From: Actinomadura sp. KC216
Lineage (GTDB): Bacteria > Actinomycetota > Actinomycetes > Streptosporangiales > Streptosporangiaceae
Length of the DNA stretch: 49,474 nucleotides
Assembly: GCF_004348535.1 (NCBI RefSeq)
Contig: NZ_SMJX01000020.1
Coordinates: 1 to 49,474, forward strand
Direction: 5' to 3'
Part shown: positions 1-49,474 of the stretch, one piece after another
Layout: every line of letters begins with the position of its first letter
How positions within the stretch are numbered: the stretch's first letter is position 1
Translations under genes and position numbers: made by a program
Notes under the pieces: model-generated
What the model was told of the DNA's origin: nothing
What the model saw: only the letters and a program-made list of their open reading frames with translations
The model's database searches: none

Positions 1-1
1 G

Positions 2-1387
2 CCCTCCCGTCTGGAAAGCCGCGCCCGCGCCCGCGGCGAGCAGCAGGACGACAACCCCCAACCGGCCGAGACCAGAGACACAGGCAACGAAGAACGCGGC
101 CGAACCGAGCGACCCGGCCCAGCCGCCCAGGAAGACCGCTCCGGGACCGACCTACCAGGGACACCCGGCCAGCCATCCCGCCTGGAGAGCTGGGCACGTG
201 CCCGGGAAGTCCAACAGGACACCACACAGGACGACCAGACCACCGGCGGGCGAGAAGACGAATCCACCTCGGCGCGAATCGCCAGCGGGACGGAGAACAG
301 GGAGGCGGCCAGCGGGCCCGAGCTCCCTGGCCGGGACGAGGGCGATCGCGAGATCCCGGAGGACGACGGCACCGTCCAGGAAGACGGCCCCTCCACCGGT
401 GCCGCGACCGGCGAGACCGAACGGTCCCAAGATCAGGAGGCGGAGCCGTTCCCCCCGCCGGACCGACCCGAACCCGGCGCCACCGACCGGCCTCACCCCG
501 AGCAGGACCAATCCGCAGCGGAGCAGACCGCGCGGGCCCCGGACCAGCCGTCCACGGAACCGCAGGAAGACCGTCCAGACACCACGCCGGGCCACGTCAG
601 CGACCGCGAAGCCCCACCGGGGCAGGACACCGAGCAACTCCCGCAGGTCTCGGACGCACCCGGTGACAACACACCCACCCCGCCAGAGAACCGGCCCGGC
701 GACGGCCCGCAGGATGGCGAGACCACCGAAACGCCGGAGCCGCGCGCCGATGGCGAGGCCACCGCTGGCGACCGTGATAGGAAATCCGAGGACGACGGCA
801 CCGAGCCGCCCCCGGACGAGCCCGGCGAGACGAATCCGGAGGCCCCTGCCAATCCCATACTTTCCGATGTCTACACCGACAGCCAGGGAAGAGTGCGCAT
901 CGAACCCCGGTACGGACGAGAACAGACCGGCGAGTCGAATGAGGCGGAAACATCGGCTCCCTCACCCGATCCCACGGGTGAAAACCCCAGGCGAACCGAG
1001 GCTGAGGTCGGCACACGGGGACGCGGGGAATTCGGCAGCCCGGAAACCGATCCCGCAGATCGGGACCCTCGCGAGCGCGACCCAGAGCGCTCGTCTCGCA
1101 GGAAAGAGCTCCTAAGGGAAGCCGCACAGAGCTCCACCGACATCGTAAAGTCGGTCGACAAGGCAATCGATGGAGCGTTCAAGGCACTGGACGCCAAAGC
1201 ACCGTCCGGGCATCCGTCAACTGCCCGCGACACGGGCCCTTCCATCGAGTCCGTACACACACCGGTGAAAGTGGGTAGTGTGGCATTCGGCGTCCTTGGT
1301 GCAGCCATTATGGTCACACGGATAGGACAGTGGACGGCCGGAAGAGTGAGAGAAATGAGAGGACATCATCGTGCCAGTAACCGATGA
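2..1387 (+). CDS. Disordered Pro/Glu/Asp-rich protein with C-terminal hydrophobic segment (5' end outside window)
   Basis: The frame is open from base 2 to the TGA at 1385-1387 (461 residues) with no convincing start, so the gene begins upstream of the window. An internal GTG at 893 could be mistaken for the start, but the same low-complexity composition and GC-rich third positions run continuously from base 2. About 370 residues are rich in Pro, Glu, Asp, Gly, Thr and Arg and look intrinsically disordered. The C-terminus becomes helical (ELLREAAQSS, then IVKSVDKAIDGAFKAL) and ends with one hydrophobic stretch (VGSVAFGVLGAAIMV) followed by basic residues, compatible with a single membrane segment. 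A motif of the form PSRLESxARAR occurs at base 2 and again at base 173, exactly 57 codons apart. The 3' end overlaps the next gene by 17 bp, suggesting coupled translation. No family recognised; a tail of a conjugation or secretion-related protein is possible but unproven. Confidence 0.7.
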   Translation, partial: PSRLESRARARGEQQDDNPQPAETRDTGNEERGRTERPGPAAQEDRSGTDLPGTPGQPSRLESWARAREVQQDTTQDDQTTGGREDESTSARIASGTENREAASGPELPGRDEGDREIPEDDGTVQEDGPSTGAATGETERSQDQEAEPFPPPDRPEPGATDRPHPEQDQSAAEQTARAPDQPSTEPQEDRPDTTPGHVSDREAPPGQDTEQLPQVSDAPGDNTPTPPENRPGDGPQDGETTETPEPRADGEATAGDRDRKSEDDGTEPPPDEPGETNPEAPANPILSDVYTDSQGRVRIEPRYGREQTGESNEAETSAPSPDPTGENPRRTEAEVGTRGRGEFGSPETDPADRDPRERDPERSSRRKELLREAAQSSTDIVKSVDKAIDGAFKALDAKAPSGHPSTARDTGPSIESVHTPVKVGSVAFGVLGAAIMVTRIGQWTAGRVREMRGHHRASNR

Positions 1388-1820
1388 CCAGGCAGCAACG
1401 CTCCGCGCGCTACTCTCGGGGCAGCGCGAGGAGCATCAGAGGCTTCTCAGCCAACTCGACCGAACCGCAGCCAATGTAGGTTACTCCACGCTTCTAGCCG
1501 CCGGGTTCTTCGAGGCGGTCGAACGACGCTTCATCGTGGACGGAAACGTAGCCGACAACGCCGCCGTGATCGACTTCGTCGCCTCGGTCCGAGAGAGGAC
1601 GGACGAGACACCCGATCTCATCAAGCCAGATATCGCCGAGCGAATGATTCTACACGCGCTGGACACGGGCGCTTCAATATCTGACATCGACCCCGACACA
1701 GTGATCCAGCATCAGCTGATTCTGTTGGCAGCACTGATCGGTGACGCACAGTTGAGCGAGTCGGAGCTCAATGCATTCATGGAAAAGATTCGTTCCGACG
1801 CCGACGAGCTGATCAATTGA
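1371..1820 (+). CDS. Small helical protein, paralogue of the following gene
   Basis: A 149-residue acidic, predicted all-helical protein without recognisable family. It starts at a GTG that lies inside the end of the preceding gene and its stop overlaps the next start (ATGA-type arrangement at 1817-1820), so all three genes are probably co-translated. It aligns along its whole length with the next protein: a leucine-rich N-terminal helix, then GY-x2-L-x2-G-x-F-x2-AV-x-RRF, a V-x-FVA-x-(V/L)R segment, an AE-x-MI helix, and a final I/V-x-(D/E)AQ...L-x-F-(M/I)E stretch. No signal peptide, membrane segment, metal motif or catalytic signature is visible. Function unknown; a soluble partner of the upstream membrane-tailed protein is only an inference from the overlaps. 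Confidence 0.75.
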   Translation: MPVTDDQAATLRALLSGQREEHQRLLSQLDRTAANVGYSTLLAAGFFEAVERRFIVDGNVADNAAVIDFVASVRERTDETPDLIKPDIAERMILHALDTGASISDIDPDTVIQHQLILLAALIGDAQLSESELNAFMEKIRSDADELIN

Positions 1821-2326
1821 TGGACTACTCGGCTGTCGCGATTCGCGAGGAGAACATCCTGGCATTGCGGTCATTCTTGCAAGAGGGACCGCAGGCATGG
1901 GAGGAGCTCCTCAGCGGAATGCAGACAGACGAGGCGGCTGCTGGCTACATGTCGCTGGTTTACGGGGCCTTCTGTGTGGCGGTGCGTCGGAGGTTCTCGC
2001 CGAAGTACACGGTCGGTGAGATCGTTCGCTTCGTGGCTGAGCTACGGATGGCGACCGAAGAGGACGCCGAGCCGATCAACGCGCTCGCCGCCGAAGACAT
2101 GATCCGCCGCGTCGTCGGTGCGCCACCACTTCGGGACGGTGGGCCGGACGACGTGACGACCGTCCTCTACGCCGAAGTCTTCGTCCTGCTCTCCTTGGTC
2201 GCTGAAGCGCAGTTCGACCGAGCTGGACTGGAGCAGTTCATCGAGGAAGCCACGGCCTACACCGAGATGTGGCTGGCCGCGCGGAGGGCCGAGGCATCTG
2301 CTTCGAGTCCCTCAGCGAACCTCTGA
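1817..2326 (+). CDS. Small helical protein, paralogue of the preceding gene
   Basis: A 169-residue protein beginning at the ATG that overlaps the stop codon of its paralogue. Shared features include GYMSLVYGAF followed by VRRRF, IVRFVAELR, AEDMIRRV and a C-terminal VAEAQF-x5-LEQFIEEA helix. It carries a longer Ala/Ser-rich C-terminal tail than the first copy. The pair looks like an old tandem duplication that has diverged strongly (about a quarter to a third of positions identical by eye), which suggests the two copies now differ in role, for example as a heterodimer. No enzyme motif or membrane segment is seen and no family is recognised. Confidence 0.75.
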   Translation: MMDYSAVAIREENILALRSFLQEGPQAWEELLSGMQTDEAAAGYMSLVYGAFCVAVRRRFSPKYTVGEIVRFVAELRMATEEDAEPINALAAEDMIRRVVGAPPLRDGGPDDVTTVLYAEVFVLLSLVAEAQFDRAGLEQFIEEATAYTEMWLAARRAEASASSPSANL

Positions 2327-2353
2327 AGAACGGTGGTAACGGTCGGCCGGTAA

Positions 2354-2368
2354 GGCACTGACAGTGCC
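2354..2368. repeat. Short perfect inverted repeat after the paralogue pair
   Basis: GGCACT, three bases, AGTGCC, lying 27 bases downstream of the stop at 2326. It could be a weak terminator hairpin or an operator half; no U-tract follows. Confidence 0.4.
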
Positions 2369-2421
2369 ATAGTCCCACATAAGCGGATATTTGGTGGGAA
2401 AATGCGAGGGTACGGGAATCG

Positions 2422-2440
2422 CGCACGTGCGAATATTCGC
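2422..2440. promoter_or_regulatory. Two overlapping perfect palindromes (operator-like)
   Basis: CGCACGTGCG (2422-2431) overlaps GCGAATATTCGC (2429-2440). Both are perfect palindromes of 10 and 12 bp and share three bases. They sit in a locally AT-richer stretch about 120 bp upstream of the broken XRE-type regulator gene, so they may be the operator of that regulator or of a lost gene. Confidence 0.4.
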
Positions 2441-2561
2441 CGTCGGATTGCTGGCGCGGAATCTGACGGTGCGTGACCTTTAGCTTGTTCGCGAGTGATC
2501 GGTAGCACAGAGTCAGCGATCAACACAGACCGCGTCCGATGTGACAACGGGGAGGACGGTC

Positions 2562-2862
2562 ATGCCGAGCCCATACGTCCGCCGCCGACTGGCGGAGAAG
2601 ATCCGCAAACTCCATGAGAGCCCGCGGCCTCACGACCGCCCCCCTCGCCCAGTTCGTGTTCCATTCTCGGACGAAGGCAACCTGCCTGGAGAAGGCCCAG
2701 ATCCGTCCGATCCTCGCCGAATTCCTGGACATGCTGGACATCCTCGATGTCACCGCAGCGTGGCGTGGCAGGAAATACGGGGGTCCACGCTATTCAGTCG
2801 CTCCCCTAATCTGGCCACGTCGCCGGGGAAGATGTTTCGTCCTGGGTAACCGGTTCTTCTGA
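2562..2862 (+). pseudogene. Frameshifted, truncated XRE-family helix-turn-helix regulator
   Basis: The ATG at 2562 follows a good ribosome site (GGGGAGGA) and opens with MPSPYVRRRLAEKIRKL, the usual opening of actinomycete XRE/DUF5753 regulators. After LHES the similarity jumps by one base into another frame, which continues RGLTTAPLAQFVFHS-RTKATCLEKAQIRP and LAEFLDMLDILDVT, again typical of the HTH of this family. Removing one C near 2620-2622 restores a continuous frame. After about residue 75 the family resemblance ends and the frame closes at 2862, so the DUF5753 ligand-binding part expected in a roughly 280-residue protein is missing. The seen facts are the two frames and the stop; the family assignment rests on memory of these motifs. 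Confidence 0.6.
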
Positions 2863-3218
2863 TTCCGCTGGCGGGGATTGTTTTCGTCTTCGGACTGATC
2901 ATCTGGGACTCCATCGTGGGTGGTGCGGCGGGACGTGAAGGGGAGTTGGACGCCGGACGGTGCCTCTGCAGCCGTACGGGGCGGCGGGCTGGACGTCCGG
3001 GGACGTGTTCGCGGTCGCCGCCGGACGGCAGGTTGCCGGGTAACGCGCAAGCGCGGGTACTCCGGCGGGCGCGGCGCCGTCCTGAGCCTTGCCGCGGGCA
3101 CAGGGAGGCACTCCGAGCTGATGACGATTCCCGCGTCGATGACCGGGATCGGGGCGATGGTCCAGGGAGTGGCCGGGCTGTAAGCAATGACGTGGCGCCT
3201 AGGGTGTCCTGTCTGGCG
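2863..3218. other. Gap without an intact gene; possible membrane-protein remnant
   Basis: On the plus strand, bases 2850-2930 read PVLLIPLAG then IVFVFGLIIWDSIVGG with no start codon before the stop at 2847. This resembles a decayed transmembrane segment. The remainder is GC-rich and shows no convincing codon pattern on either strand. Confidence 0.4.
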
Positions 3219-4016
3219 TCAGGTGGCGTGGGCCACCAGCCAGTGGGCGGTCGGGTGGTGATGCCAAGGGCCGGACGGGGCGCGGGTCATGAATCGCTTG
3301 CCGAGTTCGGCCGTGAACTCCTCGCCGTGGGACAGGACGAGCTTGTGCAGTGGTCCGCCGCCGACCATGGCCGTCCAGAACGACTCCGCGTCGGGGTGGT
3401 CGATGCGGTGCGACACCGGCTCGTCGTGCTCTACCCGGGCGCCCGCCGAGGTGGCTCGTTCGGCGAGTTGGAGGTGCCACGCCGCGCTGCCCGCGGCGTT
3501 CGGAAGGGCCTCGTCTATGACCTCGTCGAGCAGCGCGAACGGGCCGTCGGTCTCGGTCTCGTCCGGCCAGCACAGGACCGACAGGACGCCGCCCGGCCGC
3601 AGCGCGGACACCCATCCGGTGATCGCGGCCGCCGGGTCGGGGAGCTGCTGGAGGCCGAACACCGACACGACGGCGGCGGCCTCGCCGGGCCAGCGGGACG
3701 CGAGTTCGACGGCGTCGCCGTGCACCAGGCGGGCCTGCGGGTGGGCGGCGGTGCGGCGGCGTGCGCGGGCGAGCATGCCGGGTGAGAGGTCGATCCCGAC
3801 GATCTCGCGGCCGGGGTGTGCGGCGGCGAGCGCCGGGAGTTCGGGGAACGTGCCGCAGCACGGAACCAGGATCGGGCCCGGTGGCAGCGTCCGGGCGTGG
3901 AGTGCCGAGGTCGCCGTGGCGACCCAGGGCGCGAATCTGGGGACGAAGTACCGGTCGTAGCCTTCGGCCGCGTCGTCCCAGCCGCGGGCCAGCAGGTCGG
4001 AGGGGTCGTCGCTCAT
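3219..4016 (-). CDS. Class I SAM-dependent methyltransferase
   Basis: A 265-residue cytoplasmic protein with a seven-strand Rossmann methyltransferase layout. Motif I is ILVPCCGTFPE (about residues 49-59), the acidic end of strand 2 is IVGIDLSPGM, the motif III region is LVHGDAVEL, and LRPGGVLSVLCW marks the post-core strand. The N-terminal GWDDAAEGYDRYFVPRFAPW is typical of the UbiE/COQ5-like group acting on small molecules. The double cysteine in motif I is unusual where an acidic residue followed by glycine is common. The substrate cannot be told. It lies 138 bp downstream of the DNA methyltransferase on the same strand, but the two need not be functionally linked. Confidence 0.8.
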   Translation of the reverse strand: MSDDPSDLLARGWDDAAEGYDRYFVPRFAPWVATATSALHARTLPPGPILVPCCGTFPELPALAAAHPGREIVGIDLSPGMLARARRRTAAHPQARLVHGDAVELASRWPGEAAAVVSVFGLQQLPDPAAAITGWVSALRPGGVLSVLCWPDETETDGPFALLDEVIDEALPNAAGSAAWHLQLAERATSAGARVEHDEPVSHRIDHPDAESFWTAMVGGGPLHKLVLSHGEEFTAELGKRFMTRAPSGPWHHHPTAHWLVAHAT

Positions 4017-4154
4017 GAGGGGTCGCCTCCGTCCGGCCGAGGCGTCGGAGCCGGCCCGGCGTTTGATCGTCGGAGGCTCGCATTCTAGGCGTGGGGGCGA
4101 AATCGTGTCCGGACGGGTTGTACGGGGATGCGGCCGGGCCGCCGATGAAGGGGG

Positions 4155-6128
4155 TCAGTTGGACGGGCGCAGGGTGCCCGCGCCCAGGCCTTCCAGGCCC
4201 AGGCGCAGGACGTCCGCGCCGTGCTCCTGGATCTCGCGGAGCGCGGTCTCCAGGTCGGTGAGCTTGCGGAACGCCTTCCCGAGTTCGGCCTGTTCGGCCA
4301 GGGTGAGGCGGGGCAGGCGGGCGCGGCGGACGTCGAAGCGGGCCGAGGAGGTGGAGCTGCGGAGCCGGGCGCCCTGCGCGCCGAGCAGCAGCCATCCGGC
4401 GACGAAGTCGGGGTCGCTGCGGGACGGGTCGACCCGCACCAGAGCGAGGCCGGGGCCCAGGACCGAGCCGCCCTCCGCCATCGCGCGCGAGACGGGGTGG
4501 CGGGCGGCCAGGGAGACGACGACGTCCCCGGCGGAAATCCACACGTGGTCGGCGTCGGGTGCGGCGGTTCCCGTGGCTCCCCGCGACGCGGCGATGTCGT
4601 CGAGGGTCAGGACTGGCACGGTGCCCTCCCCCATCCGCACCCTGACAGGGGGACGGAGCACCTGCAGCACGCCCGCCTTGGCGAGTTCGCCGACCGTCGT
4701 CATCGCGACGTCGTGGCGTGCCCGCGCCTGCGTGAGGGAGGACAGTTCGGCGACCGCCCGCGGCAGTTCCGCCGCCTTCTTCTCCAGGACGTCGCGCGCG
4801 GCGGTGAACGAGCCCTCTGAGGCGGGAGCGCTGCGCTGCGGGAGGTACCGGGCCGGGGTGAGGTCGACCTCGTCGTCCAGCAGGTCGATGATGCGGACGA
4901 CGGCGCTCGCGTCCGTACCGTCGCCCTTGCCCTTGAGGTAGCGGCGGTAGGCGTTCAGGGCGACGTCGTGGAACGTCTCCGGGTCGGCCGAGGTGTCGAC
5001 CATCAGGACGTCGTCCGCGGGCTGGTCGCCAGGGGACGGGCGGCGCAGAACCCATACGGCCAGCGCGACGGCCATGTTCGGCACCGCGCCGGAGGGCAGT
5101 CCGATGACGGCCCGGAGCGTCCCGCGGCGGAGCAGTTCCGCGCGGACGCGGCGCCCGGAGCGGCGGTTCGCGACGGCCGGGGGCATGAGGATGGCGACGG
5201 TACCGCCGGGGCGCGCGTGCGCGAGGCCGTGTTGCAGCCACGCCAGCTCCGACTCCATCCGCGGCGGCAGGCCGTACTCCCAGCGCGGGTCGCCGGTGAG
5301 CTCCTCGTAGCCCCAGCCGCGGTCGTTGAACGGCGGGTTGGTGACGACGAGGTCGGCCGTCCGCCCGGGGAAGGCGTCGGCGCGGAGCGAGTCGCCCGGA
5401 TGGACCTCGGCGGGAGCGCCGCGCAGCGCGAGCTGGATCGCGGTCATGCGGGCGGTCGTGTCGTCGATCTCCTGGCCGAGGAGCCGCTCGACGCCCTTGA
5501 ACAGGTCGTTCGCCATGCTCAGGTACGCGCCGGTGCCGCAGGCCGGGTCGAGGACGGTCCGCACGGGCCCGGCGCGCCCGGCGGGCCCGGCGGGGGCGGC
5601 GGCTCCGAGTTCGAGCATCAGCCGGACGACCGGCTCGGGCGTGAGGTAGACGCGGCGGCTGTGATGCTCCAGGTAGCGGGTGCGGAGGAACTCGAACGCC
5701 TCCGCGGGGCCGCGCTCGTCCACCAGGTCTGCGAGCGCGTCCGTGATCGGGACGTCGGCTGGGACACCTGCCGGAACGTCGGCCGGGACACCGGCGGGGA
5801 CGTCGATCCGGCGGTCGCCGTCCGGGCGCAGGCCGAGGAGAAACGCGCCCGCGTAGGTGAGCACGTCGGCGAGTTCGGCGCCGCCGGCGGTGGCCTGGCG
5901 GAGGGTCTGCCACACGCGCTCGCGGACGGGTGATCCGGACAGTTTGCCCTGGCCGCGGAGCCAGTCCTCCACCTCGGCGAGGGAGAACGTCGGGCTGACC
6001 GCCGTCCCGCCGACCGGCTGCGGAAAGTCGTCGTGGCGGCGGCGCCAGTTGCTCACCGCGGCGCGGCCGACCGCGGCCAGCCGCGCGATGTCGGCCGCGG
6101 TGACCGTCGCGTCGTTCGACACCGGCAC
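4155..6128 (-). CDS. N6-adenine DNA methyltransferase with N-terminal HTH and C-terminal specificity-like domain
   Basis: A 657-residue protein. Residues 1-60 form a winged-helix or excisionase-like HTH (TAADIARLAAVGRAAVSNW, later FSLAEVEDWLRG). Residues about 100-430 are an HsdM-type catalytic domain with the SAM motif TVLDPACGTGAYL and the N6-adenine catalytic motif DLVVTNPPFND (NPPF). Residues about 480-657 look like one HsdS target-recognition half followed by a conserved helix (LAEQAELGKAFRKLTDLE). This architecture resembles stand-alone Type I-like M-S fusions. No HsdR or other nuclease gene is adjacent, so it is an orphan within this window. A Pro-Ala-Gly repeat (VPAGVPAD twice) forms the linker near residues 115-130. 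The GTG at 6128 is annotated; the GTG at 6122 has the better spacing from the AGGAGG site. Confidence 0.85.
   Translation of the reverse strand: MPVSNDATVTAADIARLAAVGRAAVSNWRRRHDDFPQPVGGTAVSPTFSLAEVEDWLRGQGKLSGSPVRERVWQTLRQATAGGAELADVLTYAGAFLLGLRPDGDRRIDVPAGVPADVPAGVPADVPITDALADLVDERGPAEAFEFLRTRYLEHHSRRVYLTPEPVVRLMLELGAAAPAGPAGRAGPVRTVLDPACGTGAYLSMANDLFKGVERLLGQEIDDTTARMTAIQLALRGAPAEVHPGDSLRADAFPGRTADLVVTNPPFNDRGWGYEELTGDPRWEYGLPPRMESELAWLQHGLAHARPGGTVAILMPPAVANRRSGRRVRAELLRRGTLRAVIGLPSGAVPNMAVALAVWVLRRPSPGDQPADDVLMVDTSADPETFHDVALNAYRRYLKGKGDGTDASAVVRIIDLLDDEVDLTPARYLPQRSAPASEGSFTAARDVLEKKAAELPRAVAELSSLTQARARHDVAMTTVGELAKAGVLQVLRPPVRVRMGEGTVPVLTLDDIAASRGATGTAAPDADHVWISAGDVVVSLAARHPVSRAMAEGGSVLGPGLALVRVDPSRSDPDFVAGWLLLGAQGARLRSSTSSARFDVRRARLPRLTLAEQAELGKAFRKLTDLETALREIQEHGADVLRLGLEGLGAGTLRPSN
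5751..5808. repeat. 24-bp tandem repeat inside the DNA methyltransferase gene
   Basis: Roughly two and a half copies of a 24-bp unit (core ACGTCGGC-GGGACACC) encode VPAGVPAD repeats in a linker between the HTH part and the catalytic domain. Copy number may vary between strains. Confidence 0.6.
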
Positions 6129-7016
6129 TCCCTCCTGCGAACGACCTCACCCTAGCGCCCACCACGGCCGTTGCAGCGGTTGATCTGGTTCACGCCTCCT
6201 CAAAAGATCATTTCCACCGTATCTGAGATTCCCAAATTCTTCTAGGTTGATTGAGTTCACAGCTCTAGGTATGGCTCGGCCATCCGTGGAACGAGACCGC
6301 GGACTCACTGGCCTCCATCGCCAGGCGCCGTGGCGCCGAGCGCTTCGATTCCGCCGCCCGCGCCGAAGGGCTCGTCGAGGCGTTCCTCCGCGCATGGCAC
6401 GACGCCCATCCCGGCAACGACAACGGCGCTTCGCGCACCGCCGGGGACATGGCCCGCATCGTCGCCTGAATTTCCCGAAGAGCGAAATTCAACAACGGTC
6501 GGTAAGGGCCCTACCGGCCACGTCACGTCCGGCGGACGCCGCCGTCGTCAAGATGAGGGCCGAGGAGCGGCGCCCCCACCAGCACGAAATCACGTTGTGT
6601 GGTCGTTCGCGCGACGCTCCGGCTCACTGATCCCCGCCACCGCAGTGGCCGGATCCGGACATGATCACACCTTGCAAACAAGATAGTGACTACTAGCATT
6701 GCCTCTTGTCAGCACAATTAGCCAACAAAGTCTCCCTGACCTCCGCGTCGAACTACTTGTTCGGAGCGAGATCATCCTGGTCATCCGCCATGTCCCTTGC
6801 CGGGCAGCACGGTGGCCTTCCTGCGTACGGGGCATCACCACTACTTCATGAATGGTTCCGGGGGTATTTCCTAAATGGCGCCGATCAATGACGCCGTGCT
6901 CTTCGACCTGCGGGAGAGCGCGCACGGGCACTTATCCAGCACCACCGAAGGCATCGCGGCCGGGGGCGCCGTGACGGCGAAGGAGGTGGGCAGGGGCCCT
7001 CACCGGGGCGGACGCC
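6129..7016. other. Long region without an intact gene
   Basis: Between the DNA methyltransferase start and the Eis-like gene only the RNase H-like fragment (6269-6469) has coding character. Stretches at 6170-6270 and 6660-6760 are AT-richer than the surroundings, as at old insertion boundaries. A 51-codon frame from the ATG at 6875 to the TGA at 7030 overlaps the Eis start by 14 bp and might be a small leader ORF, but its ribosome site is weak and the composition is unconvincing. No tRNA, integrase or direct-repeat att site was recognised. Confidence 0.4.
6269..6469 (+). pseudogene. C-terminal fragment resembling ribonuclease HI
   Basis: Directly after an in-frame TAG at 6266, the frame reads GHPWNETADSLASIARR followed by an Ala/Arg-rich helical tail, ending at the TGA at 6467. 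The pattern GH-P-x-NE-x-AD-x-LA is the C-terminal signature of RNase HI, where the histidine and the aspartate help metal-dependent RNA cleavage in RNA-DNA hybrids. The three catalytic N-terminal carboxylates are absent and there is no start codon, so this is a gene remnant. The assignment rests on one short motif. Confidence 0.5.
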
Positions 7017-8204
7017 TTGAGCTCGGCTGAGCCGCGGATCGCCGGGCCGGAGCCGGGATCCGGCGTGTCCGACGGGCACTGGGCGCAGTACGCCGAACTG
7101 ACAGGGCGGTGCTTCGGCCCTATCGACATGGACCTGGAGATCCCGCGCCGGCATGGGCTGGTCTGCCTGGCCCTGCTGGACGGCCAGGTCGTCGGCGGCG
7201 CCATCGCCCTGCCCTTTCACCAGCACTTCGGCGGGCGGGTCGTCCCCACCGCGGGACTCTCACTGGTCTGCACCGCGCCGCAGGCGCGCGGACGGCGGAT
7301 CTCCGCCCGCGTCGTCACGGAGCTGGCGACGGCGCTGGCCGCCGACGGGATGCCCGTGGTGTCGCTGTGGACCGCGACCCCGGGGGTCTACCGCCGGTGC
7401 GGCTGGGAGGTGGCCGGCAACGCGCGTGGAACGTGGTACCCGATCGACGCCTTCCGCGACGCGCCCGCCACGGATCTCACGCTCGTTCCCGACCCCTCAC
7501 CCGAAGCGATGCGGGCCGTGCGGGAGCGGGACGCGGCGCGCTGGAACGGCGCGCTGCTCCGGCCGGGCTGGTGGACGGCGTGGAAACAGGCGGGCGGGGA
7601 GGACGACACCGTCTCCTATGGATTCGCCGCCGGAGGCGACCTCGTCGGCTACGCGACCCTGCGTTGTGAAACGCGGCGTCCATGGGGATACGACCTCGCG
7701 GTCCGCGATCTCCACGCCCCGGACGCGCGGACGCTCCAGGCCCTTTCCGGGATGTTGAGCGAGCACGGCGCCCAGGCCGAACGGGTGCATTTCCCTCCCG
7801 GGGTGCTGCCCCCCGACCCCGATTTCACGTGGCTGCTCCCCCGCCACCGCGCGGAATCCTACGACTGGTACCCCTGGATGCTCCGCCTCACCGACATCCG
7901 CGGCGCCCTTGAGGCACGCGGCTGGTCCCCGGCCGTCGACGCCGAGCTGGAACTGGCCGTCGAGAGCCGCTCGGAGGCCGACCGGCTACTGACGCTGGTG
8001 GTCACCGGCGGCCAGGGAAAGGTGCACGACGGCGGACGCGGGCTGATTCCCATCACCGAACGCGGACTGGCCGCCTGGTACGCGGGAGCGCTCAGCGCGT
8101 CCCGCGCGAGCCGGCTCTGCCTGCTCCGCGCCGACACCACCGCCCTGCAATCGATGGACGCCATGACGGGAGGTCAGGAACCCTGGCTCGCCGACCTTTT
8201 CTGA
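7017..8204 (+). CDS. eis: Eis-like GNAT N-acetyltransferase
   Basis: A 395-residue protein of the length and layout of the Eis family: a GNAT domain, a second GNAT-like domain, and a C-terminal SCP2-like domain. The acetyl-CoA loop appears as APQARGRRIS (about residues 90-99). The conserved GVYRRCGWE segment contains the tyrosine that acts as general acid in Eis. The chain ends in DLF, matching the family habit of using the C-terminal phenylalanine carboxylate in catalysis. Eis proteins acetylate amines of aminoglycosides, peptides or proteins; the substrate here is unknown. Start choice is uncertain: TTG at 7017 is the most upstream option after an in-frame stop at 6972, and GTG at 7065 is the main alternative. 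The AAGGAGG at 6980 is too far from either. Confidence 0.85.
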   Translation: MSSAEPRIAGPEPGSGVSDGHWAQYAELTGRCFGPIDMDLEIPRRHGLVCLALLDGQVVGGAIALPFHQHFGGRVVPTAGLSLVCTAPQARGRRISARVVTELATALAADGMPVVSLWTATPGVYRRCGWEVAGNARGTWYPIDAFRDAPATDLTLVPDPSPEAMRAVRERDAARWNGALLRPGWWTAWKQAGGEDDTVSYGFAAGGDLVGYATLRCETRRPWGYDLAVRDLHAPDARTLQALSGMLSEHGAQAERVHFPPGVLPPDPDFTWLLPRHRAESYDWYPWMLRLTDIRGALEARGWSPAVDAELELAVESRSEADRLLTLVVTGGQGKVHDGGRGLIPITERGLAAWYAGALSASRASRLCLLRADTTALQSMDAMTGGQEPWLADLF

Positions 8205-8511
8205 TTCCGCGCCGGCACGGCGGGTCCCCGCACGGCACGATCACACACGGCACGACCCCACACGGCTACGAGCGCCACTTCCCCACCGGCACGCCGGTGG
8301 CCCCGCGCTCGGAGCGACGACGGCAGGGGTGCGCCCTATCGCTCCACTGATGTGAGCGGCTCCCAGCACGACGAGCCATGACTCCGAGCCCGGCGACCGT
8401 CCAGACCGGCGGCCCGCCCCACAGGGCTGCGCCAGGGCGATTCGACATGCCGGCGGCGCGAAGCCCTGTCCGACCGACGCAGCAACCACACATCATCCGG
8501 AAGGAAGCACA
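8205..8511. other. Intergenic region with tandem repeats
   Basis: This 307-bp gap separates the Eis-like gene from the SDR operon. It holds the 15-bp tandem repeat at 8216-8275. The segment before 8512 contains GGAAGGAAG about 6 bases ahead of the ATG, a fair ribosome site. No convincing small gene or terminator was seen. Confidence 0.5.
8216..8275. repeat. 15-bp tandem repeat, four copies
   Basis: Four units starting at 8216, 8231, 8246 and 8261 each begin with CACGGC and are exactly 15 bp apart; units two and three are nearly identical (CACGGCACGATCACA and CACGGCACGACCCCA). The array starts 11 bases after the Eis-like stop codon. Confidence 0.65.
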
Positions 8512-9336
8512 ATGCGATACGCCGTGACCGGTGGTGACGGTTTCATCGGCCGTTACGCCATCCAGCATCTCCGCGACCTCGGCCACGAGGCCTTCTCGAT
8601 CGACCGTGCCTCAGGCATCGACATCATGGAGGACAAACTGGAGCCGGCCCTGCGCGGGACGGAAGGAGTGATCCACCTGGCCGGGATATTAGGCACCGAG
8701 GAACTGTTCGACTCGGTCGAGGCGGCCATCGACGTCAATATCAAGGGCACGTACCGAATCCTCGAAGCGTGCCGCAACAACGGGACCCGGTTCGTGGGCA
8801 TCACCATGCCGCAGGTATGGAGCAACGTGTACCAGGCGACGAAACGGTGCGGGCAGGAACTGTCCTACGCCTGGAACACCAATTTCGGGGTGCCGGTGAG
8901 TCATGTCCGGGCGTTCAACGCGTTCGGTCCCGGGCAGAAGCACTACGGGGTCCAGAAGATCATCCCGACGTTCGCGGTCCGCGCCTGGAGCGGGCAGCCC
9001 ATTCCGATCTGGGGCGACGGCAACCAGACCCTCGACCTGGTCCACTCGGCCGACCTCGGCCGCATGCTCGTGGACGCCCTGGCCTTCGGCGACCGTGAGG
9101 TCTTCGACGGCGGCACGGGACTGGCTCTCACGGTGAACGAGGTCGCCGAGCGGGTCCTCGCGGTGACGGGATCCAAGGCGGGGGTCGAGTACCTCCCCAT
9201 GCGCAAGGGCGAGACCGCGACGACGGACCTCGTGGCCAAAGGCGAAGGATGGGACCTGCTGGGCTGGCATCCGGAGTTCCGCGAGGACGAGCTAGAACGC
9301 ACCATCGTGCATTACCGGCAGTTCGCGGAGGCCTGA
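8512..9336 (+). CDS. Extended SDR NAD-dependent epimerase/dehydratase
   Basis: A 274-residue Rossmann enzyme of the extended SDR family, which acts on nucleotide sugars and related compounds. The cofactor loop is TGGDGFIG at residues 6-13, an acidic residue after strand 2 (FSIDRA) indicates NAD preference, and GVIHLAGILG is the strand 4 motif. The catalytic Y-x3-K is present as YQATK, but the conserved Ser/Thr expected roughly 25 residues earlier falls in a short or missing segment (GITMPQVWSNV), so the active site may be minimal. It is also shorter than the usual 310-330 residues. It heads a four-gene operon; the next gene starts 4 bases after its stop. Confidence 0.85.
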   Translation: MRYAVTGGDGFIGRYAIQHLRDLGHEAFSIDRASGIDIMEDKLEPALRGTEGVIHLAGILGTEELFDSVEAAIDVNIKGTYRILEACRNNGTRFVGITMPQVWSNVYQATKRCGQELSYAWNTNFGVPVSHVRAFNAFGPGQKHYGVQKIIPTFAVRAWSGQPIPIWGDGNQTLDLVHSADLGRMLVDALAFGDREVFDGGTGLALTVNEVAERVLAVTGSKAGVEYLPMRKGETATTDLVAKGEGWDLLGWHPEFREDELERTIVHYRQFAEA

Positions 9337-9340
9337 CCCG

Positions 9341-10246
9341 TTGTTCACGGCGAGTGTGGTCGTCGAGCGCGACGGCCGTCCGCTCCGCGCGCATCACCTG
9401 GTCGTCGACGGCGGCTCCGGGGCGCGCTGGCGGGCGGGGCACCCGGCGCCGGCGGACGTGCGGATCACCGTCCCCGAGGCGGTCCCCGACCTGGTGCGCG
9501 CGGGCAGGGCCACCGGGACCTCGGTCGTGATGTCGGGCCTCGTCGGCATCGAGGGCGACCGGCGGGGCCTCGCGGCGCTCACCCATGCCGTCGGCGGCCC
9601 CGGCTTCCGGCCGTGCCTGGCCGGCGCCACCTCGCCCCCCGCGGCGGCGGAGCCCACCGCCGCCGCGGGGCGGGTCCCGCTGGTGGTCGTCGTGCTGGCG
9701 GCCCCGAACGACGAGCGCGGCCGGCTCAGCGTCATGGCCGAAGACCGGACGCGCGCGGCCGTCGACCTCGCACGCCGGACGCCGGGATCCCGGATCGTCC
9801 TGACGGGCGGATTCGGGAAGCAGTTCAACACGACCCCCGAACCGCACTGGAAGCACTGCCTGCGGTGGCTGGAACCACAGGGGGTCCTCCCCAAGGACGT
9901 CCTCGCCTGCCTGGAGACACGCCATACCTATGACGACCTCCTCTTCCTCCGGCAGCTGCGCGACCACCACCCTTTCGCGGACGCCTCCCTGATCACCTCC
10001 GATTACCACGCGGCCCGGGTGCGCTACATCACGCGGCTGGTCCTCCCCGGATGCCGGGTGGTGGCGGTCCCGCATCCGGACCTGCCCGCGGAACGGCTCG
10101 CGGCCTTCTCCGAGCACGAGTCCGAGGCGCTGGCCAAGACCGTGGCGGCCACCCTGCTCTTCGGTCCCGACTTCCTGCCGACCCCACTCGAAAGGCGCCC
10201 CGGCGATGCGAACGACCCCGATGTCCTGCGGCCACCTCCTGTTTGA
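9341..10246 (+). CDS. SCP2-like domain fused to a DUF218 (YdcF/SanA-type) domain
   Basis: A 301-residue soluble protein starting at TTG 9341 (GTG 9355 is an alternative). Residues 1-95 resemble a small SCP2/sterol-carrier fold: VTVPEAVPDLV-like strands, then VVMSGLVGIEGDRRGLAAL. Residues about 110-250 match the DUF218 family: a hydrophobic strand VVVVLAAPNDE, RIVLTGGFG, and the conserved SDYHAARV near the end. DUF218 proteins include YdcF, which binds SAM, and ElyC/SanA in cell-envelope roles; many remain uncharacterised. No transmembrane anchor is present, unlike SanA. The fusion and its place between an SDR and a HAD phosphatase suggest a role in modifying a sugar or polyprenyl-type intermediate, which is an inference. 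Confidence 0.7.
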   Translation: MFTASVVVERDGRPLRAHHLVVDGGSGARWRAGHPAPADVRITVPEAVPDLVRAGRATGTSVVMSGLVGIEGDRRGLAALTHAVGGPGFRPCLAGATSPPAAAEPTAAAGRVPLVVVVLAAPNDERGRLSVMAEDRTRAAVDLARRTPGSRIVLTGGFGKQFNTTPEPHWKHCLRWLEPQGVLPKDVLACLETRHTYDDLLFLRQLRDHHPFADASLITSDYHAARVRYITRLVLPGCRVVAVPHPDLPAERLAAFSEHESEALAKTVAATLLFGPDFLPTPLERRPGDANDPDVLRPPPV

Positions 10247-10862
10247 CCTCGACGGCGTCCTCGTCGACTCCCTGCCGCTCATCGAACGCAACTGGCGGAC
10301 GTGGGCGGCGGAACGGCGCCTCGACGCCGACCTCGTCTTCGCCGGTTCCCACGGGCGCCGCGACATCGACGTCGTCCGCCTGGTGGCGCCGCACCTGGAC
10401 GCCGAGGCCGAGGCGCGGGCCATCGCCGAACGCGAGGAGCGCGATTTCGCCGGGCTGCGCCCGATCCCCGGCGCCGCCGCCCTCCTCGGCGCCGTGCCGC
10501 CCGGGCGGTGGGCGGTGGTGACCTCCGCGCCGCGCGCCGTCGCCACCGGACGGCTCGGCGCTGTCTCCCTGCCCACGCCCGACTGCCTGGTCGCGGCGGA
10601 GGACATCGCCGCGGGAAAGCCCGACCCGGAGGGCTACCTGAAGGCGGCGGGCGTCCTCGGGGCCGACCCCGCCGGGTGCGTGGTCTTCGAGGACGCGCGC
10701 GCCGGAATGGAGGCCGCCCGCGCGGCCGGAATGCGGTGCGTCGGGGTCGGCGCGGAGGCCATCGCGGCACCGGACGGCATCCTCGCCGCCGCCGTGGAGG
10801 ACCTGAGCCGGGTGCGCGTCACCGTGCTTTCCGGCGGCCTCCGGATCACGGTCGCGGACTGA
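10206..10862 (+). CDS. HAD superfamily phosphatase (beta-phosphoglucomutase-like subfamily IA)
   Basis: A 218-residue HAD hydrolase with all four motifs visible: LFDLDGVLVDS (nucleophile and acid aspartates near residue 14), VVTSAPRA (Ser/Thr), AAGKPDPEGYL (lysine), and CVVFEDARAGMEAA (acidic metal site). The GVLVDSLPL form and the small helical cap are typical of phosphoglycolate or sugar phosphatases and beta-phosphoglucomutases. It starts at ATG 10206 inside the preceding gene, a 41-bp overlap, so it is translationally coupled. Its likely substrate is a phosphorylated sugar or alcohol handled by the same operon. Confidence 0.85.
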   Translation: MRTTPMSCGHLLFDLDGVLVDSLPLIERNWRTWAAERRLDADLVFAGSHGRRDIDVVRLVAPHLDAEAEARAIAEREERDFAGLRPIPGAAALLGAVPPGRWAVVTSAPRAVATGRLGAVSLPTPDCLVAAEDIAAGKPDPEGYLKAAGVLGADPAGCVVFEDARAGMEAARAAGMRCVGVGAEAIAAPDGILAAAVEDLSRVRVTVLSGGLRITVAD

Positions 10863-10864
10863 CC

Positions 10865-12175
10865 GTGGACGGACGGGCGGCGGGGAAGCCTCAGACCCCG
10901 CGCGGCCGCCGCTCCGGCCTCCGGCCCGGAGGCGGGCGACCCGGAGGCGGGCGGCCCGGAGGCGGGCGGTCCGGAGGCGGGCGGCCCGGATTCGCCTCCG
11001 CGCTGGTGGTGTTCTTCCTCATCGGCATCTCGCAGTCGAGCCTCGGACCGCTGCTGTCGCTCTACAACGACAGGTTCGACGTGGGCACGCCGCGTTCCTC
11101 GCTTCTCATCACCGGCTACTTCGCCGGGGCGCTGCTGGCCATGCTGACGGCGTCGCTGGTACGGCTGTCCGGGCGCTGGCTCTTCCCGTGCGCCCTGACG
11201 CTCTACGCGGCCGGGAACGCGGGCCTGTTCCTGTCACCGTGGCTGGGGCCCGCGGCGGCGTCCGCCACGATGGCCGGCCTGTCCGCGGGCGGCCTGATCC
11301 TGTACACCAACACCGCCTTCGCCCGGCAGGACGGGGGCGTCGCGCTGATCAACCTGCTCAACGGGATGTTCGCCTCGGGGACGATCGTCGGCCCGCTGGT
11401 GGCGGGCTGGTCGATCGGCACGGGACGGCCGTACGGGCTGCTGGCGGTGACGATCGGGACGGTCTTCTGCCACCGGGTATCGCGCCTGCGCCACTGGCCC
11501 GCGGAGGATGGACCACCGCGCTCCGATGCCTCGCCCGGGGCCTCGGACCACACCTCGTCCGGCGCCTCGTCCGGTGTCGCCATCGCGAGGTCCATCGCGC
11601 CGTTCCTCCTGCTCTACCTCTGCTACGGGGTTCTGGAGACGGGCATCGGGGGCTGGGCCGCCACCCATCTCGAAAGCCAGGACTTCTCCGCGGCGAACGC
11701 CGCCCGGATTCTGGCGGCCTTCTGGGCGGGCACCGCCATCGCGAAGTTCGCGGTCCCGATCTACGCGGCCAGGACGCCCGAAGGGAAGATCATTCTCATC
11801 GGCCTGGCGGGCACGACGGCGGCCCTGGCCCTGGCGACGGTGCCGCACGCGTCCGTCGTGGCCTACGCCCTCACGGGCCTCGCGCTCGGCCCGGTCTTCC
11901 CGACGGGCCTCGCCTGGCTGGTCCGGCTCGGCGGGGGCCAGCGGGCCGTCGGGATGGCGTCCGCGTCGTCGATGGCGGGAAGCGTCCTGGTGCCGGTTCT
12001 CATCACCTGGCCCGTCACCCATGCGCCCGCGACCATTCCGCTGTTCTTTTCCGCGGCCGGGGTGTTCGCCATGGCGGCGGCCTCCTGGGCATGGCGCTCG
12101 GCGCGGTCCGGCGGTGGGGTCGGCGCTTTCACGCTTGAGCAACGCTCCGACGAATCGGAAGAGCATCAGCACTGA
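10865..12175 (+). CDS. MFS transporter
   Basis: A 436-residue membrane protein with about twelve hydrophobic segments starting at FASALVVFFLIGIS (near residue 43). The signature-like features GVLETGIGGW in the seventh helix and the overall form recall the sugar-transporter or FucP/GlcP-like MFS group. The GTG at 10865 is 2 bases after the HAD stop, making it the last gene of the operon. The N-terminal 42 residues are a cytoplasmic tail made of RPGGG repeats. A loop rich in Asp, Ser and Pro between helices 6 and 7 is also low complexity. The cargo is unknown; import of the substrate, or export of the product, of the upstream SDR/HAD enzymes is inferred. Confidence 0.8.
   Translation: MDGRAAGKPQTPRGRRSGLRPGGGRPGGGRPGGGRSGGGRPGFASALVVFFLIGISQSSLGPLLSLYNDRFDVGTPRSSLLITGYFAGALLAMLTASLVRLSGRWLFPCALTLYAAGNAGLFLSPWLGPAAASATMAGLSAGGLILYTNTAFARQDGGVALINLLNGMFASGTIVGPLVAGWSIGTGRPYGLLAVTIGTVFCHRVSRLRHWPAEDGPPRSDASPGASDHTSSGASSGVAIARSIAPFLLLYLCYGVLETGIGGWAATHLESQDFSAANAARILAAFWAGTAIAKFAVPIYAARTPEGKIILIGLAGTTAALALATVPHASVVAYALTGLALGPVFPTGLAWLVRLGGGQRAVGMASASSMAGSVLVPVLITWPVTHAPATIPLFFSAAGVFAMAAASWAWRSARSGGGVGAFTLEQRSDESEEHQH
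10922..10990. repeat. 15-bp tandem repeat encoding RPGGG
   Basis: Four full and one partial in-frame copies of a 15-bp unit (CGGCCCGGAGGCGGG) encode RPGGG, with one RSGGG variant, at the N-terminus of the MFS protein. Near-identical units suggest recent slippage. Confidence 0.8.
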
Positions 12176-12374
12176 AATCGATATTCACGACGCCTCTCCG
12201 CGTGTTCGGGAATAAAAGCTGGACGATCACGGCGAGAGCGGAATGGCGTCACTGGAGTCGTCCTGCATAGGCCAAAGCGCGGGATGTCACCGCGACGGCA
12301 ACCGGAACACGGTGGTGCGCGTCCCATCTAGGTCTAGTTCGTGGGTATATGGGAGAAACGCGAGGATTGTGGGG

Positions 12375-15300
12375 GTGCCGGTGGCCGGGGACGCGATGAC
12401 GCGGGAGCGGATCGGGCATCTCTACGACTACCTGGGCGCGCTCGCCCAGGAGGTTCACGCCAAACCCGTCCGGCATGTCGGGGAGCACGACATCGCCGTG
12501 TCGCCGGACGAGCTGCCCGCGCATCCCGCGGTGCGCGCCGGGGCGGCGGCCGGGGACGCGTGGCTGCGCGTCGGGAAGGTGCCGCGGCCGCTGCCGCCCG
12601 GGCTCCCCCTTGAGCTGCGCGAACGGTTCCGCGGCGTCGTGCGGGACGATCCGCGCGTCCCGCCGGAGGCCCCGGACGACCTCACCCCGGACGACGAGGC
12701 ATTGGTCGCCGCGTTCGAGCGGTGGCGGGAGGGGGTGTGGGCGCCCTGGGCGGAGGCGGCGCGGGACGTCCTCGCGGCGCGGCACCTGTACGAGACGTTG
12801 TTCCGGCTCCGGCAGCGGATGCGGGCGGACGAGGCCACGCACGAGCTGGTCTGGGGCCACGGCGTCCTCGGCTGGAGGCAGGGCGGGCAGCGCGTGTGCC
12901 ACCCGCTGCTGATCACGCGGGCGCGGATCGCGTTCGACGAGCGGTCCGGCGAGCTCTCGATCGTCCCGGACGGGCTGCCCGCGCTGGAGCTGGACTGCCT
13001 GCAGGGCCTTGGCGTCGCGGGGCTCGACCGGCTCACCGCGGTCGTGGAGCACGTGCGGGACGAGGCCGTCGACCCCTGGGCGCCGGACGCGACGCGCGCG
13101 CTGTACCGGCGGATCCTCGCACCGCTCGGCCTCGACGACCGGCTCGACGACGGCCACGCGCTGCCGGAGAGCGGAAGGGCGCCGGTCATCGCGGCGACGT
13201 GGCGGCTGTTCGTCCGCAGGCGCCGGGTGATGTTCCTGCGGTTCTTCGAGCAGCTCAAGGCCGCGGTCGCCGATGGGGAGCGGCTGCCCGCCCCGATGGT
13301 CGCGCTCGCCGCCGGGGAGGACGCGGCGCGCGAGGCCGTCGCGGTAGGGGACGGGGACTGGGCGCCGGTCGCCGAACGCCTGCTGCTGCCCCTCGCCGCG
13401 AACGACGAGCAGGAGCAGATCGCCCGCAAGCTCGCCCGGCACAGCGGCGTGACCGTGCAGGGCCCGCCCGGGACCGGCAAGAGCCACACCATCGCCAACC
13501 TCGTCTCGCATCTGGTCGCGCACGGCAAGCGGGTGCTGGTCACGGCGCACAAGGACCAGGCGCTCGCCGTCCTGCGGGAGAAGATCCCGCAGGAGCTGCG
13601 GGACCTGTCGCTGGCGGTGCTGGGGTCGTCGTCGGCGGAGATCACCGAGCTGCAGCGGTCCGTTCAGGCGATCACGGCGGCGGCCGACGGCGTCGACGAG
13701 GAGCGGGAGGAGCGGGCCGCGGCCGCGCTCCGGGACCGGCTCGACCGGGTGGAGGCGGACGTGGCGCTGCTGCGCAAGCGGCTCCGCGCGTCGCTGGAGC
13801 GCGAGCGGGAGAGCCTGGACGTCGGCGGGTTCCGGCGGACGGCGGCGGAGGTCGCCGAGTGGCTGGCCGAGCACGAGGGCGAGCTCGGCCGCGTCCCGGA
13901 TCCGCTCACGACCGCGTCCGAGTGCCCCCTGGACACGCGCGAGATCACCGAGTTCCACACGCTCGCCGCCGGGATCGGGCGGCAGGACGCGGTCGACGCG
14001 ACCCTGGACCTGCCGCCCGCCCGGCGGCTCCCCGCCGGTGCCGGGCTCACCGCCCGGTGGGACGAGCTGCGCAGGCTCGGCGAGGTCCTCGCCGGGCTCC
14101 AGGAGCACGGCGCCGACCTCGGCCGCGTCGACGGCGTCGCGCCGGAGGAGCTGGCCGCGCTCGCCGAGGAATGCGGGCACGCGGCGCGCACGCTCGGGAC
14201 GCTGCAGGAGCCGTGGGTGGCGCGGCTGCGGGGGCAGGTCGCCCAGAATCCGGGGTGGCGCGAGCTGTGGGCCGGGCACGCGCGGCGGCTGTCGGAGGAC
14301 GCCGCCGAATGCGGGCGGCTCCGCGCCACGATCGCCGGGTCGCTGATCGAGCTGACGGCCGCGCCCTACCGGGACACGCTCGCGCTGCTGGAGCAGGCGC
14401 GGGCGCGGTTCGCCCAGGGCAAGCGGGTGTCGCCGCTGGTGCAGCGCGGGCTCGCCCAGTTCCTGAAGACGACGCTGCTGGACGGCGAGCCGCCCCGCAC
14501 CGCCGCGGACATCGACAAGATCGCCGCGTTCGCGGAGCTGCGCAGGCGGCGCGAGACGGCTGCGCGGCTGTGGCACGAGGAGCTGGTCGCGGCGCTCGGC
14601 GCGCCCGTCCCGCCGGGCGCGGGCGGGGGCGCGGTGGAGGTCTGGATCGACGCCGAGGCCCAGAAGATCCATGCCGCGCTGGCCTGGGAGACCGAGCGGT
14701 GGCCACGGCTGCGCTCGCGGCTGGCGCGGGTGCTCGCCGACGAGGCGGTTCCGGCGCGTCCCGTCCCGGACGATCTGCACCGGTTCGCGACCGTGCTCGG
14801 CGGGTTGCAGGCGCGGGTGCGGCAGCGGCGGCTGCACGCGGACTTCGACTCCCTGGCCGCCTTCCTCGCAGAGGGCCGGGGCCGGGACGGCGCAAGCCCC
14901 CTCTGGACCGACCTGCTGACCGCCCTCGAACGCCACGACGCCGGCGCCTGGGACGCCGCGCTCGCGACCGCCACCCGGCTGGCCGCGTTGCGGCCCCAGG
15001 TGGAACGGCTCAACGAGCTGCACGCGCGGCTGGCCGCCGTCGCGCCGCGGTGGGCGCGGCTCATCCTGGAGTCGGGCGGTGACACCGGCGCGTGCGGCGA
15101 CCCCTCGCGGCTCGACGCGCTGTGGCGGTGGCGGCAGGCCGAGACCTGGCTCCGCGCGATCATCGACGCCGACGACCTCGGCCAGGTGCAGCGGCGGCTG
15201 GACGAGGCGCAGGAGGAGCAGCGCCGCCTCACGCTGGAGCTGACGCGGCGGTCCGCGTGGCTCGCGATGAAGCGGGGCCTCGGGCACACGCAGCGGCAGG

Positions 15301-16682
15301 CCCTCGTCGGCTGGCTGCAGACGCTCCGCAAGATCGGCAAGGGGACGGGCGTCAACGCGAACAAGTGGCGGGCCGAGGCGCAGCGGCTGATGCCGGAGGC
15401 GATGGGCGCCGTCCCGGTGTGGATCATGCCGTACTACCGGGTGGCCGAGTCGTTCGATCCCGCCGCCGCTCCCCCGTTCGACGTCGTCATCGTGGACGAG
15501 AGCAGCCAGTGCGACGTGTTCGCCCTCGGCCTGCTCGGCCTCGGGCACAAGGTCGTGGTCGTGGGCGACGACAAGCAGATCAGCCCGTCCGCCGTGGGCG
15601 TCCGCCGCGACCGCGTGGACGAGCTGATCCGCGCCCACCTGCCCGGCTTCCCCAACGCGCTGCTGCTGGACATGGAGTCGAGCCTCTACGACGCGTCCGC
15701 GCGGCTGTTCCCGGGCGTGGTGCGGCTGCGGGAGCACTTCCGCTGCCTGCCCCGCATCATCGAGTTCTCCTCGCAGCACTACTACGGCGGGGAGATCCAG
15801 CCGCTGCGGGAGGAGACCGCCGACCGGCCGCCGGGGCCCGCCGTCCGCGCCGTGCACGTCCCGGACGGCGTCCGCCGCGACCTGGCGATCGGGAACGTCA
15901 ACGAGGCGGAGGCGGACGCGGTCGTCGACCAGGTCGTCCAGTGCTGCTCCGACCCCGCCTACGACGGCCGCACCATGGGCGTCATCTCGCTGCTCGGGAC
16001 GAGCCGCCAGGCGCAGCTCATCGACGAGCGGCTGCTGGGCAAGCTCGGCCCGGAGGAGTACGAGCGGCGCCTGCTGCGCTGCGGCGACTCCTACGGCTTC
16101 CAGGGCGACGAGCGCGACGTGGTCTTCATCAGCGTGGTGTCGGACGGGGAGGGCGCGCCGTTCACGTCCCGGCGCTACGAGCAGCGGATCAACGTCGCCG
16201 CCAGCCGCGCCCGCGACCAGATGTGGGTGTTCCACAGCGTCCAGCCGCACCGGCTGCACCCCGAGGACCAGCGGGCCCGGCTCATCCGCTACGCGGCGGA
16301 CGGGCAGCGCTCCCCCGACCTCGCCCGCGACCTGGAGGCCCGCTGCGACTCCGGGTTCGAGCGCCGCGTGCTGCGCATGCTGCTCGCTCGCGAGTACCTC
16401 GTCACGCCGCAGCATCCCGTGGGGAACCTGCGCATCGATCTGGTGGTGCGCGGCGGCGGGCACAAGCTCGCGATCGAGTGCGACGGCGACAAGTTCCACG
16501 GCCCCGGCCAGTGGGAGGACGACCTGCGCCGCCAGGCCGTCCTGGAGCGGCTCGGCTGGCGGTTCTGGCGCGTCCGCGGCAGCGTCTTCTACCGCGACCC
16601 GGACGCCGCGATGTCCTCGCTCTGGCCCCTGCTCGGCACGCTCGGCATCACGCCTGACGACCCCGCCCGTATCGACTCCTGA
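12375..16682 (+). CDS. SF1 (DNA2/UPF1-like) helicase with C-terminal restriction-endonuclease-like domain
   Basis: A large protein of about 1435 residues. Walker A is QGPPGTGKSHTIANLV near residue 362. A long insertion rich in Arg/Glu helices follows, then Walker B VVIVDESSQCD near residue 1038, motif III VVVGDDKQISP, and motifs V and VI (SYGFQGDERDVVFISV, NVAASRARDQMWV). The last 110 residues form a Vsr/DUF559-like nuclease fold: RIDLVV, then LAIECDGDKFHG, and a terminal helix LGWRFWRVRGS. Helicase-nuclease fusions of this kind are frequent in anti-phage loci, but some may serve DNA repair. The frame is open from 12243, but 12243-12374 lacks coding character; GTG 12375, GTG 12381 or ATG 12396 are the likely starts. 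It stands alone. Confidence 0.8.
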   Translation: MPVAGDAMTRERIGHLYDYLGALAQEVHAKPVRHVGEHDIAVSPDELPAHPAVRAGAAAGDAWLRVGKVPRPLPPGLPLELRERFRGVVRDDPRVPPEAPDDLTPDDEALVAAFERWREGVWAPWAEAARDVLAARHLYETLFRLRQRMRADEATHELVWGHGVLGWRQGGQRVCHPLLITRARIAFDERSGELSIVPDGLPALELDCLQGLGVAGLDRLTAVVEHVRDEAVDPWAPDATRALYRRILAPLGLDDRLDDGHALPESGRAPVIAATWRLFVRRRRVMFLRFFEQLKAAVADGERLPAPMVALAAGEDAAREAVAVGDGDWAPVAERLLLPLAANDEQEQIARKLARHSGVTVQGPPGTGKSHTIANLVSHLVAHGKRVLVTAHKDQALAVLREKIPQELRDLSLAVLGSSSAEITELQRSVQAITAAADGVDEEREERAAAALRDRLDRVEADVALLRKRLRASLERERESLDVGGFRRTAAEVAEWLAEHEGELGRVPDPLTTASECPLDTREITEFHTLAAGIGRQDAVDATLDLPPARRLPAGAGLTARWDELRRLGEVLAGLQEHGADLGRVDGVAPEELAALAEECGHAARTLGTLQEPWVARLRGQVAQNPGWRELWAGHARRLSEDAAECGRLRATIAGSLIELTAAPYRDTLALLEQARARFAQGKRVSPLVQRGLAQFLKTTLLDGEPPRTAADIDKIAAFAELRRRRETAARLWHEELVAALGAPVPPGAGGGAVEVWIDAEAQKIHAALAWETERWPRLRSRLARVLADEAVPARPVPDDLHRFATVLGGLQARVRQRRLHADFDSLAAFLAEGRGRDGASPLWTDLLTALERHDAGAWDAALATATRLAALRPQVERLNELHARLAAVAPRWARLILESGGDTGACGDPSRLDALWRWRQAETWLRAIIDADDLGQVQRRLDEAQEEQRRLTLELTRRSAWLAMKRGLGHTQRQALVGWLQTLRKIGKGTGVNANKWRAEAQRLMPEAMGAVPVWIMPYYRVAESFDPAAAPPFDVVIVDESSQCDVFALGLLGLGHKVVVVGDDKQISPSAVGVRRDRVDELIRAHLPGFPNALLLDMESSLYDASARLFPGVVRLREHFRCLPRIIEFSSQHYYGGEIQPLREETADRPPGPAVRAVHVPDGVRRDLAIGNVNEAEADAVVDQVVQCCSDPAYDGRTMGVISLLGTSRQAQLIDERLLGKLGPEEYERRLLRCGDSYGFQGDERDVVFISVVSDGEGAPFTSRRYEQRINVAASRARDQMWVFHSVQPHRLHPEDQRARLIRYAADGQRSPDLARDLEARCDSGFERRVLRMLLAREYLVTPQHPVGNLRIDLVVRGGGHKLAIECDGDKFHGPGQWEDDLRRQAVLERLGWRFWRVRGSVFYRDPDAAMSSLWPLLGTLGITPDDPARIDS

Positions 16683-16734
16683 ACCGGCCTACGCCGCCGC
16701 CTCCGAAAGCATCGTGATGCGGGAGAATCGGGGC

Positions 16735-19700
16735 ATGCGGTTCGGCGTCCTGGGTCCGGTGGAGGCCCGTATCGACGGGGCGCCCGTGCCGGTGGGCGGT
16801 CCCTCGGTGCGGGCCGTGCTGGCGATGCTGCTGCTGGAGGCGGGACGGGTCGTCCCGTCCGGGCGGCTCATCGACGGGCTGTACGGGGACGAGCCGCCGG
16901 GCGGGGCCGCCAACGCGCTGCAGTCGCAGGTGTCGCGGCTGCGGCGCGGGCTCGGGGACGCGGCCCTGGTCGAGAACCTCCCGGCCGGGTACCGGATCGC
17001 GGTCGAGGCCGATGACGTCGACGTCCACCGGTTCGAGCGGCTGGCACGCGACGGGCGGCGGGCGCTGGCGGACGGGCGGCACCGCGCGGCGGCCGCGGCC
17101 TTCGCGGAGGCGCTCGCGCTCTGGCGCGGGCCCGCGCTCGCCGGCGTGAGCGCGCCGTTCGCGGAGGCGCGGGCGGCGCGGCTGGAGGAGGAGCGGGCGG
17201 CGGTCGTCGAGGATCTCGCGGCGGCCCGGCTCGCGACCGGGGAGGCCGCGACGGTGGTCGCGGAGCTGCGCGGCCTGGTGGACGCGCAGCCGCTGCGGGA
17301 GCGGGCGCGGGCGCTGCTGATGCGGGCGCTGCACGGCTGCGGTCGGCAGGCCGAGGCCCTCGCCGTGTTCGAGGACGGGCGGCGGGCGCTGGCCGAGGAG
17401 CTGGGGGCCGACCCGTCGCGGGAGCTCGCGGACGTGCACCTGGCCATCCTGCGCGGCGAGATCGGCGGCGCCGACGACCGCCCGCCCGAGGCCGCCCGGG
17501 CGAACCTGCCCGCGCAGCTCACCAGCTTCGTCGGGCGCGACGAGGAGCTGCGCCGGGTCGGGAAGATGCTCGCGGACGGGCGGCTCGTGACGCTGCTCGG
17601 CCCCGGCGGCGCGGGCAAGACGCGGCTGGCGGTCGAGGCCGCGGGCCGGGAGGGCGGCGACGTCTGCTTCGTGGACCTCGCGCCGGTCGGCCGCGACGAG
17701 GTCGCGAAGGCGCTGCTCGCGGCGCTCGGGCTCCGGGAAGGCGGGATGCGGCCGGTGCCCGGCGGGCCGCCGGACGCGCTGGAGCGGCTGGTCACGGCCC
17801 TGGACGGGCGGCGGATGCTGCTCGTGCTCGACAACTGCGAGCACGTCGTCGTCCCGGTGGCGAACCTCGCGCACCGGCTGCTGACCGCCTGCCCCGGCCT
17901 GCGCATCCTCGCGACCAGCCGGGAGGCGCTGGGCATCACGGGCGAGGCGCTGCGTCCGCTGCCGCCGCTGGAACTGCCGCCCGAGGGGGCGGAGGCCGGT
18001 GACGTGGCGGCGTATCCGGCGGTGCGGCTGTTCCTCGACCGGGCCGGGGCGGTACGGCCGGATTTCGCGGTGGACGACGGCAACGTCGCGTCCGTCGTGG
18101 GGATCTGCCGGGCGCTCGACGGGCTGCCGCTCGCGATCGAGCTGGCGGCGGCGCGGCTGCGGTCCCTGCCGGTCGGCGAGGTCGCGACGCGGCTGGGCGA
18201 CCGGTTCCGGCTGCTGTCGCGCGGCGACCGGAGCGCCCCGCCGCGGCACCGGACGCTGCGCGCCGTCGTGGAGTGGAGCTGGGACCTGCTGAACGAGGCG
18301 GAGCAGACCCTCGCCCGGCGGCTCACGGTGTTCGCGGGCGGGTTCACGCTGGCGGCGGCCGTGGGCGTCTGCGACCTGGACGGCGATCTGGCCGATGCCG
18401 ACGAGCTGGTCGCGGAGCTGGCCGACAAGTCGCTGGTGCAGAGCGACGGCGCCCGGTACCGGATGCTCGACACCGTCCGCGCGTTCTGCGCGGAGCGGCT
18501 CGCCGAGGCGGGCGAGACGGAGCGGTTCGAGCGGGCGCACGCGGAGTACTTCCTCGCGCTCGCGCAGCGCGCCGACCCCCACCTGCGGGGCGTCGAGCAG
18601 CTGGAATGGCTCGCGCTCCTCGCCGCCGACCACGGGAACCTGCACGCGGCGCTGCGCCGGTCCGTCCGGGCCGACACGGCGCTGGCGCTGCGGCTGATCG
18701 GGGCCCTGTCGTGGTACTGGCTGCTGCGCGGCCGCGTCGAGGGCGCGCCGCTGGCGTGCGAGGTCCTGGACGTGCTCGGCGACGACCCGCCGGAAGGGCT
18801 CAACGAGGAGTACGCCCTGTGCGTGACCAACGCGGTCTCGGGCGGCGGCTCCCTCGACCGGGCGGCGGCGTGGCTCGACCGCGCCGCGGAACTGCTGCGC
18901 GGCATCACGGGACCGCTCCGCAATCCGGTCACCGTCGTGATGTGGGCGCTGATCGCCGGTCCCGCCCGGACCGAGTACGCCATCTTCGCCGAGCAGATCG
19001 GCGACGACCCGTGGACGCGGGCGCTGGTGCGGATGAGCGAGGGGTTCCTCGCCCACATCGGCGGCGACCTCGCCGAGGTGGAGCGGACCTGCGCGGAGGC
19101 CGCCGACGGGTTCCGGGCCTGCGGCGACCGGTGGGGCATCGCCAACTCGCTGGACCCGCTCGCCCAGGCCGCCGACCGGCGCGGCGACCGCGACCGGGCG
19201 CTCGCGCTCCTGGACGAGGCGCTGGAGCTGATGCGGGAGCTCGGCGCGCTGGAGGACACCGCCGACCTGCTCTACCAGCGCGCCCTCGTCCACATCCACG
19301 GCGGCGACCTGGACGCGGCGCGGACCGGGTACGAGCACGGCATCGAGCTGGCCCGGCGGGCCGGGACCCCCGACAAGATCGCAGCCGGGTACCAGGGGCT
19401 CGGCGAGGTCGCGCGGCTGCGCGGGGACCTCGCCGGGGCGCGGCGGCTGTTCGAGACGGCGCTGACCGGCTACTCCTCCGAGCGGTTCATCGCCGCCGGG
19501 GTGCGCGGCTCGGCGCTGGTCGGGCTGGCGTGGACGGCCGTCGTCGAGGGCGACCACGCGCGGGCGGAGGAGCTGTTCCACGAGGCCCTGGACCTGGCGT
19601 TCGACCATCCGATCTTCACCTACCACGCGCTCGCCGCGGCGGGGCTCGCGGGCGTCGCCCTCGCCGACGGCGACGGGCAGCGGGCGGCGGCGCTGCTCGG

Positions 19701-19866
19701 CGCGGCGGCGGCGCTGCGGGGCGTCCAGGCGGCGTCCGATCCCGACACCGAGCGGGTCACGGCCGCGGCCCGGAGCGTGCTCGGCGACGCGGCGTACGAG
19801 GCGGCGTTCGCCGGGGGCGCCGGGCTGTCGCGCGAGGAGGCGTTCGCCCTGCTGCACGCCCGCTAA
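16735..19866 (+). CDS. AfsR/SARP-type transcriptional regulator with NB-ARC and TPR domains
   Basis: A protein of 1043 residues starting at ATG 16735 (MRFGVLGPVEARIDG, the classic SARP opening; GGGAGAA precedes it). Residues 1-90 are an OmpR-like winged helix, 95-240 the bacterial transcriptional activation domain (BTAD), and 255-560 an NB-ARC/STAND ATPase (LTSFVGRDEEL, Walker A GPGGAGKTRL, Walker B MLLVLDNCEH). The rest is a long stretch of TPR-like helices. AfsR-type proteins activate secondary-metabolite or export genes upon nucleotide-dependent oligomerisation. The MFS exporter gene starts 67 bp downstream on the same strand and is a likely target or operon partner. No biosynthetic cluster is adjacent. 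Confidence 0.9.
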   Translation: MRFGVLGPVEARIDGAPVPVGGPSVRAVLAMLLLEAGRVVPSGRLIDGLYGDEPPGGAANALQSQVSRLRRGLGDAALVENLPAGYRIAVEADDVDVHRFERLARDGRRALADGRHRAAAAAFAEALALWRGPALAGVSAPFAEARAARLEEERAAVVEDLAAARLATGEAATVVAELRGLVDAQPLRERARALLMRALHGCGRQAEALAVFEDGRRALAEELGADPSRELADVHLAILRGEIGGADDRPPEAARANLPAQLTSFVGRDEELRRVGKMLADGRLVTLLGPGGAGKTRLAVEAAGREGGDVCFVDLAPVGRDEVAKALLAALGLREGGMRPVPGGPPDALERLVTALDGRRMLLVLDNCEHVVVPVANLAHRLLTACPGLRILATSREALGITGEALRPLPPLELPPEGAEAGDVAAYPAVRLFLDRAGAVRPDFAVDDGNVASVVGICRALDGLPLAIELAAARLRSLPVGEVATRLGDRFRLLSRGDRSAPPRHRTLRAVVEWSWDLLNEAEQTLARRLTVFAGGFTLAAAVGVCDLDGDLADADELVAELADKSLVQSDGARYRMLDTVRAFCAERLAEAGETERFERAHAEYFLALAQRADPHLRGVEQLEWLALLAADHGNLHAALRRSVRADTALALRLIGALSWYWLLRGRVEGAPLACEVLDVLGDDPPEGLNEEYALCVTNAVSGGGSLDRAAAWLDRAAELLRGITGPLRNPVTVVMWALIAGPARTEYAIFAEQIGDDPWTRALVRMSEGFLAHIGGDLAEVERTCAEAADGFRACGDRWGIANSLDPLAQAADRRGDRDRALALLDEALELMRELGALEDTADLLYQRALVHIHGGDLDAARTGYEHGIELARRAGTPDKIAAGYQGLGEVARLRGDLAGARRLFETALTGYSSERFIAAGVRGSALVGLAWTAVVEGDHARAEELFHEALDLAFDHPIFTYHALAAAGLAGVALADGDGQRAAALLGAAAALRGVQAASDPDTERVTAAARSVLGDAAYEAAFAGGAGLSREEAFALLHAR

Positions 19867-19933
19867 CGGCGGCTGACGGCGCGGTCAGCGGACGGTGCGG
19901 GGACGGTCAGCGCCCTCCGCGACCGTTGCGGGC

Positions 19934-21481
19934 ATGAACACCTCGGCCCGCAAATGGGGCACGTTCACGATCTGCCTCCTGGTCGCGCTCGTGCCGAACA
20001 TCGACCTCACCGCGCTCAACCAGGCCGTCCCGCACCTGAGCGCCGACCTGGACCCCTCGTCCACCCAGATCCTGTGGATCGCGGACGCCTACGGGTTCGC
20101 GCTCGCCGGCCTGCTGATCACCATGGGCGGCATCGGCGACCGCATCGGGCACAAGAAGCTGCTGCTGATCGGCATCACGCTGTTCGCCGCCGCGTCCGCC
20201 GTGACCGCCTACGCGCCGACCGCTGAGCTGCTGATCGCGGCCCGCGCCATGCTGGGCGTCGCGGGCGCGACGCTGATGCCGTCGTGCCTGTCGCTGATCC
20301 GCCGCGCCTTCACCGAGCCGAAGGAGCGGACGGTGGCGGTCGGCGCGTTCATGGGCGTCGCCGGGCTCGCGGTGGGGCTCGGGCCCGTCGTCAGCGGCGC
20401 GCTGCTCGACCACTTCTGGTGGGGCTCGGTCTTCCTGATCAACGTGCCGATCATGGCGGTGGCGCTGGTCGCGGGCGCGCTCGTGCTGCCCGAGTCGCGC
20501 ACCCCGGTGCCCGGGCGGCTCGACCTGCCCAGCGTCCCGCTGTCGGTCGGCGGCGTCCTCGGCGCCGTGTACGCGGTCAAGGAGGCGGCGGCGCACGGCC
20601 TGGACCAGCCGCGGATCTACGTGTCGGCGGCGCTGGGCGTGCTGGCGCTGGCGGCGTTCCTCTTCCGGCAGACGCGGCTGGACGAGCCGCTGATCGACGT
20701 CCGGCTGTTCCGCAACGCCGCGTTCACCGGCTCGGTCGTCACCACCATGTTCGCGATGTTCGCCCTGGTCGCGCAGGCGCTGATCTTCTCGCTGTTCTTC
20801 CAGCTCGCGCTCGGCTGGTCGCCGCTCACGGCGGGCCTCGCCGGGCTGCCCGGCGCGGCCGGGGCGATGCTCGGCGGCGCGCTGCTCGCCCCGCCGCTGA
20901 TCGGCGCGCTCGGGCGGGCCCGCGTGGTCGCCGCCGGGATGCTGCTGTCGGCCTGCGGTTTCACGGCGTACCTGACGTTCGGGCTGGACACCCCGTACTG
21001 GGCGATGGTCCCCGGCATGCTGCTGTCCGGTATCGGGATGGGCGTGGCCATGACGGTCACCGGCGACACCGTGCTGGCGTCCGTGCCGAAGCAGCGGTCG
21101 GGGGCGGCGTCGGCGATCGCGGAGACCGCGACCGAGCTGGGCGGGGCGCTCGGCATGGCGATCCTCGGCAGCGTCCTGACCGCGGTGTACCGCAACGTGC
21201 TGGACCTCCCCGCGGGCGTCCCCGCGCCCGCCGCGGCCGCGGCGGGCGACTCCCTCGGCGCCGCCCTGCAGGCCGCCGCGCAGCTCCCCGGCGCGCTCGC
21301 CGCCCAGGTCGCCGCCGCCGCGCGGGACGCGTTCGTGGACGGCATGCACGCCGCGCTCGTGTGCAGCGCCGGGTGCGCCGCCCTGGTCGCGGTCTTCGCG
21401 CTCGTCACGCTCCGCAACGTCCCGAAGGTCATCCCGGACGCCGCCGACGACCCCGATCTGGAAAAAGTGATATCACTTTGA
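19934..21481 (+). CDS. DHA2-family (14-helix) MFS drug exporter
   Basis: A 515-residue membrane protein with about 14 transmembrane segments, like QacA/SmvA/EmrB exporters. The motif A equivalent after helix 2 is GGIGDRIGHKK and the antiporter-type segment around VGLGPVVSGALLDH (motif C) is present. Helix 1 carries an acidic residue (NIDLTALNQAVPHL), common in cation-linked DHA2 pumps. The ATG at 19934 is chosen because MNTSARKWGTFTICLLVALVP leads directly into the first helix. The last codons and the stop lie within a perfect palindrome that probably serves the next operon. Regulation by the upstream SARP is likely but inferred. Confidence 0.85.
   Translation: MNTSARKWGTFTICLLVALVPNIDLTALNQAVPHLSADLDPSSTQILWIADAYGFALAGLLITMGGIGDRIGHKKLLLIGITLFAAASAVTAYAPTAELLIAARAMLGVAGATLMPSCLSLIRRAFTEPKERTVAVGAFMGVAGLAVGLGPVVSGALLDHFWWGSVFLINVPIMAVALVAGALVLPESRTPVPGRLDLPSVPLSVGGVLGAVYAVKEAAAHGLDQPRIYVSAALGVLALAAFLFRQTRLDEPLIDVRLFRNAAFTGSVVTTMFAMFALVAQALIFSLFFQLALGWSPLTAGLAGLPGAAGAMLGGALLAPPLIGALGRARVVAAGMLLSACGFTAYLTFGLDTPYWAMVPGMLLSGIGMGVAMTVTGDTVLASVPKQRSGAASAIAETATELGGALGMAILGSVLTAVYRNVLDLPAGVPAPAAAAAGDSLGAALQAAAQLPGALAAQVAAAARDAFVDGMHAALVCSAGCAALVAVFALVTLRNVPKVIPDAADDPDLEKVISL
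21464..21479. promoter_or_regulatory. Perfect 16-bp palindrome, probable operator of the SPFH-RHH-GPP34 operon
   Basis: AAAGTGATATCACTTT is a perfect inverted repeat 42 bp upstream of the SPFH start and overlapping the last codons of the MFS gene. An AT-rich palindrome in otherwise very GC-rich DNA, beside a gene for a ribbon-helix-helix protein, suggests autoregulation. Confidence 0.65.
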
Positions 21482-21520
21482 TAGATTGGTGCCAACCGAT
21501 GGACGTGAAGGGGGACGGGG

Positions 21521-22435
21521 ATGGCAGACGTGACGACCAAGGTCGAGATGCCGCGCCCGAAGATCGAGGAGCGGGCGGCGGCCGACCGCGGCGGATGGGC
21601 GATGCTCGGGCTCGCGCTGGCGCTGATCCTGCTGGCCGCCGTGGCGGTGCTGCTGGGCGTGGCGGGCGGCGAGGGGGCCTCGATCGCGGCGGGCGTCGTC
21701 GCGGGGTCGCTGCTCGGGCTGGCCGGGCTGGTCGTCGCGGCCGGGCTGACCCCGGTGGCGCCGAACGAGGCGCGGGTGCTGCAGCTGCTCGGCCGGTACT
21801 ACGGGACGGTCCGCACCGACGGGCTCCGCTGGGTCAACCCGCTGACCGAGCGGAGCCGGGTCTCGACCCGGATCCGCAACCACGAGACCGGCCTCGCCAA
21901 GGTCAACGACCTGGACGGCAACCCGATCGAGATTTCGGCCGTGGTCGTGTGGCAGGTCGCCGACACCGCCCGCGCCGTGTTCGAGGTCGACGACTTCGTC
22001 GAGTTCGTGGCGTTCCAGACCGAGGCGGCCGTCCGGCACATCGCGGGCAGCTTCCCCTACGACGCCCACGACCGGATCTCGCTGCGCGACAACGCCGACG
22101 AGATCACCGCGCAGCTGTCGGAGGAGCTGTCCCAGCGCGTCGCTTCCGCGGGCGTCGACATCATCGAGTCGCGGATCACCCGGCTGGCCTACGCGCCGGA
22201 GATCGCGCAGGCGATGCTGCGCCGGCAGCAGGCGGGCGCGGTCGTCGCGGCGCGGCAGCGGATCGTCGAGGGCGCGGTCGGCATGGTGCAGCTCGCCCTG
22301 GACCGGCTGGACGAGGAGAACGTGGTCGAGCTGGACGAGGAGCGCAAGGCGACGATGGTCAGCAACCTGCTGGTCGTGCTGTGCGCCGACCGCGATGCGC
22401 AGCCGGTGGTCAACACCGGCAGCCTCTACCAGTGA
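21521..22435 (+). CDS. SPFH/band 7 (stomatin/prohibitin-like) membrane protein
   Basis: A 304-residue protein. Two adjacent hydrophobic segments (residues about 28-75) are followed by the SPFH domain opening [24 protein letters not shown] strand and the core [22 protein letters not shown] helical region follows ([18 protein letters not shown]), which in this family mediates ring-like oligomerisation. SPFH proteins organise membrane microdomains and regulate proteases. The start ATG at 21521 follows a GGGGACGGGG stretch. The stop overlaps the next start (GTGA), indicating an operon with the ribbon-helix-helix gene. Confidence 0.85.
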
Positions 22436-22740
22436 CCGCCCTGCCCGTGGCTGAGCGGAAGAAGATCCTCCTGCGGCTCGACCCGGCGGTGCACGACGCC
22501 CTCGCCCGGTGGGCCGGGGACGAGCTGCGCAGCACCAACGCGCAGATCGAGTTCCTGCTCCGGCGGGCGCTCGCCGACGCGGGCCGGATGCCCGGGTCGG
22601 CGGGCCGGATGCGCGGGCGGGGCCGTCCCCGCAAGGCGGAGACCGAACCCGGAGAAGAGCACGGAGAGCACGGAGAGCAAGAAGAGCAAGAAGAGCACGA
22701 CCCGCCGGGCCCCGCGCGCGGCGGCGGGAGCGAGGACTAG
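22432..22740 (+). CDS. Ribbon-helix-helix (Arc/HicB-like) DNA-binding protein
   Basis: A 102-residue protein. Residues 8-45 form a ribbon-helix-helix: KKILLRLDPAVHDALARW (strand then helix 1) and STNAQIEFLLRRAL (helix 2). Such proteins dimerise and insert a beta-ribbon into the DNA major groove, usually repressing their own operon. The C-terminal half is an RGRGRPRK basic hook followed by an acidic tail built from repeated 9-bp units giving E-H and E-Q runs. It is translationally coupled to the SPFH gene through a GTGA overlap and the GPP34 gene starts 2 bases after its stop. It is the obvious candidate to bind the palindrome at 21464-21479. Confidence 0.8.
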   Translation: MTALPVAERKKILLRLDPAVHDALARWAGDELRSTNAQIEFLLRRALADAGRMPGSAGRMRGRGRPRKAETEPGEEHGEHGEQEEQEEHDPPGPARGGGSED

Positions 22741-22742
22741 CC

Positions 22743-23369
22743 ATGGTCGATGTTCCGGAATCGCTGCCGGCGCGGATGTTCCTGCTGGCCTACGACACCA
22801 CCAAGCACAAGATGACCAAGAACGGCGCGCGGCTCGGCTACGTGCTGCGCGGCGCCGCGCTCACCGAGCTGTACCTCGACGGCAGGCTCGGCGAGGAGCG
22901 GCGCAGGCCCGTCCCGGGGACGCCGGGCGACGACCCGTACGGGGTGCTGGCGCAGATCGCGGCGTCGCGGCCGCGGTCGTGGCGGCACTGGGTGCGCAAG
23001 GACAGCAAGGCGATCGTGGACGCGGTGCGGGACGAGCTCGTCCGCGGCGGCTGGATCCGGGTGCGGACGCGCAAGGCCCTCGGCCTGTTCCCCTACCGGA
23101 AGATCACGGTCAGGGACCCGCGGGTGGTGAAGGAGCTGTGGGGCGGGGCGTCGTCCGCGCTGCGCGGGCGTCCGGTCGCCCACGTGAACAGCTACGACGC
23201 GGCGGCGGTCGCGCTGGCGGCGGCGGGCGAGCTGAAGACCGTCCTGCCCGGCCGGGACCGGCGGCGGCACAGGCGGCGGATCAAGGAGCTGACCGCCCGG
23301 TCGGGGCCCGCCGCGCCCGCGGTCCGCCGGGTGATCCGCGAGCAGAACGCCGCCGAGGCCGCGGGCTGA
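22743..23369 (+). CDS. GPP34 (GOLPH3/Vps74-like) family protein
   Basis: A 208-residue protein with the GPP34 opening LPARMFLLAYD and GYVLRGAALTELYLDGRL, and a basic middle (KALGLFPYRKITV). Eukaryotic GOLPH3/Vps74 binds phosphatidylinositol 4-phosphate and Golgi enzymes; the bacterial homologues are common in actinomycetes and are of unknown function, possibly membrane-lipid binding. A hydrophobic hairpin loop as in GOLPH3 is not obvious. It is the third gene of the SPFH-RHH operon, which supports a membrane-associated role. Confidence 0.85.
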   Translation: MVDVPESLPARMFLLAYDTTKHKMTKNGARLGYVLRGAALTELYLDGRLGEERRRPVPGTPGDDPYGVLAQIAASRPRSWRHWVRKDSKAIVDAVRDELVRGGWIRVRTRKALGLFPYRKITVRDPRVVKELWGGASSALRGRPVAHVNSYDAAAVALAAAGELKTVLPGRDRRRHRRRIKELTARSGPAAPAVRRVIREQNAAEAAG

Positions 23370-23509
23370 GCACCGCCGCGAACGCGGGCGGAGCACCCCC
23401 CACGCCGAGCCGGTGGCCGCAAGTGCGGGGTCCTACAAGGACGGGCGGGCCGAACTTGTACCGGGCGCGAGCGGCGGCCGGGATCGCGCGGGCCATAGCC
23501 TCGTCGTAC

Positions 23510-24223
23510 ATGGAGCCCGATCGCGTGATCTATCCCCTGCTGAAGCACGTCCTGATGGGCCCCGTGATGCGCGTCGCCTTCCTGCCGCGGGTGAGCGGCC
23601 TCGCGCACGTCCCCCGGATCGGGCCGGTGATCCTGGCGGCGAACCACCTGGCGGTCCTGGACTCGTTCGTCCTGCCGCTGATGGTCCCGCGGCGCGTCCA
23701 CTTCCTCGGCAAGCACGAGTACTTCACCGGGACCGGCGTGAAGGGCCGCGCCGTCGCGTCGCTGTTCCGCGGGCTCGGCGCGATCGCGATCGACCGGGCG
23801 GGCGGTCGGTCGGCGGTCGCCGCGCTGGACACCTCGGCGGCGGTGCTGGAGCGCGGCGGCGTGTTCGCGATCCACCCGGAGGGCACCCGCTCGCCGGACG
23901 GCCGGCTGTACCGGGGCCGCACGGGCGTCGCGCGGCTGGCGATGCGGACCGGCGCGCCCGTCGTGCCGGTGGCGATCGAGGGCACCGACCGGCTGCAGCC
24001 GGTGGGGCGGGCCGTCCCGAAACCGGGGCGGATCGGGCTGCGCATCGGCGCGCCGATGGACTTCGCCGGGCGCGACGACGGCGTCCCGCGCGGGAAGGCC
24101 GCGCGGCAGGTCACCGACGAGATCATGGAGGCGATCCAGCGGCTGTCCGGCCAGGAGTACGTGGACGCCTACGCGCCGAGAGCGCCCCGCCCGCCCCGCC
24201 GCGGGGGCCCGTCCGATGTTTGA
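23510..24223 (+). CDS. 1-acyl-sn-glycerol-3-phosphate acyltransferase-like (PlsC) protein
   Basis: A 237-residue membrane-associated acyltransferase. The catalytic HX4D motif is NHLAVLD and the second acyl-acceptor motif is HPEGTRSPDG; PVVPVAIEGTDRL is the conserved C-terminal strand. PlsC proteins transfer acyl groups to lysophosphatidate in phospholipid synthesis, and paralogues act on other lipid acceptors. ATG 23510 is taken as start; GTG 23528 is an alternative. The C-terminal tail is Pro/Arg-rich. It follows the GPP34 gene by 140 bp on the same strand. Confidence 0.85.
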   Translation: MEPDRVIYPLLKHVLMGPVMRVAFLPRVSGLAHVPRIGPVILAANHLAVLDSFVLPLMVPRRVHFLGKHEYFTGTGVKGRAVASLFRGLGAIAIDRAGGRSAVAALDTSAAVLERGGVFAIHPEGTRSPDGRLYRGRTGVARLAMRTGAPVVPVAIEGTDRLQPVGRAVPKPGRIGLRIGAPMDFAGRDDGVPRGKAARQVTDEIMEAIQRLSGQEYVDAYAPRAPRPPRRGGPSDV

Positions 24224-24274
24224 GGGGGCCCGGAAGGGCACGAACCACAGGGACGGAAAACGGACGGAGAGGAC

Positions 24275-25126
24275 GTGGAGATCAGCCTCGACCTCCTGCT
24301 CCCCCGGGACGCCGCGAGCGTCCCGGCGACACGGAGGCTGCTGGACGCGGCGCTGACGGCCCTCGGGGTGGATGCCGACATCCGCGGCGACATCGAGGTG
24401 ATGCTCACCGAGGCGTGCACGAACGTGATCCAGCACGCCGAGGACGGCGCAGGTTACACCGTGCGGGCCACGATTCAGGACCGCCGCTGCTTGATCAAGG
24501 TGATCGACGCGGGCCGGGGATTCGATCCCGGGGACGTCCCCGACCCCGCCCCGGGCGCGGAGCGGGGCCGCGGGCTGCTGATCATGAAGGCGCTCGCCGA
24601 CGACGTCCGCTTCCGCACGCTGCCCCAGAACGGCGCGCTCGTCGCGCTGGAGAAGCACCTGCGGTACCGGGAGGACAGCTTCGGCGGCCTGCTCACCGCG
24701 GACAGTAAGGTTCCGACCATGAGCGAGACCGACCCGGAGATGGAGGAGCTCGCGACCCGGCTGTTCGAGATGGCGCGCGCCGGCCGGACCGCCGAGCTCG
24801 CCGGCTACGTCGACGCCGGGGTCCCGCCGAACCTGTCCAACGACAAGGGCGACACGCTGCTGATGCTCGCCGCCTACCACGGGCACGCCGGGACCGTACG
24901 GGCGCTCGCGGCGCGCGGCGCCGACCCGGAACGTGCCAACGACCGGGGCCAGCGGCCGCTCGCCGGCGCGGTGTTCAAGAAGGAGCCGGACGTGGTGCGG
25001 GCCCTGCTCGACGCGGGCGCCGACCCGCGGGCCGGGTCGCCGTCCGCCGTCGACACGGCGCGGATGTTCGGCGCCGCCGAGTTCCTCGCCTGGTTCGACG
25101 AGACGCCTCCCCCGCCCGGCGACTGA
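24275..25126 (+). CDS. Anti-sigma-factor-type HATPase domain fused to ankyrin repeats
   Basis: A single 283-residue frame starting at GTG 24275 after GGAGAGGA. Residues 1-135 are an RsbW/SpoIIAB-like ATP-binding fold: N-box EACTNVIQHAED, G1 box VIDAGRGFDP, G2 box GRGLLIMKALAD. Such proteins phosphorylate anti-anti-sigma factors or hold sigma factors. Residues about 175-270 are ankyrin repeats (GDTLLMLAAYHGHAGTVRAL, then GQRPLAGAVFKK and VRALLDAGADP). The join at residues 136-149 has no stop. The ATG at 24719 (MSETDPEMEEL) looks like the usual start of a separate ankyrin gene, so either a fusion formed by stop loss or internal initiation is possible. Confidence 0.8.
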   Translation: MEISLDLLLPRDAASVPATRRLLDAALTALGVDADIRGDIEVMLTEACTNVIQHAEDGAGYTVRATIQDRRCLIKVIDAGRGFDPGDVPDPAPGAERGRGLLIMKALADDVRFRTLPQNGALVALEKHLRYREDSFGGLLTADSKVPTMSETDPEMEELATRLFEMARAGRTAELAGYVDAGVPPNLSNDKGDTLLMLAAYHGHAGTVRALAARGADPERANDRGQRPLAGAVFKKEPDVVRALLDAGADPRAGSPSAVDTARMFGAAEFLAWFDETPPPPGD

Positions 25127-25156
25127 CCGGCCGGGCGACCGGGGCCGAGGCGCCCC

Positions 25157-26236
25157 TCAGAGGTGCAGGCCGTCCTTCTGCGGCAGCTCGCTCGGGCCCG
25201 TCGCGCCCGTCTGGTCGCTGAGGACGACGCGGTGGTGCCAGTACGGCGGCGCGACGCCCTCCTCGCGGAGCGTCCGGTGCAGCCGCTTGAGGAACTCGTG
25301 CTTGATGAGGAACTGGTCGCCGAACTCCGTCGAGCGCAGGATGACGTGGAAGCCGACGGTCGCGTCGTTGAAGTCGTCGAACCGGACCAGGACGCTCGAA
25401 TCCTCGACGCCGCCCTGGACGTCCTGCATCACGTCCTCGCCGACCTCGGTGATCAGCTCCTCCACCCGGTCCAGGTCGACCTCGTAGGCCACCTTCGCGT
25501 AGACCATGATCGACATGTCCTGCGCGGGACGGTGGTAGTTGGTGAGGATCGTGTCGGAGAAGCGCTGGTTCGGGATGACCTCGATGTTGTCCGACAGCGT
25601 CCGGATGGAGGTGTTGCGCCAGTTGATGTCGACGACGTACCCCTCCTGGCCGGTGGCCAGCTTGATGTAGTCGCCGGGCTCGATCGTCTTGGACGCCAGC
25701 ACGTGCACGCCCGCGAACAGGTTCGCCAGGGTGTCCTGCAGCGCGAGCGCGACCGCGAGGCCGCCGACGCCCAGGGCGCCGAGCAGCGGCGAGATCGACA
25801 CGCCGAGGCTCTGCAGCATCACCAGGACGCCGACGCCGATCACCACCACCCGGGCGATGTTGGCGAAGATCGTCACATTGGCGGCGGCGCCGCCCTGCCC
25901 GGTCAGCGCGAACGAGCTGACCGAGTTCGCGATCAGCCGGGCCAGCGCCAGCGACACCATGAAGATCGTCACGGCGACGAGCACCTTGGCGGTCACGTCC
26001 AGCGTGCCGCGCGGCAGGTGCAGCGCCTTCGCCGCGAACCACAGGCCGAGGATCACCGAGACGGGGACGGCGAGGTCCCTGACCAGCCGGGCGGCGAGGT
26101 CGTCCCAGGCCCAGCGGGTGTCGCCCGCCCGCTTGAACAGCCGTCCGGTCAGCAACCGCAGGATGACCGCGATCGCCAGGGCGCCCGCCAGCACGATCGC
26201 GGCGACGATGATCCGCTCCCAGCTCAGGTCGTCCAT
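25157..26236 (-). CDS. MscS-family mechanosensitive ion channel
   Basis: A 359-residue inner-membrane protein. Four to five hydrophobic helices fill residues 8-170. The pore-lining helix and beta-domain junction is LLGALGVGGLAVALALQD followed by TLANLFAGVHVLASK and IEPGDYI, the family signature. The C-terminal half is the soluble beta and alpha-beta cage (DINWRNTSIRTL, VIPNQRFSDTIL). It probably releases solutes during hypo-osmotic shock. The ATG at 26236 starts directly before MDDLSWERIIVAAIVL; the frame extends upstream to 26308 but without a better start. It diverges from the CocE-like gene across about 170 bp. Confidence 0.9.
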   Translation of the reverse strand: MDDLSWERIIVAAIVLAGALAIAVILRLLTGRLFKRAGDTRWAWDDLAARLVRDLAVPVSVILGLWFAAKALHLPRGTLDVTAKVLVAVTIFMVSLALARLIANSVSSFALTGQGGAAANVTIFANIARVVVIGVGVLVMLQSLGVSISPLLGALGVGGLAVALALQDTLANLFAGVHVLASKTIEPGDYIKLATGQEGYVVDINWRNTSIRTLSDNIEVIPNQRFSDTILTNYHRPAQDMSIMVYAKVAYEVDLDRVEELITEVGEDVMQDVQGGVEDSSVLVRFDDFNDATVGFHVILRSTEFGDQFLIKHEFLKRLHRTLREEGVAPPYWHHRVVLSDQTGATGPSELPQKDGLHL

Positions 26237-26408
26237 GACGCGTGCATCTCTCCCTCCGCCCGGCGCCCCGGCCACCCCATGGGCTGCCCGTGACGTCCGA
26301 TTTGCCATGCTTGTGCGTCCCCGATGGTAGTGAAGACCCGCAGCGTGCGAGGCACATCACGGGCTCCCGGGACGGGGAACGCTCCATGGGGCCATTACGA
26401 TCGATCAA

Positions 26409-28052
26409 GTGGTAGGCGTGGGAATGATGCGCCGGCTCGGGGTCACGGCGCTGGGACTGCGGAACGGCCCCCACCGCGTCACGGTCGAGCGCGACCTGGA
26501 GGTCCCGGCCGCCGACGGCGTCACGCTGCTGGCCGACCACTACGCGCCCGCCGACGTGGAACGGGCGCCGACGGTGCTCGTCCGGTCCCCGTACGGGCGG
26601 CGCGGGCCGTTCGGGCTCATGTGCGGGCAGGGGTTCGCCTCGCACGGGTTCCAGGTCGTGGTGCAGAGCGTCCGCGGCGGGTTCGGGTCAGGCGGCGTGT
26701 TCGAGGCGCTGGACGAGCGCGAGGACGGCCTCGCCACCGTCGAGTGGCTGACCTCGCAGCCCTGGTTCGGCGGGACGTTCGCCATGCACGGCCCGAGCTA
26801 CCTCGGCTACGTCCAGTGGGCCGTCGCCGCCGACGCCGGGCCGGAGCTGAAGGCGCTGTCGATGCAGGTCACGGCGTCGACGTTCCGGGACGCCGTGAAC
26901 GTCGGCGGGACGTTCGCGCTGGAGTCGGCGCTCATCTGGGTGGACATGACCGCGCGGATGAAGAGCTCCCTGTCCGGCATCTCCGCCACCGTGCTGTCGC
27001 CGCGCCGCGCCCGCCGCGCCACGCTGTCCGGACGCCCCCTCGCCGAGCTCGACCGGCTCGCCACCGGCGAGCAGCAGCGCTTCTTCCAGGACCTCCTCAT
27101 CAACGGCCCCGACACCCCGTTCTGGGACAAGCGCGACTTCTCCCCGACCGTGTCGCAGGTCACGGCCCCGGTGAACCTGACGGGCGGCTGGTACGACATC
27201 TTCCTGCCCTGGCAGATCAAGGACTACGCGGCGCTGCGCGCCGCCGGGCGCCGCCCCTACCTGACGATCGGCCCGTGGTTCCATTCCGACCAGCGGATGA
27301 TGCGCGGCTCGATCGGCGAGTCGATCGCCTGGTTCCGCGCGCACCTGCTGGACGACCCGTCGCAGCTGCGGGAGCAGCCCGTCCGGCTCTACATCACGGG
27401 CGCGGACGAGTGGCGCGAGTTCCCCGACTGGCCCGTCCCCGGCATGCGAGAGGAGCGCTGGCACCTGCAGCCCGGCGGCGCCCTCTCCCCCGGCGAGCCG
27501 CCCGAGTCGGAGCCGGACACCTACCGCTACGACCCGGACCACCCGACCCCGTTCCTCGGCGGCCCGACCATGCTCGGCGAGACCCACCCGTCGACCGACC
27601 AGAAGCGGCTGGAACGGCGCCGGGACGTCCTGACCTACACCTCCGAGGTCCTCGACGACGATCTGGAGATCATCGGGCCGGTCACCGCCGACCTGCACAT
27701 CCGGTCGAACCGGGAGCACACCGACTTCGTCGTCCGGCTGTGCGACGTCACCCCGGACGGCGCGTCGCTGAACCTGTGCGAGGGGATGCGGCGGCTCGTC
27801 CCCGGCACCCCGGAGCCCGGCGAGGACGGCGTCCGGCACGTCGCCATCGAGCTGTGGCCCGCCGGTCACCGGTTCCGCGCCGGGCACCGGATCCGCGTGC
27901 AGGTCGCGTCCGGTGCCTACCCGCGCGTCGCCCGCAACCCCGGCACGGGCGCCCCCATCGGCACCGCCACCGAGATGCTCACCGCCGACCAGGAGATCTT
28001 CCACTCCCCCGCGCACCCGTCCACCATCAACCTCCCGGTCGTCGGGAGCTAG
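26409..28052 (+). CDS. CocE/NonD family (X-Pro dipeptidyl-peptidase S15-like) hydrolase
   Basis: A 547-residue serine hydrolase. Residues 30-330 hold an alpha/beta hydrolase fold with the RSPYGRR strand, QSVRGGFGSGG oxyanion region, and the nucleophile elbow HGPSYLGYVQW. The helical cap follows, with FHSDQ as the likely catalytic histidine region. Residues about 350-547 are the jelly-roll domain ending in the usual HPSTINLPV. Family members cleave esters or acyl-amino-acid bonds, as in cocaine esterase and acylases. The start could be GTG 26409 or a few codons later (ATG 26424). Its stop overlaps the stop of the convergent peroxiredoxin gene by 4 bp. Confidence 0.9.
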   Translation: MVGVGMMRRLGVTALGLRNGPHRVTVERDLEVPAADGVTLLADHYAPADVERAPTVLVRSPYGRRGPFGLMCGQGFASHGFQVVVQSVRGGFGSGGVFEALDEREDGLATVEWLTSQPWFGGTFAMHGPSYLGYVQWAVAADAGPELKALSMQVTASTFRDAVNVGGTFALESALIWVDMTARMKSSLSGISATVLSPRRARRATLSGRPLAELDRLATGEQQRFFQDLLINGPDTPFWDKRDFSPTVSQVTAPVNLTGGWYDIFLPWQIKDYAALRAAGRRPYLTIGPWFHSDQRMMRGSIGESIAWFRAHLLDDPSQLREQPVRLYITGADEWREFPDWPVPGMREERWHLQPGGALSPGEPPESEPDTYRYDPDHPTPFLGGPTMLGETHPSTDQKRLERRRDVLTYTSEVLDDDLEIIGPVTADLHIRSNREHTDFVVRLCDVTPDGASLNLCEGMRRLVPGTPEPGEDGVRHVAIELWPAGHRFRAGHRIRVQVASGAYPRVARNPGTGAPIGTATEMLTADQEIFHSPAHPSTINLPVVGS

Positions 28053-28504
28053 GACGCCCGCTTCCGCAGGACCTCCAGGGCCTTGTCGGCGTGGGCGTTC
28101 ATGCGGATCTCGCTCTTGATCACGGCGAGGACGCGGCGGTCGGTGCCGATGACGAAGGTCTGGCGCCTGGTCGGCATCAGCGCGATGCCGCGCTTGACGC
28201 CGAAGCGGGCGCGGACGTCGCCGGACGGGTCGGACAGCAGCGGGTAGCCGAAGGAGTGCTTGTCGGCGAACTCCTTCTGCTTGGCGACCGGGTCGGCGCT
28301 GATGCCGACCGGGTGGGCGCCGACGGCGGCGAGCTCGGCGACCAGGTCGCGGAAATGGCACGCCTCGGCGGTGCAGCCCGGGGTCATCGCGGCCGGGTAG
28401 AAGAACAGGACGACCGGGCCCTGCTCCAGCAGCCCGGTCAGCGTGCGCGGTTCGCCCGTCTCGTCGGGCAGCTGGAAGTCGTCGACGAAGTCACCGGCGT
28501 TCAT
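28049..28504 (-). CDS. bcp: Bcp/PrxQ-type thioredoxin-dependent peroxiredoxin
   Basis: A 151-residue cytoplasmic peroxiredoxin. The peroxidatic site is AAMTPGCTAEACHF, with peroxidatic and resolving cysteines five residues apart, as in atypical 2-Cys PrxQ. GVKRGIALMPTRRQTFVI is the conserved C-terminal part. It reduces hydrogen peroxide and organic hydroperoxides with thioredoxin. ATG 28504 (MNAGDFVDDFQLPDETG) is the typical family start. It is followed on the same strand, upstream by 10 bp, by the GGCT-like gene, so the two may be co-transcribed. Confidence 0.9.
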   Translation of the reverse strand: MNAGDFVDDFQLPDETGEPRTLTGLLEQGPVVLFFYPAAMTPGCTAEACHFRDLVAELAAVGAHPVGISADPVAKQKEFADKHSFGYPLLSDPSGDVRARFGVKRGIALMPTRRQTFVIGTDRRVLAVIKSEIRMNAHADKALEVLRKRAS

Positions 28505-28514
28505 AGGCCCGAAC

Positions 28515-29132
28515 CTAGCCGAGAAGGGCGGAGATGTCGGTGGACGTCCAGGTTCCGCGGGCGCCGGGGCGGGCGGCCAGGTAGGCGCCCGCGCGTCCGG
28601 CGGACCAGCCGTGCGCCTCGCGCAGGCCATGGCCCAGCATCGTGAGGTAGGCGGCGGTCGGCGCGTTCGGCGGGTGCGGGCCGGAGGAGGTGAACGTGAG
28701 CATGGGGTGCCCGTCGCGCTCCCCGACCTTCAGGACGGTCTCGTACCGCCCCGGGCCGAGGCGCTGGCGGCCCCGGGCGACGGCCTCGGACAGGTCGTGG
28801 TCGGCGCCGACGTCCCGGCGCATCTCCTGGGACAGGACGTCGCAGAACTGGCGCCGGGTGAGCAGGTACGCGCGGGCGGCGGCGCGGCCGGGCAGGCCGG
28901 GGTCGTAGAACGCCATCCCGCCGCCCCAGACCAGGGACGTGTACCCGAAGTAGATCCCGCCCGGCACCGTCACGGGCGCGTCGGCGCGGGCGGGGCGCGG
29001 GTCGCGGCAGCCGGTGTAGTGCCGGTTCCCGCCCGCCGGACGGCCGCCGGACAGGTAGCAGCGGAACCTCTCCCGGAAGAGGTTCGATCCGTACGCCACG
29101 TACCAGAGCGGCTCGTCATCCATCTGATCCAT
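28515..29132 (-). CDS. Gamma-glutamylcyclotransferase-like (GGCT/AIG2 fold) protein
   Basis: A 205-residue protein opening with LWYVAYGSNL, the P-loop-like signature of the gamma-glutamylcyclotransferase fold. The acidic catalytic residue expected near the middle is not clear in the segment around RRQFCDVLSQEM, so activity is uncertain. In databases such proteins are sometimes named histone deacetylase by error. Start ATG 29132 follows GGGGAGATA. It lies 10 bp upstream of the peroxiredoxin gene, a pairing consistent with thiol or glutathione-like metabolism, although actinomycetes mainly use mycothiol. Confidence 0.75.
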   Translation of the reverse strand: MDQMDDEPLWYVAYGSNLFRERFRCYLSGGRPAGGNRHYTGCRDPRPARADAPVTVPGGIYFGYTSLVWGGGMAFYDPGLPGRAAARAYLLTRRQFCDVLSQEMRRDVGADHDLSEAVARGRQRLGPGRYETVLKVGERDGHPMLTFTSSGPHPPNAPTAAYLTMLGHGLREAHGWSAGRAGAYLAARPGARGTWTSTDISALLG

Positions 29133-29290
29133 TATCTCCCCTGGTGGGCGGCGGTGCGGTGGGCCGGACGCGGCGGGAGATCCGATTCGCGAGGTTTGAC
29201 GGGAGCTGCGGCCGGATAGGAGACTAGCCAAGCAGGTGTCTACGACGCAGATACCTCCGTGCTTCCCCTGTGATGTCCCGGAGGATCCGT

Positions 29291-30559
29291 ATGCACCGCG
29301 CGCTGAACATCGCTCTCGTGTCCGCCTCCGACCTTGACGGCGAACACCTCGAGTCCGTCCATGTCCGGGATCTCGCCCGTTCGCTGACCCGTCCGCTGTC
29401 CGCCGACGGGAAACCGAACCAGGTCACCGTGTACGCCCGCCGGCAGGACACCTCCGCCCGCGCCCGGGTCCGGCTCGCGCCGGGCGCCGCGCTCGTCCAT
29501 CTGGACGCCGGGCCGGCCCGCCCGCTCTCCGACGACGAGCTGCTGAAGCACGTCCGCGACTTCGCCGACGGGCTGCGCCGCCGCTGGTCCGGGGCCGGGC
29601 GCCCCGACATCGTGCACGCGCACGGCTGGATCGGTGGGCTCGCCGCCTGCGCCGTCGCCCGCGAGCTCGGCATCCCCTTCGCGCAGAGCTACCACGGCGT
29701 GGCCGCAACCGAGCGCCGCGCGGGGATCCGGGTGCACCCGCACCGCGACCGGCTGGAGAAGGCCATCGCGCGGGACGCCGACGTCGTGCTCGCCGGGCAT
29801 GCCGAGGAGGCGGGCGCGCTCGTCCGGATGGGCGTGCCGCGACCGAGCGTCGCCGTCGTCCCCTACGGCGTCGACGGCGACCAGTTCGCGCAGGTCGGGC
29901 CCGCGATGCCGCGCGGCGACCGGCGCCGGCTGGTGATGATCTGCGGCGATCTGGAGGCCGGGGACGTCGCGACCGCGCTGCGCGCGCTGGTGCACGTCCC
30001 GAACGCCGAGCTGGCCGTCGCGGGCGGCCCGGTCCGCGAGGAGCTGGAGAACGACCCCGTCGTGCACCGGCTGGTGCTGCTCGCGAAGGAGCTGCACGTC
30101 AACGACCGGGTGATCTTCCTCGGGCGGCTGCCCCGCAAGGCGCTGCCGAAGCTGCTGCGGACGGCGAGCCTCGCGCTCTGCCTGACCCCGCACCAGCCGT
30201 GCCCGTCGGTGCCGCTGGAGGCGATGGCCTGCGGCGTCCCCGTCGTCGCGACCCCCGCGGGCGGGAACGCCGATGAGGTCCTCGACCACATCACCGGCGT
30301 GCACGTCCCGGCGGGGCGGCCCGTGGTGATCGGGCGCACCATCCGGCACCTGCTCACCGAGGAGACCACCCTCCACGGCTACTCGATCGCCGCCGCCGAC
30401 CGCGCCCGCTCCCGGTACTCGCTGGAGCGGATCGCCGCCGAGACGCTCCGCGCGTACCAGCGCGTCCTGCCCGCCGAGCCGGAGCCCGAGGCGGACGCGG
30501 AGGCGGCCGAGGACGAGGCGGAGCACGACACCGACCGGACCCCCGCCCTGGCCGGCTGA
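29291..30559 (+). CDS. GT4-family (GT-B fold) glycosyltransferase
   Basis: A 422-residue cytoplasmic or membrane-associated enzyme. The N-terminal Rossmann half includes NIALVSASD and [12 protein letters not shown]; the C-terminal half has [26 protein letters not shown] and the donor-binding EX7E-type segment [16 protein letters not shown]. Retaining GT4 enzymes transfer sugars from nucleotide donors to lipids or other acceptors, such as D-inositol-3-phosphate in mycothiol synthesis; the acceptor is unknown here. The ATG at 29291 is chosen because GGAGG lies 6 bases upstream, rather than the GTG at 29270. An acidic C-terminal tail ([16 protein letters not shown]) is unusual. Confidence 0.9.
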
Positions 30560-30585
30560 CGCACCGTCCGCCCGGCACACGCTGC

Positions 30586-30617
30586 GGGCCCCGGATCCCT
30601 CCCCGGATCCGGGGCCC
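30586..30617. terminator. Perfect 13-bp stem-loop terminator
   Basis: GGGCCCCGGATCC, a 6-base loop, then GGATCCGGGGCCC, 26 bp after the glycosyltransferase stop. No U-tract follows, as is usual in actinomycetes. Confidence 0.8.
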
Positions 30618-30696
30618 GTTCACGTGCGGGTCCCCTGACCCGCCCGGTCATCCCTGGTCGGCTGGGATACTGGCTGGTGACCGGAAGGGGCTTTTC

Positions 30697-33663
30697 GTGC
30701 TGATCGGCAGGGCGGCCGAGCTCGCGGAGCTGAGGGCGGCGCTGGCGCGTGCCGCCGGGCACGGCGCCGCGGCGGTGCTGGTCAGCGGTGACGCGGGCGT
30801 CGGGAAGACGCACCTGGTGTCCGCGCTGGTCCGCGCCGCCCGCGACGACGGCTTCGCCGTGCTCGTCGGGCAGTGCGCCGAGCTGGGCGAGAGCGTGCCG
30901 TACCTGCCGCTCGCGGACGCCCTCTGGACCGCCGCGCACGCCGGGGCCCCCGAGTCGGACGCGGTCCGCGCCGCGCTCGACGCCCGCCCGGTGCTCGGCC
31001 GGCTGCTGCCCGACAGCGGCGCCGAGCCGGGCTCCGTCACGGAACTCGGGCAGCAGCAGCTGTTCGGGGCGGCGCTCGGGCTGCTCGGCGAGCTGGGTCA
31101 GGAGCGGCCCGTCCTGCTCGTCCTGGAGGACCTGCACTGGGCCGACCGGTCGACCCGGCATCTGCTGACGTTCCTCTGCCGCGTCCTGCAGCGCGAGCGG
31201 GTGTGCCTGGTCGGCACGTACCGGTCGGACGACCTGCACCGGCGGCATCCGCTGCGGCCGGTGGTGGCGGAGCTGCTGCGGCTGCCGAACGTGACCGGCG
31301 TCGAGGTCGCCCCGTTCGGGCCGGGCGAGACCGCGGAGTACCTCGCCGAGCTGTCCCGCGGGGGCGCGCCGGTCACGGCGGAGGCCGTCGAGCGGGTGCA
31401 CCGCCGGTCGGAGGGGAACCCGTTCTACGCCGCCGAGCTTTACTCCGCCGGGCTCGACGCCCCCTGCGGCGAGCCGGAGGGGCTGCCGTCCGGGCTCGCC
31501 GACCTGCTGCTGTCGCGGATGGAGCGGCTGTCGGACGCCGGGCAGCGCGTCGTGCGGGTCGCGGCGGTCGCCGGGCGCCGCATCGACGACGAGCTGGCCC
31601 GCCGCGTGTCCGGGCTGGACGAGGCGGCCGTCGGCGAGGCGCTCCGCGAGGTCGTGTCGCACCAGCTGCTCGTCCCGTCCGGGACCGGGTACACCTTCCG
31701 GCACGCGCTGCTGCGCGAGGCCGTCTACGCCGACCTGCTGCCGGGCGAGCGGACCCGGCTGCACGCCGACTTCGCGCGGCTCCTCGCCGAGCTCCCCGCC
31801 GGGACCCGCGGGTCGGCGGCGGAGCTGGCGCACCACAGCCTCGCCGCGCACGACCTGCCCGCCGCGTTCGCCGCGTCCGTCCGGGCGGGCCGGGAGGCGG
31901 GCCGGCTCGGCGCCCCCGACGAGGCGTTCGAGCACTACGAGCGGGCGCTGGAGCTGTGGGACGCCGTCCCCGATCCGGAGGGGGAGGCGGGGGTCACCCG
32001 GGCCCGGCTGTCGCTGACGGCCGCGAAGGAGTCGGCCCGGGCCGGGGAGCCGCGCCGCGCCGTGCACCGGCTCCGCCGCCTGCTGGCCGTCGCCGACCCG
32101 GCGGACCTGCGCCTCGGCTCCGAGATCCGCGAGCATCTGGCGACCTATCTCGGCGACATCGACCAGGACGAGGAGTCGCAGGCGACCGCGCGGGAGGCGG
32201 TGGCGATGCTCGCGGGCGACCCGGCGGCGCCCGAGCGGGCCTGGGCGCTCGCCACCTACGCCCGGTCGCTGCTCTACCGGGACCCGGACGGCGAGATGCC
32301 GGAGTTCGCGGAGAAGGCCGTCGCGGAGGCCCGCGCCGCCGGGACCCCGGGCGCCGAGGCGGCGCTGCTGGTCACGCTGGGGCTGTGGCGGGAGTCGCGG
32401 GAGGCCGACTCGGGGGTGGCGGAGGTGTTCGCGCGGGCCCGTGACCTGGCCGACGCGGCGGGCGACAGCCCGCAGGCGGCGGTGCGCGCCCGGTACCACC
32501 ACGCCCGGACGATGTTCGACCGCGGCGACCTCGCGGGCGCGGCGCGCGCCGCCGACGCGGGCGTCCGGTTCGTGCTGGACAAGGGCCTGCGGTGGAGCAC
32601 GTACGGCATCATCATGCGGTCCCTGCGGTACCTGATCCACTACACGACCGGGGACTGGGCGGCGGCGCGGCGGCTCTCCGACGAGTTCGCCGTCCAGGTC
32701 GTCCGGCCGGCGGAGGCGCAGATCTCCGCGTACGCGCTGTTCGTCGAGGTCGCGCAGGGCGCCCCGCGCGCGGACGAGCGGCTGCGGTGGATTGGGCCGC
32801 TGTGGGGCGAGGACCTGTTCCTCAACTACCTCGCCCGGGGTCTCGCGGCCGAGCACGCCCTGTGGCGCGGCGACCCGGACACGGCGGTCGAGCACATCGC
32901 GAACATCCTCGGCACCGCCTACGCCGAGGGCGACGGCACGATCCGCCTCGCGGCGACCGGGCTGTGGGCCCATGCCGAGATCGCGTCCCGCGCCCGCGCC
33001 GCCGGCGACGCGGAGGCGGTGCGGGCGGCGGCCGAGGCGGCCGACGACCTGCTGAACCGGGCCAGGACGGTGTCCAAGACCACCACCGACGGGCTCCCCC
33101 GCGCCTGGCTCGGGCTCGAAGGGCACGCGTGGCTCGCCCGCGCGGAGGCCGAGCGGCGCCGCGTGGACGGCGTCCACGACGTGGACCTGTGGCGGAAGGC
33201 CACCGACCTGTTCACCTACGGCGACCCGGACGGCGGGTTCGTCTACGAGGTGGCGCGGTCGCGGTGGCGGCTGGCCGAGGCGCTCGCCGAGAACGGCGAC
33301 CGCGACGCGGCCGCGGCGGAGTGGCGGGCCGCGGTCGCGACCGCCGGGCGGCTCGGCGCGGAGCCGCTGCTGGCCGCGCTGCGCGACCTCGGGTCCCGCG
33401 CCCGGCTCGGCTCCCCCGGCGGGGCGCCGGTTTCCGGCTCGTCCGGCTCGTCGGGCTCGTCCGGGCCGCTCGGCGCGCTGACCGGGCGTGAGCGCGAGGT
33501 CCTGAAGCTGGTCGCGGAGGGGCTCGGCAACCGGGAGATCGCGGCGCGGCTGTTCATCTCACCGAAGACGGCGAGCGTCCACGTCTCCAACATCCTCGCG
33601 AAGCTGAACGTCGCGAGCCGCACCCAGGCCGCCGCCATCGCGCACCGCGAAGGGCTCCGCTGA
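30697..33663 (+). CDS. LAL-type LuxR-family transcriptional regulator
   Basis: A 988-residue regulator. The N-terminal AAA/STAND ATPase starts at [15 protein letters not shown], with Walker [13 protein letters not shown] and Walker [13 protein letters not shown] long TPR-like helical middle follows. The C-terminal 65 residues are a LuxR HTH ([16 protein letters not shown], then [21 protein letters not shown]), preceded by a Ser/Gly linker of [11 protein letters not shown] type. Such regulators often control secondary metabolite or sugar-uptake genes in response to a small ligand. It ends 233 bp before the lanthipeptide synthetase gene on the same strand, so a role in that locus is plausible but not shown. 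GTG 30697 is the start. Confidence 0.9.
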
Positions 33664-33896
33664 CCGCCGTCGCCCGCCTTTCCGTCTCCCCCTCTCGCCT
33701 CCCCTCACCGTCTCTCTCCGTGATCTCCCCCTGTCAGCGGCCGGTCACGCACCGGTACGGTGACGGGCACACGCGGCGGACGGTAGTTCTTCACACGCCA
33801 TTCGTTATTCCCGGTACTGGCCTATACCGGTCCGAACTGCGACGCTTTCTCCTGTGAGCGCCAAAACGGGCCGGCGCGCGAGGAGGGAATACCGCA
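33664..33896 (+). promoter_or_regulatory. Upstream region of the lanthipeptide operon
   Basis: This 233-bp gap carries CCGGTA-N8-TACCGG (about 33814-33833), an inverted repeat, and a related CACCGGTACGGTG element (33750-33762). An AGGAGGGA ribosome site precedes the GTG at 33897. It is the likely promoter for the synthetase-precursor transcript; no -10/-35 pair is assigned with confidence. Confidence 0.45.
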
Positions 33897-36518
33897 GTGG
33901 ACAAGGGGTACGAGCTTTACTGCCTCGCGGACAAGCTGTTCTACGACGCGCCACCCGTCACCCGCAGTACTGACTTCGGAATCACCGAACGTGACCTTCC
34001 GGCGGGCTGGGAGCAGATTTTCGGCGACGAGTGGGTCGTCTACGACCCGCCGGAGCGCCGCGCCCCGCTGCAGGGCTGGAAAGTGCACGTCTCGGGATGC
34101 GCGGAAAGCGCCACGGAGATCCTGTCCGGCGTCTGGGAATACTGCGTCGACAACGACATCGAGTTCAAACATCTGCGCGGCCCCGGCACGCTCCGGATGC
34201 GGAACGCCAAATACGCGCCGCGCGGGGCGAGCGGGAAGCTCGTCACGATCTACCCGGCGGACGAGCGCGAGCTGGAGCGCGTGCTGGCCGAGCTCGGCGC
34301 CCGCCTGGACGGCCTCCCCGGTCCCTACATCCTCAGTGACCTGCGGATAGGCGCCGGTCCCCTGCACGTGCGGTACGGCGGCTTCGCCGAGCGGCGCTGC
34401 CTGGACGAGCAGGGCAAGCTCGTCGCCGCGCTGGAGAACGGCGACGGGGAACTGGTGCCCGACCGCCGCGAGCCGGTCTTCTCCGTCCCCGACTGGGTGA
34501 CCCTTCCGGCGTGCCTGGAACCGCATCTCAAAGCGCGCGGCGCCACCACGACGACCGATCTGCCGTACCAGATCACCAAGGCGCTGCATTTCTCCAACGG
34601 CGGCGGCGTTTATGAGGCGACCGACACCCGTTCCGGGCGGAAGGTCGTCCTGAAAGAGGGGCGCCCGCATGCCGGGCTCGCCGCCGACGGAGCGGACGCG
34701 GTGACGCGCATCGAACGGGAGCGCGACGTTCTCCGCAAGCTCGCCGGAATCGACGGCGTGCCCGAGGCGCTCGACTGGTTCACGCTCGGCGAGCACCATT
34801 TCCTCGTCCAGGAGTTCATCGAGGGCCGGACGCTCAACACCTTCTTCGCGGAACGGCATCCGATGCTCGATCCGGACCCGGATCCGCAGAAGACGGCCGA
34901 TTATGCCGAATGGGCGCTGCGCGTCCACGCGGGCGTCGAGCGGGTGGTCGCCGCGATCCACGAGCGCGGTGTGGCGTTCAACGACCTGCACATGTTCAAC
35001 GTGATGGTCGGCCCCGACGACTCCGCCGCGCTGATCGACTTCGAGACGGCGGCGCCCGCGTCCGACCGCGGCCGGCAGACCCTCGCCAACCCGGCGTTCC
35101 TCGCGCCGCCCGACCGGCGCGGCACCGACGTCGACCTCTACAGCCTCGCGTGCCTGCGGCTGGCGCTGTTCGTCCCGCTGACCACCCTGTTCGTCATCGA
35201 CCGGGGCAAGGCGCCGCAGCTCGCCGACCTGATCGCCGCGAACTTCCCGGTGCCGCGGGCGTTCCTGGACGAGGCCGTCGAGGAGATCACGCGCGGCGCC
35301 GAGCCCATGGAGGCGCCCGAGTTCGTCCCGGACGCGCCCGGCCGGGCCCGCGCCAGGGACTCCCTGTCGCTGGCGATCCGCGCGAGCGCGACCCCGGACC
35401 GCGCCGACCGGCTGTTCCCCGGCGACCCCGAGCAGTTCGACGGCGCGTCGCTCGGGCTCGCGCACGGCGCCGCCGGCGTCCTGTACGCGCTGGACGCGAC
35501 GGGCGCGGGCCGCCTCCCCGCGCACGAGGACTGGCTGGCGGCGCGCGCCGCCGACCCGAGGCGCGGCACCGGCATCGGCCTGTACGACGGGCTCCTCGGA
35601 GCCGCGTACACGCTGGCCCGCCTGGGGCGCGGCGAAGACGCGCTCACCGCCGCCGACCACTGCCTGAACGAGCGATGGGAACGGCTCGGCGACGACCTGT
35701 ACGGCGGGCTGCCCGGCGTCGCGCTCGCCTTGGCCGACCTCGCCGAGACGACCGGCGAGACGTCCCTGCACGACGAGGCCCGCTGCGCCACCGAGATCGT
35801 CGCCGGGCGCACGGCGGACGCCGCCGGGGACGGCCCGACCGCACGCCCCGGCCTGATGCACGGCGGCGCGGGCGTCGCGCTGATGCTCATCCGCGCCCAC
35901 GAGCGGACCGGCGACGCGGCCCTGCTCGACCTCGCCGCCGCCGCGCTGCGCCGCGACCTCGCCGCCTGCGTCACCGACCACAACGGCGCGCTCCACGTCG
36001 ACCAGGGCAACCGGGTGTTCCCGTACCTCGGGCGCGGCAGCGTCGGGATCGGGCTCGTCCTGGACGAGTACCTCGCGCACCGCCCCGACGAGGAGTTCGA
36101 GCGAGCACAGCGCGGGATCCGGGTCGCCGCGATGTCCCGGTACTACGCGCAGCCGAGCCTGTTCGGCGGGCGCGCCGGGATGCTGCTCTACCTGGCCCGC
36201 CACGGCCGCGACGACGCGCGGGTCGCCGGGCACGTCCGCGACCTGGCCTGGCACGCGCTGCCGTACGCGGGCGGGCTCGCGTTCCCGGGCGAGCACATGT
36301 ACCGCCTGTCCATGGACCTCGCGACCGGCACGGCCGGCGTCCTGCTGGCCCTGGGCTCGGCCCTCCACGACCCGGCACCCGGCCTGCCCTTCTTCAGGAC
36401 GGACGAACTCGGGCGGGGGGACGACCCCTCGCACCCCCCGGTTCGCTCCGTTCAACTCGATGAGCTCCCCGTAGGAACACCTACGGCGGCCACCTCTATC
36501 CAGCCCGAAAGGAGGTGA
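33897..36518 (+). CDS. lanKC: Class III lanthionine synthetase (LanKC, RamC/AmfT-like)
   Basis: An 873-residue trifunctional enzyme that phosphorylates Ser/Thr in the precursor, eliminates phosphate to dehydroamino acids, and cyclises them with Cys. The N-terminal lyase part spans about 1-220. The kinase part spans about 225-480: ATP-binding Lys253 (VVLKEG), catalytic loop FNDLHMFN with Asp363, and metal-binding DFE at Asp381. The C-terminal LanC-like cyclase part spans about 500-860 and shows GLYDGLLGAAYTL and LMHGGAGVALML helices but no CHG-type zinc ligands, which separates class III from class IV. GTG 33897 follows AGGAGGGA. Its stop codon lies within the ribosome site of the precursor gene, so the two are tightly coupled. 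Confidence 0.93.
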   Translation: MDKGYELYCLADKLFYDAPPVTRSTDFGITERDLPAGWEQIFGDEWVVYDPPERRAPLQGWKVHVSGCAESATEILSGVWEYCVDNDIEFKHLRGPGTLRMRNAKYAPRGASGKLVTIYPADERELERVLAELGARLDGLPGPYILSDLRIGAGPLHVRYGGFAERRCLDEQGKLVAALENGDGELVPDRREPVFSVPDWVTLPACLEPHLKARGATTTTDLPYQITKALHFSNGGGVYEATDTRSGRKVVLKEGRPHAGLAADGADAVTRIERERDVLRKLAGIDGVPEALDWFTLGEHHFLVQEFIEGRTLNTFFAERHPMLDPDPDPQKTADYAEWALRVHAGVERVVAAIHERGVAFNDLHMFNVMVGPDDSAALIDFETAAPASDRGRQTLANPAFLAPPDRRGTDVDLYSLACLRLALFVPLTTLFVIDRGKAPQLADLIAANFPVPRAFLDEAVEEITRGAEPMEAPEFVPDAPGRARARDSLSLAIRASATPDRADRLFPGDPEQFDGASLGLAHGAAGVLYALDATGAGRLPAHEDWLAARAADPRRGTGIGLYDGLLGAAYTLARLGRGEDALTAADHCLNERWERLGDDLYGGLPGVALALADLAETTGETSLHDEARCATEIVAGRTADAAGDGPTARPGLMHGGAGVALMLIRAHERTGDAALLDLAAAALRRDLAACVTDHNGALHVDQGNRVFPYLGRGSVGIGLVLDEYLAHRPDEEFERAQRGIRVAAMSRYYAQPSLFGGRAGMLLYLARHGRDDARVAGHVRDLAWHALPYAGGLAFPGEHMYRLSMDLATGTAGVLLALGSALHDPAPGLPFFRTDELGRGDDPSHPPVRSVQLDELPVGTPTAATSIQPERR
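36508..36517 (+). promoter_or_regulatory. Strong ribosome binding site of the precursor gene
   Basis: AAAGGAGGTG, near-perfect complement of the 16S 3' end, spans the last codons and stop of lanKC and lies 6 bases before the precursor ATG. It decides the start and predicts high precursor translation. Confidence 0.85.
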
Positions 36519-36523
36519 AGAAC

Positions 36524-36634
36524 ATGGCGCTTCTCGACCTTCAGGGGATGACGAGCGAGAACGGCGGCGGCGGCGGCAACAGCAGCCTGAGCATCCTCTG
36601 CCACAGCTCGCACAGTGTCACGATCTGCCTGTAA
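36524..36634 (+). CDS. amfS: Class III lanthipeptide precursor (AmfS/SapB-like)
   Basis: A 36-residue peptide encoded 5 bp after lanKC. The leader starts MALLDLQGM, the LLDLQ box recognised by class III synthetases. A run of five glycines (residues 14-18) leads into the core SSLSILCHSSHSVTICL. The core holds two Ser-x2-Ser-x(2-3)-Cys units: S20-x-x-S23-x-x-C26 and S28-x-x-S31-x-x-x-C35. These are the sites for lanthionine or labionin rings, and the second half is close to the SSLSITTC end of SapB. Its product is probably an extracellular amphiphilic peptide that helps aerial growth, as SapB does in Streptomyces; that role is an inference. The gene is too short for routine gene calling. Confidence 0.95.
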   Translation: MALLDLQGMTSENGGGGGNSSLSILCHSSHSVTICL

Positions 36635-36643
36635 TGGCGGTCT

Positions 36644-36677
36644 GCGGCCATGGCCCCCTCACCGGGGCCATGGCCGC
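36644..36677 (+). terminator. Perfect 14-bp hairpin between precursor and exporter genes
   Basis: GCGGCCATGGCCCC, six-base loop CTCACC, GGGGCCATGGCCGC. It starts 10 bases after the precursor stop. Likely an attenuator or 3' stabiliser giving more precursor than exporter mRNA. Confidence 0.8.
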
Positions 36678-36695
36678 CCTCGTTCTGGAGCCCCC

Positions 36696-38387
36696 ATGAC
36701 CACCCTTCCCGCCGCGAGCCCCACGGCCGGCGCGAACAGGCTGCTGCTGCGCGCCGCCGGGCGCGCCCGCGGCTGGACCGCGCTCGTGGCGGCCGCCGCG
36801 CTGGCCGACGCCGCCGCGGCCGTGCTGCTCCCGTACGCGCTGGCCCGCGCCATCGACGCGGTGCCGCCGGGCGGGGCCCCGGCCGCCGCGGCGGTGTGGC
36901 CGTGCGTCGCGCTCGTCGTGGCGTCGGCCGTGGCGGAGGTGCTGTCGGAGCTCTCGACCGGCTGCGCGGCGGCGCGGTCGACGGCCTGGCTGCGGCACAC
37001 GCTGGTCAGGCACGTCCTCGCGGTCGGTCCCGCGCTGCGGGTCCCGCCGGGCGACGTCGCCGGGCGCGTGGTCGGCGGCGCGGCCGAGGCCGGGGTGGCG
37101 CCCGCCGCCGCGCCGGAGGCCGCCGTGGGCCTGGTGCCCGCCGCCGGGGCGCTGGTCGCGCTGTTCCTGATCGACTGGCGGGTCGCGGCGGCGATCGCGG
37201 TGGCGCTGCCGGCGATCTTCCTGCTGCTGCGGGCGTTCGTCCGCGACATCAGCGCGACCGCGCACCGCTACCTCACCGTCCAGGGGACGATCGCGGGCCG
37301 CCTCGCCGAGGCCCTCGCCGGATGCCGGACGATCGCCGCGGCCGGAACGGTCGACCGCGAGACCGTCCGCGTCCTGGAGCCGCTGCCCGGGCTGCGCGCC
37401 GAGGGCGAGACGATGTGGCGGGTCCAGGGCGGCATCGCGGCGCGCGGGCTGCTGGCGCTGCTGCTCCTGCAGATCGCGGCGGTCGGCGTCGCCGGCATGG
37501 AGCTCGCGGCGGGACGGGTCTCGCCCGGCGAGCTGGTCGCGATCGTCCAGTACACGGGGCTCGCGGCCGGGTTCGGTCCCGTCCTGACGCAGGTGCTCCG
37601 CCTCGGCCGCGCCCGCGCGGGCGCCGCCCGCGCCGCCGAGATCCTCGCGCTCCCCGCGCCCGGGCACGGCGACGAGACCCTCGCGTCCGGCCCCGGCCGC
37701 CTCGACTTCCGCGGCGTCACCGCCGCGGGCGGCACGATCGACGGCCTCGACCTGACCGTCCCGGGCGGCCTCGCCGTCGCCGTCACCGGACGCTCCGGCA
37801 CCTCGGAGCTGGCCGCGCTCGCCGGCCGCCTCACCGACCCCGACCAGGGCGAGGTCCTGCTGGACGGCACGCCGCTCCCCCGCCTCACCCGCACCGAACT
37901 GCGCCGCGAGATCGGCTACGCGTTCGCCCGGCCCGCGCTGTTCGGCGGCACCGTCCGGGACGCGCTCGCGTTCGGTCCGTCGAGCCCGCCGGACGCGTGG
38001 CTGCGCGAGTCGGCCCGGGCCGCCCGCGCCGACGACTTCATCCGCCGCCTCCCGCACGGCTACCAGACCCCCCTCGCCGACGCGCCGATGTCGGGCGGCG
38101 AGCTGCAGCGGATGGGCCTCGCGCGGGCGTTCGCGCACGCCGGGCGTGTCCTGGTGCTGGACGACGCGACGTCGAGCCTCGACACCGTCACCGAGCTGCA
38201 GATCACCGACGCGCTGCTGCACCGGCTCGGGGACCGCACGCGGCTGATCATCACGCACCGGGCGTCCACGGCGGCGCGCGCCGACCTGGTCGCGTGGCTG
38301 GAGGACGGCCGCGTCCGCGCCCTGGCCCCGCACGCGAAGCTCTGGCGCGACCCCGACTACCGGGGGCTCTTCGGGGGTGCCGGGTGA
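36696..38387 (+). CDS. ABC exporter half-transporter with degenerate Walker A (AmfA/RamA-like)
   Basis: A 563-residue protein with six membrane helices (about 20-320) and a C-terminal ATPase domain. The signature MSGGELQ (465-471) is intact, but Walker A is GRSGTSEL (365-372): the invariant Gly-Lys pair at 370-371 is Ser-Glu. Walker B is VLVLDDATSS, where the catalytic Glu is Asp490. The H-loop His is present (IITHRAST). This half-transporter therefore cannot form a normal ATP site with its own Walker motifs, but donates a good signature to its partner. ATG 36696 follows GGAG; its stop overlaps the next start (GTGA). It probably exports the lanthipeptide together with the next protein. Confidence 0.9.
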   Translation: MTTLPAASPTAGANRLLLRAAGRARGWTALVAAAALADAAAAVLLPYALARAIDAVPPGGAPAAAAVWPCVALVVASAVAEVLSELSTGCAAARSTAWLRHTLVRHVLAVGPALRVPPGDVAGRVVGGAAEAGVAPAAAPEAAVGLVPAAGALVALFLIDWRVAAAIAVALPAIFLLLRAFVRDISATAHRYLTVQGTIAGRLAEALAGCRTIAAAGTVDRETVRVLEPLPGLRAEGETMWRVQGGIAARGLLALLLLQIAAVGVAGMELAAGRVSPGELVAIVQYTGLAAGFGPVLTQVLRLGRARAGAARAAEILALPAPGHGDETLASGPGRLDFRGVTAAGGTIDGLDLTVPGGLAVAVTGRSGTSELAALAGRLTDPDQGEVLLDGTPLPRLTRTELRREIGYAFARPALFGGTVRDALAFGPSSPPDAWLRESARAARADDFIRRLPHGYQTPLADAPMSGGELQRMGLARAFAHAGRVLVLDDATSSLDTVTELQITDALLHRLGDRTRLIITHRASTAARADLVAWLEDGRVRALAPHAKLWRDPDYRGLFGGAG

Positions 38388-40240
38388 GGAGCAGGCGGGA
38401 AGCGGCGCGGGTGCTCCGGCAAACGGTCGGCGGCGCCGTCAAGGCCCGGCCGCGGGCGGTCGCGCGCGCCGCCGCGTGGTCGGCGGTCGAGGCGGTGCCG
38501 ACGGCGGTGTTCGGCCGCGCGGTCGGCGAGGCGGTCGACGCGTTCCGCACGGGACGCACCGCGGACGCGGCGATCTGGCTCGGCGTCCTCTCCCTGGCGG
38601 CGGCTGCCGGGGCATTCGGCAGCCGCCGCCTCTACCCCGCGCTCGCCGAGATCGTGGAGCCGTTCCGCGACGACCTCGTCCGCCGCGTCGCGGACGGGGC
38701 GCTGCGCCGCTCCCTGGCCGGGCGGCCGGACACCGGCGCGGTCGCGCGGCTCACGCACCAGGTGGAGATCGTCCGGGACACCTTCGGCGGGCTGCTCGTC
38801 GTCGTTCGCGGGTTCCTGTTCGCGACCGGCGCGGCGCTGATCGGCCTGGTCACCCTGATGCCCGAGGTGGCGCTGCTGGTGGTGCCGCCGCTGGTGCTCG
38901 GGCTGCTGCTGTTCGGGGCGGTGTTCGGCGCGGCGGCCGTCCGGCAGCGGGCCCTGGTCGTCGGCGAGGAGGAGATCGCCGAGCGCACCACGGCGCTGGC
39001 CGAGGGGCTGCGGGACGCCGTCGCCTGCGGCGGCGAGGACGCGATCCGCGCGGAGCTGGGCGCCGCGGTGGAGGCGCAGGCCGCGGCCGGTCGCGCGGTG
39101 GCGCGGTTCGCGGCGCTCCGCGCCGTCTCGCTTGCGGTGAGCGGATGGCTGCCGCTGCTGCTCGTCCTGGCGGCGGCGCCGTGGCTGATGCGGCGCGGCG
39201 CCACGCCGGGGGTCCTGATCGGCGCGCTGACCTATGTCCTGCACGGGCTGCAGCCCGCGCTGCGGACGCTCGTGCACGGCATGGGCGGCAGCGGGCTGCG
39301 GCTGGCGGTGACGCTCGCCCGCATCCTGGAGACGAGCGCGCCCGCCCCGCCCGCCCGGCCGGAGGCGGCGCCGCCCGTCGCGGGCGCGCCGGCCGTCGAG
39401 CTGCGCGGGGTGTCGTTCGCCTACGGGGAGGGCGCGCGGCCGGTGATCGAGGACCTCGACCTCGTCGTCCCGTCCGGCGGCCATCTCGCCGTGGTCGGCC
39501 CCAGCGGGATCGGGAAGTCGACGCTCGCCGCCCTCATCGCGGGCCTCGTCTCCCCCACCGCCGGGGAGGTGCTGGTGGACGGCCACCCGCCCGGCGACCC
39601 GGACCGGCGGGTCCTCATCCCGCAGGAGGCGTACGTGTTCAGCGGCACGCTGCACGACAACCTGGCCTACTACGCGCCGGACGCCGCACCCGGGCAGGTG
39701 GAACGCGCGGCGGACGAGGTCGGGCTGGCGCCGCTCGCCGAGCGGCTCGGCGGGTACGGCGCGCGGCTCGTCCCGGCGGACCTGTCGGAGGCCGACCGGC
39801 AGCTCATCGCGCTGTGCCGCGCCTACCTCGCACCGCAGCCGATCGTCATCCTGGACGAGGCCGCCTACCGGCTCGACGCGTCCGCGGAGGCGCGGGCGGA
39901 GGAGGCGTTCGCGCGGCGCCCGGGCACTCTGATCGTCATCGCGCACCGGATCAGCTCCGCGGCGCGGGCGCGGCGCGTCCTGGTCCTGGACGGGACCCGC
40001 GCGCAGGTCGGCCGGCACGCCGACCTGCCCGCGGTCTCGCCCCTCTACCGGGATCTCATCGGCCGGTGGGAGTCAGGGCCCGGCCGCGGTTCAGAGCCAG
40101 CCGGCCTCCTCGGCGATCCTGATGGCGTGGATCCGGTTCTGCGCGCCGACCTTGCGGTTGATGCGGGACAGATGGTTGCGGACGGTGCCGATCGTCAGGA
40201 CGAGGTCCTCGGCGATCTGCGCCGCGGACGCGCCACGTGA
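38384..40240 (+). CDS. ABC exporter half-transporter with degenerate signature motif (AmfB/RamB-like)
   Basis: A 618-residue protein: six membrane helices (about 15-320) and an ATPase domain. Walker A GPSGIGKST (372-380, Lys378) and Walker B VILDEAAYRLD with catalytic Glu492 are intact, whereas the ABC signature is LSEADRQ (467-473) instead of LSGGQ. These defects complement those of its partner. GTG 38384 overlaps the partner's stop. After the normal end of the domain (LYRDLIGRWE), the frame runs about 55 more residues, overlapping the convergent response regulator by 150 bp. The extra tail (GLLGDPDGVDPVLRADLAV...) is Asp-rich and looks like antisense reading of the regulator's HTH. Confidence 0.9.
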   Translation: MRSRREAARVLRQTVGGAVKARPRAVARAAAWSAVEAVPTAVFGRAVGEAVDAFRTGRTADAAIWLGVLSLAAAAGAFGSRRLYPALAEIVEPFRDDLVRRVADGALRRSLAGRPDTGAVARLTHQVEIVRDTFGGLLVVVRGFLFATGAALIGLVTLMPEVALLVVPPLVLGLLLFGAVFGAAAVRQRALVVGEEEIAERTTALAEGLRDAVACGGEDAIRAELGAAVEAQAAAGRAVARFAALRAVSLAVSGWLPLLLVLAAAPWLMRRGATPGVLIGALTYVLHGLQPALRTLVHGMGGSGLRLAVTLARILETSAPAPPARPEAAPPVAGAPAVELRGVSFAYGEGARPVIEDLDLVVPSGGHLAVVGPSGIGKSTLAALIAGLVSPTAGEVLVDGHPPGDPDRRVLIPQEAYVFSGTLHDNLAYYAPDAAPGQVERAADEVGLAPLAERLGGYGARLVPADLSEADRQLIALCRAYLAPQPIVILDEAAYRLDASAEARAEEAFARRPGTLIVIAHRISSAARARRVLVLDGTRAQVGRHADLPAVSPLYRDLIGRWESGPGRGSEPAGLLGDPDGVDPVLRADLAVDAGQMVADGADRQDEVLGDLRRGRAT

Positions 40241-40696
40241 GGCGAGCTCGAGCACCTCGACCTCCCGCTCGGTGAGCGGGCTGTCCATCGACCCGAGCTC
40301 GGTGAAGGCCATGTCGGCGTCGATGACGCGCGACCCGTTCGCGGCGCGCCGGATCGCGTCCACCAGGTCCCCGGGCGAGGTGTCCTTCAGGACGAGACCG
40401 GCCGCCCGCGCCGCCACCGCGCGGCGCAGGTCACCGGGCCTGCGTTTGCCCGACATCAGGACGGTGCGGCACTCGGGCACCGCCTCGCGAAGCGCGCACG
40501 CGGCGTCGAAACCGTCCATGCCGGGGAGCCCGACGTCGATCAGCGCGACGTCGGGCCGCCGTCTGCGCGCCGTCGGAAGCACCTGCTCACCGGTTCCTAA
40601 CGCGGCGACGACATCGAGATCCTTCACATCCGAGAACAACGCGACCAACCCGCCGCGGAGGAGGGGCGCCCCCTCGGCGAGCAGTATGCGAATCAT
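40091..40696 (-). CDS. NarL/FixJ-family response regulator (RamR/AmfR-like)
   Basis: A 201-residue regulator. The receiver domain carries the phospho-acceptor position Asp54 (ALIDVGLPGMDG) and the conserved Lys in LVLKDTSPGDL, but the usual acidic pair at the start is reduced to AEG (residues 7-9), so metal-dependent phosphorylation may be weak. The LuxR-type HTH is LTEREVEVLELASRGASAA then TIGTVRNHLSRI. No histidine kinase gene is nearby, as with RamR of Streptomyces, which activates the ram operon. AGGAGA precedes ATG 40696 by 6 bases. It converges on the exporter operon and probably activates the lanthipeptide genes; this is an inference from locus layout. Confidence 0.9.
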   Translation of the reverse strand: MIRILLAEGAPLLRGGLVALFSDVKDLDVVAALGTGEQVLPTARRRRPDVALIDVGLPGMDGFDAACALREAVPECRTVLMSGKRRPGDLRRAVAARAAGLVLKDTSPGDLVDAIRRAANGSRVIDADMAFTELGSMDSPLTEREVEVLELASRGASAAQIAEDLVLTIGTVRNHLSRINRKVGAQNRIHAIRIAEEAGWL

Positions 40697-41003
40697 TTTC
40701 GTCTCCTAGCCTTGGCGCGCGGCGATACGCGGCAAAGCAGCCACGGCCTGCGCGAATGCTTTGCCCGAATCGCATTCTGATCCCTAATCGCACTCTGACC
40801 AGGGGGGACGGGCGGAGAACGGGTGGGAAGACCGGGCTGGGCCGGACAAGAGCGATCTTCCATGGGGGCCACCTTGACGGAGATATAGTCAGCGGGATGA
40901 CCTACCGCCCGGAGTCAACACTATTCGCGGCGTCATTGTAAAGAGCGTCACAAAGGGCCATTCCGGTCGCACATATACCGCGAAAACCCTCCGCTACACA
41001 TGA
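40697..41003. other. Upstream region of the response regulator gene
   Basis: This 307-bp gap is upstream of the regulator and downstream of the cyclodeaminase-like gene, both on the minus strand. It is AT-richer than its surroundings, contains the direct repeat at 40768-40801, and no convincing small gene. Confidence 0.5.
40768..40801. promoter_or_regulatory. Direct repeat, two 16-bp copies with 18-bp period
   Basis: AATCGCATTCTGATCC and AATCGCACTCTGACCA differ at three positions and start 18 bp apart, 72-105 bp upstream of the response-regulator start. LuxR-type regulators such as RamR bind tandem direct repeats, so this is a candidate autoregulatory site. Confidence 0.5.
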
Positions 41004-41969
41004 TCACGAAAGAAAGTCGAACTCGGTGCCCGCGCCCGCCGCTCGGGCCGCGCGGTAAGCGGCCCAGCTCACCGCGAGGTCCTGCCAGGGAAGCCCGACC
41101 GGGGCGTAGACCGTGATCTCGCTGCCCTTCACCCGTCCGGGCACCTGGCCGCATAGCAGATCCCGGAGCGTCCCGGCCGCGTGCTTGACGTCGAGTCCGG
41201 CTCCGGCCAGCACGCCCATCTCCACGGCGAGCGGCACGTCGTCGACCACGACGCGGGCGCCCTCCAGCAGGTCGGCCGACAGTTCGGCCTTGCCGGGCTC
41301 GTCCGCGCCGAGCGAGGTGATGTGGGTGCCGCGGGTCACGTCCGCGGCGTGCAGGATCGGGCGGCGCGCCCAGGTCGCCATGACGACGATCCCGGCGCCC
41401 GCGACGGCGGCGCGCGGGTCCGCCGCGACCGACACCGCGCCGTCGCCGGTCAGGCCGAGCCGCTCGCCGTGCCGCTCCGCGAACCCGGCGGCCCGGGCGG
41501 CGTCCAGGTCGCAGACCGTGAGGCGGCGCACCTCCCGCAGCTCCGGCAGCCCCCGCATGACCAGCTCCGCCTGCGCACCGGCGCCGATCACGGCGACCTC
41601 GCCGGCGTCCGGGCGGGCCAGCGCGTGCGTGCCGAGCGCGGCGGCGAGGCCGGTCCGCCACGCGGTCACGGTGGCCGAATCGAGCTGCGCCAGCAGCTCG
41701 CCGGTACCGAGATCGTGCAAGCAGACCACGCCGCGCAGCGCGGGCCGGCTGCCCGGGAACTTGGCGTTGACCTTCACCGTGTAGGCGGGGATCTCCTCGA
41801 CCAGGCCGGGCAGCAGCGCCGTCGCGGTGCCCTGGCCCGGCAGCCTGCCCACCACCCGGCGCGCCACCGCCTCGCCCTCCTCGGCCATGAAGCCGCGGCG
41901 CAGCGCGTCCAGGCAGCCGGCGGGGTCGAGCAGCGCTTCGAGGTCGGAACGGGTCAAAAGGAGCGTCAC
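41004..41969 (-). CDS. Ornithine cyclodeaminase/mu-crystallin family protein
   Basis: A 321-residue NAD(P)-binding enzyme. The substrate half opens LLLTRSDLEALLDPAG and holds YTVKVNAKFPG with the conserved lysine. The Rossmann loop is VAVIGAGAQAELVMRGL near residue 127. The late segment ITSLGADEPGKAEL matches the family's usual signature. Members convert ornithine to proline, reduce cyclic imines, or make unusual amino acids. GTG 41969 (preceded by GGGAGAA) is the start; the frame extends upstream without coding character. It points away from the lanthipeptide genes' main operon but is next to the regulator; membership of the locus is unproven. Confidence 0.85.
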   Translation of the reverse strand: MTLLLTRSDLEALLDPAGCLDALRRGFMAEEGEAVARRVVGRLPGQGTATALLPGLVEEIPAYTVKVNAKFPGSRPALRGVVCLHDLGTGELLAQLDSATVTAWRTGLAAALGTHALARPDAGEVAVIGAGAQAELVMRGLPELREVRRLTVCDLDAARAAGFAERHGERLGLTGDGAVSVAADPRAAVAGAGIVVMATWARRPILHAADVTRGTHITSLGADEPGKAELSADLLEGARVVVDDVPLAVEMGVLAGAGLDVKHAAGTLRDLLCGQVPGRVKGSEITVYAPVGLPWQDLAVSWAAYRAARAAGAGTEFDFLS

Positions 41970-42376
41970 CGGACCATTCTCCCGTCCCGCCCATCGCGGC
42001 GTCACTACCCGGGCGCCCCCGCCCCGGGAACGAAACCGTCCCCCGGAGCAATTGGTCCATTGCGGAAGCCAATTCCCGAGCGTTTTCAGTGCCCCAATCG
42101 ACCGGCCCTCCGCGCCCTTGTCCATCGCCGCCCGGGACGGGCGGCGATGTCACTTAGCGCACCTCCGGCCCCTCCCCGGACGGCGGATCGAGCGGCGCGG
42201 CCGTCAGCGCGCCCCGGCCACCGTGACGATCAGTTGGACGCTCGGCCACCCATTGTGACAATCCTGCCGCCACTGATTTGTCACTTTCTTGCCTTACGCC
42301 TTCTTCGTCATTCTTTCAGCATGACCCGAGACCTCCGACGCATCCGTCCGGGTGCGCCCGCTCCCCTGGAGGCACC
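41970..42376. other. Divergent intergenic region upstream of the first protease
   Basis: This 407-bp region lies between the divergent cyclodeaminase-like and protease genes. It includes the inverted repeat at 42255-42284 and a pyrimidine-rich stretch just before the protease ribosome site (GGAGG, 42369-42373). Bases 42050-42100 are AT-richer and may hold the cyclodeaminase promoter. Confidence 0.5.
42255..42284. promoter_or_regulatory. Shared upstream element of protease 1 (inverted repeat)
   Basis: GTGACAA, 16 bases, TTGTCAC, followed by TTTC. The same element, with the arm starts again 25 bp apart, occurs before protease 2 at 43230. Confidence 0.6.
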
Positions 42377-43156
42377 GTGAAGTCCCTACCCGCACGTGCG
42401 CGACCCGCACGTGCGCACACCGCCACCGCGGCGGCCGTGACCGGGCTGCTGGCGACCTCACTCGCCGCCACCGCACCGGCCGCGAACGCGTCCACCGCGC
42501 ACTCACCCACCGCACCCGCGCCCGCCGCCGCACCCGTGGCCGCCGGCGCACCCGTGGCCGCCGGCGCACCCGGCGCGCCGTTCCGCACGACCGCCATCAC
42601 CGGCCTGGGCGGCGACCCCATCTACACCTCCGGAACCCGCTGCTCGCTCGGCTTCAACCTCAGGAGGGGCGACACCTACTTCTTCCTGACCGCCGGGCAC
42701 TGCACGCGGGCCGGCGGCACCTGGACCGACGCCTCCGGACGCACCCTCGGCATCACCGGCGGCACCAGCTTCCCCGGCAACGACTACGGCATCGTCCGGT
42801 ACGCCGCCCCTCCGCAGGACACGCAGGGCGGCGTCAGGGCGCACGGCGCGTTCTACGACATCACCGGCGTCACCACTCCCCAGGTGGGCCGGCCCGTGAC
42901 CGTCGCGGCCCCGTCCGGCACCCGGACCGGCCAGGTCAGGGCGCTGAACGTCACGGTGAACCACCAGGAGGGCGCCGTCACCGGGCTGATCCGCATCTCG
43001 GTGTGCAGCGAGCCGGGCGACAGCGGCGCACCCGTCTTCGCCGACCACCTCGCCATCGGGATCCTGGTCGGCGCCGAAGGCCGCTGCCCGGGAGGGACGT
43101 CGTTCGTCCAGCCCATCGGCGAGCCGCTCGACGCCTACGGATTGGAGGTCTACTGA
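42377..43156 (+). CDS. Secreted streptogrisin-like S1 serine protease without pro-domain
   Basis: A 259-residue secreted protein. A signal peptide covers about residues 1-38 (basic start, VTGLLATSLAATAPAANA). An Ala/Pro linker with a perfect duplicated VAAGAP follows, then a chymotrypsin-like domain from about residue 75. The catalytic triad is visible: His in FLTAGHC, Asp in GNDYGIV, Ser in EPGDSGAP. Cysteines in GTRCSLGFN and TAGHC match the streptogrisin disulfide. Unlike protease 2 there is no alpha-lytic-type pro-domain, which normally assists folding of this family. GTG 42377 lies 4 bases after GGAGG; the second protease has an equivalent spacing to its TTG. Confidence 0.88.
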   Translation: MKSLPARARPARAHTATAAAVTGLLATSLAATAPAANASTAHSPTAPAPAAAPVAAGAPVAAGAPGAPFRTTAITGLGGDPIYTSGTRCSLGFNLRRGDTYFFLTAGHCTRAGGTWTDASGRTLGITGGTSFPGNDYGIVRYAAPPQDTQGGVRAHGAFYDITGVTTPQVGRPVTVAAPSGTRTGQVRALNVTVNHQEGAVTGLIRISVCSEPGDSGAPVFADHLAIGILVGAEGRCPGGTSFVQPIGEPLDAYGLEVY

Positions 43157-43229
43157 CAGCTGCCGAATCGGCTCCTTTGGTCCGTTGCAGGCCGTGATTC
43201 CCGCACTGACCACGGAGCCGACCGTCAGG

Positions 43230-43259
43230 GTGACAAGCGCTCTGTTGTGAATTGGTCAC
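43230..43259. promoter_or_regulatory. Shared upstream element of protease 2 (inverted repeat)
   Basis: GTGACAA, then 18 bases, GGTCAC and TTTC downstream. Copy of the element at 42255, including downstream matches (GGGTGCGCCC and a GTGGAGGC ribosome site). One mismatch in the right arm. Confidence 0.6.
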
Positions 43260-43350
43260 TTTCTGCGTCTTTCGTCTGCCTTGACGCTTCCATCGCGATG
43301 ACCGGGTCCTCCGGTGCACCGGCAGGGTGCGCCCAACCCCCCGTGGAGGC

Positions 43351-44424
43351 ATGTTGAAGATCACCAAGAGGCGTGTGCTCACCGTCGCCGTTCCGGCGTC
43401 GACGGCCGCTCTCGTGGCGGGTGCGCTCGCCGTCGCTCCCACCATGACCACGACGTCGGCCGCAGCTCCCGTGGCCGCCGCCGCTCCCGCGAATCCCGGC
43501 GACACGTCAGCGAAGCTCGCCGAGCGGCTCGGCGCCCGGTCCGCGGGCTCCTACCTGAAGGGCGGCAAGCTCGTCGTCACGGTGACCGACGCCGAGGCCG
43601 CGCGGACCGTGCGCGACGCGGGCGCCGTCCCGCAGACCGTCGCGCGCAACGGCTCCTACCTCAAGAAGGTCATGTCCGCGCTCAAGCGGGACGCGACGAT
43701 CCCGGGCACCGCCTGGGCCGTCGACCCGGCCGCCAACCAGGTCCTGCTCACGCTGGACAGCACCGTCACCGGCGCGAAGCTGAAGAAGGTCCAGGCCGCC
43801 GCGGCCAAGCACGGCGCGGCCGTCCGGACCGAGCGGGTCGCCGGGAGGTTCCAGAAGTTCACGCTCGGCGGCGAGGCCATCCGCACCGGCGGATCCCGCT
43901 GCTCGCTGGGCTTCAACGTCAAGAAGGGAAGCGAGTACTACTTCGTCACCGCCGGGCACTGCACCAACATCGGCACGACGTGGACCGACAGCTCCGGGCG
44001 CACGCTCGGCAACGTGACGGGCAGCAGCTTCCCCGGTAACGACTACGGCATCGTGAAGTACTCGTCCGCTCCCGCCGACACCCAGGGCGCCGTCAGCCTC
44101 TATGGCCAGGGCACCCGGGACGTCACCGGCGCCGGCAACGCGGCGGTCGGGCAGCAGGTGACGCGCAGCGGCAGCACCACCCAGGTGCACAGCGGCTCCG
44201 TCAACGCCCTCAACCAGACCGTGAACTACCAGGAGGGCAGCGTCAGCGGCCTGATCCGCACGAACGTGTGCGCCGAGCCGGGCGACAGCGGCGGCTCGCT
44301 GATCGCCGGGTCGACCGCGATCGGCCTGACCTCCGGCGGCAGCGGCAACTGCTCGTCGGGCGGGACGACGTTCTTCCAGCCCGTCACCGAGCCGCTGCAG
44401 GTGTACGGCGTCGAGGTCTACTGA
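43351..44424 (+). CDS. Secreted streptogrisin-like S1 serine protease with pro-domain
   Basis: About 357 residues. A signal peptide (residues 1-38, [20 protein letters not shown]) is followed by a pro-domain (about 45-170, including [19 protein letters not shown]), then the mature S1 protease from about [17 protein letters not shown]. The triad is TAGHC (His), GNDYGIV (Asp) and EPGDSGGS (Ser); the C-terminus [10 protein letters not shown] is typical of streptogrisins. The pro-domain is expected to fold the enzyme and be cleaved off. Either ATG 43351 or TTG 43354 may be the start; the TTG has the same 4-base spacing to GGAGG as protease 1. It is paralogous to protease 1. Confidence 0.92.
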
Positions 44425-44464
44425 TCCGCTGATCCACCGATCGGCTGATCGACCGGCACGAGAA

Positions 44465-44506
44465 GGCGGGCCGCCTCCGCACGGACTCCCGTGGAGGCGG
44501 CCCGCC
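44465..44506. terminator. Bidirectional terminator between convergent genes
   Basis: GGCGGGCCGCCTCC, 14 bases, GGAGGCGGCCCGCC: a perfect 14-bp stem between protease 2 and the convergent thioesterase gene. Confidence 0.85.
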
Positions 44507-44521
44507 GCTCTCCGCCCGGGC

Positions 44522-45259
44522 TCAGGGGGCGGCGGGGACTTCGAGCGTGCGGAGGATCTCCGCGATGACGTCCTGCTGCCGTTCGACCAGGTAGAAGTGC
44601 CCGCCGGGCAGGACGGTGAGCGCGAACCGCCCGTCGGTGACCTCCGCCCATCCGGCGGCCTGCCGCTCGGTCACCTCCGGGTCGTCGTCCCCGATGATCG
44701 CGGTCACCGGGACGGTCAGCCGGACGCCCGCCCGGTGCGCGTAGTTCTCGACCAGCGCGAAGTCGTTCCGGACGTACGGCAGGACGAGCTCGCGCAGCTC
44801 CGGGTCGCGCAGCGCCTCGGCGTCGGTGCCGCCGAGCTTCACCATCTCCTCGATCACGCCGTCATCGTCCCGGTCGGAGATGCGGGCGTCGTCGCGGTCG
44901 TGCGGCGGGCACGTGCCGGACACGAAGAGATGGACCGGGGCGGTGCCCCGCTCCTGCAGCAGCCGCGCCACCTCGTACGCCACGACGGCGCCCATGCTGT
45001 GCCCGAACAGCGCGGCCGGGCGGTCGATCAGCGGCGCCATCGCCCCGGCGATGAGCCGGGCGAGCTGGTGCGCGTCGGCGACGAGGGGGTCGCCCATCCG
45101 GTCGGCGCGTCCCGGGTACCGGACGGCGTGGACCTCGACGGCCGGGTTGATCTCCTTGGCCCACGACCGGTAGAACACCGCGGACCCGCCCGCGTGCGGC
45201 AGGCAGAACAGCCGCAGCGACGCCCAGGGACGGCTCTCGGCGCAGTGGAACCAAGTCAC
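44522..45259 (-). CDS. Type II thioesterase (alpha/beta hydrolase)
   Basis: A 245-residue soluble enzyme of the RifR/TEII family. The opening RLFCLPHAGGSAVFYRSW, the nucleophile elbow FGHSMGA, and GGHFYLVE with the catalytic histidine are all present; the acid is likely in IIGDDDPEV. TEIIs remove wrong acyl or aminoacyl groups from carrier proteins of PKS or NRPS systems. No PKS or NRPS gene lies in this window, so it may serve a distant cluster. GTG 45259 follows GAGGAG by 7 bases. Confidence 0.9.
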   Translation of the reverse strand: MTWFHCAESRPWASLRLFCLPHAGGSAVFYRSWAKEINPAVEVHAVRYPGRADRMGDPLVADAHQLARLIAGAMAPLIDRPAALFGHSMGAVVAYEVARLLQERGTAPVHLFVSGTCPPHDRDDARISDRDDDGVIEEMVKLGGTDAEALRDPELRELVLPYVRNDFALVENYAHRAGVRLTVPVTAIIGDDDPEVTERQAAGWAEVTDGRFALTVLPGGHFYLVERQQDVIAEILRTLEVPAAP

Positions 45260-45405
45260 GTGATCACTCCTCCTCACGGCGGCGGACGCGCCGGTCTCCG
45301 CCGCCACCCTAAGGCCCCGCGCGCCGGGCCCCCGAACGCCTGGCCCCGGACGCGGGTGCGGCCCCGGACGCCCGCGAGAGCGCCCGGGACCGCGTCGGCC
45401 AAGCG

Positions 45406-47073
45406 TCAGAAGCGCAGGCCGTAGGCGCGGGTCACGGTCTGCTGGACCGAGTTCCCGGAGCCGTCGGAGGCGTTGAAGCGCAGGGCCACAAAGCCGTTGT
45501 GCGACCAGGGATGGGTGACGTTGCCGGTCCAGCGGTCGGTGCCGCTGACGGTCAGCGGCACGTTGACCCAGGTGGCGCCGTCGTTGAAGGACGCCTGCAG
45601 CGAGATCGAGGACACCGCGGACCCGCCCGTGGCACGCTCCACGGCCACGGTCAGCGGGAACGTCGTGCCGGGCGCCGCGCGCCCGCTGCTGTCGAAGGCG
45701 CCGGTGATCCGCGGCTGGAGCAGGCTGTGCTGGTTCTCGAACGGGTCTCCGGGCCGTTCGGCGGAGGTGAACGTCCACCGCGCGTCGATCTTCGTGACGT
45801 ACTTCGACCAGCCGGTGGTGCGCTGCGTCGACATGACCGCCTGGTAGGTGGCGGACTCGGGCGGCACCGCGAAGTCACCGGCCAGCGGGTTGGTGCTCAC
45901 GCCGACCAGTGCCCCGTTGCGGTAGAGGGTGACCGTGCCGGTCGTCCCCCTGGTGGTGTTGCCGCTGAGGTTCTCGTGGCCCTGCTGGCCCGTGTTCGTC
46001 ACCAGCGGACGGACGAAGATCGTCCCCTCCCCGTGCCCGACGTTCACGGTCGGCCCGAACGCGGCCTTGTTGAACGTCTCGGAATGGGTGCCGCCCGCCG
46101 TGTACGCGCGCCACGCGAGCTGGTTCTCCGGCACCTGGACGGTGTCGAGGTTGTAGAAGTAGCTGCCCTTCCACTTCACGTTGTTCGCGGAGTAGTAGAC
46201 CTGCTGGCTGCTCGGCGCGCTGGCGGGAATGGTGAGCCCGAGCGTCTCCCCGCCGATGCCGCTGAAGTCGATGAGCGAGACGTGCGGCCCGACGCCCTCG
46301 GAGGGGATCCCCTGGGACGCGAAGGTCGTGTTCACCAGCGCCAGGTTCCCCGCCGTCGCGGTGAACGTCAGGTTCGCGGGGATCCGGCCGGTCGTCGAGA
46401 ACGCGAGCTTGTACGCCCGCGTGTTCGTCGGCTCGGTCTTGGCCTCGGCGTAGGTGAAGTGGTACGGCCGGGTCGTGCTGGCCGACGGCCAGCTGCGCAG
46501 GGTGGTCCCCGGCCGGCCGCTCACGGTCGCGGAGATCTCCTGCCCGGCGATCGTCTGGATGATCTGGGCGTGGCTGTGGAACTCGGTCGCGGTCGCCGAC
46601 GGGCTGACCGACGTGATCTCCGTGGCCGTCCGGGCGTCCATGGTGAGGTCGACGTCACCGGACACGGTCAGCGTGGGGTTGCCGTACAGGGCCAGGTCCG
46701 TTGGCGCGAACGGGTCGCCCGTGAGGACGATCCCGGTCAGGCTGTAGTCGCCGGCCGGGACGACGCCGGTGAGCGTCGCACCGGACTCGGTGAGCGGGTA
46801 CTCCGCGCCGCTCGCCAGATCGATCAGGCTCGCCAGGGGCGCCACCGCCTGGCCGTCGAGATTGATGCCGCGGAGCGTGATCGCGTGGTCGGCCGCCGCG
46901 CTGACCCGCGCGGGGGGCTTGATCTTGCTGTGTCCCAGCTTGAAGTAGGGCTTCCCGGACAGAAGATCGCGTGCCTGGGGCTTCTTGGCCTCGTCGGCCG
47001 CGGCCGTCTGTACGGGGACGAGTAACGCCGCGATGGCGGCGACACTGATCAGGGCTGTTCTCCAGCGCCTCAC
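45406..47073 (-). CDS. Large secreted protein, non-catalytic, beta-rich
   Basis: A 555-residue secreted protein with a clear signal peptide (RRWRTALISVAAIAALLVPV, cut near AAADEA). The rest is Thr/Ser/Gly-rich with strand-forming repeats. The order of segments (ITLRGINLDGQAV, VPAGDYSLTGIV, then AYTAGGTHSETFN) resembles the non-catalytic C-terminal half of large actinomycete subtilisin-type (S8) peptidases. No catalytic Asp-His-Ser triad is visible, so it is not a protease by itself. It may be an orphaned accessory domain protein or a binding module. Its promoter lies within 47074-47233. Confidence 0.7.
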   Translation of the reverse strand: MRRWRTALISVAAIAALLVPVQTAAADEAKKPQARDLLSGKPYFKLGHSKIKPPARVSAAADHAITLRGINLDGQAVAPLASLIDLASGAEYPLTESGATLTGVVPAGDYSLTGIVLTGDPFAPTDLALYGNPTLTVSGDVDLTMDARTATEITSVSPSATATEFHSHAQIIQTIAGQEISATVSGRPGTTLRSWPSASTTRPYHFTYAEAKTEPTNTRAYKLAFSTTGRIPANLTFTATAGNLALVNTTFASQGIPSEGVGPHVSLIDFSGIGGETLGLTIPASAPSSQQVYYSANNVKWKGSYFYNLDTVQVPENQLAWRAYTAGGTHSETFNKAAFGPTVNVGHGEGTIFVRPLVTNTGQQGHENLSGNTTRGTTGTVTLYRNGALVGVSTNPLAGDFAVPPESATYQAVMSTQRTTGWSKYVTKIDARWTFTSAERPGDPFENQHSLLQPRITGAFDSSGRAAPGTTFPLTVAVERATGGSAVSSISLQASFNDGATWVNVPLTVSGTDRWTGNVTHPWSHNGFVALRFNASDGSGNSVQQTVTRAYGLRF

Positions 47074-47232
47074 CGTAGTTCCCTTCTGTTCGATGACAGA
47101 GGTCGTGTGAGTGGGCGCAGAACCGGATGAGAAATCCTTGGAAGGATCACCTGCGGGGAGTTCCGTCCCGGATTACAGGACGACCATATCCTCGATCTTG
47201 GTCGCGCAGGCGTGGCATACCTCACACCCGTG

Positions 47233-48147
47233 TCAGATTTCAAGAACGGCCTTGCCGGGAATGCTTCTTTTCTTGCCTTGGAACGCTTCACGGGTCTCGT
47301 CCAGGGGATGGACGGCCCCGACATGGGCCCGCAGCTCGCCCGTCCCGGCGCGCCCCGCCAGCTCGGCGAGCTGCCCGCGGTCAGGCTCGACGATGAAGAA
47401 CACGGCACGCCCGCCCACGGGCGAGACGGGCGGCGGCGCCGTGATCGAGACGAGAGCGCCCCCCGCCCTGACCGCGCCCGCGGACTGTTCGAGCAGCTCA
47501 CCCCCGATGGTGTCGAACACGAGGTCGACCGCCCCGACGGCGTCCGCGAAGCTCTGCGTCTCCAGGTCGACGAACTCATGCGCGCCCATCTTCAACGCGA
47601 GGTCGGCCGCGCGCCCCCGTCCGGTACCGATGACGCGCGCCCCGGCCTGCCGAGCCAGCTGAACAGCCAGTACACCGGTACCTCCCCCCGCGCCATGGAC
47701 GACGACCGTCTGCCCGGCCTCCAGTCCCCCGTGCACGAAGAGCCCCTGCCAGGCCGTCAGCCCCGACAGCGGCAGCGCGGCCGCATCGGTGAAGGAGAGG
47801 GAGGGCGGCATCAGCGCGAGGTTCCGCGCCTCCACCGCCACGTACTCGGCCGCCGCCCCGTCCCCGTGCCAGTCGGTCAGGCCGAAAACCCGGTCGCCCA
47901 CCGCGAACCCGGTGGTGCCGTACCTGACCTCGGCGACCTCCCCGGCGACGTCGTGCGCGGGGATGGACGGCGTCCGGTCCCGCCCGGCCCGGTCGACCCA
48001 CGTCCCGGGCCAGTCGAGCTCGTCCGGCACGAACCCGGCCGCCCGCACGCGCACCAGGACGTCCCCGGTGGCCATCTGCGGCAACGGCGCGTCCTCCAGG
48101 ACAAGCCCGTCACTGCCCCCACGCTCATGAATCCGTACCGCTCGCAT
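47233..48147 (-). CDS. Zinc-independent MDR-family oxidoreductase (quinone oxidoreductase-like)
   Basis: A 304-residue medium-chain dehydrogenase/reductase. The N-terminal catalytic part begins MRAVRIHERGG and contains PAHDVAGEVAEV; the Rossmann loop is VVVHGAGGGTGVLAVQLA near residue 145. Zinc-binding cysteines are absent, as in NADPH:quinone reductases. It probably reduces a quinone or enone using NADPH. ATG 48147 is the start. Confidence 0.9.
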   Translation of the reverse strand: MRAVRIHERGGSDGLVLEDAPLPQMATGDVLVRVRAAGFVPDELDWPGTWVDRAGRDRTPSIPAHDVAGEVAEVRYGTTGFAVGDRVFGLTDWHGDGAAAEYVAVEARNLALMPPSLSFTDAAALPLSGLTAWQGLFVHGGLEAGQTVVVHGAGGGTGVLAVQLARQAGARVIGTGRGRAADLALKMGAHEFVDLETQSFADAVGAVDLVFDTIGGELLEQSAGAVRAGGALVSITAPPPVSPVGGRAVFFIVEPDRGQLAELAGRAGTGELRAHVGAVHPLDETREAFQGKKRSIPGKAVLEI

Positions 48148-48216
48148 CGTGCCCGTCCCCCCAACTCGAAGACTTCCTCGCCAGGGAGACGACACACCAC
48201 CCGGACCTGTGACAGC

Positions 48217-48807
48217 TCAGTCGAACTTGGACGTGTCCAGCTGGATCTCGAACGGTTTCGGCAGAGGAAGTGCCTTGCCGAAGGGCACCTGATCGGTATG
48301 CCCGTACTCCTCCCCGTCCGGCCGGCTGAAGAGGCTCACTCTCTCCTCTTCCCGGTCCACCAGCAGGTAGAACGGAATTCCCGCCCGCGCATACCCGGTA
48401 CGTTTGGCCTCCCGGTCCCGCCTCGGCCTGGAGGACGTCACCTCGACGACCATGACGATGGAGTCGTCATCCTGGACGGGCATCCACGATGGGGCCCGGT
48501 GAAAGGCGTCCGGCTCAACGTAGACGAAGGTGATGTCCGGAATCACGCGATTGTCCGGATGCCCGTCAACGCCCGGCACTTGAAGGCCCTTGTTACCGGA
48601 GCACTCGAGTTCGGCGGCGCTCTTCCGGATGACCTGGTGGATGATCGTGGCGACGCATCGCTCATGGTCACCTAGCGGGGGTGGGGTCACGACGATCTCT
48701 CCGTCGATCAGCTCGGCTCGGAAGCCCTCGGGGGTATCAAGGGCGAGGAAACCTTCCAGGAGAACGTCGTCTCCCTGCGACAGAGGCTCATCAACCATCA
48801 CAGTCAT
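48217..48807 (-). CDS. Uma2-family protein (DUF820, PD-(D/E)xK nuclease fold)
   Basis: A 196-residue protein. The fold's catalytic signature is visible as PDITFVYVE (Asp), VMVVEVTS (Glu/Val/Thr strand) and the DREAKRTGYARAGIPFYLLVD segment with the lysine. Uma2 proteins are common in actinomycetes and cyanobacteria, often in many copies, and their function is unknown. ATG 48807 follows GGAGC. It stands alone, diverging from the next gene. Confidence 0.88.
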   Translation of the reverse strand: MTVMVDEPLSQGDDVLLEGFLALDTPEGFRAELIDGEIVVTPPPLGDHERCVATIIHQVIRKSAAELECSGNKGLQVPGVDGHPDNRVIPDITFVYVEPDAFHRAPSWMPVQDDDSIVMVVEVTSSRPRRDREAKRTGYARAGIPFYLLVDREEERVSLFSRPDGEEYGHTDQVPFGKALPLPKPFEIQLDTSKFD

Positions 48808-48954
48808 GCCCTGCTCCTTTCCTCGCAAGCGAGTATATGAGCAGAGCGTCACCTTTCGCATACAGATCGTGACAACCCGAGCTTTCGCCCCCAGCCTACG
48901 GCCGAGACTCGCCAGATGCAGGTAGGTCGGGGCGTGAGTGGGAACGGTTTGTCT

Positions 48955-49197
48955 ATGGATGAGCGAGATGTGGGGCGCGGGGACGTTCAGGAGCTCACGG
49001 ACTTCGAGCTGACCGTGTACGAGACCGTGGCGGAGATCGACAAGGACGGCGGGGCGGCGGACTTCGACACGATCGGGCGGCTGGTGGGCGGGCCCGAGGA
49101 GGACCTGTGGGCCGCGCTCGGGCACCTGGTCGCGATCAACCACGTGCACTCGACCCGCCAGGGGTACGTGCTGGGGCCGCACGACTGGGCGCCCTGA
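48955..49197 (+). CDS. Small helical protein, winged-helix-like
   Basis: An 80-residue acidic protein. The layout ELTDFELTVYETVAEI, then DFDTIGRLVGGPEEDLWAAL and an HSTRQGYVLGP beta-hairpin suggests a small winged-helix fold of a type seen next to regulators in actinomycetes. No family is recognised with certainty. ATG 48955 is chosen; a weak GGGAACGG site precedes it. Confidence 0.65.
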   Translation: MDERDVGRGDVQELTDFELTVYETVAEIDKDGGAADFDTIGRLVGGPEEDLWAALGHLVAINHVHSTRQGYVLGPHDWAP

Positions 49198-49285
49198 CCG
49201 GGTCCCGCTGGGCGGGAAGCGCCGGTGAGGCGGGCGGCGGGGTGCGGCAGGATGGCCGCGGGACCAGCGTGGGGAGGCCGCGGGG

Positions 49286-49474
49286 ATGGAGCTCGTCGTC
49301 ACCGAGGAGCAGCGGGAGCTGCGGGACGCGCTGCGGCGCCTGTTCGCCGACCGGTCGCCGTCCGGCGAGGTGCGGCGGCTGATGCGGACGGCCGAGGGCT
49401 ACGACCCCGGGCTGTGGGCGCTGATGGCGGAGCAGCTCGGGCTGCAGGGCCTCGCGATCCCCGAGGTGCACGGC
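49286..49474 (+). CDS. Acyl-CoA dehydrogenase (partial, 3' end outside window)
   Basis: The first 63 residues of an acyl-CoA dehydrogenase: VTEEQRELRDALRRLF and WALMAEQLGLQGLAIPE form the typical N-terminal helical domain. ATG 49286 follows GGGGAGG. The catalytic base and FAD-binding parts lie beyond the window. Confidence 0.85.
   Translation, partial: MELVVTEEQRELRDALRRLFADRSPSGEVRRLMRTAEGYDPGLWALMAEQLGLQGLAIPEVHG

Follow-up and report, generated by a model that had tools for sequence, protein, structure and literature searches.

A SapB/AmfS-family class III lanthipeptide locus with a short first Ser/Ser/Cys unit in Actinomadura

Introduction

Does a compact set of five genes in Actinomadura sp. 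KC216 encode a SapB-like peptide system, and is its peptide new? The original prediction, drawn from a 49,474-nucleotide stretch of this genome (hereafter the window), was that a complete ram/amf-type locus with an easily missed precursor gene probably makes a new SapB-like morphogen or signalling peptide. Among lanthipeptides, the SapB type is the most common family (PMC7268733), and morphogenetic activity is reported as demonstrated for few of them (PMC13380574). The SapB system of Streptomyces coelicolor (ramCSAB-ramR) and the AmfS system of S. griseus (amfTSBA-amfR), with gene roles as given in PMC4255298 and PMC9739842, comprise the same five gene roles as the Actinomadura locus: a synthetase, a pair of ABC half-transporters, an orphan NarL-type regulator, and a short precursor in which two Ser/Ser/Cys units follow a leader of LLDLQ type. 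An antiSMASH call of “SapB 75%” has been published for another Actinomadura (PMC8631618); among the open-licence PMC papers listed in our searches, none described experiments on a SapB-like peptide from Actinomadura.

Results

The five genes lanKC, lanA, ABC1 and ABC2, plus a convergent response regulator gene, occupy positions 33897-40696 of the window (Table 1). Each predicted component is present, with Pfam and NCBIfam models matched above cut-off, and the ram/amf arrangement is backed by family models, gene order and relatives; these sequence comparisons support assignment as a SapB/AmfS-family class III lanthipeptide locus. The lanKC-lanA-ABC-ABC order with a NarL-type orphan regulator is that of a ram/amf locus, and the full order including the convergent regulator, its position and strand kept, recurs in 21 Thermomonosporaceae loci out of 27 (contig ends truncate the remaining 6) and, elsewhere, in 42 of 53 loci, almost all of them streptomycete; the window regulator is 36-52% identical to those of other loci. 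“Complete” overstated the case, as a domain search of the five proteins found no leader-protease or peptidase domain. A profile search of the genus gave no RamS match in 25 of 65 Actinomadura genomes, so the locus is dispensable. NCBI already names relatives “SapB/AmfS family lanthipeptide,” and the Actinomadura locus is an ordinary, uncharacterised member of that family.

Table 1. Positions of genes and sequence features of the locus within the window.
Feature	Positions	Strand	Basis
Conserved element with imperfect TCACG-N7-CGTGA dyad; candidate regulator binding site	33782..33820	+	Footprint; starts 115 bp before lanKC
lanKC, class III lanthionine synthetase with lyase, kinase and zinc-free cyclase domains	33897..36518	+	NCBIfam lanthi_synth_III, RamC_N, Pkinase, LANC_like
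lanA (ramS-like) precursor gene, 36 codons, ATG start	36524..36634	+	Pfam RamS, NCBIfam SapB_AmfS, pN/pS
Leader region: LLDLQ recognition box, then Gly run	36524..36577	+	Sequence; boundary with core inferred
Core NSSLSILCHSSHSVTICL: unit A Ser20-x2-Ser23-x2-Cys26, unit B Ser28-x2-Ser31-x3-Cys35	36578..36631	+	Sequence, spacing counts; rings predicted
RNA hairpin: 14-bp perfect stem, 6-nt loop, no T-run 3'	36644..36677	+	Folding z -3.57; covariation
ABC1 half-transporter: degenerate Walker A (GRSGTSEL), intact signature (MSGGE)	36696..38387	+	ABC_tran, ABC_membrane; motifs
ABC2 half-transporter: intact Walker A (GPSGIGKST), degenerate signature (LSEADRQ)	38384..40240	+	ABC_tran 71 bits; motifs
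150-bp tail-to-tail overlap of ABC2 and regulator genes	40091..40240	.	ABC2 stop TGA = regulator Ser153 codon TCA, reverse strand
RamR/AmfR-like response regulator, NarL type, convergent to operon	40091..40696	-	Response_reg, GerE; synteny

LanKC, an 873-residue protein translated from a GTG start, belongs to class III on the definition of a score above the class's own cut-off and better than that for class IV: it scores 1089 bits against NCBIfam lanthi_synth_III (cut-off 575) and 384.6 bits against the class IV model, under the latter's cut-off of 650. The closest solved chain is 7wj6, a kinase domain (413 bits), which we take to be CurKC. A CurKC kinase-domain structure exists (PMC10604976), and the ThurKC paper of the same accession served for comparing class III kinase motifs and zinc-ligand loss: LanKC carries DFE and NDLHMFN, and its cyclase domain lacks the zinc ligands, the corresponding positions reading SLFGGRAG and YLGRGSVG, and GQCHGLSG and YWCHGAAG in the second LanKC-like protein of the genome. 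In our tree LanKC groups with streptomycete RamC/AmfT-like synthetases from ram/amf contexts, apart from the WECC-core type. LanKCs of the same type are reported to yield lanthionine-only, labionin-only or mixed products (PMC13380574), so the synthetase is no predictor of ring type.

The precursor, MALLDLQGMTSENGGGGGNSSLSILCHSSHSVTICL, is preceded immediately 5' of its ATG by an AGGAGG that overlaps the 3' end of lanKC. A search of precursor families with the 36-residue peptide, proposed alongside the original prediction, matched both Pfam RamS (47.2 bits, cut-off 24.3) and NCBIfam SapB_AmfS_lanti (43.6 bits, cut-off 25). Across leader plus core, pN/pS is 0.14 for 16 equal-length Actinomadura genes, a set without L056 and without L042 and L063, whose 36 codons are mutually shifted by indels; with L042 and L063 kept it is 0.34 over 18 genes. 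Judged by the two family matches and the pN/pS of 0.14, the precursor is a genuine gene under purifying selection rather than a chance open reading frame. That it is easily missed holds insofar as about 55% of class III precursors were unannotated in one survey (PMC7268733), but two public HMMs detect this one. LLDLQ is invariant in the 18 listed Actinomadura precursor genes, and the peptide combines this leader box with two SxxSx(2-5)C units, the motif range being that given in PMC11251773, as expected for the family. It departs from the durhapeptin-type pattern of SxxSxxxC in both units, its first unit having only two residues before the Cys; we treat that pattern as a sub-type trait, outside the family model.

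Both departures from SapB named in the original prediction, the short first unit and the histidines, are real, but neither is specific to this strain. The SapB and AmfS cores have three residues before the first-unit Cys, in contrast to two in Actinomadura, which also has HSSHS in unit B. The Ser-x2-Ser-x2-Cys first unit occurs in 29 of 29 precursors from the 27 Thermomonosporaceae loci versus 1 of 53 elsewhere. Relative to most Streptomyces versions, the predicted first ring is one residue smaller, and close relatives have the same property. HSSHS or HSSNS is found in 27 of the 29 Thermomonosporaceae precursors, both histidines being lost in the other two (L055, L056), and in 15 of 53 others; HSSHS itself occurs in streptomycetes too.

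Novelty of the core does not stand: the identical 18 residues occur in Actinomadura sp. KC06 and A. soli, where LanKC is 91% identical, gene order and flanks are the same, and leader residue 10 is Val instead of Thr. What survives of the claim is the sequence difference from SapB. Among the nearest known systems, besides curvopeptin of Thermomonospora curvata, are two Thermomonospora precursors (P0073, P0121) that likewise combine an LLDLQ leader with a KHSSHS second unit, but have three residues before the first Cys and a DK linker. Durhapeptin of Streptomyces durhamensis resembles the Actinomadura system in its LLDLQ leader, two tandem units and a five-gene locus likened to ram/amf; it differs in having SxxSxxxC in both units and two labionins, the latter reported with mass-spectrometric support in an engineered variant (PMC13380574).

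The two half-transporters have complementary defects: the Walker A lysine is missing from ABC1 and the signature glycine from ABC2, both losses falling in the same composite site in 13 of 13 loci of the group, with the other site intact among the loci listed. By these motifs, the transporter has one degenerate composite ATP site in the clade to which the window belongs. Pairing of the motifs is perfect by alignment-column count (13 loci without lysine and glycine versus 11 with both), but we reject independent co-evolution, as the 11 of these 13 loci that the tree covers (all but L153 and L154) lie in a single supported clade, for which one change suffices. ABC2 starts at a GTG; a listed open reading frame at 38377-40122 was rejected as the second transporter, its frame matching no Pfam or NCBIfam family.

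The 3' end of ABC2 runs antisense into the regulator gene, and the regulator codon that supplies its stop, TCA, is a rare serine codon that is conserved. In the Actinoallomurus clade, 3 of 6 loci (L058, L083, L091) lack the long overlap, as do 14 of 42 other loci, including L090, for which the alignment is partial; L055 is exceptional, with an ABC2 frame open over 552 bp antisense. Kept in two families via a rare codon, the overlap suggests a feedback link between operon and regulator. Synonymous variation is lower inside it (0.223 versus 0.348), for which the conserved DNA-binding domain could be an alternative cause. A candidate conserved direct repeat 5' of the regulator gene was rejected, since the second copy is present only in the window.

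Upstream of lanKC the window copy of the dyad matches 8 of 10 bases. All 28 Thermomonosporaceae upstream regions and 38 of the 53 from other loci match at least 8 of 10 (shuffles 0.147 and 0.175), and 22 of 28 and 21 of 53 match at least 9 of 10 (shuffles 0.009 and 0.015), counts made in the same sequences that were viewed when the motif was defined. The 12-base core pattern, with at most one mismatch, occurs once in the 9.06-Mb genome, at this element. An Actinomadura 39-mer matrix, applied to the upstream regions of 10 lanKC genes from streptomycetes, gave no convincing site: its best scores there ranged from -2.5 to -55.7, versus at least 50.9 for its own members. Only the shorter dyad partly recovers streptomycete upstream sites.

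The hairpin that directly follows the precursor gene is kept in 19 of 20 Actinomadura rows (row L051 is incomplete), and 6 of its 14 pairs have changes on both sides with pairing retained. It was not seen in L059 (Actinoallomurus) or L067 (Streptomyces), and a comparison with Rfam gave no hit up to an E of 0.5. It is likely a 3'-end stabiliser or attenuator.

Discussion

We consider it probable that the locus is a SapB/AmfS-family system in which the precursor is predicted to be dehydrated and cyclised by LanKC at two Ser/Ser/Cys units, is likely exported by ABC1/ABC2, and likely serves as a surface-active morphogen for aerial growth; ring chemistry, export and function we infer from sequence. 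The convergent regulator would activate the operon via the candidate upstream element. LanKC would bind the LLDLQ box, phosphorylate core serines, eliminate phosphate, and close lanthionine or labionin at Ser20/Ser23/Cys26, the short unit, and at Ser28/Ser31/Cys35. The hairpin may protect or terminate part of the transcript, leaving more precursor than transporter mRNA; ABC1 and ABC2 would pair as a heterodimer in which one ATP site works and the other is degenerate; and the leader would be removed by a protease encoded elsewhere. The locus offers a testable short-ring sub-type beyond Streptomyces, together with a candidate operator and predicted masses: the calculated [M+H]+ of NSSLSILCHSSHSVTICL is 1900.926 unmodified and 1828.883 after loss of four waters. 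Apart from the sub-type and the overlap, what it confirms is the presence of a well-known system in a further genus.

A more elaborate version we hold doubtful: a Thermomonosporaceae-specific SapB sub-type of morphogen in which the first ring is contracted and the second, with its conserved HSSHS, may bind metal, served by a one-working-site heterodimeric exporter, a covarying hairpin setting precursor over transporter, and a regulator 3' end locked in the overlap, giving antisense feedback on the activator.

The same biosynthesis might instead yield a mainly antimicrobial or other exported bioactive peptide, with no morphogen involved. The genus also has clusters in which two precursors carry ILELQ leaders and WECC cores (three loci, L159-L161); these presumably resemble labyrinthopeptins, and the labyrinthopeptins, class III peptides of Actinomadura namibiensis, are reported to have other activities (PMC13380574, PMC6027269). 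However, the position of LanKC in the tree, away from the WECC type, together with the ram/amf gene order, the RamR-like regulator, and the lack of an obvious immunity gene among the scanned genes, makes this unlikely.

Alternatively, the locus of this strain might be silent or in decay while still intact, as the lost Walker A lysine and signature glycine and the frequent absence of the locus from the genus might suggest; but the shared placement of both losses in one composite site across the whole group, the intact second site among the loci listed, the open state of every frame, and the low pN/pS of the precursor render this quite improbable.

We give least credence to a noursin-like product, metal-binding or crosslinked through His, in which the HSSHS histidines are used chemically, in place of a plain SapB surfactant: the motif is widely kept in Thermomonosporaceae, the core contains Thr33, and the noursin work (PMC10206099) describes LanKCs that form labionin together with a His-to-butyrine link and yield a copper-binding peptide, but NorKC-type synthetases are described there as a group apart from RamC with a distinct cyclase, the L055 and L056 precursors lack both histidines, and grouping with ram/amf-context LanKCs in our tree makes a LanKC(Hbt) identity for the window enzyme unlikely.

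Several points weigh against the SapB/AmfS-like morphogen system that we favour: the five proteins show no leader-protease domain, many genomes of the genus give no RamS match, the dyad was counted in the sequences that defined it and is imperfect in the window, and LanKCs of one type yield several ring types. So does durhapeptin, a recent member of the SapB family, which is reported to induce aerial hyphae only in some species, its own producer not among them (PMC13380574). The amphipathic Actinomadura peptide would act at the colony surface alongside the chaplins of the same genome, in which two open frames contain 8 chaplin-domain matches.

Results and Discussion

Family models assigned each of the five genes at the locus and, with the shared gene order, bear out the original prediction of a SapB-like class III lanthipeptide locus with a 36-residue precursor: the system is real and was named correctly. 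The family is very common, and this member of it is new and uncharacterised. The window LanKC is 91% identical to those of Actinomadura sp. KC06 and A. soli, and strong matches to it occur in 40 of the 65 genomes of the genus; RamS matches likewise number 40 of 65. Among 27 Thermomonosporaceae loci, 21 have the same gene order and contig ends interrupt the remaining six; outside that family the order recurs in 42 of 53 loci, almost all Streptomycetaceae. Flanks are likewise alike across most Actinomadura loci: of the 27 loci, 18 have a LuxR-family regulator upstream and 14 have an ornithine-cyclodeaminase-like gene downstream. Precursor codons from 16 Actinomadura genes have a pN/pS of 0.14 (first half 0.15, second half 0.13). 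In four Streptomycetaceae loci (L075, L082, L106, L113) the regulator comes straight after the precursor, and a search of the locus gave no match to ABC1.

Features of the locus and its surroundings (window coordinates)
Feature	Position	Strand	Basis
Helicase/nuclease protein	12243-16682		AAA_11/AAA_12; C-terminal REase_MTES_1575
Dyad element	33782-33820		conserved block
lanKC	33897-36518	+	LanKC model, 1089 bits
Precursor gene (36 codons)	36524-36634	+	RamS, 47.2 bits; SapB_AmfS, 43.6 bits
Hairpin	36644-36677		perfect, 14 bp
ABC1	36696-38387	+	ABC_tran
ABC2	38384-40240	+	ABC_tran
Response regulator (convergent)	40091-40696	-	Response_reg + GerE
ABC2/regulator overlap	40091-40240		150 bp, tail-to-tail
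Tandem direct repeat	40764-40800		~18 bp
Protease-prodomain ORF	43327-44421		alpha-lytic protease prodomain, 41.5 bits
Thioesterase-domain protein	44525-45778	-	185 bits

The short first unit singled out by the original prediction is real, but it belongs to the lineage and not to the strain. Across 80 named loci with 82 precursors, two residues precede the first core Cys in all 29 Thermomonosporaceae precursors; 51 of the 53 others have three, one has two (L118, from S. aculeolatus), and one lacks such a unit. Mapped onto a 58-row LanKC tree, the two-residue label requires two changes. A wider protein search, with a query rich in the two-residue type, gave two residues in 107 and three in 10 of the best 120 of 351 relatives. 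Because the class III motif as published already permits two to five residues (PMC11251773), the short unit marks a sub-type and no new kind.

The histidines of the second unit are similarly widespread: HSSHS or HSSNS occurs in 27 of 29 Thermomonosporaceae precursors, compared with 15 of 53 others, and additionally in two Thermomonospora precursors. This presence in other lineages indicates that the motif predates the genus Actinomadura. Noursin is a known copper-binding, His-crosslinked class III peptide, but its synthetase is described as belonging to a separate group (PMC10206099).

Thirty RamS places from the genus comprise 20 of the short type seen in the window and 10 of a second type of 43-46 residues, with three-residue spacing, a first unit that contains Thr and a second unit that reads PSNLS (L009, L011, L012, L017, L018, L022, L033, L036-L038); where measured, the adjoining LanKC is 54-57% identical to that of the window. 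Three genomes of the genus also carry class III clusters with two precursors each, whose leaders have ILELQ and whose cores are of the WECC type (L159, L160, L161); we take these clusters to resemble those of the labyrinthopeptins.

The window LanKC has the kinase motifs DFE and NDLHMFN and a cyclase without zinc ligands. Asp771 of ThurKC is important for labionin in that enzyme (PMC10604976); the window LanKC instead has Gly, in a column variable across 32 Thermomonosporaceae rows, and we make no forecast of ring type from it. A second LanKC-like synthetase in the same genome (L002, contig C52; 506 bits, under the class III cut-off) still carries Cys-His motifs in its cyclase. It is probably a LanL of class IV, and searching its surroundings for precursor motifs gave no precursor. 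A family-model scan found no peptidase domain in the five locus genes, so leader removal must be supplied from elsewhere; the protease is usually missing from actinobacterial class III clusters (PMC7268733). The ORF with an alpha-lytic protease prodomain lies 2.6 kb past the regulator.

The overlap, hairpin, degenerate ATP site and dyad are side findings of moderate added interest. In ABC dimers each ATP site is shared, one half supplying the Walker A and its partner the signature. The Walker A lysine is gone from the window's ABC1 and the signature glycine from its ABC2, and one composite site is therefore degenerate; the ABC2 Walker A and ABC1 signature are intact. Both residues are lost in 13 of 24 Thermomonosporaceae loci and retained in 11, and in 43 other loci both are retained in 40 and the glycine alone is missing in three. 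All 11 double losers present in the LanKC tree fall in a single clade, a pattern that fits an asymmetric heterodimeric exporter of single origin within part of Actinomadura.

ABC2 ends inside the convergent regulator gene. Of 17 Actinomadura loci, all but L055 have an overlap of exactly 150 bp; in the Actinoallomurus clade it measures 138 bp in three of six loci, and elsewhere 159-171 bp in 28 of 42. The ABC2 stop is the antisense of a regulator TCA serine codon, which is TCA in all 17 distinct Actinomadura regulators, whereas two of the 143 remaining serine codons of these genes are TCA; in 28 of 45 rows from other families, TCA lies three codons earlier. The lengths and the kept codon argue that this end is preserved, on purpose or by constraint, and our guess is that operon transcription feeds back on the regulator. 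The tandem repeat upstream of the regulator is, among 16 aligned loci, present in the window only.

The hairpin immediately 3' of the precursor gene is retained in 19 of 20 Actinomadura rows, with compensated changes at six of 14 pairs; it lacks a T-run and matched no Rfam family. It may hold precursor transcript above transporter transcript. Upstream, 20 Actinomadura loci share a block that contains a TCACG-N7-CGTGA-like dyad and begins 104-116 bp before the lanKC start codon (115 bp in the window), located by a finder that always returns a best match, here with 25-35 of 39 bases alike. Because the window's dyad core pattern occurs once in its own genome, a genome-wide search revealed no wider regulon at that stringency.

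Chaplin-domain proteins are encoded in the same genome (eight matches, two frames). Both chaplins and SapB-like peptides contribute to aerial growth in Streptomyces (PMC4255298), and by analogy this is most likely also the role of the peptide from this locus. Elsewhere in the window, the thioesterase-domain protein may be part of another biosynthetic locus, and the 1479-residue helicase/nuclease protein is possibly a defence protein.
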